Assembly: GCA_022567295.1 (NCBI GenBank)
Contig: JADFHE010000001.1
Span: 86,429-150,428 of the forward strand
Direction: 5' to 3'
Origin: Pseudomonadota bacterium
GTDB taxonomy: Bacteria; Pseudomonadota; Gammaproteobacteria; Steroidobacterales; Woeseiaceae
Length of the DNA: 64,000 nt
Shown here: piece by piece, positions 1 to 64,000 of the stretch
How positions within the stretch are numbered: position 1 is the stretch's first letter
How the letters are laid out: each line of letters starts with the position of its first letter
The notes under the pieces: generated by a model
Databases searched by the model: none
Told to the model about the DNA's origin: nothing
What the model saw: the letters and a program-made list of their open reading frames with translations, nothing else
Program-made: the position numbers and the translations under genes

Positions 1-93
1 GATGTCGTTGCGCTGAAAATAACGCGCGATCGACAAGCCGGTGGCGCCGAGGCCCACGACCAGATCCCCTGCCGTTGTGCGTGAACCGCTCAT
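1..93 (-). CDS. murD: UDP-N-acetylmuramoylalanine--D-glutamate ligase, N-terminal fragment (runs off the left edge)
   Basis: Minus-strand ATG at 93 translates [30 protein letters not shown], a MurD-like N-terminus; ATGA overlap with the mraY stop; dcw context. Confidence 0.85.
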
Positions 94-1172
94 CGTATTT
101 TCAGACTCGCCAATCCGACCAACACCAGGATGAAGGTGATAATCCAGAATCGAACGATGACTTTCGGCTCTGCCCAGCCTTTAAGTTCGAAATGATGGTG
201 TAGCGGCGCCATGCGGAAGACACGCTTGCCAGTGAGTTTGAACGACGCCACCTGGATCATGACTGACAGGGTTTCGACGACGAAAACGCCACCCATTATC
301 GCCAGCACGATCTCCTGTCGAACAACGACAGCAACGACGCCGAGTGCTGCACCGAGCGACAACGCGCCGATGTCTCCCATAAAAACCTGAGCCGGATACG
401 TGTTGAACCAGAGAAAGCCCAGCCCCGCACCGGCCAACGCCGCACAAAAAACCATGATTTCGCCACTGCCGGGAACGAATGGTATCCCGAGGTATTCGGA
501 GAAATTCGCGTTACCCGTCACGTATGCGAACAGACCCAATGCGCCGCCGACCAGCACGGTCGGCATAATCGCGAGTCCGTCGAGGCCGTCAGTAAGATTT
601 ACGGCGTTACTGAAGCCAACAATAAAAAAGTACGTTACGACGACCTGGAACATGCCAAGCGGTATAGCCAGATCCTTAAAATACGGAATCAATAATGAGG
701 TTTGAACCTCATCAGTCGCCGTAACGTACAGAGCAATCGCGGCAATGAGTGCCGCAGTGGACTGCCAGAAGAACTTTTGCATCGCCGAGATTCCGGCGGG
801 GTCCTGCAATACGAGTTTCTTGTAGTCGTCGACGTAGCCGATGACACCGAAAGACAGCGTTACGAAAAGAACGATCCAGACATACGGATTATCGAGATCC
901 GCCCACAAAAGCGTGGCTACCGTGATCGCGGTTAGAATCAACGCGCCACCCATTGTGGGCGTACCTGCTTTGAGAAGGTGCGCCTCAGGACCATCATTGC
1001 GCACAGGCTGGCCGAGTTGATTCGCGCTCAGGCTCTTGATCATCTTTGGCCCGATGATGAATGAAATCGTGAGCGCAGTCAGCGCGCCAAGAATTGCGCG
1101 CATCGTCAAATAGTTGAATACGTTAAAACCAGACTCGAACTGGGCCAGATATTCGGTGAGATAAAGCAGCAT
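90..1172 (-). CDS. mraY: Phospho-N-acetylmuramoyl-pentapeptide-transferase
   Basis: Motifs [33 protein letters not shown]; dcw context. Confidence 0.98.
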
Positions 1173-2530
1173 CAGGCTTCCTGCCTCACTGGACCTGCGC
1201 GCCGCAGAGCATCAACCACACGTTCCATGCGCATCGATCGCGATCCTTTGACGAGTACGTTGGTCGAATTATTCACCCGGCGGACATCAGTTAGCAGCGC
1301 ATCGATGTCTGCGTACCAATTTGCACCGTCGCCGAATCCGTCGACGCAGTGCCGCGACAATTCGCCTAGCGCGAACAAGCGGTTAACACCGCTTGCTCGA
1401 GCTGCCGCCCCAACCTCGCGATGCAAATCCCTTGCATCTTCTCCGAGTTCTTTCATGTCGCCTAACACCAGCCAGCTCTTGCCTTCGAGACCAGCCAGAA
1501 ACTCTGCGGCCGCAACCACGGACAACGGGTTCGCGTTGTAACTGTCGTCAAACAGCGCGCATCCATTAAGTCCAGCAAGCGGCTGCAAGCGGCCCTCGAG
1601 GGCGTCCACACTTTCAAGCGCCAACTTGATCTGCCGGGCATTAATATCGAATGCCGTTGCAACTGCCGCTGCCGCACACGCATTGCGGATGTTGTGAATG
1701 CCCGGCAGCGACAGTGACACCGCAATAGAATCATTGGGTAGTTGCAGATCGAATTGCGAACCAGCCGCATTCGTAACGATACCGTCAGCCCTGACGATGG
1801 CAGACTCAGCGAAACCAAAGCTCAGAATTTGCACATCCTGGACAAGCGACGCCCAGTACTTGTAGTACGCGTCGTCGGCATTTAATACAGCGAATTGCGG
1901 GCGATGCCTGTTTAACAGAATTTCGCCTTTCGCCTGTGCGACTCCCTCGATGGACCCAAATCCTTCCAGATGTGCTGCACCGGCATTCGTAATGACAACC
2001 ACATCAGGATTCGCCAACGACGCGAGGTAGGCGATTTCGCCCGCGTGATTAGCACCCATTTCCAGTACCGCATACTCATGCTCCTCGTTGATGCGAGCGA
2101 GCATTAACGGCATTCCAATTTCATTGTTCAGATTACCGTCAGTCGCCAATGTCGGCCCCAGCGAACCAAGACATGCCGCGACCAGTTCTTTCAGTGTCGT
2201 CTTGCCATTGCTGCCTGTGATACCCACTACGCGAACACTTTTGCTGTTGCGCCAGCTAGCGCCAAAACAACCGAGCGCATGCTTTGCATCTTCGACAGCT
2301 ATCTGCGCGATGTCGTCTGCGGCAATTTTGCTGACAACGGCCCCAGCGGCCCCCTTGGCGTGAGCTTTCCCGACGTAATCGTGGCCGTCGAAATTCGGGC
2401 CCTGTAATGCGAAAAACAATTCGCCGCCGCGAATCGATCGACTATCTGTGCTAATGCCATCAAATGTCCGGTCATCGCCATGCAACACGCCGTTCATGTG
2501 TTTGGCAGCGGAGGAAAGCGAATCGATCAT
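1172..2530 (-). CDS. murF: UDP-N-acetylmuramoyl-tripeptide--D-alanyl-D-alanine ligase
   Basis: Mur ligase [31 protein letters not shown]; dcw context. Confidence 0.97.
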
Positions 2531-4029
2531 TTTTCGCTCCCCTTCACATGGATGGCCGCTGCAGCGAGTGCGTAGTCGGAAAACGGATGAAAATCGCCCG
2601 CCACTTCCTGATAGTCCTCATGCCCCTTACCGGCAATGAGCACAACATCGGCTGGACCGGCATTTGCGACCGTCCACGCGATCGCGGCCGAGCGCTCCTC
2701 GATAACGGTTACGGCTTCAGCTTTACTGAATCCAACCAGTATCTGGTCAATGATTTCCTGCGGGTTTTCATTGCGCGGATTGTCGCTGGTGACAATAACG
2801 TTGTCCGCCAGGCGCTCCACCAGCTTGCCCATCAACGGTCGCTTGCCGGTATCGCGGTCACCACCGCAGCCGAACAGACACCACAACTTGCCGCGACAAT
2901 GCGGGCGCAAAGCCCGCAGCGCTGATTCGATCGCATTCGGCGTATGGGCGTAGTCGACATAAATCGCGGTGCCGGTACGTGCGACGCGCTGCATCCGCCC
3001 TGGCGGCGCTTCGACCCGCTGCAGCAAATCACATGCACGCTTGAGGTCTGTGCCCAGGGTCAGCAAATAAGCGAGCACAATCGCCGCATTTGCGACATTG
3101 AAGTCGCCCGGCAATGGCAGCTTGAATTGTCCATCACCCCAGGAGCTGGTGAAATTAATGTCGGAACCCTGCTCATTCGCGACGACGGAGCGTGCGAAAA
3201 CATGCGGCCGGCCATTCGCTACGCGGTCGAAATGAGTTGATACGGTAACAACGTCCTGACCACAGCGTGCCGCTAATTCCGCGCCAAACTCTGAATCGAG
3301 GTTGATGATTTTGGTGTTCGGGCTGTGCGCGAGAAACAGGCGGGCTTTGCTTTCAAAATAACTCCGCATGTCGCCGTGATAATCGAGATGATCTCGAGTC
3401 AGATTCGTAAACAACACGGTGTCGAAATCCACGCCGTCCAAACGACCCTGCGACAGGGCGTGGGACGAAACCTCGAGGGCCGCGTGTGTCGCGTCTTGTT
3501 CCACGAAATCTGCGAGATGTCCATGCAGCTCTAATACCGCTGGCGTCGTCATCCCCTCGGCAGCTTGTAATTCGTCGACGCCGAAACCGAGTGTGCCGAC
3601 GTAACCACAGCGTTCGCCGAGCTGATGCAGACATTGTGCAATCAGCCACGCAACAGTCGTTTTGCCGTTTGTACCCGTGATGCCAATTGTTTTCAGGTTG
3701 CTGGACGGATTGCTGTAAAACCGGTTCGCGATTTCACCCAATTTTGTGCCCAGGTTTTCAACAGCGATGGTCGGCACGCCACTGTCGGCCGGTGCATCCG
3801 CTGTACTCGTGTCCCAGGCCACCGCACAGACGCCCGCGCGGCGTGCCTCTTGCAGGTAGTCGAGACCGTGGCTTGCAGCACCTTTGCAGGCGAGAAACAG
3901 GAACCCACTCTTCAATCGACGGCTGTCGCTCGAGATACCGATTACCGGGATGTCAGGCGCGTCCGCGTAACCCTGCATCAATTTGGCAAGTGTCAGTGTG
4001 GATTGCATTTGTGTCGCCGGCACGCTCAT
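2527..4029 (-). CDS. murE: UDP-N-acetylmuramoyl-L-alanyl-D-glutamate--2,6-diaminopimelate ligase
   Basis: GITGTNGKTTVAWL, DYAHTPNAIE, DNPRNENP (meso-DAP specificity motif). Confidence 0.97.
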   Translation of the reverse strand: MSVPATQMQSTLTLAKLMQGYADAPDIPVIGISSDSRRLKSGFLFLACKGAASHGLDYLQEARRAGVCAVAWDTSTADAPADSGVPTIAVENLGTKLGEIANRFYSNPSSNLKTIGITGTNGKTTVAWLIAQCLHQLGERCGYVGTLGFGVDELQAAEGMTTPAVLELHGHLADFVEQDATHAALEVSSHALSQGRLDGVDFDTVLFTNLTRDHLDYHGDMRSYFESKARLFLAHSPNTKIINLDSEFGAELAARCGQDVVTVSTHFDRVANGRPHVFARSVVANEQGSDINFTSSWGDGQFKLPLPGDFNVANAAIVLAYLLTLGTDLKRACDLLQRVEAPPGRMQRVARTGTAIYVDYAHTPNAIESALRALRPHCRGKLWCLFGCGGDRDTGKRPLMGKLVERLADNVIVTSDNPRNENPQEIIDQILVGFSKAEAVTVIEERSAAIAWTVANAGPADVVLIAGKGHEDYQEVAGDFHPFSDYALAAAAIHVKGSEK

Positions 4030-5768
4030 TGACTCGCATTCCGGACCGCCATCGCCTGCATGACGCTGCCGGGGTCACGAGCGGGTATGGCGTCGGGTGG
4101 TACAGCCAGAAGGCGCAAAGATTCTGACATGACGTCGGCGAATACCGGTGCCGCCACATCGCTGCCGTAATAAAACTTTCCGCTCGGCTCGTCGATGACG
4201 ACAACGGTCGCGAGCCGGGGATTGCTGGCTGGCGCCAGGCCCGCGAAGATCGATATGTATTTATCTTCGGAGTAACCGCCTTTAGCATATTTCCAGGCAG
4301 TGCCTGTCTTGCCGGCCACTCTGTAGCCATTAATCGAGGCCTTCGTTCCCGTGCCGCCCGGACGCACGACTTCTTCGAGCATGCGGCGCACAGCGACGGC
4401 TGTCGCTTCGGAAAGGATGCGCTCACCAGGCATCACTTTATCAATCGCCAACAACGTGACCGGTTGTATTACGCCATTATTGCCGATCGCCGCGTACGCC
4501 TGCACGAGTTGCAGTGGTGTTACCGAAACTCCATAACCATAAGAAAGCGTTGCCTGGCTTATTTTGCTCCAATGGCTGTAGTGCGTCAGCATGCCCGCCG
4601 ACTCACCGGGGAAGCCACTGCTCGTCACCTCACCGAGCCCGAAACGCGTCATCGCACCCCACAACTGATCCTGTTGCAAGGTCAGCGCAACCTTCGTCAT
4701 TCCGACGTTGCTTGAGCGCGCCAGAATAGTGGTCAGACTGATTCGACCGAGATTCCTGCTGTCCTCGATTTTCTTTGCGCCGACAGTGATGAAGCCTGGC
4801 GCTGTGTCGATAACGCTACTTGGACGGTATTGACCGCTTTCAAGTGCGGCAGCGATAATCAATGGTTTGATACTTGATCCTGGCTCGAAAATATCCGTGA
4901 TCGCACGATTTCGGTAGCGTTCCGGCACAAACTGCGAGCGATCATTTGGATTGTAGGTCGGCTGGTTGACCATCGCGAGCACTTCGCCGGTCTGCACGTC
5001 GAGGATAACGACGGACCCTGATCGAGCATTGTGTGATCTCACGGCAGCTTTCAAGGTTCGGTATGCAAGGTATTGCAGTCGCAGATCAATGCTCGTGCGC
5101 AGATCTTTGCCGTGACGCGGCGGCCGAATGCTTTCGACGTTTTCGATTGATCGGCCCAGGCGATCTTTCAGCACGCGCTTTGCGCCTGACTCACCTTCGA
5201 GCCAGTAATTCATCGCAAGTTCCAGGCCTTCCTGTCCCTCATCATCAATGTTCGTAAATCCAACCAGGTGCCCGGTCACTTCCGACGCCGGGTAGTAGCG
5301 GCGATATTCGCGTTGTACGTTGATGCCGGGTAGCTTTAATGCCATCACACGCTGTGCCGCGCTTGGATTCAAATGCCGTTTCAAGTAAAGAAACTCCTTG
5401 TCCATGCTGCGCGTAATTCGGCGCATCAGAACCTCCGGCTGCAACTCCAGCTCCTTGGCCAGCTGCGGAATTTTGTCGATGGCACCCGCGAACTCGCTGG
5501 GGTTGACCCAGATGCTGTCGACAGGTGTGCTGATCGCAAGCGGTTCACCATTGCGATCAAGTATCGTGCCGCGATGTGCCGATATTGTCTCGGTACGCAA
5601 ATGGCGCGTGTCGGCCTGCCGGTTCAGGAACTCCTTATCGAGGACCTGCAGGTAAACAGCGCGTGCGACCAGTGACGATGCAATCATCGCGAAGAACGTC
5701 ATCACCATCGACACTCTGACCACGAAACGTCGTGCGGTTTTCTGTTTTGTCTCTGCGCCGTGTGTCAT
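4026..5768 (-). CDS. ftsI: Peptidoglycan D,D-transpeptidase FtsI (PBP3)
   Basis: Single N-terminal TM, EPGSSIKPL, SSNVGM, KTGTAWK motifs; dcw context. Confidence 0.97.
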   Translation of the reverse strand: MTHGAETKQKTARRFVVRVSMVMTFFAMIASSLVARAVYLQVLDKEFLNRQADTRHLRTETISAHRGTILDRNGEPLAISTPVDSIWVNPSEFAGAIDKIPQLAKELELQPEVLMRRITRSMDKEFLYLKRHLNPSAAQRVMALKLPGINVQREYRRYYPASEVTGHLVGFTNIDDEGQEGLELAMNYWLEGESGAKRVLKDRLGRSIENVESIRPPRHGKDLRTSIDLRLQYLAYRTLKAAVRSHNARSGSVVILDVQTGEVLAMVNQPTYNPNDRSQFVPERYRNRAITDIFEPGSSIKPLIIAAALESGQYRPSSVIDTAPGFITVGAKKIEDSRNLGRISLTTILARSSNVGMTKVALTLQQDQLWGAMTRFGLGEVTSSGFPGESAGMLTHYSHWSKISQATLSYGYGVSVTPLQLVQAYAAIGNNGVIQPVTLLAIDKVMPGERILSEATAVAVRRMLEEVVRPGGTGTKASINGYRVAGKTGTAWKYAKGGYSEDKYISIFAGLAPASNPRLATVVVIDEPSGKFYYGSDVAAPVFADVMSESLRLLAVPPDAIPARDPGSVMQAMAVRNASQ

Positions 5769-6052
5769 GGTCGTTGGATTACGTAAATTTCCGTTGCATC
5801 AGGTCGCACAAGCGACAGGTCATCAGTTGCAACTCGTTCAATTCGCGCATGAGCGGCCCAAGTGCTTTGTTCGATTTGCAGTTGGCCCCATTCAATATTC
5901 AGTTCATCGCGAACGTGAGTTAATTCTTCGAGTTCCACAAATAATTTTCTTGATGCGTGTTTTGTGTAAACCAGCGCTATTGCACTTAAGACACAGACAA
6001 CGGCAAATACGAACACCAGCAGAAATGGCTGCCGCGATGTAGCAGATTGCAT
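5765..6052 (-). CDS. ftsL: Cell division protein FtsL
   Basis: 95-aa single-TM coiled-coil protein between rsmH and ftsI. Confidence 0.92.
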   Translation of the reverse strand: MQSATSRQPFLLVFVFAVVCVLSAIALVYTKHASRKLFVELEELTHVRDELNIEWGQLQIEQSTWAAHARIERVATDDLSLVRPDATEIYVIQRP

Positions 6053-6987
6053 TACATGCGCTCCACAATTCGGAGTCGTGCGCTGCGCGCTCGCCGATTC
6101 GCTGCAACTTCTTCGTCTGTTGCAACAATTGCCTTACCGACTGTTTTGAACTGCGGTTGGAACTCTATTGGAATTGACGGCATTCCCCGGTACTGCTCGG
6201 GCTCACGAGACACATCACGCATGAAACGTTTAACGAGGCGATCCTCCAGCGAGTGAAAACTGATCACACAAAGACGACCGCCTTTCCTCATGACGTCGAC
6301 CGACTGCTTGAGTACCGATTCGAGCTGCTCGAGCTCGCCGTTGATCGCAATTCGGATCGCCTGAAATGTCTTCGTCGCCGGGTGCTTTTTCTGCGCACGT
6401 ACTTTTGCAGGCACAGCCTCCTTGACAAGATGTGCAAGCTGCCCGGTAGTGGTTATTGGCGAATTCACGCGAGCATCACAGATTGCGCGTGCAATTCGCA
6501 CTGCATAGGTTTCCTCACCGAATTGCCGTAGCACTCGAATCAATTCTTTTTGCTCCACATGCTGAATGAAATCACTCGCTGACGCGCCTGTGTCCGGGTC
6601 CATTCGCATATCGAGCGGGCCGTCACGGAGGAAACTGAAGCCTCGATGGGCTTCATCCAATTGTGGCGAGGAGACTCCCAGGTCAAAGAGGAGTCCGTCG
6701 ACTTCTCCGCACAGGTTTCTTTCACCAATGAATGTCTTAAGTTGCGCAATTTCACCCCTGATCAGTTCGAAGCGCGGATCATCAGTCAGGGACTTGGGTG
6801 CTGAAGCTATTGCGTCCGGGTCTCGATCAATACCGATCAATCTTCCGTACGAATTCAAACGCTTCAGTATTTCCCCGCTATGACCACCGCGGCCGAATGT
6901 TCCGTCGACGTAACAGCCGTCTTGTTTTATTTCCAGCCCTTGTAGGACTGGCCCCAGCAGCACCGGCACATGGTCGTTGCTGCTCAT
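6052..6987 (-). CDS. rsmH: 16S rRNA (cytosine(1402)-N(4))-methyltransferase
   Basis: HVPVLLGPVLQGL, DGTFGRGGHS, DLGVSSPQLDEAHRGFSF, FHSLEDRLVK. Confidence 0.98.
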   Translation of the reverse strand: MSSNDHVPVLLGPVLQGLEIKQDGCYVDGTFGRGGHSGEILKRLNSYGRLIGIDRDPDAIASAPKSLTDDPRFELIRGEIAQLKTFIGERNLCGEVDGLLFDLGVSSPQLDEAHRGFSFLRDGPLDMRMDPDTGASASDFIQHVEQKELIRVLRQFGEETYAVRIARAICDARVNSPITTTGQLAHLVKEAVPAKVRAQKKHPATKTFQAIRIAINGELEQLESVLKQSVDVMRKGGRLCVISFHSLEDRLVKRFMRDVSREPEQYRGMPSIPIEFQPQFKTVGKAIVATDEEVAANRRARSARLRIVERM

Positions 6988-7002
6988 GACATGAAATCCA
7001 AC

Positions 7003-7452
7003 CTAGAAAGAAATCGACTCGAGGTCGGCTGGCAATTCACCATCGTCCTCATCAATAAGCCACGCGTCGCATTTTTCGTACCAGATTGTTTCATCCCACA
7101 ATTCGAATTTATTACCCTGTCCTATCAGCATTCCCTGCTTCTCCAGACTCGCGAATTCCCGTAATTCTTTCGATATGAGAATTCGACCGTTCGCATCCAT
7201 ATCGACCTCGGTCGCATAACCGACCATAATTCGCACAATTCGGCGTGCGGCTTTGTTCATGCTGGGCAGGCGCACCAATTTGCGCTCAAGTTCTTCCCAG
7301 TCGGGCAGCGGATAAATGAGGAGGCAGTGGTCCCTGTCCACAGTCACTATGATTTCGCCAGCACAACGGGCCATGAACCGCTCCCGATACCGGGTCGGTA
7401 TGGCCATACGCCCTTTGGCGTCCAGTGATACTTTGGTGGCCCCTCTAAACAC
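7003..7452 (-). CDS. mraZ: Transcriptional regulator MraZ
   Basis: FRGATKVSLDAKGRMAIPTRYRE and VDMDANGRILISKELRE; GTG at 7452 gives the canonical VFRG start, while the longer ORF start at 7521 lies inside the operator. Confidence 0.95.
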   Translation of the reverse strand: MFRGATKVSLDAKGRMAIPTRYRERFMARCAGEIIVTVDRDHCLLIYPLPDWEELERKLVRLPSMNKAARRIVRIMVGYATEVDMDANGRILISKELREFASLEKQGMLIGQGNKFELWDETIWYEKCDAWLIDEDDGELPADLESISF

Positions 7453-7505
7453 GATGGTTCGGACCTGCCGGGGATCGCTCTTCTGGCGCGATATCCGGAC
7501 TGAAT

Positions 7506-7530
7506 GCCCAATTCCTCCCACTTTTTTCCA
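7506..7530 (-). promoter_or_regulatory. Putative MraZ operator: three 10-bp-phased TGGRN repeats
   Basis: Minus strand reads TGGAAaaaagTGGGAggaatTGGGC just upstream of mraZ. Confidence 0.75.
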
Positions 7531-7539
7531 CTTTTCAAC

Positions 7540-7568
7540 ACTATAGGGCTGGCCCTGATGGCGGTCAA
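7540..7568 (-). promoter_or_regulatory. Putative sigma70 promoter of mraZ (dcw cluster)
   Basis: Minus strand TTGACC (7568-7563), 17-nt spacer, TATAGT (7545-7540). Confidence 0.65.
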
Positions 7569-7829
7569 CATCACTGCTTAATTAGTTGTTGTTGTACAGG
7601 GACTTAGAGGCGATCTGATGGCGGAAATGAGGCGAAATGTGGCATATTTCGCGCGAGTAAAATCAATTGTTTACAAGTACTTCTTAGAGAAGACATTAGA
7701 AACCGGTCGGAAAACGGCGACAGCACCACGGCTGCGCGTTTGGGCATCGCGTTTTGCGCAAGCCGTGCCTGGCTTGCCGCTGGCGACCCCAGTTATATTT
7801 TAACTAATTGATTAAGAAAGAAAAAAGGA

Positions 7830-8230
7830 AAGTGAGAAAGCCGGAGCCAGCAATAAGCCGGGTTCTGTCATCGACAACCATTCATCTGGGACGACTGTCG
7901 CCAGCCGCCTCAAGCGACCTACCCGGGAGTCCGTTCGGAACCGACGGTGGCAACACCCAAACACCCCCTATTGGGGGCGTTGTGCATTGCCCTACTCCCC
8001 TATTTGGTCTTGCTCCGGGCGGGGTTTACCGTGCCGCGAACTGTTACCAGCCGCGCGGTGCGCTCTTACCGCACCTTTTCACCCTTACCGGCGAGGCCGG
8101 CGGTATATTTTCTGTGGCACTTTCCGTGGGCTCGCGCCCCCCAGGCGTTACCTGGCGCCCTGTCCGAGGGAGCCCGGACTTTCCTCTGCAGTTGCCTGCA
8201 GCGATTGTCTGGCCAACTCCGGCTTTCTCG
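7830..8230 (-). ncRNA. rnpB: RNase P RNA (bacterial class A)
   Basis: Minus strand contains GAGGAAAGTCCGGGCTCC, GCCAGGTAACGCCTGG, GGGTGAAAAGGTGCGGTAAGAGCGCACCGCGCGGCTGGTAACAG, GGCACGGTAAACCCCGCCCGGAGCAAGACCAAATAGG, GATGACAGAACCCGGCTTA; ends pair AGAAAGCCGGAG/CTCCGGCTTTCT (P1). Confidence 0.97.
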
Positions 8231-8243
8231 GCGGAGGATTCTA

Positions 8244-9083
8244 TCAGCTATGGCTGCTTTTTAGGTGTAGCAGCCGATCATAAAGAGCGTTTTTTTTCTT
8301 ACCCAACAGCCTCGCCGTAATTTTGGCGACATCCCTGGCCGGCAAATAATCCGCAAGCTCCAGAAGAACCCGATCAACATCAATGTCAGATTCCCGTGCG
8401 GCGCTCGAGCCGCTGATCACGACGACGAATTCGCCTTTCCCAACGATGCCGCCGGATGAGATCAGCTGTTTGAGATTGGCAAGCGTTTCCTGAACGCACT
8501 GCTCGTGCAATTTTGTTAGCTCGCGACCGATAAATGCCTGCCTTTCGGCACCAAATACCGCCACCATATCGTCGATACACTCGGCGATACGGTGCACCGA
8601 TTCGTAGAACACCAGTGTGCGTCGTTCGGACGCAAGATCCGACAGAACGGCTTTACGGGCTGACTGCTTTGCCGGTAGAAAGCCTTCAAAACAGAAGCGG
8701 TCGGTTGCAATCCCGGCCGTAGACAGCGCCGCAGTAACGGCGCTCGCACCCGGTATTGGCGATACGACAATGTTATTGCTGTGAGCCTCTCGAACCAGTC
8801 GAAAGCCAGGATCGCTAAGCAACGGTGTGCCGGCGTCGCTAACCAATGCAACAGACTCACCGCCCAGCAGTATCTTGATAATGCTGCCGACCACTTTTTC
8901 TTCGTTATGATCGTGCAATGCCATAAGTCGAGACTTGCAGCCGATAGAGAATAGCAATCGCCCGGTGTGCCGGGTATCCTCGGCTGCAATAAGACTCACT
9001 TCGGCGAGCGTCTGGCGCGCTCGCGGCGTCAGATCTTCAAGATTGCCGATCGGCGTTGCCACTACATAAAGTGTGCCGCTCAT
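8244..9083 (-). CDS. rsmI: 16S rRNA (cytidine(1402)-2'-O)-methyltransferase
   Basis: MSGTLYVVATPIGNLEDLTPRA, AAEDTRHTGRLL, SDAGTPLLSDPGF, PGASAV. Confidence 0.96.
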   Translation of the reverse strand: MSGTLYVVATPIGNLEDLTPRARQTLAEVSLIAAEDTRHTGRLLFSIGCKSRLMALHDHNEEKVVGSIIKILLGGESVALVSDAGTPLLSDPGFRLVREAHSNNIVVSPIPGASAVTAALSTAGIATDRFCFEGFLPAKQSARKAVLSDLASERRTLVFYESVHRIAECIDDMVAVFGAERQAFIGRELTKLHEQCVQETLANLKQLISSGGIVGKGEFVVVISGSSAARESDIDVDRVLLELADYLPARDVAKITARLLGKKKNALYDRLLHLKSSHS

Positions 9084-9111
9084 CTGGCGCTGGACCCTCA
9101 ACTTTGGAAAC

Positions 9112-11060
9112 ATGGCATTGAATATTCGACATCCTGCAGGCAAATCACGTTCACTGGCAAGCATTGTCGTAGTGTTGTCGATCACACTTTTTCTAACCGC
9201 ATGTGGAACAACCGGATTCGGCGGTCTCTCTGGCTCCGGTGAGCGCCGCGCCGAACGATTTACGCGAGACGGCCAACATCACGACGCCGCAGGCGTCTAC
9301 ATCGGTCTTGCCACTAACGCAATAGGAATCGAACGTGACCGATTAACATTGCTGGCTGTCGAGCAATGGCTTGACGCCGGAGACCTGTCACGCGCGCAAC
9401 GAGCCTTTGCGAGTGTCCTGCGTCCCACATCGGGACCGTTGCTTCCGATATGGAAAACGAACTCCGCTGCCATGTCTTTGTACCGTGGGGATGCCGACGC
9501 TGCGCTTTCGGTACTTGAGCCTATGAGTCGCCGGCCGCTGTCGTTGCGGGATCGCTTGCGCGTTGAAGCACTGCGGGCAGACTCCTGGTTCCAGAAACAG
9601 GACCCGACTCGTGCCGTTGAGCTGATGACGCAACGTGAGTCCTGGCTCGATACCGCACATGGAATAGAAAGAAATCGGTACCGGCTTTGGCAAGGTCTAC
9701 TGTTCAGCAACCCGAGGATACTGCGTGAATCGGCGCAATTAACGACCGACGAACAGACGCGTGGTTGGCTGACTCTGGGCTCGCTTGCGACGTCGACCGG
9801 CCAGCAGGGTGTTGGCTGGAGCAACGGCATCGCCCGATGGCGCGAAGCGAATCGGGGCCATCCCGCACTGGCCGTGATCGGAGAGCGCGAGACATCCGAT
9901 CAGGAATTGCTCGACTACCCGCGGCAGGTTGCGCTACTGCTGCCACTCACCGGTCGATCGGCAGCAGCAGGAAGAGCGATTCAAAATGGATTTCTCGGCG
10001 CCTATTTTGCGACCGCAAGAGAAATCGATGATCAACAGTCGGTTCGTATTTACGATGTAAATTCTGCAGGCGGCGCCAGCGCCGCCTATCAGAGCGCTGT
10101 AACGGACGGTGCAGAATTCGTAGTAGGTCCGTTATTGAAGAGCAGCGTCACTGAACTGGCGAACGATATTCTGGTTCCAGTTCCAGTATTGACGCTGAAT
10201 TACATTCCCGACGACACACTTGCGCCGCCCGGATTATACCAGTTCGCGCTTGCCCCAGAAGATGAAGCAGCGTCCGCTGCAGTGCGCGCACTGGGAGACG
10301 GCCATACCCGAGCTGTGGCGCTGGTACCGAACAATGACTGGGGTCGGCGAGTATTGCAAAGTTTTGCAACAGAGCTTGAAAGTCGTGGCGGTACTCTACT
10401 TGACCACAGAAACTACACACCGGACAAACAAGACTTCTCGAATGAGATTGAAATTCTGATGGGTCTCTCAGGTAGCGTGCAGCGGTATCGGCGCATGCGA
10501 GCAAACATCGATAGCAACCTGCAATTTGATCCTCGCCGCCGTCAGGACGCTGAATTTATTTTTCTGGCGGCCGCAGCTGGCCCGGCACGGCTATTAAAGT
10601 CGCAGCTCAAATTTCATTACTCAGGCGACCTGCCAACGTACTCGACATCATCCGTAAATTCACTCGATGGTCGATCAAATGCTGATCTCAACGGCATCAT
10701 GTTTGCGGATACGCCATGGCTGATCGATCCGCGACCCTGGATTCGGTACCTTCCAGGTATTTACGCCAAACACTGGCCCGAACAACGCCGGCTCGGTCGC
10801 CTGCATGCGATGGGCTATGACGCTTACAATCTGATCGCCTCGCTGTACGCGAGTCGCGGCAGCGAAATGCTGGAACTGGATGGCGCTACAGGTGAACTGT
10901 ATCTCGATCAACAGGGACGTATTCACCGGCGTCTGGCCTGGGCACAGTTTCAGCGCGGCGAGGTCGTTGCCTTGCCGGAGCAGGATGTGGTGGGCGGACC
11001 GATTCAGGACATGACTGATGACGGGGAACTGATCGCGCCTGACGCGGCCGATGACGCACC

Positions 11061-11088
<28 letters not shown>
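9112..11088 (+). CDS. lpoA: Penicillin-binding protein activator LpoA (outer membrane lipoprotein)
   Basis: Lipobox LTAC after a signal peptide; periplasmic-binding fold (VALLLPLTGRSAAAGRAIQNGF); divergent from rsmI and followed by yraN and gmhA/diaA. Confidence 0.92.
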
Positions 11089-12075
<987 letters not shown>

Positions 12076-12078
<3 letters not shown>

Positions 12079-12173
12079 GAGCGCGCCATGCGCGCGAACC
12101 TCGGTCCCGCTCGACGGGAGCGCAGCGGCAGCCGGAAAGGCTGCAAGAAGTTCGCGCGCATGGCGCGCTCCTA
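12076..12173. repeat. REP-like doublet: 22-bp perfect inverted arms with a structured 50-nt loop
   Basis: GGAGCGCGCCATGCGCGCGAAC (12078-12099) and its exact reverse complement (12150-12171); loop contains GCAGCCggaaaGGCTGC; sits between convergent gmhA and sspB. Confidence 0.85.
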
Positions 12174-12578
12174 TTTCACGATGGTGAGGTGCGGACGTAA
12201 ACGCGTCTCTTCGACTTCGTCTTGCAGCTCCGGCGATTCACCGCGCTCGGTCGGCTCAGCGTTATGCGAGAAAATCATGCCGTGCCCGGTTTCACGGGCG
12301 TAGATACCTAGCACTGACCGCATCGGTACCCAGACGTCGTATGGCACACCACTGAAGCGCGCGCGAAAACTCACGGCGTCGTTGGAAAGCTTCAGATTGT
12401 GCGCAGCAGAATCGCTGATGTTCAGAATAATCTTGCCATCCTTGACATGCTCGAGCGGCACGCTGATACCGTCCACTGATGTGTCGACGACGATATGCGG
12501 TGTATTCGAGTTATCGCACATCCAATCGCGCATGGCACGAATCAGATACGGACGTTTTGAGCATTTCCGATTAATCAC
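12171..12578 (-). CDS. sspB: ClpXP protease specificity-enhancing factor SspB
   Basis: SKRPYLIRAMRDWMCDNSNTPHIVVD, NLKLSNDAVSFRARFSGVPYDVWVPMRSVLGIYARE; GTG start preferred over the ORF-track start at 12671. Confidence 0.93.
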   Translation of the reverse strand: MINRKCSKRPYLIRAMRDWMCDNSNTPHIVVDTSVDGISVPLEHVKDGKIILNISDSAAHNLKLSNDAVSFRARFSGVPYDVWVPMRSVLGIYARETGHGMIFSHNAEPTERGESPELQDEVEETRLRPHLTIVK

Positions 12579-12679
12579 GATTATTGTTGTTACGATTTCG
12601 CCTGGTGCCGACAGCTTACCACTGATCTGACCAACGGCTTCGAGACTTAACTTAAGCTGCCAAATTGTCAACGGCCCTA

Positions 12680-12752
12680 CGGCCGCTGCTACGCTCCCGT
12701 CGAGCGGGACCGAGGTTCGGGCACACGCGTGTATGCCCTTTGGGTGTCCCTA
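12680..12752. repeat. Second REP-like element, inverted relative to the first
   Basis: 27-bp CGCTCCCGTCGAGCGGGACCGAGGTTC (12692-12718) is the exact reverse complement of 12096-12122; sits between sspB and sspA. Confidence 0.8.
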
Positions 12753-13379
12753 CAGTCGCATCTCTTGTTCGAGTTCGGTCAGGCTTTGCTGGAACGAGCG
12801 CCGCGCAAATACACGATCCATGTACTCTTGAATTGAATCGGCATCTCTTCCCAGGTCGATCCCGTAAACAGGCAAACGCCACAGCAGCGGAGCAATCGTG
12901 CAATCCACGAGCGAGAACTCTCCACTCAGGAAGTACGGCCGCGCGCCAAAAAGTTCGGAACTCTGCAGAATACTCTCACGCAACATCTTGCGTGCCTTCG
13001 TCCCCAGTTTGCCGTCAGCGCTGATATCAGTTTCTTCGGCAATCGTGTACCAATCCGTTTCGATTCGAAACAGCGCCAGTCGAAATTGGGCGCGTGTCAC
13101 CGGATCGACGGGCATCAGCGGCGGGTGCGGAAAACGCTCATCAAGATACTCGATGATGACGCGCGAGTCGTACAGCGTCAGATCACGGTCTACGAGTGTC
13201 GGAACCGTATGGTATGGGTTGAGATCCATCAGATCTTCGGGCAAATCCGGACCTGGGACATTCGAAATCTCAATATTGATGTTCTTCTCAGCCAGTACCA
13301 GCCGAGTGCGATGACTGTGAATATCAGTCGGTCGTGAGAATAGCGTCATTACGGAACGCCGATTGGCTACTACCGCCAT
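12750..13379 (-). CDS. sspA: Stringent starvation protein A (GST-like)
   Basis: MAVVANRRSVMTLFSRPTDIHSHRTRLVLAEK, LDERFPHPPLMPVDPV. Confidence 0.95.
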   Translation of the reverse strand: MAVVANRRSVMTLFSRPTDIHSHRTRLVLAEKNINIEISNVPGPDLPEDLMDLNPYHTVPTLVDRDLTLYDSRVIIEYLDERFPHPPLMPVDPVTRAQFRLALFRIETDWYTIAEETDISADGKLGTKARKMLRESILQSSELFGARPYFLSGEFSLVDCTIAPLLWRLPVYGIDLGRDADSIQEYMDRVFARRSFQQSLTELEQEMRL

Positions 13380-14131
13380 TAGTTTACATCCTTCCATATT
13401 TGTTTCTTGAGCATGCTGGAAATGATCAAGAAGAAAAACAAAAATATCAGTACCCAGACCCCTAATTTACGACGATCAGAACGAATAGGTTCGGCGATAT
13501 AGGCCAGGAAATTAACCGTGTCGCGAACAAAATCCTCATAGTCTTCGGAATCCATTTTTCCAGCGATAACTTGCTCGAATCCTTCGAAGGTCTTCGTCAC
13601 GGCACCATCGCTTTCGTGTTCGACAAAAAGAGCGGCTTGGTAGCCCTGCAATTCCCACAACACATGCGGCATGCTGGTACCCGGGAGTGTCATGTTGTCC
13701 ACGCCTGTCGGGCTGTCCGCAGAAACATAAAACGTCGTCAGGAAATTGAAAATGTGATCAGCGCCCCTGACCCGCGCCTTGAGCGACAAATCCGGTGGCG
13801 GAGTGCCAAACCAGCGCGCCGCATCTTCCGCCGGCATGGACGCCAGAATCGTTTCAAACGTCTCTTTGGCGTTGAACATCAGGTTGTCGATTAGCATCTC
13901 CTCGGACAGGTCCAGGTCTTTGCCGATTGTCTTGTAGCGAACGTATCGCGCCGAGTGGCAACCGGAACAGTAATTCATGAAGTTCGCCGCGCCGCGTTGC
14001 AGCGAATTGATGTTGTCACGGTCGATTTCGGCTGCTGCCATATCGGTTTCGCCGCCCAAGGCAAACGCCTGTGTCGTCATGCAACACGCACTCAATACTA
14101 ATAGACCTGCAAAGCGCTTCACGCTAGTCAT
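13379..14131 (-). CDS. petC: Cytochrome c1 (ubiquinol-cytochrome c reductase)
   Basis: CSGCH haem motif, C-terminal TM; bc1 operon order. Confidence 0.95.
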   Translation of the reverse strand: MTSVKRFAGLLVLSACCMTTQAFALGGETDMAAAEIDRDNINSLQRGAANFMNYCSGCHSARYVRYKTIGKDLDLSEEMLIDNLMFNAKETFETILASMPAEDAARWFGTPPPDLSLKARVRGADHIFNFLTTFYVSADSPTGVDNMTLPGTSMPHVLWELQGYQAALFVEHESDGAVTKTFEGFEQVIAGKMDSEDYEDFVRDTVNFLAYIAEPIRSDRRKLGVWVLIFLFFFLIISSMLKKQIWKDVN

Positions 14132-15374
14132 GGTAGACCACCCTTTCCGGCACGGGCTTCGTCTTGTCGATCGTCGTGTAGTACGGCATCAAAATGAAGA
14201 ACGCGAAATAGATGATCGCAAAAAATTGCGCTGCTCTTACATACACCGGGTCCGCAGACTGCGTGCCAAGCCATCCCAAGGCAAAAAATGTAATCACAAA
14301 TATCGTCAATGCGGCTTTGTAAATCCAGCCTCTGTAGCGAATGGACTTCACTCGTGCTCGATCCAGCCATGGCAGAAACAGTGGCAATATCACCGACAGC
14401 CCAAACAGGATGAATCCCCACAGTTTGTCCGGTACCGCACGCAAAATCGCGTAAAACGGCGTGAAATACCATACCGGCGCAATGTGCTCCGGCGTTGCAG
14501 TCAAGTTCGCTGGCTCAAAGTTCGCATGTTCCAGAAAATAGCCGCCCATCTCAGGAGCGAAGAACACCACAGCGCAGAAAAACATAAGGAAAACGATGAT
14601 CGCGACCAGATCCTTACTGGTGTGGTACGGATGAAATGCAACGCCATCAAGCGGTATGCCGTCCGCACCCTTAAGCTCCTTAATCTCGATGCCGTCCGGG
14701 TTGTTCGAACCGACTTCATGCAGTGCCACGATGTGCACAAAAACGAGACCGATCAATGCCAGCGGCAACGCAATGACGTGCAGAGCAAAAAATCGATTCA
14801 GTGTTATGTCCGAGATCGAGTAATCACCGCGAATAATCTCGACCAACGCCTCACCGATCCACGGGACCGCACCGAACAGCGAGATAATTACCTGGGCGCC
14901 CCAATAGGACATCTGGCCCCACGGCAACAGGTAACCAGAAAACGCCTCGGCCATCAACACCAGGAAAATCAGCATGCCAATGATCCAGATGAGCTCCCGC
15001 GGCTTTTTGTAAGAACCGTAGAGCATCGCGCGAAACATGTGCAGATACACCACGATAAAAAAGAACGACGCACCGGTCGAATGCATGTAGCGAATCAACC
15101 AGCCCCATTCGACGTCACGCATGATGTACTCGACCGATGCGAAGGCTTCAGCCGCCGACGGCTTGTAATTCATCGTCAGGAAAATACCGGTCAGTAGCTG
15201 AATGACCAGAACGACCATCGCCAGAACGCCAAACACGTACCAGAAATTGAAATTTTTGGAGGCGTAGTATTCCGTCACGTGCTTCTTCATCGTTTTCGTC
15301 AACGGAAACCGATCATCGATCCATTTCATGAATCCGCCTTGCGGCTTGCCGATCTCTGCTTCGATTCTCGCCAC
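14124..15374 (-). CDS. petB: Cytochrome b of the bc1 complex
   Basis: SVEYIMRDVEWGWLIRYMHSTGAS, GYLLPWGQMSYWGAQVI, PEHIAPVWYFTPFYAILRA. Confidence 0.97.
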   Translation of the reverse strand: MARIEAEIGKPQGGFMKWIDDRFPLTKTMKKHVTEYYASKNFNFWYVFGVLAMVVLVIQLLTGIFLTMNYKPSAAEAFASVEYIMRDVEWGWLIRYMHSTGASFFFIVVYLHMFRAMLYGSYKKPRELIWIIGMLIFLVLMAEAFSGYLLPWGQMSYWGAQVIISLFGAVPWIGEALVEIIRGDYSISDITLNRFFALHVIALPLALIGLVFVHIVALHEVGSNNPDGIEIKELKGADGIPLDGVAFHPYHTSKDLVAIIVFLMFFCAVVFFAPEMGGYFLEHANFEPANLTATPEHIAPVWYFTPFYAILRAVPDKLWGFILFGLSVILPLFLPWLDRARVKSIRYRGWIYKAALTIFVITFFALGWLGTQSADPVYVRAAQFFAIIYFAFFILMPYYTTIDKTKPVPERVVYHD

Positions 15375-15961
15375 TACGCTGCTCCCGTGTCCTGACCAAT
15401 CAGGATCAGGTCATCCCTGACAAATCGGTGCGGTGGAACCCGCAAGTTGGTCGGCGCGGGGACTCCCTTGAACACACGGCCTGCAAGATCGAATTTCGAA
15501 CCGTGGCACGGGCAGAAAAATCCGCCGCTCCAGCCTTCAGCCGGCCGCACCTCGAAATCCATGAGCGGTGCACAACCCAAATGGGTACACGATCCTTCGA
15601 TGACCAGATACTCAGGACGAACCGAGCGCGTACTGTTTGCTGCATAGCCGGGCTGCTGATCGACCTCCTCGGAATCCGGATCCCGCAGCTTGTCGGCATT
15701 ATCGGAAAGACGCGACAACATCTCCTCGGTGCGGCGCAAAATATAGACAAGCCTGCCACGCCACAACACCTTAACCATCTCGCCGGGTTCCAGCGACCCG
15801 ATCGGAACTTCGACCGGCGCGCCCAACGCCTGTGCTCTGGCGCTCGGCTTCAATGATGATATGAACGGAACAGCAACGAAGCCTGCACCAACAGCGCCAG
15901 TAACAGCCGTAGCTACAACAAGAAAATGACGCCTATTGCGATCAAGGTCGTCTTCGGTCAT
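15374..15961 (-). CDS. petA: Rieske iron-sulfur subunit of the bc1 complex
   Basis: CTHLGCAP and CPCHGSKFD Rieske motifs; N-terminal RRHF TAT-like anchor. Confidence 0.97.
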
Positions 15962-16172
15962 CGGGCACTCCCATACGCCGTTCTATTGACGGCCACTTTT
16001 ACAGCGCTTTGTTGCTTAATATCGATACTGGTAGATTTGCAGCAGACTCGGTTTGCCGTCAGGATGACGGTTACTCCGGGGCTCGATGCGGAACCACGGC
16101 GCATTATACACGGGGCTTATCGAAATTGGCTAGCCGCTCAATAGAGTCTGAAGAGGGTTACAAGGACATCGT

Positions 16173-17243
16173 GTGGCCGGATTGAAGTCAACGCTCATTT
16201 TCATGTTGCAGTCGATCGTCGTTGGTCTGGCGGTCGCATTCATCGTCGTGCTCGTTCGACCTGACCTGATGCCGGGTGTTGCTCGCGAAAATAGACCGGT
16301 GAGCTACGCCGACGCTGTCGACCTGAGCTCCGCCTCGGTCGCCAATATCTACACAAAACGCCTGGTTCAGGATGCTGATTCCGAGACGACACAGCCGCGG
16401 TTTCGGGTCGAGACGAGTTTCGCGTCGGCCGTTATCATTGACCCCGAAGGCTATCTCGTCACGAATTACCATGTCATAGCGACGGCAGCGGAAATTCGAG
16501 TACAACTTAGCGACGGCCGCATCACCGAGCCTGTAACCGTTGGTGTGGATGCTGAAACGGACCTGGCACTGTTGAAGGTTGATCTTGGCCCGTTGCCCGC
16601 GATCCGCATCGGACGGTCGGACAATTTGCGAATTGGGGATGTGGTCCTGGCGATCGGGAACCCCTATGGATTAACGACGTCGGTCACTCAGGGCATTGTC
16701 AGCGCCACCGGGCGCGGCCTGCTGAATCTGGTCACATTCGAGAATTTCATACAGACCGACGCTGCCATTAATGCTGGCAATTCTGGCGGCGCACTGATTA
16801 ATAGTAATGGCGAACTCGTCGGCATTAACACCGCAGTCCTTGCACAAGACCCCGGAACCGAAGGCATCGGTTTCGCCATACCCGTTGATCTGGTGCGTGG
16901 CGTAATAGATCAGATCAAGAAAAATGGTCGCGTCATACGCGGCTATATGGGTTTGTTGCCCGACGATCTGACCAACTCCGAGCGTCTCGCCTTGGGGATT
17001 GAAAGTGGCAACGGAATCCTGCTGACGGAAGTCAAAGACGGCGGCCCCGCGTCCCTGGCCGGATTGCGAGTCGACGACGTCATACTCGAACTAAACGGTG
17101 AACCCGTGTATTCGCAGCGCCAGGCACTATTAATCTCTGCAAGTACCCGTCCGGGCGACACGGTCGACGTTGTTGGGCTGCGGAATGGTGAACGGTTCAG
17201 TACGACCGTAACGGCGGTTGAACGACCGGAAGATCCCCGGTAG
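16173..17243 (+). CDS. degS: DegS/HtrA-type periplasmic serine protease with one PDZ domain
   Basis: N-terminal TM, TNYHVI, DLALLKV, GNAGNSGGALIN-type site (INAGNSGGAL), C-terminal PDZ. Confidence 0.9.
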   Translation: MAGLKSTLIFMLQSIVVGLAVAFIVVLVRPDLMPGVARENRPVSYADAVDLSSASVANIYTKRLVQDADSETTQPRFRVETSFASAVIIDPEGYLVTNYHVIATAAEIRVQLSDGRITEPVTVGVDAETDLALLKVDLGPLPAIRIGRSDNLRIGDVVLAIGNPYGLTTSVTQGIVSATGRGLLNLVTFENFIQTDAAINAGNSGGALINSNGELVGINTAVLAQDPGTEGIGFAIPVDLVRGVIDQIKKNGRVIRGYMGLLPDDLTNSERLALGIESGNGILLTEVKDGGPASLAGLRVDDVILELNGEPVYSQRQALLISASTRPGDTVDVVGLRNGERFSTTVTAVERPEDPR

Positions 17244-17264
17244 GACGATGCCGCCGGGCGCCAC

Positions 17265-18774
<1,510 letters not shown>

Positions 18775-18959
18775 AGGATGAGGTATCTTGGTTAGGTACA
18801 GCGCATAAGACGCGCGGACGGGAGAGGCCGCGCAGTGTAACCGCAAAATACGCTGCTTCCCAATGCCCTGCGATGATTGTGTATTATAGCCGGCCCGATC
18901 GGCCGGCAGGGTTTTGTAGCCCGTGCCCATCCGTCGCAATGTGATTGATACGATAGTCT

Positions 18960-19940
18960 ATGTTCGGTGAAGGTATTTACTCTGACGTTGGCGCCATCAT
19001 TGCCGGCCTGGTGCTCTTGGTCTGGGGCGCAGACCGGTTTGTTCATGGCGCTGCAGCGTCGGCCCGTAACCTTGGCATAGCGCCGTTGTTGATCGGATTG
19101 ACGATCGTCGCGTTCGCCACTTCCGCCCCCGAAATACTGGTCTCCATCGTTGCTGCACTTCGCGGCGAGCCCACTCTCGCCTTCGGCAACGCTATCGGTT
19201 CCAATATTGTGAATATTGGTCTGGTTCTGGGTATCACCGCCATGGTGCGGCCCATTCCATTGGAGTCCGCCACGTTGCGGCGTGAAATGCCTGCGCTGTT
19301 AGCCGTTACCCTGCTGACGGTGTCGTTGTTCCTGGACTCGTTCCTCAGTCGCATCGACGGTATCGTCATGCTGACGGGACTGGTTATCGTCATGATCTGG
19401 CTCGCGAGGCTCGGTGTCCGTTCCGCGCCAGACGATCCGATCAAAATGGACTATGAGGCTGAGATTCCAGACAACGTCAGCATGAAGTCGGCTGTCATAT
19501 GGCTGGTCATCGGTCTTGGCGTGCTGCTGATCGGCGCACAATGGTTGGTTACCGGCTCGATCGGGATTGCCAAGGAACTTGGAGTCAGCGAGATCGTGAT
19601 TGGAATCACGATCGTGGCTCTCGGTACCAGCCTGCCGGAACTCGCGGTATCGCTGGTCAGCGCGCTTAAAGGCGAATACGGTCTCGCAATCGGCAATATC
19701 GTCGGCTCGAATATTTTCAATCTGCTGGCCGTTATTGGCATTGCCGCAACCATTCAGCCGGCCGCTTTGGCGCCCAGCGTTCTGTCGCTGCACATTTTCG
19801 TCATGGTAGCGTTTACGCTCGTGCTGTTCGCAATGACCTACGACTACGATGGTAAGGCACAGTTATCCCGAATAGAGGGCATTGCTCTGCTAATCGCCTA
19901 CATCTCATACGAAACCTATGTCATAGCCCAAAACATATAG
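18960..19940 (+). CDS. yrbG: Calcium/sodium antiporter (YrbG/CaCA family)
   Basis: Duplicated alpha repeats: SAPEILVSIVAALRGEPTLAFGNAIGSNIVNIGLVLG and GTSLPELAVSLVSALKGEYGLAIGNIVGSNIFNLLAVIG. Confidence 0.94.
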   Translation: MFGEGIYSDVGAIIAGLVLLVWGADRFVHGAAASARNLGIAPLLIGLTIVAFATSAPEILVSIVAALRGEPTLAFGNAIGSNIVNIGLVLGITAMVRPIPLESATLRREMPALLAVTLLTVSLFLDSFLSRIDGIVMLTGLVIVMIWLARLGVRSAPDDPIKMDYEAEIPDNVSMKSAVIWLVIGLGVLLIGAQWLVTGSIGIAKELGVSEIVIGITIVALGTSLPELAVSLVSALKGEYGLAIGNIVGSNIFNLLAVIGIAATIQPAALAPSVLSLHIFVMVAFTLVLFAMTYDYDGKAQLSRIEGIALLIAYISYETYVIAQNI

Positions 19941-19973
19941 AATAGAGTCACTACTAACTGCTGAGGGCCACCC

Positions 19974-20957
19974 TTGCCTGACAAGCTAACGAACGACGAA
20001 TTACTCGCATTGGCGAGCGACGTTCTCGCTATTGAAGCACGTGCTATCGACGCTCTGCGCGAACGGCTCAACGAGGATTTCGTTGCGGCCTGCGAACTGT
20101 GCCTGCAGACAACCGGCCGCATTGTAGTTAGCGGCATGGGTAAATCCGGCCACGTCAGCAACAAAATCGCGGCAACACTGGCATCAACCGGTACGCCGGC
20201 GTTCTTCATGCATCCGGCGGAGGCGAGCCATGGTGACCTCGGAATGATCACCAGCCAGGATTTACTGCTCGCCATATCCTACTCCGGCGAAACCAAGGAA
20301 GTCGTCACTATTTTGCCGGTCGTCAAACGCATGGGTGCGAAACTACTGTCCATCACGGGCAATCCAAAATCGACAATGGCGCAGGCCGCGGACGTGCACC
20401 TCGACATCAGCGTCGCGGAAGAAGCCTGCCCGCTAAATCTCGCGCCAACAGCCAGTACCACGGCCACGCTTGCGATGGGTGATGCGCTGGCAGTAGCCCT
20501 GCTCAAGAGCCGCGGATTCACGGCAGAAGACTTCGCTCGTTCTCATCCTAGCGGAACCCTTGGCAAGCGTTTGCTACTGCGCGTTTCCGATGTCATGCGT
20601 AGCGGCGACCGCGTTCCTGCCGTCAAAGCCGATGTGAGCTTGCGCGACGGCCTTATGGAAATGACCGACAAGGGATTGGGCATGACCGCAATCGTCGACG
20701 ACAATTTGACGATCAAGGGAATTTTCACGGACGGCGATCTGCGTCGCACTCTCGACAGCGGCGCAGATATCCACAAGACGAAGATTCGCGACGTTATGCA
20801 CACAGACTGCAAGACGACGACGGCGGACATACTCGCCGCAGAAGCACTGCATATTCTCGAAGAAAACAAGATCACGTCGCTGTTGGTGGTGGACGAGGAT
20901 GGCAAACTCGTGGGCGCCTTGAATATTCATGATCTGTTTCGAGAGGGTCTGATGTGA
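19974..20957 (+). CDS. kdsD: Arabinose-5-phosphate isomerase (SIS + two CBS)
   Basis: GMGKSGHVSNKIAATLASTGTPAFFMHPAEASHGDLGM; C-terminal CBS pair. Confidence 0.96.
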   Translation: MPDKLTNDELLALASDVLAIEARAIDALRERLNEDFVAACELCLQTTGRIVVSGMGKSGHVSNKIAATLASTGTPAFFMHPAEASHGDLGMITSQDLLLAISYSGETKEVVTILPVVKRMGAKLLSITGNPKSTMAQAADVHLDISVAEEACPLNLAPTASTTATLAMGDALAVALLKSRGFTAEDFARSHPSGTLGKRLLLRVSDVMRSGDRVPAVKADVSLRDGLMEMTDKGLGMTAIVDDNLTIKGIFTDGDLRRTLDSGADIHKTKIRDVMHTDCKTTTADILAAEALHILEENKITSLLVVDEDGKLVGALNIHDLFREGLM

Positions 20958-21448
20958 GCGGCGGAAGTTTGAGCGACATTCGGTTGGTTGCTTTCGATGT
21001 CGACGGTGTATTTACGGATGGTCGTTTTTGCCTGTCCGATGAGGGCGTCGAGTCGAAAATATTTCACACCCAGGATGGGTACGGTGTGCGGCAACTCATA
21101 AATGCCGGAATTTTAGTCGCGGTCATCAGCGGGCGCTCGTCAGGTGCTGTTACCCGGCGCATGGCAGAGCTCGGGGTTGCGTATGTCGTTCAGGGATGTG
21201 GTGACAAGGTCGCGGCACTTGAAGAAGTTATCGCAAGCCTCGAAATCTCGGCCGCTGAGTGCGCATACGTTGGGGACGACATGCCTGATCTCCCTTTGCT
21301 CAATCATGTCGGCTATTCAATCGCGGTCGCGAATGCTGTCCCGGCCGTCCACGAGCAGTGCGATTACTCGACATCGGCCGGTGGAGGTTTCGGTGCCGTT
21401 CGAGAAGTGTGTGAACTTGTACTCAGTGCACAGGGTCAGCACAGTTAA
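20954..21448 (+). CDS. kdsC: 3-deoxy-D-manno-octulosonate 8-phosphate phosphatase
   Basis: AFDVDGVFTDGRF, SGRSSGAVTRRMAELGV, YVGDDMPDLPLL. Confidence 0.96.
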   Translation: MSGGSLSDIRLVAFDVDGVFTDGRFCLSDEGVESKIFHTQDGYGVRQLINAGILVAVISGRSSGAVTRRMAELGVAYVVQGCGDKVAALEEVIASLEISAAECAYVGDDMPDLPLLNHVGYSIAVANAVPAVHEQCDYSTSAGGGFGAVREVCELVLSAQGQHS

Positions 21449-22005
21449 TGAGTCCGCGCGCCATCACTGTCACTGTGCTGCTTTCGGTCGCCGCGATCGG
21501 CAGTTGGTATTTGGCGCGTTCGAACGCGCCGGCAGACGAAGAAGATGTCCCGTACGACACAGTACATCATGGCTACTACCTTAAGCATGCTCGAATACTT
21601 GGCACCGGCGAGGACGGCAGCCTACTCTATGAAATTGAAGCGGTGCACGCGGAGCAACAGGACGATCGACGCATCGAATTTACCGATGTGCATATTCGCT
21701 ATTCGCCGGCGAGCAATGTTCCCTGGACTATTATTGCCGACGCGGCAACTTTGCAGGAAGACAATCCAATGATCACCTTGCGCGGCCACGTGCAGATCAT
21801 CAATAGCGGTGCATCACCTGCGGACGATACTGAGATTCGGACGCAGTACCTTGAGCTTCACCCCGAGAAATTTATCGCAGAAACGAACGAACGGGTGCAG
21901 ATACGATTTGGGGCGCGCAGCGTTACCGCAACAGGCATGCTAGCATCACTCAACGATGACAAAATTGAACTCAAAGCCAATGTTCGCGGCAAGATCGCTC
22001 CTTAA
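21448..22005 (+). CDS. lptC: LPS export ABC transporter periplasmic protein LptC
   Basis: N-terminal TM, LptC-like beta-jellyroll sequence, kdsC-lptC-lptA-lptB order. Confidence 0.9.
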   Translation: MSPRAITVTVLLSVAAIGSWYLARSNAPADEEDVPYDTVHHGYYLKHARILGTGEDGSLLYEIEAVHAEQQDDRRIEFTDVHIRYSPASNVPWTIIADAATLQEDNPMITLRGHVQIINSGASPADDTEIRTQYLELHPEKFIAETNERVQIRFGARSVTATGMLASLNDDKIELKANVRGKIAP

Positions 22006-22006
22006 T

Positions 22007-22654
22007 ATGACCCCTGATAATCGTCGGCAAAGACCCATCTGGTTACTGGCAATCTTATCTTTGTTGCCACTGTTTGCAACAGCGCAGGTAACGGACCTGG
22101 ATCTGCGCTTGCCGTGGGACATAGACGCCGACTCAACCTCGTACGACGGCAAGACATCCACTCTTATTTTCAGCGGATTGCGTCTCTCCAGAGGATCGAT
22201 CTCCATCGAGGCGGATCAAGGACGTGTCACGAACAAAGACATGGAGGACAGCTCATGGCTGTTCGAAGGCAACGTCATCATTGATGTCGAGAACGGACAT
22301 ATTGAGTGCGAATCCGCCATCCTTCAGTTTGACGAGTATGAATTGAAACTGGCAGTAGTCACGGGCTCACCGGCATCCTTCATAATGACCCGCCCTGGCG
22401 GCAGTGACACGACCACGGCTGAGGCCGGCAGACTCTCCTACGATGTCAGTGCCGGCATTATTGAATTTTCGGAACAAGTGACGATTACAGAAAGCGGCAG
22501 TCAGATATCGTCGAACTTTCTGGTATACAACATAGCGGAACAGCGTATCAGTGCCGATTCGTCGGGAACGGAAGACGGTCGCGTTCGAATCGTCTATACG
22601 CCGACCAATGGCGTCGAGAGCAAAGAACCTCCGGACGAAGACGAGAATCCATGA
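22007..22654 (+). CDS. lptA: LPS transport periplasmic protein LptA
   Basis: Signal peptide, OstA-like domain, position upstream of lptB. Confidence 0.88.
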
Positions 22655-23376
22655 GTATCCTCAGCGCGCAGGATATTTCCAAGAGTTTTAACTCAAGGAA
22701 GGTCGTCAAGAACCTGTCCCTGGAGATCAAGAGCGGCGAAGTCGTCGGTCTGCTGGGCCCTAACGGCGCTGGCAAGACAACGGCGTTCTACATGATCGTC
22801 GGCCTGATTCCGGCAGATGGCGGCAACATTCTGCTTGACGGTCAGGATCTGACGTTTAAGCCCATGCATGAACGCTCAAAGTTGGGGCTGGGATATCTGC
22901 CGCAGGAAGCGTCGATATTTCGCAAGCTCACGGTCGAACAGAACATTCTGGCGATCCTGGAAATTCGCAAGGACCTGGATCGCGCAGGCCGCGAGCAGGA
23001 GCTCGAAGACCTGCTGGACGAATTGCACGTCGGCCATGTTCGCACCAGTCTCGGCATCAGCTTGTCGGGCGGTGAGCGGCGCCGTGTCGAAATCGCTCGG
23101 GCGCTGGCGGCCGACCCGCTGTTCGTCTTGCTCGACGAGCCTTTTGCCGGTGTCGATCCGATTTCGGTGCTCGATATTCAACGCATTATCAGACACTTGT
23201 GCGAACGCGACATCGGGGTGCTCATAACCGACCATAATGTGCGCGAAACGCTCGGTATTTGCGGTCATGCCTATATACTAAGTGACGGCAGCCTGATCGC
23301 GGCCGGGTCACCGGAAGAAATTCTCGAGAATCAACACGTTCGAGAAGTGTATCTCGGACAGGAGTTCAGACTCTGA
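22651..23376 (+). CDS. lptB: LPS export ABC transporter ATP-binding protein
   Basis: [47 protein letters not shown]. Confidence 0.98.
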
Positions 23377-23436
23377 GGCATAGTGCACCAGTGAGAGGCT
23401 TGTGCAGTGAGATATTGCCTAAAGAGTGAGTCATAA

Positions 23437-24831
23437 ATGCTAAAACCTTCGTTGCAGCTAAAACTTAGCCAGTCATTGACAATGACACCGCAATTACAAC
23501 AGGCGATTCGCCTTTTGCAGCTGCCTATCCTTGATCTGAATGCCGAAATACAGGAAGCGCTCGAAGACAACATCATGCTCGAAATGGAGGACCTGCCTGA
23601 GGCCCCCCGCACCAGTGCCGATTCCAGCGCTGAAGTCGAGACGATCAAAACCGATGAGCAATGGCAAATACCGGCCGCCGACCGCGCACAGCACAGCGGC
23701 TGGAACGGCGAAGTGCGACCGATCACCGAGTTTGCCGACGAATCCGGAAAGACCCTGCACGAGCACCTCTATTGGCAACTCGAAATGGAAGACTTCACGG
23801 CCCGTGAAGCGTTAATCGGTGAGGCCCTGGTCGATTCGATCAATGACGACGGCTACCTAATCGCCGCGATCGATGAAATAATTTCCAGCCTTGACGAGCA
23901 GCCACCGATCACCATGGATGAGGCCGAAAAGGCACTGGCGAAAGTGCAGCGTCTCGATCCGGTTGGTGTCGGCGCACGATCCTTGTCCGAGTGTGTAATG
24001 AGACAAATTGAACAACTCGATGCCAGTACACCTGGACGCCAACTGGCTCTAGATATCGCGGCGGACCGTCTCGATCTCGTTGCAAGTCGTGACTATGGCG
24101 AATTGCGACGGGGCCTCAGAACATCGGAAGAAAAACTGCACGAGGCATTAGCGCTGGTGCGGGGCTGCAACCCGAAACCCGGACTCGCCGTCAGCCCGGC
24201 CGCCGTACAGTACATCATCCCGGATGTCTTCGTCCGCAAAGTGGACAAGCGCTGGCAGGTAGAAATTAGCCCAACCGGGGTGCCGAAGCTGTCGGTGAAT
24301 CAGCAGTACGCAAGATTGCTGCGTGGCAGCAGCGAGCACGCCGTTCTCAAGACTCAGTTACAGGAGGCACGCTGGCTCATCCGAAGCCTCGAAATTCGCA
24401 ACGAAACCCTGCTAAAAGTCGCAACCAGCATTGTCACGCGACAAGTAAGTTTTCTGGAGCATGGCGACGAAGCAATGAAGCCTATGGTACTTCGCGACAT
24501 CGCCGAAGAGATTGGCATGCATGAGTCGACAATTTCACGTGTAACCACTAACAAGTTCATGCATACGCCGCGCGGCGTATTCGAATTCAAGTATTTCTTC
24601 TCCAGCCACTTGTCATCTGCCACCGGTGAAGACCAATCTTCGACGTCGGTTCGCGCAAAGATTCGCAAGTTGATTGGGGCCGAGAACCCCAGCAAACCGC
24701 TGAGCGATAGCAAGATCACGAACTTACTAAAGGATGACGGCATTTCGGTTGCGAGAAGGACGGTCGCGAAGTACCGTGAAGCTATGAATATCCCCTCGTC
24801 GAGCGAGCGCAGGAATCGCGAAACCAGGTGA
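23437..24831 (+). CDS. rpoN: RNA polymerase sigma-54 factor
   Basis: LKLSQSLTMTPQLQQAIRLLQLP; C-terminal ISVARRTVAKYREAMNIPSS RpoN box. Confidence 0.98.
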   Translation: MLKPSLQLKLSQSLTMTPQLQQAIRLLQLPILDLNAEIQEALEDNIMLEMEDLPEAPRTSADSSAEVETIKTDEQWQIPAADRAQHSGWNGEVRPITEFADESGKTLHEHLYWQLEMEDFTAREALIGEALVDSINDDGYLIAAIDEIISSLDEQPPITMDEAEKALAKVQRLDPVGVGARSLSECVMRQIEQLDASTPGRQLALDIAADRLDLVASRDYGELRRGLRTSEEKLHEALALVRGCNPKPGLAVSPAAVQYIIPDVFVRKVDKRWQVEISPTGVPKLSVNQQYARLLRGSSEHAVLKTQLQEARWLIRSLEIRNETLLKVATSIVTRQVSFLEHGDEAMKPMVLRDIAEEIGMHESTISRVTTNKFMHTPRGVFEFKYFFSSHLSSATGEDQSSTSVRAKIRKLIGAENPSKPLSDSKITNLLKDDGISVARRTVAKYREAMNIPSSSERRNRETR

Positions 24832-24918
24832 CCCGGTAGTCAAGATAATCCCAAGGAGACAAACGAAACTGCAGCCGAACCCCAGAAGACCGCAAGATAA
24901 CCAAAACTGGAGACAACT

Positions 24919-25239
24919 ATGCAATTGAATGTTTCAGGCCACCACATCGAAGTCACGGATTCACTAAGAGAGTATGTTGAGTCTAAAGTAGAGAAAACAG
25001 CCCGTCACTTTGACCTAGTGTCTGACGTCCATTGTATCTTGACCGTCGAAAAACTCCGGCACAAAGCCGAGGCTACAGTTCACCTAAATGGCGGTACGAT
25101 CTACGCCGACAATACCGAAGAGGACATGTACGCTGCGATCGATGGTCTCGTTGACAAGCTCGAGAGACGAGTCCGAAAGTACAAAGAAAAGCTCGGCGAT
25201 CACCATGCCAGAGACAAAGAAAAAATCCGCTACGCCTGA
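24919..25239 (+). CDS. hpf: Ribosome hibernation promoting factor (HPF short form)
   Basis: MQLNVSGHHIEVTDSLREYVESKVEK; follows rpoN. Confidence 0.96.
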   Translation: MQLNVSGHHIEVTDSLREYVESKVEKTARHFDLVSDVHCILTVEKLRHKAEATVHLNGGTIYADNTEEDMYAAIDGLVDKLERRVRKYKEKLGDHHARDKEKIRYA

Positions 25240-25280
25240 GTCCGCACACGATTTGTGCGGTCAACCAGCCGCGTAAATCG

Positions 25281-25796
25281 TTGCTACCAGAAGTTACCCT
25301 TATGCTGCTTGAAGAAATACTAAAACCGGACGGCGTCCTGTGTAATGCAACCGCTCGAAGCAAGAAACATTGCATGGAAATTCTTAGCGAATTGCTGGTT
25401 CGCTCGAATCCCGAAATTGCCAGCGAAGTAATTTTCGGTCGCCTGATCGAGCGTGAGCGTCTTGGTTGCACGGGACTCGACAAAGGCGCTGCATTTCCTC
25501 ATTGCCGCGTTAAGGGCCTGCTTGTGAGCAACGCCGCACTCATCAAGCTGTCAGAACCCGTTGATTTCGACGCTGCCGACGGCGAACCTGTCGACCTGAT
25601 TTTCGGCATGATGGTGCCGATCAAACTCGATGATAGTCACTATGCGGACATCAAAATGATTACTCGCGTCCTGGCCGACGAAGGCCTGCGTTCTCGCTTG
25701 CGCAGCATGAATTCCAGCAGCGATCTTTACGACGCATTGCTCAATGGCTCCGCGCTTGTTGCGCCGGGCCCTGTACCCGTAACCCAGGGGTCCTGA
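25281..25796 (+). CDS. ptsN: PTS IIA-like nitrogen regulatory protein PtsN
   Basis: GCTGLDKGAAFPHCRVKGL EIIA-Ntr phospho-His region; rpoN operon position. Confidence 0.95.
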   Translation: MLPEVTLMLLEEILKPDGVLCNATARSKKHCMEILSELLVRSNPEIASEVIFGRLIERERLGCTGLDKGAAFPHCRVKGLLVSNAALIKLSEPVDFDAADGEPVDLIFGMMVPIKLDDSHYADIKMITRVLADEGLRSRLRSMNSSSDLYDALLNGSALVAPGPVPVTQGS

Positions 25797-25824
25797 CCGC
25801 CGCGGAATCGCGATTGAAATTTCT

Positions 25825-26715
25825 ATGTCCAGAGATCTTCGTCTGATAATTGTCAGCGGTCTGTCAGGGTCCGGTAAGTCAGTCGCCCTGCATGTTCTTG
25901 AGGACCTCGGTTACTACTGTATCGACAACATCCCGGCTGCCTTGCTGAAAGCAGCAGTTCACGAGGTTCACTCGGGCGAAGGATCAGCACGCGAACTTCT
26001 CGCTGTTGGTGTCGATGCCCGCAATAGGCCTAAGGACCTTGAGGCGTTACCCGGATTAATTGATGACCTGCGTCGTCAAGGCGTTAGCACAGACATTGTG
26101 TTTTTACACGCGAGCGACGAAGTTTTGTTGCAACGCTACAGTGAATCCCGCCGCCGACACCCGCTTGCCACACACGGCGCGGAGTTGCGCGTGGCGATCG
26201 ACACCGAGCGTGAAATCCTGACGCAGATCAATAATGCAGCTGATCTGATCATTGATACGTCCCAGACCAGTATTTATGAACTCGCCGATGTAATCCGGGA
26301 GAGGGTCGACCGTAGAAAATCGGAATCTCTTTCTGTATTGATCGAATCCTTTGGTTACAAACATCGAATCCCGGCGGACGCCGATTTCGTTTTCGACATG
26401 CGTTGCCTGCCGAACCCATACTGGTCTGTCGAATTGCGTGGCCTGACAGGACTTGATAGCGAGGTGATCGAGTTTCTGAATTCGCACGACAGCTTCATAG
26501 CGATGTACGAAGACATTGCCGGCTTCCTCAATCGCTGGATTCCGCGATTTGAAGACGCGCACCGCGGTTATCTGACTATTGCCATCGGCTGCACGGGCGG
26601 TCAACACCGCTCCGTATGTATGGCTGAGAAACTTGCGTCGCAGTTGCGAAAACAACACGAACCTGTGCTCACGCGGCACAACAACCTGGCACATCAACGT
26701 CTCCATCCGGACTAA
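25825..26715 (+). CDS. rapZ: RNase adapter protein RapZ
   Basis: IVSGLSGSGKSVALHVLEDLGYYCIDNIP, AIGCTGGQHRSVCMAEKLA. Confidence 0.97.
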   Translation: MSRDLRLIIVSGLSGSGKSVALHVLEDLGYYCIDNIPAALLKAAVHEVHSGEGSARELLAVGVDARNRPKDLEALPGLIDDLRRQGVSTDIVFLHASDEVLLQRYSESRRRHPLATHGAELRVAIDTEREILTQINNAADLIIDTSQTSIYELADVIRERVDRRKSESLSVLIESFGYKHRIPADADFVFDMRCLPNPYWSVELRGLTGLDSEVIEFLNSHDSFIAMYEDIAGFLNRWIPRFEDAHRGYLTIAIGCTGGQHRSVCMAEKLASQLRKQHEPVLTRHNNLAHQRLHPD

Positions 26716-26734
26716 GCTGCTAAACTCCGGCCGC

Positions 26735-28084
26735 ATGGAAGCCGGAGAGCGAACAAAAGACAGCCTCGAGATTCTGCGCCAGCAACTGGACAGTGGTCGT
26801 ATGCGTTCGGCCCGGGTCATGGTCAACAGCCTGCACCCCTCGGAACTTGCCCGGTTGCTGGAGTCCCTGCCGCGTAAGAAGCGTTCCATCCTGTGGGACA
26901 TCGTCGATCTCGAGATTGAGGGAGACGTTCTGGTCGAAGTCTCCGACGAAGTGCGCGATGGCCTTCTTGAGGGCATGCAGACCGAGGAGCTCATCGCCGC
27001 CGCCGACGGCATGGAGGTTGACGATCTCGCCGACCTGCTGAGCGACCTGCCGGAGACGGTTACTCAGGAGGTCCTGCAGTCTCTCGACAAACAAGATCAG
27101 GAACGCGTTCAACAAGTTCTCGCCTACGACGAGGAAAGCGCTGGCGGTTTGATGAACGTCGACATCGTGACGGTTCGTCCCGATGTCACGCTGGAAGTCG
27201 TCGCACGCTACTTGCGTGCTGTTGGCGATATTCCTGACGGCACGGACTCAATTTTCGTCGTCAGCAGGGACAACAGCTACATCGGCTCATTGTTTCTGTC
27301 GCGATTACTAACGAACGACCCGGACGAGATGGTCGCAAACGTCATGTCTACAGAGGTAATGCCGATTCCCGCGCATACGCCTTCGACCCAGGTTGTTTGG
27401 GAATTCGAAAATCGCGACCTGTTGTCGGCACCCGTTGTTGACGACGATTTCCGCGTACTTGGCCGAATCACGGTCGATGACATCGTGGACGTGATCCGTG
27501 ATGAAGCCGAGCACTCCCTGATGAGCGCCGCCGGGCTTGATGAAGAAGACGACATGTTTGCGCCTGTTTTCAAGAGCGCGGGCCGTCGTGCCCTGTGGCT
27601 CGGCGTCAATTTGTGTACGGCCTTCCTCGCTGCCGCTGTTGTCGATCTGTTTCAGACGACGGTCGACAAGATCGTACTGCTGGCTGTTCTCATGCCCGTC
27701 GTTCCAAGCATGGGTGGTGTCGCCGGCACGCAGTCCCTGACGATTATTACCCGTGCCATGGCTCTCGGCCAAATCAACAGGGATAATGCGATGGGAATCC
27801 TCCGCAAAGAGTTGATGGTCGGAATCCTGAACGGCATTGGTTGGGCGATCGTTGTATCGCTGTTTACTTTCTGGTGGTTCGAAGAATGGCGCATCGGTGG
27901 CATCATCGGCGCTGCCATGATCATCAATCTGATCATTGCCGCAGTCGCGGGATGCAGCATTCCATTGATCCTGAAACGTCTCAACGTCGATCCAGCGCTC
28001 GCCGGCGGCGTCGTTCTGACAACGGTAACTGACGTCATCGGCTACGCAGCATTCCTGGGACTCGGCGCCGCATTGTTGTTGTAG
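26735..28084 (+). CDS. mgtE: Magnesium transporter MgtE
   Basis: MgtE_N, CBS pair, TM domain with PSMGGVAGTQSLTIITRA; ATG at 26735. Confidence 0.96.
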   Translation: MEAGERTKDSLEILRQQLDSGRMRSARVMVNSLHPSELARLLESLPRKKRSILWDIVDLEIEGDVLVEVSDEVRDGLLEGMQTEELIAAADGMEVDDLADLLSDLPETVTQEVLQSLDKQDQERVQQVLAYDEESAGGLMNVDIVTVRPDVTLEVVARYLRAVGDIPDGTDSIFVVSRDNSYIGSLFLSRLLTNDPDEMVANVMSTEVMPIPAHTPSTQVVWEFENRDLLSAPVVDDDFRVLGRITVDDIVDVIRDEAEHSLMSAAGLDEEDDMFAPVFKSAGRRALWLGVNLCTAFLAAAVVDLFQTTVDKIVLLAVLMPVVPSMGGVAGTQSLTIITRAMALGQINRDNAMGILRKELMVGILNGIGWAIVVSLFTFWWFEEWRIGGIIGAAMIINLIIAAVAGCSIPLILKRLNVDPALAGGVVLTTVTDVIGYAAFLGLGAALLL

Positions 28085-28094
28085 ATGGTCGCGT

Positions 28095-29312
28095 TTACGT
28101 GGCGTCGGGCCGGAATCCACTGAGATCCCTCTTGATCCAGTCCGGGGCGAACAATCGCGGTACCTCGGCGCCGGAAACGAAATCCTGCAACTCGTCCTTA
28201 ACTTTCATACCGTCACGGTAACCTAGCGCAATCAAATCTCGCGTATACGCCTTCTCGAACAGCAAAAAACTCAGCAGCCGGTTGCCACTCGGGCTCTTGC
28301 CGCTGATTCCCCGTAGCAAAGCCCGTAAAGCGACCGGCAATTCCCGTCGATGGCGAAAGGCGATCTCCCTGAGATCTTCGCTAGGCACCACCAGCATCGT
28401 GTCGATCGGCCTGACTCTGGCCAGCGCGCCGCGTCTGTGCTCGGCCGGTGCAGCGTCGATGAGCTGATTAATTCGTGTCATTCGCTCAAGATCGGAGTAC
28501 AGACCGTCCATAAACAAAGTATCGAGCATGTAACCGGCTATCTGCGCAATGCTGGGTGGCGGGCCCAGAGTCGTCGGTATTTTTTCGCCCGTCTCGTCAC
28601 GAATACCGATGACCAAAATCCTGTCTGCGCCGAGATGAATGGCCGGGCTCAATGGTGTCGCCTGACGCATCGCGCCGTCGCCGAAGAACTCGTTGCCGAT
28701 CCTTTGCGGCGGGAAAATCATCGGCACTGCGATACTCGCCATCAGGTGGTCCAGGTTCAGATGCGTGCGTTTTCCGCAACGTCGCGTGCGTACCCAGTCA
28801 CGCAGACTATCGGGCCCCTCGAAAAAAGACGTTGATCGTGCAGACTCGTAACCTGCCGCCGTAATCGCGACGGCGGCGAGATTGCCATTTTCAATTGCTA
28901 CCCGAATTCTCGGAAAATGCACGTTTCGACTCAACAATTCGCGCAATGGCGCATTATCCAGCAACGACTTCGGTGTACCGACAAGCCAACCTCCGAGCAC
29001 GATGGACAACAGCCAGTGCACGCTGCTCTTGAGCATAGTCAGGTGGTCGGTCTTATAGACCTGATGACAACGAAAATGGGCCCAGACCTGTTCCAGTTCA
29101 GCTATCGCCGAGCGAAAATGTTGCGCCCGCGCCGCCAGCACGACTGAATTGATCGCTCCCGCCGACGTACCACTGATCACCGAAAACGGGTTGGCACTTT
29201 TTTTCGGCAGGATTTCCGCCAGCGCCTTGAGTACGCCGACCTGAAATGCGCCACGCGCACCGCCACCGGGCAAAACTAGCGCGATATTCATCGAATCAGA
29301 CTGATTGGTCAT
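28095..29312 (-). CDS. Patatin-like phospholipase (RssA-like)
   Basis: LPGGGARGAFQVGVLKAL, SGTSAGAINS, FFGDGAMRQ catalytic elements. Confidence 0.92.
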   Translation of the reverse strand: MTNQSDSMNIALVLPGGGARGAFQVGVLKALAEILPKKSANPFSVISGTSAGAINSVVLAARAQHFRSAIAELEQVWAHFRCHQVYKTDHLTMLKSSVHWLLSIVLGGWLVGTPKSLLDNAPLRELLSRNVHFPRIRVAIENGNLAAVAITAAGYESARSTSFFEGPDSLRDWVRTRRCGKRTHLNLDHLMASIAVPMIFPPQRIGNEFFGDGAMRQATPLSPAIHLGADRILVIGIRDETGEKIPTTLGPPPSIAQIAGYMLDTLFMDGLYSDLERMTRINQLIDAAPAEHRRGALARVRPIDTMLVVPSEDLREIAFRHRRELPVALRALLRGISGKSPSGNRLLSFLLFEKAYTRDLIALGYRDGMKVKDELQDFVSGAEVPRLFAPDWIKRDLSGFRPDAT

Positions 29313-29421
29313 AAGGCCTATTCAAATAATTACAGATCCTTCAATGCCAGCGTATTATAATGCCACTATTACTGGCGAGACCGCATTAACATTGCCAGCC
29401 CTGAAAACTCGGACCCAGATC

Positions 29422-29970
29422 ATGATGCGTTTTATTTCCGTTGCTGCCGTCGCTCTTGCAGCGATTCTGATCTCACTGACAATTACGTCGATCGGTATTG
29501 CCGGTGAGCAGCCCGTTGTCGGAACCCCTGCTCCGGAGTTTGAGCTTCCCGATCAGGATGGCCAGCTCCACTCGCTCGAAGATTATCGCGATCAATGGGT
29601 GGTTCTGTATTTCTACCCCAAGGACGAAACTCCTGGCTGCACGACGGAAGCCTGTGAATTTCGCGACAATATATTTGCATTTCGTGATCTTGGCGTGCAA
29701 ATACTCGGCGTCAGCCTCGACGATGTCGAGTCGCACAAGGCGTTCGCAGAAAATCACGGCCTGCCATTTCCGCTGCTCGCCGATTCGGATGGTGAAACGT
29801 CAACGGCGTACGGCGTGAAAACCCGCATGTTTGGAATGACAGTCGCCAAAAGACAAACGTTTATTATTGGTCCTGACGGCAACATTGCAAAACATTACGA
29901 GAAAGTCAAACCTGACGAGCATTCGGCAGAGTTGCTTGCAGATCTGAAGGAACTGGGCGCCGGAACCTAA
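29422..29970 (+). CDS. Peroxiredoxin, BCP/PrxQ type, with N-terminal signal-like segment
   Basis: VLYFYPKDETPGCTTEACEFRDN; hydrophobic N-terminus ISVAAVALAAILISLTITSIGIA. Confidence 0.9.
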   Translation: MMRFISVAAVALAAILISLTITSIGIAGEQPVVGTPAPEFELPDQDGQLHSLEDYRDQWVVLYFYPKDETPGCTTEACEFRDNIFAFRDLGVQILGVSLDDVESHKAFAENHGLPFPLLADSDGETSTAYGVKTRMFGMTVAKRQTFIIGPDGNIAKHYEKVKPDEHSAELLADLKELGAGT

Positions 29971-31142
29971 TGCAGAGCCTTGATGCCTTCATCAAGACCA
30001 GCAATTGTGAGCGGGTACATCCGTTCACTCATTAGTTCACGAACCAGCTTCACTGATGGCGTGTAGTCCCAACGGGACTTCGGTTCGGGGTTCAGCCATA
30101 TTGCCTTGGGATAGGTTTTCAACAGTCGCTTGATCCAGACTGCGCCGGGTTCCTCGTTCCAGTGTTCGACGCTGCCGCCCGCATAAGCTATTTCGTACGG
30201 GCTCATCGTTGCATCGCCAACGAAAATCAGTTTGTAGTCCGATGCGTATTTGTGCGTGATGTCGAATATCGGTGTTTTCTCCGATTGCCGCCGTCGATTA
30301 TCCTTCCACATGCTTTCATAAATGAAATTATGGAAATAGAAGTACTCCAGATGCTTGAATTCGCTACGAGCAGCCGAAAACGTTTCCTCACATATTTTGA
30401 CGTGGTCATCCATCGACCCGCCGATGTCGAGACAAAGAAGCACCTTGACGGCGTTATGCCGCTCCGGGACCATGCGGATATCCAACATCCCTCCATTGCG
30501 TGCCGTCTTATCGATCGTGTCATTTAAATCCAGCTGATCCGCAGCACCCTCACGAGCAAATCTTCGCAGGCGACGTAACGCGACTTTAATGTTGCGTGTA
30601 CCAAGCTCCACCGAATCATCCAGATTGCGGTATTCTCGCTTATCCCAGACTTTGACCGCACTACGATTGCGAGAGCCCTGTTGGCCAATGCGCACGCCCT
30701 CCGGATTGTAGCCATAGGCACCAAATGGCGAAGTGCCTGCCGTCCCGATCCACTTGTTGCCACCTTCGTGACGCTCATCCTGTTCTTCGAGCCGTTGCTG
30801 CAGCGCCTTCATGAGCTCTTCAAACCCGCCCATCGACTCGATCAACTTCCGATCGTCCTCGGATAACGACAGCTCTGCCTGGCGTTGCAGCCATTCCTCC
30901 GGAATATCCTGCATCAAGTCCGCCAGCGAATCGTCGACGCCCTTAAAGTAGGCGCCGAATATTCGGTCAAAACGGTCGAGATATGCTTCATCTTTGACAA
31001 GCGTCGCTCGCGCCAGGAAATAGAAGTCGTCAATGCTCTGCCCGGCCAGTCCGCTGTTCATCACCTCGTGCAATGTCAGCAGCTCGGTTATCGAGGTTTT
31101 CATGCCACCGTCGCGAAGCATGTAGAAGAATGGAATCAGCAT
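29967..31142 (-). CDS. VWA (CoxE-like) domain protein
   Basis: VLLCLDIGGSMDDHVKICEETFSAARSEFKHLEYFYFHN (MIDAS-like); next to MoxR ATPase. Confidence 0.9.
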   Translation of the reverse strand: MLIPFFYMLRDGGMKTSITELLTLHEVMNSGLAGQSIDDFYFLARATLVKDEAYLDRFDRIFGAYFKGVDDSLADLMQDIPEEWLQRQAELSLSEDDRKLIESMGGFEELMKALQQRLEEQDERHEGGNKWIGTAGTSPFGAYGYNPEGVRIGQQGSRNRSAVKVWDKREYRNLDDSVELGTRNIKVALRRLRRFAREGAADQLDLNDTIDKTARNGGMLDIRMVPERHNAVKVLLCLDIGGSMDDHVKICEETFSAARSEFKHLEYFYFHNFIYESMWKDNRRRQSEKTPIFDITHKYASDYKLIFVGDATMSPYEIAYAGGSVEHWNEEPGAVWIKRLLKTYPKAIWLNPEPKSRWDYTPSVKLVRELMSERMYPLTIAGLDEGIKALH

Positions 31143-31160
31143 GGGTTCTGGTTCCCGCGG

Positions 31161-32018
31161 TTACTGCGGACTGTTGCGCCGATCGAGAAAGACAAGTTGC
31201 TCAAACAAATGCACATCCTGCTCGTTCTTCAGCAATGCACCGTACAGCGGTGGAATCGCGCTGCGCATATTTTCGCGCCGCAACGCCTCCGGCGGAATAT
31301 CCTCGGCCAGAAGCAACTTGATCCAATCCAGCAGTTCAGAGGTCGAAGGCTTTTTCTTCAGGCCGCGCACGTCGCGAATTTTGTAGAAAGCATTCAACGC
31401 TTCCGTTAGCAGCTGTTTCTTCAATTTCGGAAAATGTACGTCGACGATTTGTGCCATCGTTTTCTGGTCCGGAAACTTGATGTAGTGGAAGAAACAGCGG
31501 CGCAGAAAGGCGTCCGGTAATTCTTTTTCGTTGTTGCTGGTGATGACAATGATCGGTCGATGACGCGCTGATATCAGCTGCTTCGTCTCGTACACATAGA
31601 ATTCCATCCGATCGAGTTCCCGCAATAAGTCGTTCGGAAACTCGATGTCCGCTTTGTCGATTTCGTCAATCAACAGTACGGGTTGAACGTCCGAGTCGAA
31701 CGCCTCCCAGACTGTGCCGCGCATGATGTAATTGGATATATCGTGCACTTTTTCGTCGCCGAGCTGTGAGTCCCGGAGTCGAGCCACCGCATCGTATTCG
31801 TACAGGCCTTGCTGGGCTTTGGTGGTCGACTTGATGTGCCACTCGTAGAGTGGTTTGCGCAATGATTGCGCTATTTCGAAAGCGAGCTGCGTTTTGCCTG
31901 TGCCGGGCTCACCTTTGATCAGTATTGGACGCTCCAGCGTCACGGCCGCATTGACGGCCATGGTCAGGTCTTCAGTTGCAATATACGAACGGGTTCCTGT
32001 GAATCTGTTATCGGCCAT
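31161..32018 (-). CDS. MoxR-family AAA+ ATPase
   Basis: LIKGEPGTGKTQLAFEIA, LLIDEIDKAD, VITSNNEKELPDAFLRRCFFHYI. Confidence 0.95.
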   Translation of the reverse strand: MADNRFTGTRSYIATEDLTMAVNAAVTLERPILIKGEPGTGKTQLAFEIAQSLRKPLYEWHIKSTTKAQQGLYEYDAVARLRDSQLGDEKVHDISNYIMRGTVWEAFDSDVQPVLLIDEIDKADIEFPNDLLRELDRMEFYVYETKQLISARHRPIIVITSNNEKELPDAFLRRCFFHYIKFPDQKTMAQIVDVHFPKLKKQLLTEALNAFYKIRDVRGLKKKPSTSELLDWIKLLLAEDIPPEALRRENMRSAIPPLYGALLKNEQDVHLFEQLVFLDRRNSPQ

Positions 32019-32049
32019 CGGTCTTTCCGTCATGGGTGGCTACGCCATC

Positions 32050-34422
32050 TTACCGCCTGTACGGGGTCAACGTCAGCGTGTGTACCGCCTGGCCGGGCAA
32101 AAATGGAGTTGGCAGGCCGGCAACCCAATCGGCATGACCGGCATCGTAGTATTCGGATAGCGGGTGACCACTTTGCCCTGTTGGCATATGCAACACACTA
32201 TTTGCCTCATCTCCCGGTGCTACAGAAAAGCGCTCCGAAGCACCGAACGTTCGGCCCTGTGCCTTGGGCATATCGAGGTCGCCATTCAGCTCGTCGGCCG
32301 GCATGTCCAGGCTGGAGCCAAGAAATGGAATGCTGTGACTGAGCGGATGGCGTATCGCCGCCCTGTTGATCTCACCCCACGTACGCGAGGACAATGGCCC
32401 CTCGAAATTTTCGTTAAAGTAGTCGATATTCTGTATCACTGCGGCCATCAGGAATTGGTCCCAGTTCTCGTAGCCTGCCGGCAACATGTGCAGCGGACGC
32501 TCGGTGACAAGCGACCAAAGTGCCGCTTCGAACTGATTGCTCTTGCGCAATTGAACTTCGTCCCCGTAGGCTTCTCGGACCGGCGCCGTCAGCGCATGGA
32601 AGACACGCCCCTCTACCTCAAGGCGAAATGCACGCACGAGTCTGTAGCCTACAGACTCGGGGCTTGCGCGTGGAATCCACTCCCGCACCAACCGCCGGTA
32701 CTCCGCTAATTGCGTACCTCCTGCCACGGCCTCGTCATCGAGAACACTCAGCAGTACGTCCCTCCATGGCGTCAGGAATAATGCGCGATCGTCGGTTTGG
32801 ATCGACAACATGTCAGCCGGCACAAAAGAATCTTGCGCGAACAGCCCGTCCCGTATTTGCCGCGCTCGCGCGCCCAGGTCGTAGCCGCCGTCGCCCACGA
32901 TGCGCAGTGCTTCGGCATCCGTGACGCGCGCGTTCGCGGTCCAGATTCGACCACTGTCCGGATTCACGACTCTCGGATAATCACCGCTGGCAAGCCAGCC
33001 GTGCCAACCGTTTTCCTGACTCCAGTCAGCCGGCAACATCGCATTAAACGACGACTTCAGTGGAATCTTGCCGGCGATCGTCCAGGCAATGTTTCCTCGC
33101 GCATCACCCGTTACAAAATTCTGCGGCGGCATACCCATCGTATTCGCGATGTCCAGCGCCTCCCATACGGTCGTTGCTGTTTCGAGCTGCAGCATGTTCA
33201 GGTTGATCGATTCCGGCTTATGAGCGATCCAGCTCACCGCAATCTCGCCGTCCGGGTAGTCAATGTCGTCGATGACCGGACCCCAAACCGTCTCGCGAAT
33301 CTGGTAGTTAACCGGGTCGCTGCCCTTGACGTTGATCACTTCATTGTAGATGTCGAATGACATATCGCCGTCCGAAGTCTTGTAAGTGCCTTCCTCGGAA
33401 CCCGGCTGCAGCACAACGGCATCGGTGTAATCGCCGTAGCTGTTGGTAAAACCCCACGCAACGTGTGTGTTGCTACCGGCAATGATGAATGGCGCACCCG
33501 GAAGCGTAACACCGGCAACGTCAAGGGGAGCGTCGCCGTCGACAACCAATCGGGCACGGTAATATATATTCGGCGTGTCCAGTCCCAAATGCATGTCGTT
33601 CGAAACAATCGCCCGTCCGTCTTCGGTTAGCGCACCAGAAACAGCCCAGTTGTTGCTACCCCGTAACGGATAACGACCCTGCTCGTTGGCCGGGGGAGCA
33701 GCGTCTTCAACCTCGCGCAAAGAATAAACGTCGGCTGATGGAATAGCGCCGGCGCTGCGCGGCGTGCCCATCAATGGCGCATCCCATGGCGTACCGTCTG
33801 GATACATCCACGCATAGACTTCCTCGGGCAGCACACTGTGCGCGAGACCGCGGCGCACTTCTTTTGTCGCGCGCGAGTCATTGAGTTGCATGAACATTGC
33901 GTAGACCGCGAGGATCGAATCTTCCGCTCGCCACGGCTCTGGCTCGACTCCCAGAACGAAATACTCAAACGTTCGCGCGCGCAATGACTGCCGTCCCGCG
34001 TTGACGCCATCAGCATATCGCTGCAACAATTTCCGGTCAGCGTCTGACACGGACGCGAGCGCCACTTCAGCGCGCGAACGAAAACGATGAAAGCGGTAAC
34101 GCTTGTCGACCTTGATCGCGACGGCACCCACCACTTCAGACAACTCACCGGCAGCCTGGCGACGAATCATATCCATTTGAAAAAATCGATCCTGACCATG
34201 CGCAAAACCTGTCGCGAACGCCAGGTCGACGCGATTGCTCGCCGTGATCGCCGGAATGCCGGCAGCATCTCGCTCGATGGTCGCAATAGCGGCAAGCCCG
34301 GGCGCCAATATTTCGCCGCTCACCTGCGGAAGGCTTGCGAGTAGCATTAGCCACCCCAGCACGACAGCAAGAAAAATAAGGGCTATCGCACCGCCGAAAA
34401 GGCGAACGATGAGTTTCTTCAT
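32050..34422 (-). CDS. Penicillin acylase family protein (Ntn hydrolase)
   Basis: FATGFAHGQDRFFQMDMIRRQAAGELSE; nucleophile region GSNNWAVSG; single N-terminal TM. Confidence 0.93.
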   Translation of the reverse strand: MKKLIVRLFGGAIALIFLAVVLGWLMLLASLPQVSGEILAPGLAAIATIERDAAGIPAITASNRVDLAFATGFAHGQDRFFQMDMIRRQAAGELSEVVGAVAIKVDKRYRFHRFRSRAEVALASVSDADRKLLQRYADGVNAGRQSLRARTFEYFVLGVEPEPWRAEDSILAVYAMFMQLNDSRATKEVRRGLAHSVLPEEVYAWMYPDGTPWDAPLMGTPRSAGAIPSADVYSLREVEDAAPPANEQGRYPLRGSNNWAVSGALTEDGRAIVSNDMHLGLDTPNIYYRARLVVDGDAPLDVAGVTLPGAPFIIAGSNTHVAWGFTNSYGDYTDAVVLQPGSEEGTYKTSDGDMSFDIYNEVINVKGSDPVNYQIRETVWGPVIDDIDYPDGEIAVSWIAHKPESINLNMLQLETATTVWEALDIANTMGMPPQNFVTGDARGNIAWTIAGKIPLKSSFNAMLPADWSQENGWHGWLASGDYPRVVNPDSGRIWTANARVTDAEALRIVGDGGYDLGARARQIRDGLFAQDSFVPADMLSIQTDDRALFLTPWRDVLLSVLDDEAVAGGTQLAEYRRLVREWIPRASPESVGYRLVRAFRLEVEGRVFHALTAPVREAYGDEVQLRKSNQFEAALWSLVTERPLHMLPAGYENWDQFLMAAVIQNIDYFNENFEGPLSSRTWGEINRAAIRHPLSHSIPFLGSSLDMPADELNGDLDMPKAQGRTFGASERFSVAPGDEANSVLHMPTGQSGHPLSEYYDAGHADWVAGLPTPFLPGQAVHTLTLTPYRR

Positions 34423-35855
34423 GTACTCGATCTGATCTGTATCACGGTCATCGAATTAGTGCTCCCGGAAATACCATCCAAGTCACCTTTGGTTAGAATC
34501 GCCAGGTCATCAACCTCGACGAGTTCGTTGTCGAGCAGTGTGTCGAAGATATCCTGATACAAACGTCGCGGGTTGCTGACGTCGATTTCGAACGAGACAG
34601 GATATACGCCGCGATACATGGCCACCCGTCGACTCGTTGCAACATGCGGCGTAAAGGCGTAAATCGGAATATCGGAACGGATCCGGGACATCCAGCGCGT
34701 GGTCGAACCGGACTCGGTCAGCGCGATAATCGCTTTGACAGACATATGGTTTGCGGAATACATCGTCGCCATCGCGATGGCTTCGTCGACCAGACCGAAA
34801 TGATCGTCGAGGCGGTGAGTGGTTCGGCCGAATGGCAGCGGATATTTTTCCGCCCCTACGGCCACCTCGGCCATGGCCTTGATTGCCTCAACAGGATACG
34901 CACCGGCCGCGGTTTCACCAGACAACATGAGAGCGTCGGTGCCGTCCATGACCGCGTTAGAAACGTCGGACACTTCTGCGCGCGTCGGAATAGGATTTTG
35001 GATCATCGACTCCATCATCTGTGTCGCCGTAATGACTATTTTGTGAGCCTTACGTGTCATGCGGATCAGTTTCTTTTGAATGCCGGTCAATTCGGCATAT
35101 CCCATCTCCACACCCAGGTCGCCTCGTGCAACCATTATCACGTCGGTGGCGTCGATTATTGAGTCAATGTTCGCAACAGCTTCTGCGCGTTCAATCTTGG
35201 CCACGATCAGACCGTGTCCACCCGCGTCCTGCATTAATTGACGCGCTTCGTGAACATCGTCGCCATTGCGAACAAAGGAGACGGCCAGAAAATCCAACTC
35301 CATGTCCGCAGCAATCTTTATATTTTCCTTGTCGACATCGGTCAACGCGGCGGCCGAAAGTCCGCCACCCTTGAGATTGATTCCTTTGTGATCAGACAAT
35401 ATGCCGCCGTTGACGACCGTCGTATGAATACGCGTGCCCTCGATACTATCGACTTCAAGAGTAATCAGACCGTCATTGAGCAGCAGAATATCGCCGGCGG
35501 AGAGATCCTTGTGCAAGGTATCGAGCGCCACACCAACGCCATCCAGATTGCCATCCATGAGGCCCAGCTTGCTGTCGAGGAAGAACTTGTTGCCATCCAC
35601 CAATGCGACACTGTGATCCCTGAATCGGCGGATGCGAATTTTGGGTCCCTGGAGATCGCCCATAATACCGACCTCACGACCACACGACTCGGCGGCCGCT
35701 CGCAACAATTTAGCCCGCCGCCTGTGATCAGCCGCATCCCCATGTGAAAAGTTCAGACGTCCGACATCAAGGCCCGCTTCGATCATTTTGCACAGCGTTT
35801 TCTTGTCGTCTGACGCCGGTCCCAGCGTCGCAACAATCTTTGTTCTTCTCAGCAT
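34419..35855 (-). CDS. pyk: Pyruvate kinase
   Basis: RTKIVATLGPASDDKKTL, RLNFSHGDAADH, MVARGDLGVEMG, ATQMMESMI. Confidence 0.98.
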   Translation of the reverse strand: MLRRTKIVATLGPASDDKKTLCKMIEAGLDVGRLNFSHGDAADHRRRAKLLRAAAESCGREVGIMGDLQGPKIRIRRFRDHSVALVDGNKFFLDSKLGLMDGNLDGVGVALDTLHKDLSAGDILLLNDGLITLEVDSIEGTRIHTTVVNGGILSDHKGINLKGGGLSAAALTDVDKENIKIAADMELDFLAVSFVRNGDDVHEARQLMQDAGGHGLIVAKIERAEAVANIDSIIDATDVIMVARGDLGVEMGYAELTGIQKKLIRMTRKAHKIVITATQMMESMIQNPIPTRAEVSDVSNAVMDGTDALMLSGETAAGAYPVEAIKAMAEVAVGAEKYPLPFGRTTHRLDDHFGLVDEAIAMATMYSANHMSVKAIIALTESGSTTRWMSRIRSDIPIYAFTPHVATSRRVAMYRGVYPVSFEIDVSNPRRLYQDIFDTLLDNELVEVDDLAILTKGDLDGISGSTNSMTVIQIRSST

Positions 35856-35916
35856 GCGCAGGATTATTGCACAGCTAATCTACATTCGCTGGTATGCTGC
35901 GCTACCGTGACATAAG

Positions 35917-37308
35917 GTGAAACCCGGAATGCTCAATCGCCGCCGCTTCCTCCAAAGCATCGCAGCTGCGGCCGCTACCCCTGCCGTAACTTTCGCCTGT
36001 CGATCGAACCGATCGTTAGTCGCACCATTGCGGGCCGACCCCGATCGGATTATCGATCTGCCACAGGGGTTTTCCTACTCGGTCGTTTCACGCATTGGCA
36101 ACCCTATGGCCGACGGTCTGGCCGTACCGGGCGCGCACGATGGCATGGCCGCGTTTGCCGGTGACAATGGACGGGTGATCCTGGTATGCAATCACGAGCT
36201 GGCGCCACTGTCGAATTACTCTGGCAGTTATGGGGGCAACTACCCAAGCCTGCCGGAAACAATGAAGTCCCGTTTTTATGACCGCGGCAGCGATCGATCG
36301 CCGGCACTGGGTGGTACCACTACAACAATTTACAACCCGGCCAGCCGCAAAACCGAGCGCCAGTTTCTGTCCCTCGGCGGTACCGAATGGAATTGTGACG
36401 GTGGTAAGACGCCCTGGGGGAGCTGGCTGTCTTGCGAGGAAAGTTTTGGGGAAATCGGTGTGGATAACTCAGACACCGGCGCTGGTATTACCCGTGACAA
36501 ACGTCATGGCTATGTCTTTGAGGTGCCTGCATCGGCCACCGAACTGGTCAAGGCAGTGCCACTGAAGGACATGGGGCGCTTCGAGCATGAGGCCGCAGCG
36601 GTCCACGAATCGACCGGTATCGTTTATCTGACCGAGGACCAATGGCACTGCCTGTTTTATCGATTCATTCCCAACGTGCCCGGTAAATTACAGAAAGGCG
36701 GGCGACTGCAGGCACTCGGAATTATCGACGAGCCAGCGAAGAACACCCACAACTGGAACCGTGTTGATATTCGTGTGAATCAGTCCCTCGATACGTACTG
36801 GATCGACCTTGAAGATGTCGACAGTGACAGAAATGATCTTCGGTTGCGCGGTGCCGCACTGGGTGCAGCGACTTTCGCAAGATGCGAAGGACTGGCTGTA
36901 GCCGGTGATCAGATTGCATTTCCTTGTACGATTGGCGGACCGGCGCGATTGGGGCAGGTCTTCTTGTATAAGCCGAGCCCATACGAAGGCAGCGCACGCG
37001 AACAGGAGTCTCCCGGCAATCTCACGCTGATTGCGGAAGCCGGTGAAAAATCACTGCTCAAAAACTGCGACAACCTTACGATGGCACCTTGGGGCGATTT
37101 GATTGCCTGCGAAGATACCGAAGACAACGCGGACCATTGCGCGTTAGTGGGAATTCGCCCTGACGGCAGTCAGTACCTGGTGGCCAATAACGCTTACTCG
37201 GATTCGGAGTTGGCGGGCGTTTGCTTCTCGCTGGACGGCAAGACGCTATTCGTGAATATCCAGTACCCTGGCATGACGGTAGCGATTACCGGCCCCTGGC
37301 CAGCTTAA
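35917..37308 (+). CDS. PhoX/DUF839-family secreted protein (TAT substrate)
   Basis: NRRRFLQSIAAAAATPAVTFAC TAT signal; WGSWLSCEES, GRFEHEAAAV, CDNLTMAPWGDLIACED. Confidence 0.87.
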   Translation: MKPGMLNRRRFLQSIAAAAATPAVTFACRSNRSLVAPLRADPDRIIDLPQGFSYSVVSRIGNPMADGLAVPGAHDGMAAFAGDNGRVILVCNHELAPLSNYSGSYGGNYPSLPETMKSRFYDRGSDRSPALGGTTTTIYNPASRKTERQFLSLGGTEWNCDGGKTPWGSWLSCEESFGEIGVDNSDTGAGITRDKRHGYVFEVPASATELVKAVPLKDMGRFEHEAAAVHESTGIVYLTEDQWHCLFYRFIPNVPGKLQKGGRLQALGIIDEPAKNTHNWNRVDIRVNQSLDTYWIDLEDVDSDRNDLRLRGAALGAATFARCEGLAVAGDQIAFPCTIGGPARLGQVFLYKPSPYEGSAREQESPGNLTLIAEAGEKSLLKNCDNLTMAPWGDLIACEDTEDNADHCALVGIRPDGSQYLVANNAYSDSELAGVCFSLDGKTLFVNIQYPGMTVAITGPWPA

Positions 37309-37326
37309 CCGAGTCGGCATCGGCGA

Positions 37327-38508
37327 TTAATCTGTAGAAATCGCTCGCTTTTCAAGGATGGCAACGGCCGGTAACTGCTTGCCTTCCACGAACTCAAGGA
37401 ATGCGCCGCCGCCCGTAGAGATATAGGAAATCTTGTCGGCGATGCCGTACTTGTCGATGGCTGCCAGCGTGTCACCGCCACCCGCCACTGAATACGCGTC
37501 GCCCGCGGCTATCGCGTCCGCCAGAAGTTTCGTACCCAGGCCGAATTGATCAAACTCGAATACACCAACGGGCCCATTCCAGATGATGGTGCCTGCGCCA
37601 GCGATTATGGCCGCGAATCGTCGTGCCGTCTCCGGGCCGATATCGAGAATCATCTCATCGGCCGCAATCGCATCGACCGCTTTCACAAGAGCATCGGCGT
37701 CGGCTGCCAATGACTTAGCAACCACTACGTCAGTAAGCACGGGTATCTCAGCCCTGTCATTGCGGTTCGCTGCCAGCTCACGCGCCACGTCCAACATGTT
37801 TGCCTCGTATAGCGACTTGCCAACATCGTGGCCAGCCGCCGCAATGAACGTATTGGCGATGCCGCCACCGACAATCAGACAGTCAACAACATCGGTCAGC
37901 GCGTCGAGCACGGTCAATTTCGTCGACACCTTGGAACCACCGACGATTGCGACAAACGGCCGCGCCGGATTATCCAGTGCCGTAGCGAGAGCTTCGAGTT
38001 CGGCGACCAATAGCGGACCTGCGCAGGCGACCGGCGCATACTCGGCAACGCCATACGTACTGGCTTGCGTGCGATGCGCCGTGCCGAAAGCATCCATTAC
38101 AAAGACGTCGCACAAGGCCGCCATCTTCTTTGCCAGCGCCTCGTCGCAGGCCTTCTCGCCGTCGAGAAAACGGACATTTTCGAGCAGCACAACGGCGCCC
38201 ACAGCAACTTCAACACCGTTGATCCAATCTTTGACCAGCGGTACGTCACGGTCGAGCAACGTGGCGAGGTGGTCGGCCACCGGCTGCAGAGAGAACTGGT
38301 CATCGACCACGCCTTCTGTTGGCCGACCGAGGTGCGACATCAACATGACCGCGGCGCCCGCATCGAGCGCCGCCTCGATAGTGGGTATGGCCGCGCGGAT
38401 ACGAGAGTCGGAAGTGACTTCGCCGCCAGCGACAGGAACATTCAGGTCTTCGCGAATCAAGACTCGCTTGCCCTGCAGGTCAACGTCAGTCATTTCAATG
38501 ACAGACAT
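37327..38508 (-). CDS. pgk: Phosphoglycerate kinase
   Basis: [44 protein letters not shown]. Confidence 0.98.
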
Positions 38509-38533
38509 GTAAGCTCCCGGCTGAGTGATTTTT

Positions 38534-39547
38534 TTACTTGGCGTTGACTAGCGCGACAGTAATGTCGAGCATGCGGTTCGAGAAACCCCACTCGTTGTCG
38601 TACCAGGCACAAACCTTGACGAGCGTGCCATCCATCACCTTGGTCAGCGTCGCGTCATACGTTGCCGATGCCGGATCGTGGTTAAAGTCGATCGACACCA
38701 GTGGTTCGTCGTTGTACTCCAGCACACCCTTGAGAGAGCCTTCGCTCGCTGCTTTCATGACATCGTTGATCTCATCAACGCTGGTCTCACGCTGAGCAAC
38801 AAAGGTCAGATCAACAGCCGACACATTGATCGTCGGCACGCGCATCGAGAATCCGTCGAGTTTACCGTTCAGTTCCGGCAACACGAGCCCGACCGCTTTG
38901 GCGGCACCCGTGCTCGTCGGAATCTGTGACATCGTCGCAGAACGTGCGCGACGCAGATCGGAGTGGTACACGTCGGTCAGAACCTGATCATTCGTGTACG
39001 CGTGTATCGTCGTCATAATGCCGTGCTTCACGCCTATTGCCTCGTGCAACGGCTTGACCAATGGCGCCAGGCAGTTTGTTGTACAGGATGCGTTCGAGAT
39101 AATCGCATGGTCTTTGGTCAGGTCCTTATCGTTAACGCCGTAAACAAACGTGCCGTCGATGTCCGCGCCACCCGGCGCTGAAATAACAACTTTCTTCGCA
39201 CCAGCTTCGATGTGTTTGCCTGCCGTTTCGCGCGTGCGGAAAAAACCGGTGCACTCGAATACAACTTCGACGCCCAGCGCGCCCCAGGGCAGTTTGGCCG
39301 GATCGCGCTCAGCGAATACCTTGATACGGTCCCCGTTAACGATGATGTCATCACCGTCTACTTCGACCGTACCCGGGAAATTGCCATGCACCGTGTCGCG
39401 ACGTGTTAAATGCGCGTTCGTGTTTGCATCGCCCAGATCGTTGATCGCAACAACATCAAATTCTCCAGCACGGCCGGACTCGTGAATTGCGCGCAAAATG
39501 TTGCGCCCGATGCGGCCGTAACCGTTGATGCCAATCTTGATCGCCAT
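38534..39547 (-). CDS. gap: Glyceraldehyde-3-phosphate dehydrogenase, type I
   Basis: [44 protein letters not shown]. Confidence 0.98.
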
Positions 39548-39564
39548 TTCTAGTACTCCATTTC

Positions 39565-41592
39565 TTAGTTCAGTACGTCTTTTGCGATGGACACAACATT
39601 ATCCGTCGAAAAGCCGAAGTGCTTGAATAATTTGTTCGCCGGTGCCGACTCGCCAAACCGATCGAGGCCAATAATCTGTCCCGCTGGACCTGCGTAACGC
39701 CACCACAACGCCGTAACGCCAGCCTCTATGACGACGCGGGCACTCACACTGGCCGGCAGCACCGACTCACGATAATTCGCATCCTGTGCTTCGAATACGT
39801 CGGTGCACGGTATGGAAACAACCCGCGCTTTCACGCCGTCGGCCGTCAGCACAGCAGCGGCGGAAACCGCCAGTGCGACCTCCGAGCCCGTCGCGATCAG
39901 GATAATATCGGCTACGCCATCTGTATCTTTCAAAATATACCCGCCGCGGGCAATATCCGATATCTGCTCGGCCGTGCGTTCCTGATGCGGCAAACCCTGA
40001 CGTGTCAGGACGAGACTGGTCGGTCCGTTCTGACGCTCAATCGCGTAGCGCCAGGCGACGACAGTCTCAACCGTATCGCACGGACGCCAGACACTCATGT
40101 TCGGCATCAATCGCAGTGAGGCAGTGTGCTCAACTGCCTGATGAGTCGGACCATCTTCGCCCAAACCGATCGAATCGTGTGTATATACCAGAACGATTTG
40201 AATCTTCATCAGCGCCGCCATGCGCAGCGCATTTCGTGAGTAGTCAGAAAACGTCAGGAATGTTCCCGCGTACGGCAACCAACCACCGTGCAGGCGCATG
40301 CCGTTACAGATCGCTGTCATGCCGAACTCACGAACGCCGAACCAGATGTAATTTCCAGCAGCATCGTCGCCCGAAATGGGCACAGATCCATCGTGTTTGG
40401 TCAGGTTTGAGGCGGTCAGATCCGCCGAGCCACCCACCATTTCCGGCAGTAGCGGGGCAAAGGCATTTAATGCGATAAGCGATGCTTTGCGTGTAGCGAC
40501 GTTTTCCCCCGCCGCGGCGATGTCTGCAATTGCCTTGTCAGCGAAGTCGCTCCAATCGTCGGGCAACAGACCTGCCATACGCCGCCTGAACTCCCCTGCC
40601 AGTTCAGGATGCTTGTCGCTGTACGCTGCGAACAATTCATTCCATGCGTTTTCGGCCGCCGCGCCACGCTCCTTACCGTCCCACGCGGAGGCTATGTCGG
40701 CGGGAATCACGAACGGTGCATGTTCCCAGCCGAGCTGTTTCCTCGCCGCAGTGACTTCATCATCACCCAGTGGCGCACCGTGTGTAGCCGCTGTTCCCTG
40801 CTTGTTTGGCGCGCCGAAGCCAATGATTGTCTTGCAACAAATAAGCGTTGGCCGAGCGCTGTCCGCGCTGGCCTGCTCAATCGCCGCCGTGACGGCTGCT
40901 GAATCGTGACCATCAACATCCGGAATAACCTGCCAGCCATAAGACTCGAATCGTTTCGCAGTGTCATCAGTAAACCAGGCGCCCACGTCGCCATCGATCG
41001 AGATACTGTTGTCATCATAGAAGCAGACAAGTTTTCCGAGCTTCAACGTACCAGCGAGCGAACAAGCCTCGTGCGAAATGCCTTCCATGAGACAGCCGTC
41101 GCCAAGAAACACCCAGGTTCTATGATCAACGATCTCATGACCGGCACGATTGAATTCAGCAGCGAGCATCTTTTCCGCCATTGCCATGCCAACGGCATTG
41201 CTGATGCCCTGGCCCAACGGGCCCGTCGTCGTCTCGATCGGACCGCCTGGCTCGTACTCAGGGTGGCCAGCTGTCCTAGAGCCAAGCTGCCGGAAATTTT
41301 TCAGCTGATCGATCGGGAAATCCTCATAACCCGTGAGGTGCAACAGGCTGTAAAGCAGCATCGATCCGTGACCGTTCGACAGTACGAAGCGATCGCGATT
41401 AGCCCATTCAGGATTGCCCGGGTTATGTCTGAGGTAGTCGTTCCAAAGCACTTCGGCAATGTCCGCCATGCCCATCGGGGCGCCAGGGTGACCTGAATTG
41501 GCGGCCTGGACAGCATCCATACTCAGGGCTCGAATTGCATTCGCGAGATCGCGCCGCGCAGGCTGGCCGGCGCTCGATACTTTATGTGGCAT
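39565..41592 (-). CDS. tkt: Transketolase
   Basis: [46 protein letters not shown] at 41592. Confidence 0.97.
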
Positions 41593-41708
41593 TTGACCTA
41601 CTTTTTTGTGGGGTTGGATTCGCTTATCGTGGCGGCGCATTTTCCCTGTTATGGAGGGCCGCATCAAGGGTACAATGCGCCACCAGCCAACCTGGAATCA
41701 CTTTGATT

Positions 41709-42866
41709 ATGTCTGACGCGTTCCTTTTTACTTCCGAATCGGTCTCCGAAGGCCACCCGGACAAAATTTCCGACCAGATCTCCGACGCCATTCTGGATGC
41801 CATAATCGCCGAGGATCCGAAGGCGCGCGTCGCTTGCGAGACCATGGTCAAAACCGGCATGGTTATTGTCGCCGGGGAAATTACAACGTCCGCGTGGGTC
41901 GATATGGAAGACATTGCCCGCCAGACCATACTCGAAATTGGCTACGACGATTCCAGCAAAGGTTTTGACGGTGCGACCTGCTCTGTCCTGAACGCGATTG
42001 GCAAACAGTCGCCGGATATTGCGCAGGGCGTCGACCGCGAGTCTGAGGAAGAACAGGGCGCCGGCGATCAGGGCCTGATGTTCGGTTATGCGACCGATGA
42101 AACCAATGTGCTGATGCCGGCACCCATTACCTACTCTCACCGCCTCGTGCAGCGCCAGGCGGAAGTTCGCAAGAACGGTACATTGCCGTGGCTGCGTCCT
42201 GATGCCAAGAGTCAGGTGACGTTCAATTACGAAGGCGGCAAACCTGTTTCGATCAACGCCGTTGTCCTGTCATCGCAGCATAGTCCGGATGTTTCCCTGG
42301 CCGATCTGCGCGAAGGCATCATGGAAGAAATCATCAAGCCGACCCTGCCCGCTCATTTGCTCGGCGCGAAAACGCAGTACCACATCAACCCAACCGGCCG
42401 CTTCGAAATCGGCGGCCCGATGGGCGATTGCGGTCTGACCGGGCGCAAGATAATCGTTGACACTTACGGCGGATCAGCGCGCCACGGCGGCGGTGCGTTC
42501 TCGGGCAAGGATCCATCCAAGGTTGACCGGTCGGCTGCTTATGCAAGCCGTTATGTCGCGAAGAATATTGTTGCCGCCGGACTGGCCGAGCGCTGTGAGA
42601 TTCAGGTGTCTTACGCAATTGGCGTCGCGGAACCGACGTCGATCAGTGTGCAGACCTTTGGCACCGGCACTATTCCAGATGACAGAATGACGGATCTCAT
42701 CCGCGAACACTTCGATCTCACACCGTACGGTATTCTGAAAATGTTGGATCTGATCAGGCCGATTTACCGGCAGACAGCCGCCTACGGTCATTTCGGCCGG
42801 GAAGACATCGACCTGAGCTGGGAACGCACGGACAAGGCAGAGGCGCTACAAGCCGCCGTCGCCTAA
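41709..42866 (+). CDS. metK: S-adenosylmethionine synthase
   Basis: [55 protein letters not shown]. Confidence 0.98.
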
Positions 42867-42889
42867 ACCAATCATTGAGGAGAAATACC

Positions 42890-44203
42890 ATGAGCAGCGA
42901 ACCCGTTGCCATTAGCCAGAATGACTACAAAGTTGCCGATATTGCGCTCGCCGATTGGGGCCGGAAAGAAATAGCCATTGCCGAGACCGAAATGCCCGGC
43001 CTCATGTCATTGCGCGAAGAATACAAAGGTAAGAAACCTCTGGACGGCGTGCGTCTGACCGGTTGCCTGCACATGACGATCCAGACCGCCGTGCTGATCG
43101 AGACTTTGCAAGATCTCGGCGCCGATATTCGCTGGTCATCGTGCAATATATTCTCCACTCAAGACCACGCCGCTGCCGCTATCGCAGCATCCGGTGTTCC
43201 CGTTTTTGCGTGGAAGGGTGAAAGCGACGAGGAGTACTGGTGGTGCGTCGAACAAACGATCAACGGTCCGGATGGCTGGCAGCCGAACATGATCCTCGAC
43301 GATGGCGGCGATCTGACGAAGGTGCTGCACGAAAAGTTTCCGGAAGTCATGAAAGGCGTTAAGGGCCTGTCGGAAGAAACAACAACCGGCGTCAAACGCC
43401 TTTACGATATGATGCGAGACGGCTCCCTGGCGTGCCCGGCATTCAACGTCAATGACTCTGTTACGAAATCGAAGTTCGACAACCTGTACGGCTGCCGTGA
43501 ATCGCTCGTTGACGGCATCAAGCGCGCCACTGACGTAATGATCGCGGGCAAGGTCGCAGTCGTTTGTGGCTACGGCGACGTCGGCAAAGGCTGTGCTCAG
43601 TCACTCAAGGGCCTGGGCGCCACGGTCTTGATCACCGAGATTGATCCTATCTGTGCGCTGCAAGCAGCAATGGAAGGCTACCGCGTCGTCAGATTTGATG
43701 ACATTTGCGATCAGGTCGACATTGTTGTGACGGCGACAGGTAACTATCACGTTGTATCCGGCCCGCAGATGGATCGCATGCGAAATCAGGCGATCGTCTG
43801 CAATATTGGCCACTTCGATAACGAAATCGACGTTGCCTACCTAAAGCAATACGAGTGGGAAAATATCAAACCGCAAGTCGATCACATCATCTTCCCGGAC
43901 GGCAAGCGCATTATCCTGCTCGCCGAGGGCCGCCTCGTGAACCTCGGCTGCGCGACCGGCCACCCGAGCTTTGTCATGTCCAACTCGTTCACCAACCAGG
44001 TACTGGCTCAAATCGAGCTGTGGGAAAATGGTGACAATTACGAAAACGAGGTATACGTATTGCCCAAGCAACTCGATGAGAAGGTCGCACGGTTGCACCT
44101 GGACCGCATCGGTGCGAAGGTCACTGAATTATCCGACGAACAGGCCGATTACATCGGTGTTGAAAAGTCGGGACCGTACAAACCGGAGCATTACCGCTAC
44201 TAA
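42890..44203 (+). CDS. ahcY: Adenosylhomocysteinase
   Basis: [32 protein letters not shown]-terminal YKPEHYRY. Confidence 0.98.
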
Positions 44204-44214
44204 GGAAGCAGCTT

Positions 44215-44997
44215 ATTCAAGCGACGGCTGAGGTAACTGACAGTGATTCGATTCGGGTTCTTCACCTGACCGATCCTCATTTGTTTGCCGAAGCAGACGG
44301 TGAGCTGCGCGGCATCGTCACCCAGGATTCGCTACAACAAGTGCTGGACCATTACACGGCCGGTGACTGGCGCGCGGATCGCGTGATGATCACCGGCGAT
44401 CTAATTCAGGACGAATCTGCCGCAGCTTACGAGCGTTTTCGAAACTTGCTGTTGCCATTGAACATACGCATGCACTGCGTGCCGGGCAACCACGATGTCC
44501 GCGACCTGATGCGCCCGGTTTGCAGCCGACCGCCATTTTCTTATTGCGCCATGGAAGAGGTTGGCGACTGGCTGTTGCTTGGTCTCGACAGTTGCGTAAC
44601 GGATGAAGCCGGCGGTGAACTAAGGGCCGCAGAGATTGATCGACTCGAGGCAATCATCAGCGCGAGTTCAGCCAAACACATTATGGTTTGCCTGCACCAT
44701 CCGCCCGTTCCTATGGGCAGCGCGTGGATCGATACTGTCAGTTTGAAAAACGGCGAGGAACTGCTTGATCGCCTGCAGCAAACGGGGCGGGTTCGACTAT
44801 TGATCTTCGGCCATGTACACCAAGCCTACGACGCCGAACATCACGGTATTCGTATTATCGGCACGCCGTCCACCTGTCGCCAATTCAAACCCGGCAGCGA
44901 GGACTTTGACGTCGATGATCGTCCGCCCGCCTACCGCCGTATCATGTTGCATACGGATGGTAGCAACGACAACGAACTGATCTGGGTAGACGACTGA
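44215..44997 (+). CDS. cpdA: 3',5'-cyclic-nucleotide phosphodiesterase CpdA-like metallophosphoesterase; start codon uncertain (possible ATT)
   Basis: In-frame translation from 44215 is IQATAEVTDSDSIRVLHLTDPHLFAE..., then GDLIQD, PGNHDV, CLHHPP, FGHVH. Confidence 0.85.
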   Translation: MQATAEVTDSDSIRVLHLTDPHLFAEADGELRGIVTQDSLQQVLDHYTAGDWRADRVMITGDLIQDESAAAYERFRNLLLPLNIRMHCVPGNHDVRDLMRPVCSRPPFSYCAMEEVGDWLLLGLDSCVTDEAGGELRAAEIDRLEAIISASSAKHIMVCLHHPPVPMGSAWIDTVSLKNGEELLDRLQQTGRVRLLIFGHVHQAYDAEHHGIRIIGTPSTCRQFKPGSEDFDVDDRPPAYRRIMLHTDGSNDNELIWVDD

Positions 44998-45887
44998 TGC
45001 TCGTGTGGCGTGTTTTTCTGCTGGCATCGCTGGCACTCCCTGCTCTAGCAGATGAAACCGAACATCTCGTGACGCTGTGGCAAGTTCACGGAGCAAACAA
45101 CTCTGTCTACCTGCTCGGCTCTGTACATCTATTGCGGTCAGACGACTATCCACTTCCAACGGTGCTTGATACGGCCTACGACGACGCGGAAGTCCTGATC
45201 ATGGAGGTCGATATGGACGATATCGACCCTCTTGCCGTTCAGGCCGCGTTCAATACCTATGGCGTATTGCAAGGCGACACGACTTTGCGCGATTTGATGG
45301 GAGACGATCTTTACAGTCAAGCCACTGCTGCTGCAGAGCTTATCGACATTCCGCTCGAGATGCTAAACAAGACGGAGCCCTGGTACGCCGCGATGACGAT
45401 AGAGATCATGATGCTGAACCGAATCGGCTTCGATCCGACGCTCGGCATCGAAATGTACATGATGGCGAAAGCCGCCAAGGACGGTAAGCGTATTGACGGC
45501 CTGGAGACGATCGAAGAACAACTGCAATTTCTGGACGGGATGTCGCTGCAAGCGCAGCGCGAAATGCTGCTCTCGACACTGGCAGAAAGCGCCACGCTCG
45601 GAGCAATGATGGATGAACTGATTGACGCCTGGCGGCACGGCGATATCGATAAACTGGAAAGCGGTATGCTGAACGATTTAGCCAAGCACGAGGAGCTAAA
45701 CAAGGTGCTCGTTACGGACCGCAACGCACGTTGGGTCGAGCAAATTGAAGATCTTCTCGACGATGATAACGACTACCTGATAATTGTCGGAGCGCTGCAT
45801 CTCGTCGGTCCGCACGGCGTTCCGTTACAGCTCGAGCGAAATGGCTACGATGTTCGCCAGTTGAGCGAGTCGCCGTCTCTCCGGTAG
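44997..45887 (+). CDS. TraB/GumN family protein
   Basis: [60 protein letters not shown]. Confidence 0.9.
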
Positions 45888-45912
45888 GATGCCCCTCCCC
45901 GGGAGGAATATC

Positions 45913-47181
45913 ATGAGTCTGTTTACGAAAGCGCAAGCCGTGATTGCCGGCGGCGTCAATTCACCGGTGCGTGCTTTTGCAGGCGTTGGCGGTGACCCCG
46001 TGTTCTTCAAGAGTGCCAAGGGCGCATACCTATGGAGCGAGGATGGACGCCGATTTATTGATTACGTCGGCTCCTGGGGGCCGATGATTCTCGGCCACGC
46101 CCATCCAGCGGTTATCGACGCGGTCACAGAGACGGCGAGGCAAGGACTGAGTTTCGGTGCGCCGTGCGTATTGGAAACCGAACTAGCTGAAAAGATCTGT
46201 GAGCTTGTGCCGTCGATCGAGAAATTGCGCATGGTTAGTTCCGGTACCGAAGCCACAATGAGCGCCATTCGGCTTGCGCGCGGCCACACGAATCGCGACA
46301 AGATCGTGAAATTTGAAGGGTGCTACCACGGCCATTGCGACTCCTTACTCATCAAGGCCGGATCCGGCGCGTTAACGCTGGGCGTGCCCAGTTCACCGGG
46401 TGTTCCCGCGAGTCTTGCCGAGCATACGATTACTCTGCCTTTCAATGACATCGACGCAATCCAGGCCGCGTTCGACGAACTGGGCGAGCAAATCGCGTGC
46501 GTTATCGTCGAGCCGATCGCCGGCAACATGAACATGGTGACTCCCGTGCCAGGCTTCCATGAAGCACTGCGAGAATTGTGCACCGCCGCTGGCAGCATTC
46601 TGATCTTTGATGAGGTCATGACCGGGTTCCGCGTCGCGAAAGGCGGCGCCCAATCCATTTTCGGGATCACACCGGACCTCACTACGCTGGGAAAGATAGT
46701 AGGTGGTGGTATGCCCGCTGCAGCTTTCGGTGGCCGCGCCAGTATTATGGACAGCATTGCGCCGGACGGCCCTGTGTATCAGGCAGGAACGCTGTCCGGC
46801 AACCCGGTCGCGATGGCCGCGGGTCTCGCAACGCTGCAACTGATCGATGCGCCAGGATTCTACGAATCGCTGGCCGCCAGGACGCAGCAGCTGGTCGATG
46901 GTCTGGCCGATAAAGCTGCTGCTGCGGGTATTCCGCTGGCGACGGAGTGCGAAGGCGGCATGTTCGGTTTGGTATTCACCGACGCGGAGTCTATCCGCAG
47001 CTTCGATCAGGTCGTCGCCGCTGATGTGAAGAGATTCAAAAAGTTCTTCCACGGCATGCTGGATGAAGGCATTTACCTGGCACCGTCAGCTTTTGAGGCA
47101 GGTTTCGTATCCGCGGCGCACGGTGACGACGAAATAAACGCGACGATCGCTGCAGCCGACAGGGTATTCGCAGCCGTATAG
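45913..47181 (+). CDS. hemL: Glutamate-1-semialdehyde 2,1-aminomutase
   Basis: [64 protein letters not shown]. Confidence 0.98.
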
Positions 47182-47196
47182 GGCCACCCAGCGAAC

Positions 47197-47386
47197 GTCC
47201 GCTTCGGGTCGTTAGCAGCCCTTTTTCTTGATTCTAGCTCAATATCTGCTTCCGGGGGTAAACCGGCCGTTTTGAGAACAGAAATTGAACTCCTCCCATC
47301 TAGTGTCCGCTTTTCTCCAAAGCGGACGCTCAGATCATCAGAAATTCAACAATTCTAGGGGCTGCTTTCGGCCACAAGCGGTCATT
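47197..47386. repeat. ~190-bp multi-hairpin repeat, copy 1
   Basis: GTCCGCTTCGGGTCGTTAGCAGCCC ... GTCCGCTTttctccAAGCGGAC ... GGGGCTGCTTTCGGCCACAAGCGGTCATT. Confidence 0.85.
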
Positions 47387-47399
47387 GCAGGGCGTTGCA

Positions 47400-47705
47400 T
47401 TACCATTCGGCGCTGACCACACCCGCAAGGCGCTTCAATTCCGCGACATGGCTGGCGAACGCCTTCCGACCAGAAGTCGTCAAGCTGGCCCACATACGTT
47501 GCCGCCCATTTACGGCGCTCTTTCGAAACTTTACGTATCCCACTTCTTCGAGTTGTTTCAGGTGCTTGGAGAGTACCGAGTCACTGACATTCAACTCATC
47601 GCGTATCACCTGAAACTCTGCCTCCTGCAGCGGGGTCAGAAACGCACAAATTTGCAGTCGGTTGGGTGCGTGGATGATCGTGTCGAACCGTACCTTTGCC
47701 ATCAA
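47400..47705 (-). CDS. Winged-helix transcriptional regulator (HTH_34/ArsR-MarR-like)
   Basis: LQEAEFQVIRDELNVSDSVLSKHLKQLEEVGYVKFRKSAVNGRQRMWASLTTSGRKAF. Confidence 0.85.
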   Translation of the reverse strand: MMAKVRFDTIIHAPNRLQICAFLTPLQEAEFQVIRDELNVSDSVLSKHLKQLEEVGYVKFRKSAVNGRQRMWASLTTSGRKAFASHVAELKRLAGVVSAEW

Positions 47706-48163
47706 CGTGTACCGTCACCGGCCTTCTTGAAGTAAAAGCGCCTTTCGCTTTCGCTCAAGAGGAAGATCGTAATGCCAGCGATAAGCCCTGTCACCAGTGG
47801 CACCCAGGCAATATCGTAAGCGCGCCTGACAATGATGCCGCCGAAAAACAATGCAATTAGAAATGCGCAAATCCCTGCCATTGCCCAAACTCCCGCCTTC
47901 GTGTCTGGAAGTTCTTTGCCGAACACACCAATCCTCTCGCGACTGAAACCCACGAAAAGAGCGATTCCCAGAGCTATGAACAAACCAGGAAAACTGCCTG
48001 GATCTTCCAAAGCATAAAGTGCAAACCCAATAGCAACGATTAACGATATCCCGATGCCAAACCAGCGAGGCGGAATGGCGCGACGGAAGCCCGATCTTGT
48101 CATCTTTTCTACCGAATCCAGCGCGTCTTGCGCTTCATCGGACTTGATATTTTCGCCTGTCAT
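47702..48163 (-). CDS. Hypothetical four-TM membrane protein, translationally coupled to the regulator
   Basis: Four hydrophobic stretches; stop overlaps regulator start. Confidence 0.8.
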   Translation of the reverse strand: MTGENIKSDEAQDALDSVEKMTRSGFRRAIPPRWFGIGISLIVAIGFALYALEDPGSFPGLFIALGIALFVGFSRERIGVFGKELPDTKAGVWAMAGICAFLIALFFGGIIVRRAYDIAWVPLVTGLIAGITIFLLSESERRFYFKKAGDGTR

Positions 48164-48166
48164 TAT

Positions 48167-48252
48167 TCATCTCTTTCCAGAACGGAAAGACAATTCTACA
48201 TCATCTCTTTCCACATTGGCAAGTTATATTTTTCCGATGCGGAAAGAGATGA
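48167..48252 (-). promoter_or_regulatory. Putative autoregulated promoter with three identical 12-bp boxes
   Basis: TCATCTCTTTCC at 48167-48178 and 48201-48212, reverse complement at 48241-48252; minus-strand TTGCCA-18 nt-TAGAAT. Confidence 0.6.
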
Positions 48253-48257
48253 GTACG

Positions 48258-48449
48258 ATGTCAGCTTTGGGTCATTAGCAGACCTTTTGACCGATATTAC
48301 CCCAACGGCCGCTTCCAGGGCCAAACCAGCCGTTCGCGAGGCCGATTTTCAGAACTGGAATCTGAACGTCTGCTTTTCCCAATAGCGGTCGTTCAGATTC
48401 AATGAATAACTTCAGTATGACGGGCCGCTTTCGGCCACAAGCGGTCATC
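48258..48449. repeat. ~190-bp multi-hairpin repeat, copy 2
   Basis: ATGTCAGCTTTGGGTCATTAGCAGACC ... ACGGCCGCTTCCAGGGCCAAACCAGCCGTTC ... GGGCCGCTTTCGGCCACAAGCGGTCAT. Confidence 0.85.
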
Positions 48450-48582
48450 CGGATAAGCTGGACTCACTTGCATTTTGTAGGTTGGGCCAGAAACCCGAAA
48501 ATGGATCGAGTAGTGGGAACCTGTCCAGATCACATAGAATTTACTTGACCATCAGGCACACCGATTCCTGGAGACACTGGAC

Positions 48583-49245
48583 ATGAGCAGAAACAGCCTT
48601 CGTATCGACGACGCGCTCGAGGCATACCTCGCGGTACTGCTGCCGGAGGAACCGGCGGTGCTCGCGCGCTTGCGCGAGGAAACCTCCCGACTCGAGGCTG
48701 CGTCCATGCAGATCGGCCGGGACCAAGGGCGCTTCATGACGCTGCTGTTGTGCTGCCTCGGCGCGCGAAGAACCATCGAGGTGGGCGTGTTCACCGGCTA
48801 CAGCACTTTGATCACCGCGCTGGCTCTCCCGAACACGGGCCGCATCGTCGCCTGCGACATCAATCGACAATGGACGGAGATCGCGCTGCGGTATTGGCGC
48901 GAGGCTGGCGTTGCTGACAAGATCGACTTGCGCATCGGCCCGGCCGCCGACACCCTGGACGCTATGCTCGCCGGCGGCAAGGGGGAGTCCTACGACTTTG
49001 CGTTCATCGATGCGGACAAGCCGGGCTACGACGGCTACTATGAACGCTGCCTGGCGCTCTTGCGGCCGGGCGGTGTCATTGCGATCGACAACGCACTGTG
49101 GGGCGGTTCGGTAGCGAACTCGGTCAAGAACAGCGAGGACACGCAAGCGATTCGGGCGCTGAACGAAAAGATCTCCCGCGATCCGCGTGTCGAAGCCTAT
49201 CTTGCCCCGGTTGGCGATGGCGTGCACCTCGCCTGGAAGAGATAG
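48583..49245 (+). CDS. Class I SAM-dependent O-methyltransferase (CCoAOMT-like)
   Basis: TIEVGVFTGYSTLITALALP, YDFAFIDADKPGYDGYYERCLALLRPGGVIAIDNALWGG. Confidence 0.93.
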   Translation: MSRNSLRIDDALEAYLAVLLPEEPAVLARLREETSRLEAASMQIGRDQGRFMTLLLCCLGARRTIEVGVFTGYSTLITALALPNTGRIVACDINRQWTEIALRYWREAGVADKIDLRIGPAADTLDAMLAGGKGESYDFAFIDADKPGYDGYYERCLALLRPGGVIAIDNALWGGSVANSVKNSEDTQAIRALNEKISRDPRVEAYLAPVGDGVHLAWKR

Positions 49246-49476
49246 CTAACGGCGCTAATGAGATTCTATTTTCCCATCTCGATATCGGAAAATCGTGAGA
49301 GCCGGTGCAATTTACCAGCGGTTCTTGTAGTTTTACATTTTTCACACAGTCTCGGCTAAAAGCAGACGTAGTCACGGCACAGCCTGTTGCCGGTGAGACT
49401 GTCTCAATTACTCGAATACCGGCGCGGTCCGGGCGGATTAGATATTATCGGCCGTATCCCTTTTTCCAGACAAATT

Positions 49477-49947
49477 ATGATCAAGCGCATCGTCGAAACA
49501 GTTGTCACGGCAATCAAGGCAACGAGCTCACCGGAATCTGAGACATCGGATCGCGAAAGTGCGTTGCGACTTGCAACAGCTATCCTAATGGTCGAGGTAG
49601 CGCGCGCCGATCACGTCTTTGAACAGTCCGAATTTGAACGGCTGATCGCGCTTATCACGTCACATTTCGAGCTTTCACCTGAAGATGCGGCCGACCTTGT
49701 CGACTACGCGAGCGAGACCACCGAGGGCGTCGTGCATCTGTATGACTTCACACAGCTCTTGCACAAGCACCTTACCAAGACCGAGAAAGCACGGATCGTT
49801 GGACTGCTGTGGCAAGTTGCGTACGCTGACGGACGGCTTGACAAGTACGAGGATTCGCTCGTTCTGAAAATTAGCGACTTGTTGTATGTTGGCCGCGGCC
49901 GCGTCATGCGACTCAAACACGACGCTGAAATGGCCGCGAACGGCTGA
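49477..49947 (+). CDS. TerB/DjlA-N family protein
   Basis: Helical TerB pattern: ATAILMVEVARADHVFEQSEFERLIALI ... LLWQVAYADGRLDKYEDSLVLKISDLL. Confidence 0.85.
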   Translation: MIKRIVETVVTAIKATSSPESETSDRESALRLATAILMVEVARADHVFEQSEFERLIALITSHFELSPEDAADLVDYASETTEGVVHLYDFTQLLHKHLTKTEKARIVGLLWQVAYADGRLDKYEDSLVLKISDLLYVGRGRVMRLKHDAEMAANG

Positions 49948-50271
49948 ACGGAAAGCAAGCCGCGAGTGGACGCTTGAGGTGCAATACAGCTGAATACTAT
50001 TGACCCCAAAATCGCTCCAGGTGCCCATTTGGTGCCCACTTCGACGCGGCACTAATCGATTCTGCTTCATATTGAATGGCCGCTTTAGGGGGTGATCTCA
50101 ACCGGTCGACGCAACACCTTAACTAGAACGCAGAAGATGGCGTGTATGCTGATGAATCAATGAAGACATCGAGGTTTCACGGCGGCAGAGAAAGTGAAAT
50201 TGTTGGACCGCTAGAAGCTAGCAGGGGCGCCGATTTCGATCGCGAAGATAAACCAGTCGCAGTTGAAATCG

Positions 50272-50970
50272 CTACTGCGACACCTGGGCGGTCTTGTTCA
50301 TCAGCTTATTTGCTGCGGCAAGCAAATCCTCGGCAGGCAAGCGAATCTTGTAGTCAGGATTCACAAAGTCAAAAACAATCTCGCCTGAGCGATCGACGAC
50401 ATAAACCGCCGGCACGGCAAGGGCGTTATGCTTGCCGATCGAAGAGCCTGCGTAATCGCGGTCTTTTTGCTCCAGGTAATCGGTCAGACCCTTGTCGGTC
50501 CTGTACGCAGTACCAAGTGCCATTGCTGCACTGAGATCCGCGTCCGAAAGAATGACATAGTCCAGGCCGTCAATACTCTCTTGCGTTTCCCTCTTAAGAC
50601 TTGAGTACAGCAATTCCGGCCTGTCGTTACTCAGGAACAGAACGTCGAAACCATTCTTTCTGAGCTCGGGAACGACTGTGCGCAGCTCCGAAAGATGCAT
50701 GTTGCAATAGGGGCACCAGCCGCCTCGGAACGAGATCAGAATCGTTGGACGTTCGAGGTTTTCCGGGTCAAACACAAAAGGTTCGTCGTCAACTGTGCGC
50801 ACCGTAAATGCAGGCGCCCGATCGCCGGTAATAAGCGGTGTCGTTTCCTCTGCACTCGCAGGCAATGCCGCATAATCGGCCGCGACTACTCGGTTGGAGT
50901 GCGAAAGCACAAAGGTTCCCAATAACAGCACCAGAAAGGTCAGGTAGACAATGTTTCGGCCGAAGCGCAA
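50272..50970 (-). CDS. Redoxin/AhpC-TSA domain protein, membrane-anchored or secreted
   Basis: TILISFRGGWCPYCNMHLSEL (CxxC); N-terminal hydrophobic segment. Confidence 0.9.
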   Translation of the reverse strand: MRFGRNIVYLTFLVLLLGTFVLSHSNRVVAADYAALPASAEETTPLITGDRAPAFTVRTVDDEPFVFDPENLERPTILISFRGGWCPYCNMHLSELRTVVPELRKNGFDVLFLSNDRPELLYSSLKRETQESIDGLDYVILSDADLSAAMALGTAYRTDKGLTDYLEQKDRDYAGSSIGKHNALAVPAVYVVDRSGEIVFDFVNPDYKIRLPAEDLLAAANKLMNKTAQVSQ

Positions 50971-51096
50971 GGCAAGTTCTCCTTGTTCGACAATCCACCG
51001 GACCCTCGAGGGGGAGATAATATTACAGCAGGTTGCTAATCAAGAGTAGGCGACGGCCGGGGGTCGAATCAGACCGCTATTTCAGAAACACATTGG

Positions 51097-51290
51097 AATG
51101 TCCGCTTCGGGTCACAAGCAGCCCTTCACCGCCATTCTAGCCCAACGGCTGCTTCCGGGGGCAAAGCAGTCATTCGGAAGGGAGTTTTTGAAAGTCAGGA
51201 TTTAAGTGTCCGCTATCATCAATAGCGGTCGTTCAAATCGCTAGAAAATCAGCGAATTGACAGACCGCTTACGGCCATTTGCGAACTCCA
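51097..51290. repeat. ~190-bp multi-hairpin repeat, copy 3
   Basis: ATGTCCGCTTCGGGTCACAAGCAGCCC ... ACGGCTGCTTCCGGGGGCAAAGCAGTCATT ... GTCCGCTAtcatcaaTAGCGGTC. Confidence 0.83.
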
Positions 51291-51314
51291 AGTCATAAAC
51301 TATGGTCGCTGGCA

Positions 51315-51773
51315 CTAGCGCTGAGATTTTCTGGCCCATATTTTGCTTTTCCATTCATCGCCAAATAAATCGAATGTATTTAGCGCGTAAACGCCAATGA
51401 TCACGGTCCAGCTAACGGCCATTAGCCCAATGAACCCCCACCCTGTCGTGTCATCCACCACGAAAACAAACGTGAATATCAAAGAAAAAATCGCCAACCC
51501 CGCGAGCTTGTAGATGCCTATTACGCCTTCCGTGTAAGCCTCTTTTCTCGTCTGATCATCTTGCTCTGCCGTGATAATGCCGACGGCATCAACTGCTTCA
51601 CGCTGTAATTCGCTAATTTCTATGTCAAAAACAGCGGACAATGCTTTTAATGATTCCAGCCCGGCTTTCTGGTCCCGCTCAATTCTCTGGATGGTTCGAA
51701 TACTCAAGCCGCTCATTTGTGCCAATTGATCTTGAGACCAATATTTTTGTTTTCTTAATTCTCGGATGTTCAT
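51315..51773 (-). CDS. XRE-family HTH protein with C-terminal two-TM region
   Basis: LRKQKYWSQDQLAQMSGLSIRTIQRIERDQKAGLESLKALSAVFDIEISEL followed by two hydrophobic helices. Confidence 0.88.
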   Translation of the reverse strand: MNIRELRKQKYWSQDQLAQMSGLSIRTIQRIERDQKAGLESLKALSAVFDIEISELQREAVDAVGIITAEQDDQTRKEAYTEGVIGIYKLAGLAIFSLIFTFVFVVDDTTGWGFIGLMAVSWTVIIGVYALNTFDLFGDEWKSKIWARKSQR

Positions 51774-51945
51774 TTACTTCGTCCAATAGCTGTGTGGTTT
51801 TCAAGCCTCATTGTGCCCAAATGACGGTCTGGCGGTTACGACAAACACCGGACAAAAGAACGACATTTCAGTTATTTCATGTGTTTACGAAGTCAGGCAT
51901 CATCATCGAAGACATCGGTTGTGACAATAATATTTATTTCCAACC

Positions 51946-52135
51946 GTCTGCAATGGGTCATTAGCGGCCCTTCGCTATCCTATCAATCCAACGGCCGCTT
52001 CTGGGTGCAAAGCGGCCACTCGGCAACCCGATTTCGCAAGTCTCAGGCTGGATATCTGCTTTTCCCGAAAGCGGACGGTCAGTTGGCTCAAAATCAGCTG
52101 TTTTGACTTCCACTAACGGCCAGGAGCGGTCGTTC
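51946..52135. repeat. ~190-bp multi-hairpin repeat, copy 4 (diverged right end)
   Basis: GTCTGCAATGGGTCATTAGCGGCCC ... AACGGCCGCTTctgggtgcAAAGCGGCC ... CTGCTTTTCCCGAAAGCGGAC. Confidence 0.78.
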
Positions 52136-52241
52136 CTGAATCCGACTATACTAGGCGGCCGTTTTGCAAACTGTATGGTGACATAGGACGATCAGGAAAT
52201 GCATCATGAACGGGCTCGACAATACTTACTGGAGAACAAAA

Positions 52242-52718
52242 ATGAAGAAAGTAGTACTGGTTCTAACCGCACTATTGGCCTTTGGCGCCACGATTGCGCA
52301 CGCTGATGAGGCGACTGAGCAGGCAGTGATCAAAACGATCATGGACGGCAATGCTTACGTCAAAAAGAACCTCAAGGGTATGGATGATACGATCGCGAAA
52401 GAGGGATCGCTTGAATTCTGGTCGAGCGGCGGGCTGCTCCAAGAAGTCGATGCGGATGCTGCACCACAGGAATTCGACGCAATCAATCTTAATGCGAAGC
52501 ACATCACCGTCATCACGCTGGTTCCGGGGAAGATCGCCGTCGCACAGTATTATTCAGAAGGTTCGATGAGCCCAAAAAACAGTGCCGCCGTGAGCAACTA
52601 TTTCACACGCGTTACGGAGGTATACGTCAAGGAAGGCGGAAAATGGAAGACGCGGGCCGCGCACTACTCGCCAATCGCCGGTGGAGCGGGCACGAGCCAA
52701 ACCGCAGTAGACGATTAG
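52242..52718 (+). CDS. Secreted small NTF2/SnoaL-like protein
   Basis: Signal peptide MKKVVLVLTALLAFGATIAHA; YFTRVTEVYVKEGGKWKTRAAHYSPIAG. Confidence 0.7.
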   Translation: MKKVVLVLTALLAFGATIAHADEATEQAVIKTIMDGNAYVKKNLKGMDDTIAKEGSLEFWSSGGLLQEVDADAAPQEFDAINLNAKHITVITLVPGKIAVAQYYSEGSMSPKNSAAVSNYFTRVTEVYVKEGGKWKTRAAHYSPIAGGAGTSQTAVDD

Positions 52719-52792
52719 GTTCAACCTTTTTGCGCCAGAGCCTTGTGTTCAATAATTTGGCTTCTCTCCGCTGAATTTCTGAAAATGGAAAG

Positions 52793-52814
52793 CCCCGGCC
52801 AGACCGGGGTTTTT
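52793..52814 (+). terminator. Rho-independent terminator after the NTF2-like gene
   Basis: CCCCGG-ccaga-CCGGGG followed by TTTTT. Confidence 0.85.
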
Positions 52815-52914
52815 CCTGGCCAGCAGTTGCATTTGTCGAATGTCTGCTTTGTGATCTTGTATCGGTTTCACGGACACCTAATTTTAGCGCGATAATGCGC
52901 TGTGGAGGTGCAAC

Positions 52915-52986
52915 ATGAGCCGAAGAAAACGGTACTCCGCTGAGTTTAAGCGCGAAGTCCTTTTACGGGTTTCAATTGTTGTATGA
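52915..52986 (+). pseudogene. Remnant of IS3-family transposase orfA (N-terminal 23 codons)
   Basis: MSRRKRYSAEFKREVLLRVSIVV*; start resembles IS3-type OrfA, then stops; upstream GGAGG ribosome-binding site. Confidence 0.7.
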
Positions 52987-53025
52987 AGACGCAACCACTA
53001 CGGCATACAGCTGGACGAGGTCAAT

Positions 53026-53355
53026 TTAGCCACCCGCCGTCAGGTACGGAATCGTTCCTGCGACATCGGTTGAGTCTATGGCGATGAAGTGGCTGTCGGT
53101 ACCTGCCTGTCGGGCTGCAGCATACGGCGCGTAATCAGGATCCGCGATGAAAGCTTGTAAGGCATCCATGCTCGGAAACTCAATTATTGCGACCAGATCT
53201 GCATCAGACTGATTTCCTTCTATTGTGGTGATATTGCCGCTGCGAGAAAGGTACTTACCGCCGTGTCTATCCACAATATCGTGCACCTTAGCAGCGTAGT
53301 CCGAAATCCAGCTATCGTCGTTGACCTTGACTTGCGCGATCAAATAGTTCGTCAT
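53026..53355 (-). CDS. DUF1330 family protein
   Basis: NYLIAQVKVNDDSWISDYAAKVHDIVDRHGGKYLSR, IEFPSMDALQAFIADPDYAPYAAARQAGTDSHFIAID. Confidence 0.92.
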   Translation of the reverse strand: MTNYLIAQVKVNDDSWISDYAAKVHDIVDRHGGKYLSRSGNITTIEGNQSDADLVAIIEFPSMDALQAFIADPDYAPYAAARQAGTDSHFIAIDSTDVAGTIPYLTAGG

Positions 53356-53434
53356 TCTCTTTACCCCCACTGTTTATGTGTTGGATGAAATGCTCTACCG
53401 AGCGTAATAGTCGTTAAGATCTACAGCAAATCTG

Positions 53435-53514
53435 GTGTCCGCTTCGGGTCGTTAGCAGCCCCTCAGGACTCCACCATCCCAATGGCCGCTTTTTGCACGA
53501 AACCGGCCATGACG
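53435..53514. repeat. Multi-hairpin repeat, truncated copy 5 (left half only)
   Basis: GTGTCCGCTTCGGGTCGTTAGCAGCCC plus ATGGCCGctttttgcacgaaacCGGCCAT; modules C and D absent. Confidence 0.75.
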
Positions 53515-53559
53515 ATCGGCAGAATAGAAAAAACCGCAAGCAGCGTTTTCATGTTCTCC

Positions 53560-54147
53560 TCAATAACTTCGTACCGGCCCCCTGACTGAGTCCAGCAATT
53601 CGTCAACGAGCTTTAGTCGAGCGACCGTATCGCTGCTTTCAAGGCTCAACTGCTTTCGGTCCAGGTCGATCGGCAGAATCTCGAGGAACCGGTAGGTGAC
53701 CCACACGGCGTCGTCATAACGACGATCCAATGACTCATAGAGACGGCCCAGATCATCTATTACGTTGGCAAGAATCTGCGTCAGCGCGCGGTACTCGTCC
53801 GGCAATGGGAGCGAATCCTCAGCTGCCACCAACTCGACCTCGCCAACATTGAGTCCATCGCTTTGGCGTTCGCTGGACTCGAGGCGAAATCGCTGCTCCC
53901 CGATGGCTGTTATACCAAGCAGTCCGTCGCTGCCCTGATACCAATCCGAAATCCTCGCCAGAGTACCCACATTATGTGTCGTCGCCAAACCGGCTTCCGC
54001 CCCTTCCCGGATCAACAAGACGCCGAACGGCGAATCGGTTTTCAGGCAATTACTCACCATATCCAGATAGCGCGTCTCGAAAATCCGCAACGGCAGGGGC
54101 CCGCCGGGAAACAGGACAGTGTTCAATGGAAAGATCGGTATCCGCAC
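53560..54147 (-). CDS. LON peptidase substrate-binding domain protein
   Basis: IPIFPLNTVLFPGGPLPLRIFETRYLDMV, FGVLLI, IGEQRF. Confidence 0.93.
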   Translation of the reverse strand: MRIPIFPLNTVLFPGGPLPLRIFETRYLDMVSNCLKTDSPFGVLLIREGAEAGLATTHNVGTLARISDWYQGSDGLLGITAIGEQRFRLESSERQSDGLNVGEVELVAAEDSLPLPDEYRALTQILANVIDDLGRLYESLDRRYDDAVWVTYRFLEILPIDLDRKQLSLESSDTVARLKLVDELLDSVRGPVRSY

Positions 54148-54167
54148 AGCCTAAGTATAGGCTGTGA

Positions 54168-55538
54168 TCAGGTGCTGCGGGTCCTCTGCAGCAATGCCGT
54201 CAGCGTCTGCCGAGCCGAGCCGAAGCCGCCATTGCTCATGAAAATGACCTGATCACCGCCCAATACCTTCTTCGACATGTCATTAACCAGCTGGTCATAG
54301 TCTGCGTGCAGGCTCAGCTTGCCGCCAAGCGATTCAAGAGAGGCATCGAACCCGTCCCCCATATCGTCGGGTCGATACATCCATATCAAATCCGCTTCTT
54401 TGAGCGAATCCGCCAGCGCGTCATTGTGCACACCGAGTTTCATTGTATTGGAGCGAGGCTCCATGGCGACGATCACCCGATGTCCTGGGTAGCGGTGTCG
54501 AATCGCTGCAATGGTCTTGTAAATGGCTGTCGGGTGGTGCGCAAAGTCGTCATAAATAGCGATATCGGCGACGGTGGCTGTGCGTTCCATGCGCCGCCTG
54601 ACGCCTTCAAAACGGGAGAGGGCTTCGACAGCGCGCTCAAATGTCACGCCAACCGAAACGGCCGCTGCCACGGCGGCGAGCGCGTTTTCAAGATTGTGAA
54701 TACCGCCCATGCCCCAACGCGTTTCGGCCGCAGCACCCGACGGGCTGCGGATACCGATATGTCGTTCGACTTTGTCACCGAACCTGGCAACCCAGTCAGT
54801 ATCATCACCCGTGCCGAAAGTCTGCACCGGAGTCCAGCAACCCATGTCGATTAGCCTGGTCAGATTCTCGTCGCCGCCGTTCACAATAATTTCTCCATCA
54901 CTGGGCACCATGCGCATCAGTTGATGGAACTGCCATAATATTGCATCCATGTCTTTGTAAATATCGGCATGGTCAAACTCAAGATTGTTAAGCACCAGCG
55001 TACGCGGACGGTAGTGAACGAACTTCGCACGCTTATCAAAAAATGCCGTGTCGTATTCGTCCGCTTCGACGACGAAGAAACGGGATTTTCCAAATCGTGC
55101 TGACATGCCGAAGTTGGCCGGGATGCCACCGATCAGAAAACCCGGCTCCAGACCTGCATCCTCCAGAATCCAGGCCAGCATACTGGCCGTCGTTGTTTTG
55201 CCGTGCGTTCCAGCGATCGCAATGACGTGCCGGTCGTACAGAACATTTTCAGCAAGCCATTGCGGCCCTGATGTGTAGCGGTGGTCATTTTTGAGCATTG
55301 CCTCGACCACATCGACACCACGACTCATTACATTGCCAACGACAACACAATCGGGATCGATCTTGAGCTGATCCGCGTCCACGCCTTCGTGAATATCGAT
55401 ACCGAGCTCTTTCAGCTGGGTACTCATCGGCGGGTACACATTTCGATCGCAACCCGTGACCTTATGACCGGTGGCACGGGCGAGCGCAGCGACACCGCCC
55501 ATAAATGTTCCACAAATTCCCAGAATGTGTATGTGCAT
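54168..55538 (-). CDS. mpl: UDP-N-acetylmuramate:L-alanyl-gamma-D-glutamyl-meso-diaminopimelate ligase
   Basis: MHIHILGICGTFMGGVAALARATGHKVTGCD, IAGTHGKTTTASMLAWIL, YDDFAHHPTAI. Confidence 0.97.
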   Translation of the reverse strand: MHIHILGICGTFMGGVAALARATGHKVTGCDRNVYPPMSTQLKELGIDIHEGVDADQLKIDPDCVVVGNVMSRGVDVVEAMLKNDHRYTSGPQWLAENVLYDRHVIAIAGTHGKTTTASMLAWILEDAGLEPGFLIGGIPANFGMSARFGKSRFFVVEADEYDTAFFDKRAKFVHYRPRTLVLNNLEFDHADIYKDMDAILWQFHQLMRMVPSDGEIIVNGGDENLTRLIDMGCWTPVQTFGTGDDTDWVARFGDKVERHIGIRSPSGAAAETRWGMGGIHNLENALAAVAAAVSVGVTFERAVEALSRFEGVRRRMERTATVADIAIYDDFAHHPTAIYKTIAAIRHRYPGHRVIVAMEPRSNTMKLGVHNDALADSLKEADLIWMYRPDDMGDGFDASLESLGGKLSLHADYDQLVNDMSKKVLGGDQVIFMSNGGFGSARQTLTALLQRTRST

Positions 55539-55544
55539 GCTGTC

Positions 55545-56108
55545 TCAGGTCGCCTGCGTCGTCGCTTGATCAAGCGCCTGCTGCGGCCGTGGGTCCAGCG
55601 TCGGACCGAGTGAAGCCAACAGGAACAGCTGTACAACAAAAACCGTCGACGCGGCAAAAAACCCAACATACCAAAGCCGGTTGATGGCGCGAGCGATGAT
55701 ATGTCCTTCTACCGGCACGGACCAAAGCCAAATCAGCGTGATTATCGCGCGTACCTGAACTTCATTGAGTACGTACGGCAGTACCGCTTCACAAATGAGG
55801 ACCGCGAAACTCAATACCGCGCCACAACCGATGATAGCGCTGAGCGTCTGCAACAATCGCGCGCCTTTGCCAGCCGCATTTACTAACAGCGCATATATCA
55901 TAAACCCAATGACACCGATCACGATGCCCAGCAAAAAAGTATTGCCCGTGTAATTCTCGACCACAACGAGCGCCACAATACTGGCCAGCAACCACAACGC
56001 AGCGGAAAAAACGATGACAACTGGCGCGCGCGGCAGCGCTTCCGGTCCTTTCCGCAACAGAATAATTTCGATTAACGTTCGAATCAGAGATAACACGTGG
56101 CCGATCAT
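55545..56108 (-). CDS. Hypothetical membrane protein (Yip1-like topology)
   Basis: 187 aa with about five hydrophobic helices; lies between mpl and rnd without overlapping antisense conserved genes. Confidence 0.7.
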   Translation of the reverse strand: MIGHVLSLIRTLIEIILLRKGPEALPRAPVVIVFSAALWLLASIVALVVVENYTGNTFLLGIVIGVIGFMIYALLVNAAGKGARLLQTLSAIIGCGAVLSFAVLICEAVLPYVLNEVQVRAIITLIWLWSVPVEGHIIARAINRLWYVGFFAASTVFVVQLFLLASLGPTLDPRPQQALDQATTQAT

Positions 56109-56127
56109 CGCATGTTAACCTCCCGCA

Positions 56128-57201
56128 ATGCCCGATTACCTGTTTGTCGAACAACCCGACAGCATCAGCAAAAACCTGACCGGACACGCCCAACTCGGCG
56201 TTGATACCGAATTCATGCGTGAAAAGACCTATTTCGCGCAGCTTTGCCTGGTCCAGATTTCCACGCGGGACAAAATCTACTGCGTCGATGCGCTGGTCGA
56301 TGACAGCCAAGACGATTTCTGGAAGCAGTTACTGACTGGCAGCTGGGTCGTGCATTCCGCGCGACAGGATATCGAAGTCGTCTACCAGACAACCGGTTCG
56401 ATGCCGGCGGCGATATTCGATACACAAGTTGCGGCGGGGCTCCTCGGCATGCCGGCACAAGTGGGCTACGCCGGCCTGGTCCAGGAGTTGTTTGACGTCG
56501 CAATGACCAAGTCGCATACGCGTGCGGACTGGACGCGGCGGCCGCTGCCGGATGCTTTTTTGGAGTACGCCGCTGAGGACGTCGAATATCTGTTGCCAGC
56601 CGCTGACATTCTGCTGGAACGTCTCGACAAAAAAGGTCGCCTTGACTGGGCGCGACAGGATTCACACTTACTGCTCGACCCGGCGCTGTACGACATATCG
56701 GGCGATCAGGCTATCAATCGGCTTAAGGGCGCGCGCAATTTCCGCGGCCGCAAACGAGCCGCCGCCGTTCGTCTGGCGGCGTGGCGAGAGGATGAAGCTA
56801 TTCGTCGCAACCGTCCGCGGCAGTGGATATTGCGTGACCGTGTGTTACTCGACATTGCCTATAATCTGCCGTCATCCGAAAGCCAGTTGGTCGATATTGA
56901 CGGCATGTCGGCCAAAATTATAAGCCGGGTCGGCAAGCAATTAATCCATACTGTGGCGTCCTCGGAAGGGAGTGAGAACGGCTATCAGCCGCCGCGGCCA
57001 CCCGATGAAGCGCAGAAGGCATTGCTCAAGGAAATGCAGGCTCAGATAGCCCAGTGTGCAAAAGATCTGGATCTCGCTGCGGAAACCGTGGCGTCCAAGC
57101 GCGAGTTATCGTCGGTCATCATGTCTGGCAATCGCGAATCCAGAGTCTTCACAGGGTGGCGCAGAGAGCTCATTGGCGAGTCGTTGCTGCAGAAATTATA
57201 G
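56128..57201 (+). CDS. rnd: Ribonuclease D
   Basis: GVDTEFMREKTYFAQLCLVQI, VHSARQDIEVV, YAAEDVEYLLPAADIL; HRDC-like C-terminus. Confidence 0.96.
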   Translation: MPDYLFVEQPDSISKNLTGHAQLGVDTEFMREKTYFAQLCLVQISTRDKIYCVDALVDDSQDDFWKQLLTGSWVVHSARQDIEVVYQTTGSMPAAIFDTQVAAGLLGMPAQVGYAGLVQELFDVAMTKSHTRADWTRRPLPDAFLEYAAEDVEYLLPAADILLERLDKKGRLDWARQDSHLLLDPALYDISGDQAINRLKGARNFRGRKRAAAVRLAAWREDEAIRRNRPRQWILRDRVLLDIAYNLPSSESQLVDIDGMSAKIISRVGKQLIHTVASSEGSENGYQPPRPPDEAQKALLKEMQAQIAQCAKDLDLAAETVASKRELSSVIMSGNRESRVFTGWRRELIGESLLQKL

Positions 57202-57834
57202 TGCGGTCAAGAGTCGCGCGTAAACGTCATCAATAGCGCCCTCGGCGTCAATCGTGACGAATTTGTCACAACTCTTATAGAACTCAATCAGCGGCTCAGT
57301 ATTCTCTCGGTAGACTTTGAGGCGATTACCGATCGTCGCTTCGGTGTCGTCCTCGCGCTGAATCAACACACCACCGGCATTCGTACATTCATCGAGTTCG
57401 TCCTGCGACGAGTAATACACGTTCAGTAGCTTTCCGGTCAGAGAACAAGTTCGCCGACCGGTCAGGCGTTTCATGAGAATGTCGAAATCGACATCCATGA
57501 GCACTGCGGTGTCCAGCGGCGTGCCCCTATCATCCAGCAGTTCCTCGAGATCTGTTGCCTGCTGCATGGTGCGAGGGAATCCGTCGAGAATGAAGCCGCT
57601 CGCCGCATCGGATTGCTCCAGTCGTTCGCTGATGATGCCCAGCACTACGTCGTCGGGGACAAGATTGCCAGCGTCCATAACCGCCTTGGCTTTGAGTCCA
57701 AACCGGGTACCGTTGGCGACCGCCTCACGCAGCATGTCACCAGTCGAAACCTGCGGGATGTTCTTATCTACCATTAGCTTTTTGGCCTGGGTGCCCTTGC
57801 CTGATCCAGGCGCCCCCAGTAATACGATACGCAT
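57196..57834 (-). CDS. adk: Adenylate kinase
   Basis: MRIVLLGAPGSGKGTQAKKLMVDKNIPQVSTGDMLREAV, DGFPRTMQQA, LTGRRTC. Confidence 0.98.
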   Translation of the reverse strand: MRIVLLGAPGSGKGTQAKKLMVDKNIPQVSTGDMLREAVANGTRFGLKAKAVMDAGNLVPDDVVLGIISERLEQSDAASGFILDGFPRTMQQATDLEELLDDRGTPLDTAVLMDVDFDILMKRLTGRRTCSLTGKLLNVYYSSQDELDECTNAGGVLIQREDDTEATIGNRLKVYRENTEPLIEFYKSCDKFVTIDAEGAIDDVYARLLTAL

Positions 57835-57975
57835 TGATGTCATTTCCTCCGGGTTCATACGGGTCATTCGTCCGACGCCCTCCAACAACGCGAGGTACGC
57901 TACCGAGAAAGGACATTATCGTCAATGCAAGGTATCCTCTCTCGCCTTCAAAGAGAGCACCAGGGATCCAATGTC

Positions 57976-59238
57976 ATGTCTGCAAGGAATGCCTTTTACG
58001 CCCAGTCGGGCGGTGTTACAGCTGTCATCAATGCTACGGCCTGCGGCGTCATCGAGACGGCTCGCAAATACCCGAACAAGATCGCCAACGTCTACGCCGG
58101 GCGTAACGGCATTATCGGTGCGTTGACCGAGGACATGATCGATACGAATAAGGAAAGCGCGTCCGCTATCGCCGCGCTGATGTATACACCCGGTGGCGCA
58201 TTCGGTTCCGCTCGCTACAAGCTAAGAGGCATCGAAGAAAATCGCGCTGAATATGAACGCCTGATCGACGTATTTAAGGCGCATGACATTGGCTATTTTT
58301 TCTACAACGGTGGCAACGATTCCATGGATACCGCTCACAAGGTATCGCAGATTTCCAGGTCGATGGGCTATCCCGTCACCTGTCTCGGCGTTCCCAAGAC
58401 CGTGGACAACGACTTGCCAGTCACAGACAACTGCCCTGGCTTCGGCTCTGTTGCGAAATACATTGCCGTGTCAACTCAGGAAGCCGCACTGGATGTCCTG
58501 TCGATGGCGAAAACGTCTACGAAAGTATTCATACTGGAAGTCATGGGCCGCCACGCAGGTTGGATTGCTGCCGCAGGCGGTCTGGCGGGCAAAAACCGCG
58601 AGGACGCACCGCATATTATTCTATTCCCCGAGATTCCGTTCAGGAAACGCGAGTTCTTGAAACGGGTTCGTGAGTGCGTAAATCAATACGACTTCTGCGT
58701 CATCGTCGTCAGCGAAGGAACCCGCTACAAGAACGGCAAGTTTCTGGCCGAGACTGGAACACGCGATGCTTTCGGTCATCCACAGCTCGGCGGCGTTGCA
58801 GTCGTCGTCGCCAACATGGTTCGTGAAAATCTTGGCTACAAATTCCACTACGCAATAGCCGACTACCTGCAGCGCTCCGCCCGTCACATCGCCTCGGATG
58901 TCGATGTCAGACAAGCCTATGCCGTCGGCAAGGCAGCTGTGCAATACGCCCTGCTGGGCAAGACAGCAATCATGCCGGTTATCAAGCGCATCTCTGACCG
59001 GCCGTATCGCTGGAAGATCGAATCAGCACCCTTAGGACGCATTGCCAATAAGGAAAAATTGCTGCCACGCCGTTACATCACACGAGACGGCTTTGGTATC
59101 ACTGCGGCAGCTCGTCGCTACCTCGAACCGCTGATCAAGGGTGAGAATTATCCTCCATATATCAATGGGTTACCGAAGATCGCCAAGCTCAGATACCGAC
59201 CCGTGAAGCCGCGGATTGGCAAAAAATTTGTGGTATGA
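57976..59238 (+). CDS. pfp: Pyrophosphate-dependent 6-phosphofructokinase
   Basis: YNGGNDSMDTA (GGNDS rather than GGDGS) and GVPKTVDNDL (Lys as in PPi-type enzymes). Confidence 0.9.
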   Translation: MSARNAFYAQSGGVTAVINATACGVIETARKYPNKIANVYAGRNGIIGALTEDMIDTNKESASAIAALMYTPGGAFGSARYKLRGIEENRAEYERLIDVFKAHDIGYFFYNGGNDSMDTAHKVSQISRSMGYPVTCLGVPKTVDNDLPVTDNCPGFGSVAKYIAVSTQEAALDVLSMAKTSTKVFILEVMGRHAGWIAAAGGLAGKNREDAPHIILFPEIPFRKREFLKRVRECVNQYDFCVIVVSEGTRYKNGKFLAETGTRDAFGHPQLGGVAVVVANMVRENLGYKFHYAIADYLQRSARHIASDVDVRQAYAVGKAAVQYALLGKTAIMPVIKRISDRPYRWKIESAPLGRIANKEKLLPRRYITRDGFGITAAARRYLEPLIKGENYPPYINGLPKIAKLRYRPVKPRIGKKFVV

Positions 59239-59374
59239 TGCGCGGCCGTTGCGGGCCGTAACTCCCAAAACAAACAAGAACAGACATTTACCGGACAATG
59301 CCCTGACGCCTGCACCTTAGCCGGCGATGGTGGCATCGTTTGACTTTTCGCTACACATGTCAGGAGACTATCTG

Positions 59375-61417
59375 ATGACTATCGAGATGGCCCACCTTTG
59401 GTTCTCGATCGGTGCCGCTGCACTCGCGGTATTATTCGGAATCATTTCGACACAGTGGATCCTCAAGCAACCTGCCGGTAATAGCCGCATGCAGGAAATC
59501 CAGGCAGCAATTCAGGAAGGCGCTAACGCCTACATGAATCGTCAATACATGACGATCGGCGCTGTCGGTGTCGTTCTGTTTTTTGTCTTGGGCTTCGCGC
59601 TCAAATGGCCTACGGCAATCGGCTTTGCTATCGGTGCTATTTTGTCAGCGCTGGCCGGGTACATCGGCATGTTCGTCTCGGTTCGCGCAAACGTGCGAAC
59701 GGCCGAAGCGGCTACCAAAGGCGTAAACGCGGCGCTCAACGTCGCCTTCCGCGGCGGTGCGATCACGGGCATGCTCGTTGTCGGCCTTGCACTTTTTGGC
59801 GTCGCTGGTTACTACATGGTGCTCCGAAACATGGGTACGTCGCCAAACGAAGCGATCCACGCACTGCTCGGTCTGGCATTCGGCGGCTCACTGATTTCCA
59901 TCTTCGCTCGACTCGGCGGCGGCATCTTCACCAAGGGTGCAGACGTCGGTGCTGACCTCGTTGGTAAAATCGAAGCGGGAATACCGGAAGACGATCCCCG
60001 TAACCCTGCCGTGATTGCTGACAACGTTGGTGACAACGTCGGTGATTGCGCGGGCATGGCAGCTGACTTGTTCGAGACCTATGCCGTGACGATCATCGCA
60101 ACAATGCTGCTCGGCGGCCTCGTTGCAGAGGCCTACGGCGCTGTAGCGATAGTTTACCCGCTGACGCTTGGCGCGGTTTCAATCGTTGCATCCATCATCG
60201 GTACATTCTTCGTCAAGACGTCCGACGGTGGCAAAGTTATGGGCGCTCTGTATAAAGGCATGATCGTTGCGGCCATCCTCGCGGCGGCGGCCTTTTACTT
60301 CGTCACGAATAAGATGATGGGCGAAACCGGCGCAGCAATGAGTATTTACTACTCGGCCCTGATCGGCCTCGGCCTGACGGCAGCCCTGGTTGTCATCACC
60401 GAGTACTACACCAGCACGGAGTACAAGCCTGTCAGGACGATTGCGGAAGCCTCGTTAACCGGCGACGCGACGAATATTATCGCGGGACTCGGCACCTCCA
60501 TGAAGGCGACGACTCTGCCGGTCCTGGCCGTTTGTGCCAGCATCTGGGGTGCATTTGCATTGGCACCGGCAGGTGATAATCTTGCTGGCCTTTACAACAT
60601 TGCGATCGCCGCAACATCTATGTTGTCGATGACCGGCGTTATTGTTGCTCTCGATGCATTCGGCCCAATCACCGATAACGCCGGCGGTATCGCCGAGATG
60701 GCCGAACTGCCGCCCGAAGTTCGCAAGATAACGGACCAACTTGATGCTGTTGGCAACACGACCAAGGCTGTTACCAAGGGCTACGCCATTGGTTCCGCCG
60801 GCCTCGCCGCGCTCGTGCTTTTCGCTGACTATACCCACGCGTTGGACGCGGCCGGCATCGATGTCGTGTTCCTTCTCGACGATCACATGGTCATCATCGG
60901 CCTGTTTATTGGTGGCATGGTGCCGTTCCTGTTTGCCGCGATGGCTTTGGAAGCCGTCGGTCGCGCAGCCGGTGCGGTGGTGCAGGAAGTGCGTCGCCAG
61001 TTCCGCGAGATCGAAGGCATCATGGAAGGTACCGGCAAGCCAGATTACAGCCGTGCCGTTGATCTCCTGACCAAATCTGCGATCAAGGAAATGATTGTGC
61101 CCTCACTGCTGCCGATTCTGGTACCGCTGGGTGTCGGCCTGTTGCTTGGGCCGAAAGCACTCGGTGGAATGCTCCTCGGTACCATTATCACGGGCTTGTT
61201 CCTCGCTATCTCAATGACGGCCGGTGGCGGTGCATGGGACAACGCCAAGAAATACATCGAAGACGGCAACTTCGGCGGCAAGGGCTCTGCTGCTCATAAG
61301 GCTGCGGTAACGGGCGACACGGTAGGCGACCCCTACAAAGATACGGCGGGTCCTGCTATTAACCCGCTGATCAAGATCATCAACATCGTTGCTCTGCTGA
61401 TGGTACCGCTTCTGTAG
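59375..61417 (+). CDS. hppA: Membrane-bound H+-translocating pyrophosphatase, K+-independent type
   Basis: [57 protein letters not shown] signature; [47 protein letters not shown]. Confidence 0.97.
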
Positions 61418-61473
61418 CAGCGACCTTGCAATCACTGATTGGCCATGCATGGCTGTAAACGTTCTTGGCAAAG

Positions 61474-63804
61474 CTACGGATTCAGAATCCGGAAGGTTCC
61501 GGTTGTAGAGGTTGTGCCAAGTTTCGAAGGTGCTTCGATGAAGTGCCCCTGCACGAAATCGACGCCGACATCGCGCAGCCAGTCGAAGTCTTCCTGGTGC
61601 TCAACTTGTTCCGCCACAACTCGAAATTGCATCGTTCGCGCCAGCTTGATCATCGCCGTTACCATTTCCTGATTCACGAGGTCGGTCTGCAGATTACGCG
61701 TGTAGCTGCCATCGATCTTCAGGTAGTCAATAGGCAGATGCTTGAGGCTCGAGAACGAGCCCAGACCACTGCCAAAATCGTCAAGCGAGAACTCACAGCC
61801 GATGCCGTGCAGCACCTCAATAAAGCGCTGTGCATGCTGCACATTTGCAAGAATGGCCGCCTCTGTAACCTCGAAGCAGATCGCTGATGGTGCTACAGCG
61901 GAGCGATCGAGTGCATCTACCACGAAGCCGAGGAACGTTTCGTCACCGAGCGTCTGGCTCGACAGATTAATCGCGCAGCTACGGTGAGCGGACAGCTTGA
62001 TTTCGCCGCCTGAGATGGCTCCGAGCGTCGCGGTAATCACCCAGCGATCTATTTCCGGCATCATTTGATAACGCTCCGCGGGTCGCAGGAACTCCGCTGA
62101 ATTGCTCGATTGGCCCCTATCGTCTGTGAGACGAATCAGGACCTCCACAGACGGCCCGGAATCCGCCTTGCCACTCATGGCAATAATGGGCTGCAGAGCA
62201 AGTTCGAATCCATCCTCATGCAACGCCGTCTGCAGTCGTCGCAGCCATTGGATATCGCCGCGTTCTCTGGCTACAGCCTCATCACGTGCCGAGTAAATAT
62301 GCACCTGTCCCCGCCCTTGCTGTTTCGCCATGTAGCAGGCCGAGTCAGCGGCACTCATGACATCCTGCAATGTACCGCTGGCGTGGTTGATTTCGACCAG
62401 GCCGATAGACACTCCGATGTTGAATATCTTGTCTTGCCAAACAAAGCGGTAATTCGCCACGATGTGGCAGATATCAGAAGCGATCTGGCGCGCCTTTTCG
62501 ATCGGGCAACCGACCAGTAATGCACCGAATTCGTCGCCACCCAATCGACCGACGAAATCAGAGTCGCGGACCTCGTTTCGTATCAGGGCAGCAACCTCTC
62601 TGAGCATATTGTCCCCGGCCAGGTGACCACAGGTATCGTTGACGGCTTTGAATCGATCGAGGTCCATGTAAAACAACATGTGCACAGCCTCTTCGGCGTG
62701 CGCCGAGTCCATAGCCTCACCCAGGCGGCGTTCGAATTCGCGCCGATTAACCAGTCCCGTCAGCGGATCATGGGTCGCCTGATAGGACATTTTGCGCGTC
62801 AGACCACGCAATTCACTGACGTCATGGAATACGACCACGGTGCCGGAGATACTATTTCCCGGACCCCTGACTGGCGACGCTGTTATTTCCACCGAATGTT
62901 CATGCTCGCCGTCTGCGCTGACCATGACCGCGCGTCGGCCCATGTTCACTCGACGGCGCATTGCCAAACACTGCTCCACCGGATCTCCCAATGGGCGGCG
63001 GTCTGCATCGTCGACCAGTGTGAAGAGTTCGCCCACGCGATGCCCCGCCGCATCATCACGATTTGCGCCAATCAACGTTTCCGCCGCGAGATTCATGTAA
63101 TCAATGCGCCCGTCGTTATCGGTAGTAATCACTCCTTCTGAAATCGATTCAAGCGTGTACTGGGCCTGGCGCTTGCTTCGCGACAACGATACTTCGAGAC
63201 TTTTGCGATAACTGACATCGCGCGCAACGGTCAGTATGGCTCTTTGCCCGCGATACTCGATATTGGAACTCTGCGCCTCGACCCACAAACCTGTCTGGTT
63301 ACCGTTAATGAGTTGTATCTCAATACGACGTGGCGCGTCCTCACCAGCAAGCCGTTTCGCGACCGTCTTTTTGAACAGCGCCCGATACGCCGGCTTGACG
63401 AGGTCGGCGATTTCACGCCCGACCAGTTGCGCAGGTTCAAGACCGACCAGGCTGGCGGCCGTCTCATTTGACAGTAGAATTTTCTCATCGTGAATAATGA
63501 CGATCTCTGGCATTGTTCGAGTGAAGTCCTTAAAAAGACGATCGCGGCCCTGAATCTTTTTGTCGCGCTCACCCAGCGCATCGAACAGGCGATTGATGGT
63601 ATGCGCAAGCTGAGCCATCGCCGGATCATTCGGTACCGTCAGGCGATGCCCGACTGACGAGTCTTTGGATGCCTCGAGCATCTCCTCATTGAGTCGCTGC
63701 ACACGTCGTGAGACATTGCGGCGCGAGAACCACAACCACGCAGTAACTCCGACGCCGACAGTGGCGAGCGATACGAGTAGGATCATGATGACGTTCGATG
63801 ACAT
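61474..63804 (-). CDS. Membrane-anchored PAS-PAS-GGDEF-EAL protein
   Basis: N-terminal TM; GRLGGDEFGALLV; EAL domain with EVL, INLS, DDFGSG, YLKIDG. Confidence 0.95.
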   Translation of the reverse strand: MSSNVIMILLVSLATVGVGVTAWLWFSRRNVSRRVQRLNEEMLEASKDSSVGHRLTVPNDPAMAQLAHTINRLFDALGERDKKIQGRDRLFKDFTRTMPEIVIIHDEKILLSNETAASLVGLEPAQLVGREIADLVKPAYRALFKKTVAKRLAGEDAPRRIEIQLINGNQTGLWVEAQSSNIEYRGQRAILTVARDVSYRKSLEVSLSRSKRQAQYTLESISEGVITTDNDGRIDYMNLAAETLIGANRDDAAGHRVGELFTLVDDADRRPLGDPVEQCLAMRRRVNMGRRAVMVSADGEHEHSVEITASPVRGPGNSISGTVVVFHDVSELRGLTRKMSYQATHDPLTGLVNRREFERRLGEAMDSAHAEEAVHMLFYMDLDRFKAVNDTCGHLAGDNMLREVAALIRNEVRDSDFVGRLGGDEFGALLVGCPIEKARQIASDICHIVANYRFVWQDKIFNIGVSIGLVEINHASGTLQDVMSAADSACYMAKQQGRGQVHIYSARDEAVARERGDIQWLRRLQTALHEDGFELALQPIIAMSGKADSGPSVEVLIRLTDDRGQSSNSAEFLRPAERYQMMPEIDRWVITATLGAISGGEIKLSAHRSCAINLSSQTLGDETFLGFVVDALDRSAVAPSAICFEVTEAAILANVQHAQRFIEVLHGIGCEFSLDDFGSGLGSFSSLKHLPIDYLKIDGSYTRNLQTDLVNQEMVTAMIKLARTMQFRVVAEQVEHQEDFDWLRDVGVDFVQGHFIEAPSKLGTTSTTGTFRILNP

Positions 63805-64000
63805 TCAGAGCACAATTCCAGACCGAAAATATCCAGATACAGCCAAGTTATTGATGTTCATTTGTTATTATTGGGCTCAATGTGGCTCTCCGCAAACGGA
63901 GAGGTCAGAGTTAAGAAGATTACATAAATCAAGCATCTGTAAGCATATCCCAGCCACGTGACGTCGCTGCGGCGATTCACCATAATTCTGGAAGAGCTTT

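Follow-up and report, generated by a model that had tools for sequence, protein, structure and literature searches.

Integrons are the familiar bacterial machinery for gathering unrelated genes into arrays with dedicated sites, and the locus described here raises the question of whether a repeat element standing between unrelated small genes can be the mark of another such machinery. The locus lies in the window, by which we mean the whole 64,000-nucleotide stretch of a Woeseiaceae (Gammaproteobacteria) contig that was analysed, and it takes the form of a 6.4-kb array between hemL, with its stop at 47181, and a LON-domain gene, with its stop at 53560. Comparison of the repeats and of their surroundings makes it probable that the elements move as non-autonomous units and serve as att-like sites for a recombinase, so far uncharacterised, which assembles cassette arrays of the integron kind. 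If this is true, a recombinase unrelated to that of integrons does similar work at sites of its own, the gathering of genes in arrays evolved more than once, and many of the accessory genes that lie outside integrons would find an explanation; the sites also offer a direct bench test.

The first-pass annotation had drawn attention to a four-module repeat at 47197-47386. This first copy is real, but its start has to be corrected to 47194, which gives an element of 193 bp with the modules A-B-C-D (Table 1); the module D sequences quoted for copies 1 and 2 match the DNA, and the reverse complement of A, quoted as ending in GGACAT, actually reads GGACGTT. Seventeen full copies align almost gap-free although their mean column identity is no more than 73%, and successive modules start at intervals of 50, 57 and 60 bp. 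A pattern derived from A has 4 matches in the window, versus 0.03 expected from shuffles, and one derived from D has 2, versus 0.00. The covariance model returns about 41 element matches in the genome to which the window belongs (G000; 3.0 Mb in 82 contigs, 86% complete), and the C-D half of copy 2 is identical to that of G000:C33:58510-58702, the A-B halves being different. Element lengths are stepwise, at ~77 bp (A and D only), 133-137, 174 and 193 bp. Carriers are patchy within the order: elements occur in 42 of 60 genomes, with 1 to 42 copies each, and some good-quality genomes of the same genus have zero or one. The four-module consensus has no plasmid matches, and in an Rfam search of the whole window at gathering score the element was unmatched, RNase P being the sole match.

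Table 1. Features of the array in the window (CM, covariance model; positions are those of the window)
Feature	Position	Strand	Basis or remark
Whole array, 5 elements and cargo, between hemL and LON-domain gene	47182..53559	.	Neighbours adjacent in relatives
Element copy 1, modules A-B-C-D, 193 bp	47194..47386	+	CM match 172 bits; 17 copies aligned with almost no indels
Module A: outer arm AACGTCCGCTT, spacer CGGGTCGT, inner arm TAGCAGCCC	47194..47223	+	Palindromic site scan; putative left hybrid end
Putative mobile unit of copy 1 (CGGGTCG...CGGCCA, 170 bp)	47205..47374	+	Boundaries from near-identical copies with different flanks at other loci of the family
Module B, spacer TTCCGGGGGTAAA	47241..47272	+	Start-to-start distance from A fixed at 50 bp
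Module C, AGTGTCCGCTTTTCTCCAAAGCGGACGCT	47302..47330	+	Site scan; 57 bp after B
Module D: spacer TTTCGGCCACAA, outer arm AGCGGTCATT	47357..47386	+	Site scan; 60 bp after C; putative right hybrid end
Winged-helix regulator (HTH_34), its stop codon 14 bp from module D of copy 1	47400..47705	-	Cargo gene; Pfam, ORF
153-aa protein, no family	47702..48163	-	Cargo gene
Element copy 2, 193 bp	48257..48449	+	CM match 174 bits
O-methyltransferase	48583..49245	+	Cargo gene; homologs at other loci in relatives
TerB	49387..49947	+	Cargo gene; homologs at other loci in many relatives
AhpC/TSA peroxiredoxin-like	50272..50970	-	Cargo gene
Element copy 3	51097..51289	+	CM match 172 bits
HTH_3 regulator, its stop codon 26 bp from module D of copy 3	51315..51773	-	Cargo gene
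Element copy 4	51943..52134	+	CM match 149 bits
170-aa ORF, no family	52206..52718	+	Cargo gene; 89% DNA match at unrelated locus G026:C3
DUF1330	53026..53370	-	Cargo gene
Partial element, only modules A and B, right end of array	53434..53515	+	Sequence, weak CM match

That A and D are inverted repeats of each other, as had been noticed in copy 1, describes a real relation: across 16 full copies, 19.1 of the 30 positions of A are identical in the reverse-complemented D, versus 10.1 when shuffled. The relation is not exclusively an inverted one, however, since the direct likeness is equal (19.7 of 30). In the same copies D agrees with its own reverse complement at 19.6 of 30 positions and A with its own at 17.1, and A and D are equally well direct repeats because each module is an imperfect palindrome. 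Folding of the top strand pairs A with D in the minimum-energy structure of 13 of 17 full and 19 of 20 two-module copies, and on the bottom strand the pairing is predicted in 10 of 17 and 17 of 20 respectively. The fold of copy 1 that contains it has a z of -6.6 as RNA and -5.8 as DNA; in copy 2 the A-D pairing is absent from the best RNA fold. Among twenty 77-bp copies, 86.9% of cells are paired in the A-D register as against 21-50% when the register is slid, but 66 of 500 shuffles attain the A-D covariation score of 0.091, and 127 of 500 attain that of the self-hairpins. The cloverleaf proposed in the first-pass annotation, with an A-D stem closed around B and C, is therefore predicted in most copies but, lacking covariation, finds no support as a conserved RNA structure. 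Since the pairing comes without covariation, A and D look like conserved DNA sites rather than the two sides of an RNA stem, and the pattern of pair counts is as expected of protein-binding inverted DNA sites. We rejected a structured RNA on these grounds, the folds being stable but compensatory changes not exceeding shuffles for either A-D or the self-hairpins. Folding as single-stranded DNA, as in integron attC sites, may occur, the predicted fold being compatible with it, and copying may use such a folded strand. A coding repeat was also entertained and set aside: spurious ORFs such as MSALGQKRTF may stem from related repeats in other bacteria; such strings were not found in the literature searched.

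The ends of the unit can be located where recently copied, near-identical elements lie in unrelated flanks, for there the common sequence runs only from the A spacer to the D spacer. The pairs that define the ends are 8728/11366 in L122 (99% identical), 10509 in L124 with 7294 in L125, 1909/7168 in L119 and 1321/1973 in L091, and they fix the boundaries between CCGCTT and TGGGTC on the left and between CGGCCA and NNAGCGG on the right, a placement made from a handful of pairs examined by eye, to which an automated search for high-identity pairs added only three. The outer arms AATGTCCGCTT and AAGCGGACATT are conserved across the family yet differ between the two copies of a pair, so that the arms go with the target place and not with the unit. 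Each module may be read as a core recombination site consisting of these two inverted arms of ~11 bp around a spacer of ~8 bp. A and D would then be hybrid end sites, the unit reaching from the A spacer (TGGGTC...) to the D spacer (...CGGCCA) and the outer arms belonging to the target. Integration of a unit by a tyrosine recombinase would leave just such a pattern, with A as the left hybrid site and D as the right one. Site structure and unit boundaries are well supported at the level of sequence. Gene conversion could copy elements without a recombinase, but the repeated boundary positions argue against it. The earlier suggestion that the outer modules are termini of a non-autonomous transposon was largely right, although the ends themselves fall within A and D. 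The enzyme is likely to be a tyrosine recombinase whose own unit has these ends, and not a typical DDE transposase. Target-site duplications, which had been named as a possible trace of transposition, were not seen by eye in the flanks of aligned copies, where the conserved arms would obscure them.

A candidate enzyme is encoded in the same genome. P0001, on contig C11, is a tyrosine recombinase of 208 aa with partial elements on both sides in opposite orientation, and the recombinase of the relative G026 is flanked by elements in the same way. Pfam sees only the catalytic domain (PF00589) in it, and the residues R59, K87, H156, R159, H182 and Y191 are invariant in 35 of 35 homologs. The simple YRs described by Smyshlyaev et al. 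(2021, PMC8138268) consist of core-binding and catalytic domains; P0001 shares with them the catalytic domain and the RKHRH pentad with its tyrosine, and is unlike them in that Pfam finds the catalytic domain alone. The enzyme of the system is most likely a tyrosine recombinase of ~208 aa in which the catalytic domain is not preceded by any recognisable binding domain at the N-terminus. The single contig of the distant genome G103 holds two recombinase units, 91% identical and at different places, which start between CCGCTTC and TGGCC and end between CGGCCA and NAAGC, like the short elements; the CGGCCA end and the TGGSYC start are common to the short elements and the recombinase unit, a sharing of ends of the MITE type.

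Sites also accompany the recombinase elsewhere in the phylum. At 27 further recombinase loci drawn from across Pseudomonadota, an upstream site lies 60-160 bp from the recombinase in 12 (2.5% of control windows; p about 6e-13) and a downstream inverted site 15-75 bp from it in 14 (1.8% of control windows; p about 5e-18). Nine of these 27 distant loci have no recognised site on either side, and in the named plasmid cases examined the motif match was weak or absent. In G084 a perfect 30-bp site follows the recombinase within 30 bp and four more such sites separate the next genes; intergenic single 30-bp sites (e.g. AATGTCCGCTTTGGGTCGGAAGCAGTCATT) stand there in places where Woeseiales-like genomes show two to four. 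There is a fair chance, somewhat short of even, that these are parts of one cassette system, separate from integrons and spread across Pseudomonadota, with a ~208-aa catalytic-domain-only recombinase, which uses single 30-bp sites in some genomes and enlarged elements of two to four sites in Woeseiales-like bacteria. The recombinase family was found in 57 of 399 sampled Pseudomonadota genomes and in 394 plasmid records. Among the 60 genomes surveyed for elements, only 6 (including that of the window) carry the recombinase, versus 42 with elements, and since the enzyme is rarer than the elements, incomplete assemblies or enzyme loss must be assumed; recombinase presence is too sparse for a test against element number across genomes. 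A comparison of G084 with G283 for an empty site of the recombinase unit gave flanks that are not conserved. The literature searched, with thin coverage of subscription journals and preprints, holds no account of such sites, of this recombinase or of its role, which we take as a weak sign of novelty.

The surroundings of the elements bear on whether genes travel with them. The first-pass annotation had looked to empty sites in sister genomes, and one is present for the array as a whole: hemL and the LON-domain gene are directly adjacent, with no element at their junction, in at least 12 genus relatives (species). By this comparison the array in the window is an insertion, a block of unrelated genes, and for several of these the best matches in relatives are dispersed over other loci. 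Woeseiales-like genomes hold many co-oriented elements at intervals of 0.3-1.5 kb, each interval containing one gene or a few, and elements and genes alternate, often in a single orientation, at L122, L124, L127, L130 and L078. On the D side the neighbouring gene turns its 3' end towards the element in 82 of 118 cases (82:36), and the A side is without such preference (odds ratio 3.2, p 3e-5, on a codon-based gene call); this is a tendency rather than a strict rule, and of the 104 inter-element segments 39 sit between oppositely oriented elements. Typical cargo is small and varied, including GNAT acetyltransferases, glyoxalases, cupins, DUF1330 and DUF1428 proteins, regulators and many proteins without a family. 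In a carbonic-anhydrase-like cassette, 84% identical over 640 bp between G038 and another MAG, the common stretch begins immediately behind a site in each genome, and in one of the two it stops at the D end of an element. We infer that cassettes may be shuttled: the recombinase would catalyse exchange at the sites, and genes between two sites could be excised and inserted as cassettes.

Known systems that the elements resemble offer rival accounts. The array layout, the gene 3' ends at sites, the variable element length and the A-D fold with a variable middle are all attC-like, and the genome carries, on a contig other than that of the window, a broken IntI-like gene (G000:C3:29034-29908) with a GTTAGGC junction beside it, so that the elements might be diverged attC sites of the lineage's canonical integron. 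We regard this as very improbable. The element ends in aligned copies are AATGTCCGC.../...GCGGACATT and not RYYYAAC/GTTRRRY; the element-rich G026 and G034 have only XerC/D-level IntI matches (about 80 bits), and TIGR02249 has no match above cut-off in G026, G034, G013 and other element-rich genomes, whereas genomes with full-scoring IntI are often element-free (G037, G040, G043, G049, G050); and a non-IntI recombinase carries element-type sites at its own ends. Canonical attC was rejected because neither end motifs nor integrase distribution fit. With integron arrays the system shares a tyrosine recombinase, sites at gene 3' ends, tandem unrelated small genes, a site composed of two inverted simple sites, represented here by A and D, around a variable middle and, in some genomes, a recombinase beside the array. 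The 59-base element of integrons is likewise composed of two simple sites, with the same logic as the A-D pair. The system differs from integrons in that both outer arms change when a unit moves, in that gene-free units also move and in having a recombinase of ~208 aa that does not belong to the IntI family (it scores 19 bits, the cut-off being 265). The system does not belong to the integrons: its elements lack the diagnostic ends, and several genomes rich in elements have no integrase of the IntI family above cut-off.

A gene-free element would be enough if the repeats were only MITE-like, non-autonomous, moved by the short recombinase, with cargo incidental and arrays representing insertion hot spots. 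Whole elements are indeed copied without their neighbours and many are solitary within their region, and like MITEs they are short, multi-copy and non-coding with inverted termini common to an enzyme-coding relative. They differ from MITEs in the tyrosine recombinase and in target sites with conserved arms; no target duplication was seen, though the arms would obscure one. This account is unlikely, given that relatives lack the entire array with its genes at the hemL-LON site, that most matching cargo genes match at scattered loci of relatives, and that gene orientation is biased, G084 has gene arrays with single sites and the shared cassette ends at sites. A little more doubtful still is an origin as REP/BIME-type palindromic repeats, moved by RAYT (Y1) transposases and working in the transcript, behind genes, to terminate it or to stabilise the mRNA. 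The elements are intergenic, palindromic and enriched beside gene 3' ends, with predicted folds far more stable than shuffles, and they resemble REP/BIME and CGTC- or GTAG-tagged repeats in their intergenic palindromic modules and mosaic groups. REPs of the CGTC family have stems of 8-9 bp, loops of 4-5 nt and a CCA-like tail (PMC3733652), unlike the element arms of ~11 bp around a spacer of ~8; the element stems lack covariation beyond shuffles, and Y1_Tnp was unmatched at the threshold used in G044 (41 copies), G034 (36), G010 (36), G012 (29), G036 (28) and G018 (27). The repeats differ from REP/BIME in arm and spacer sizes and do not show its tagged (GTAG or CGTC) stem and loop of the CGTC type; RAYT/REP was rejected because these element-rich genomes offered no link to RAYT genes. 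The reading that we prefer remains that of recombination sites serving a cassette array.

Several observations stand apart from this argument. The bacterial class A RNase P RNA of the window lies at 7839-8220. At 48164-48255, ahead of the small operon 47400-48163, the sequence TCATCTCTTTCC..GGAAAG occurs three times, in direct and inverted order, and these copies may be operators for the operon's winged-helix regulator. On G000:C3 (L140) the broken integron integrase gene, at 4034-4960 of the locus, and the canonical GTTAGGC junction, at ~5057, lie near the contig end, and this is a separate integron, apparently inactivated. The 174-bp class of elements has four modules at shorter spacing and is typical of some species (L127, L128, L129 (G034), L133 (G018)). 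Contigs C20, C32, C33, C41, C54, C64, C68, C72, C75 and C81 of G000 end within ~1-2 kb of an element, which suggests that repeats or strain-variable arrays break the assembly. Elements also occur on short MAG contigs named Poribacteria, Bacteroidetes and Ignavibacteria (L094, L109, L111), which are probably misbinned gammaproteobacterial contigs or, possibly, cases of transfer.

Insertion sequences recur inside the modules. An IS30-type IS (end TGTTGCATCGACCGGTTGA; we take it to be IS30 from the start of its encoded protein) and a miniature form of ~266 bp sit within element modules at L057 6225, L132 2388, L044 ~9405, L104 ~79, L090, L116 and L060, and the IS seems to target these repeats. 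A 99%-identical match of 2.4 kb between G000:C76 and G044:C1 was considered as a cassette junction and rejected, its stop inside an element being the end of an IS30-type IS in module A. In the window, a repeat of ~117 bp (TTGTATCGGTTTCACGGACACC...) is inserted in a module at 52840-52957, with more copies on G000:C11 and G000:C55, and is perhaps an IS end with the start of an ORF.
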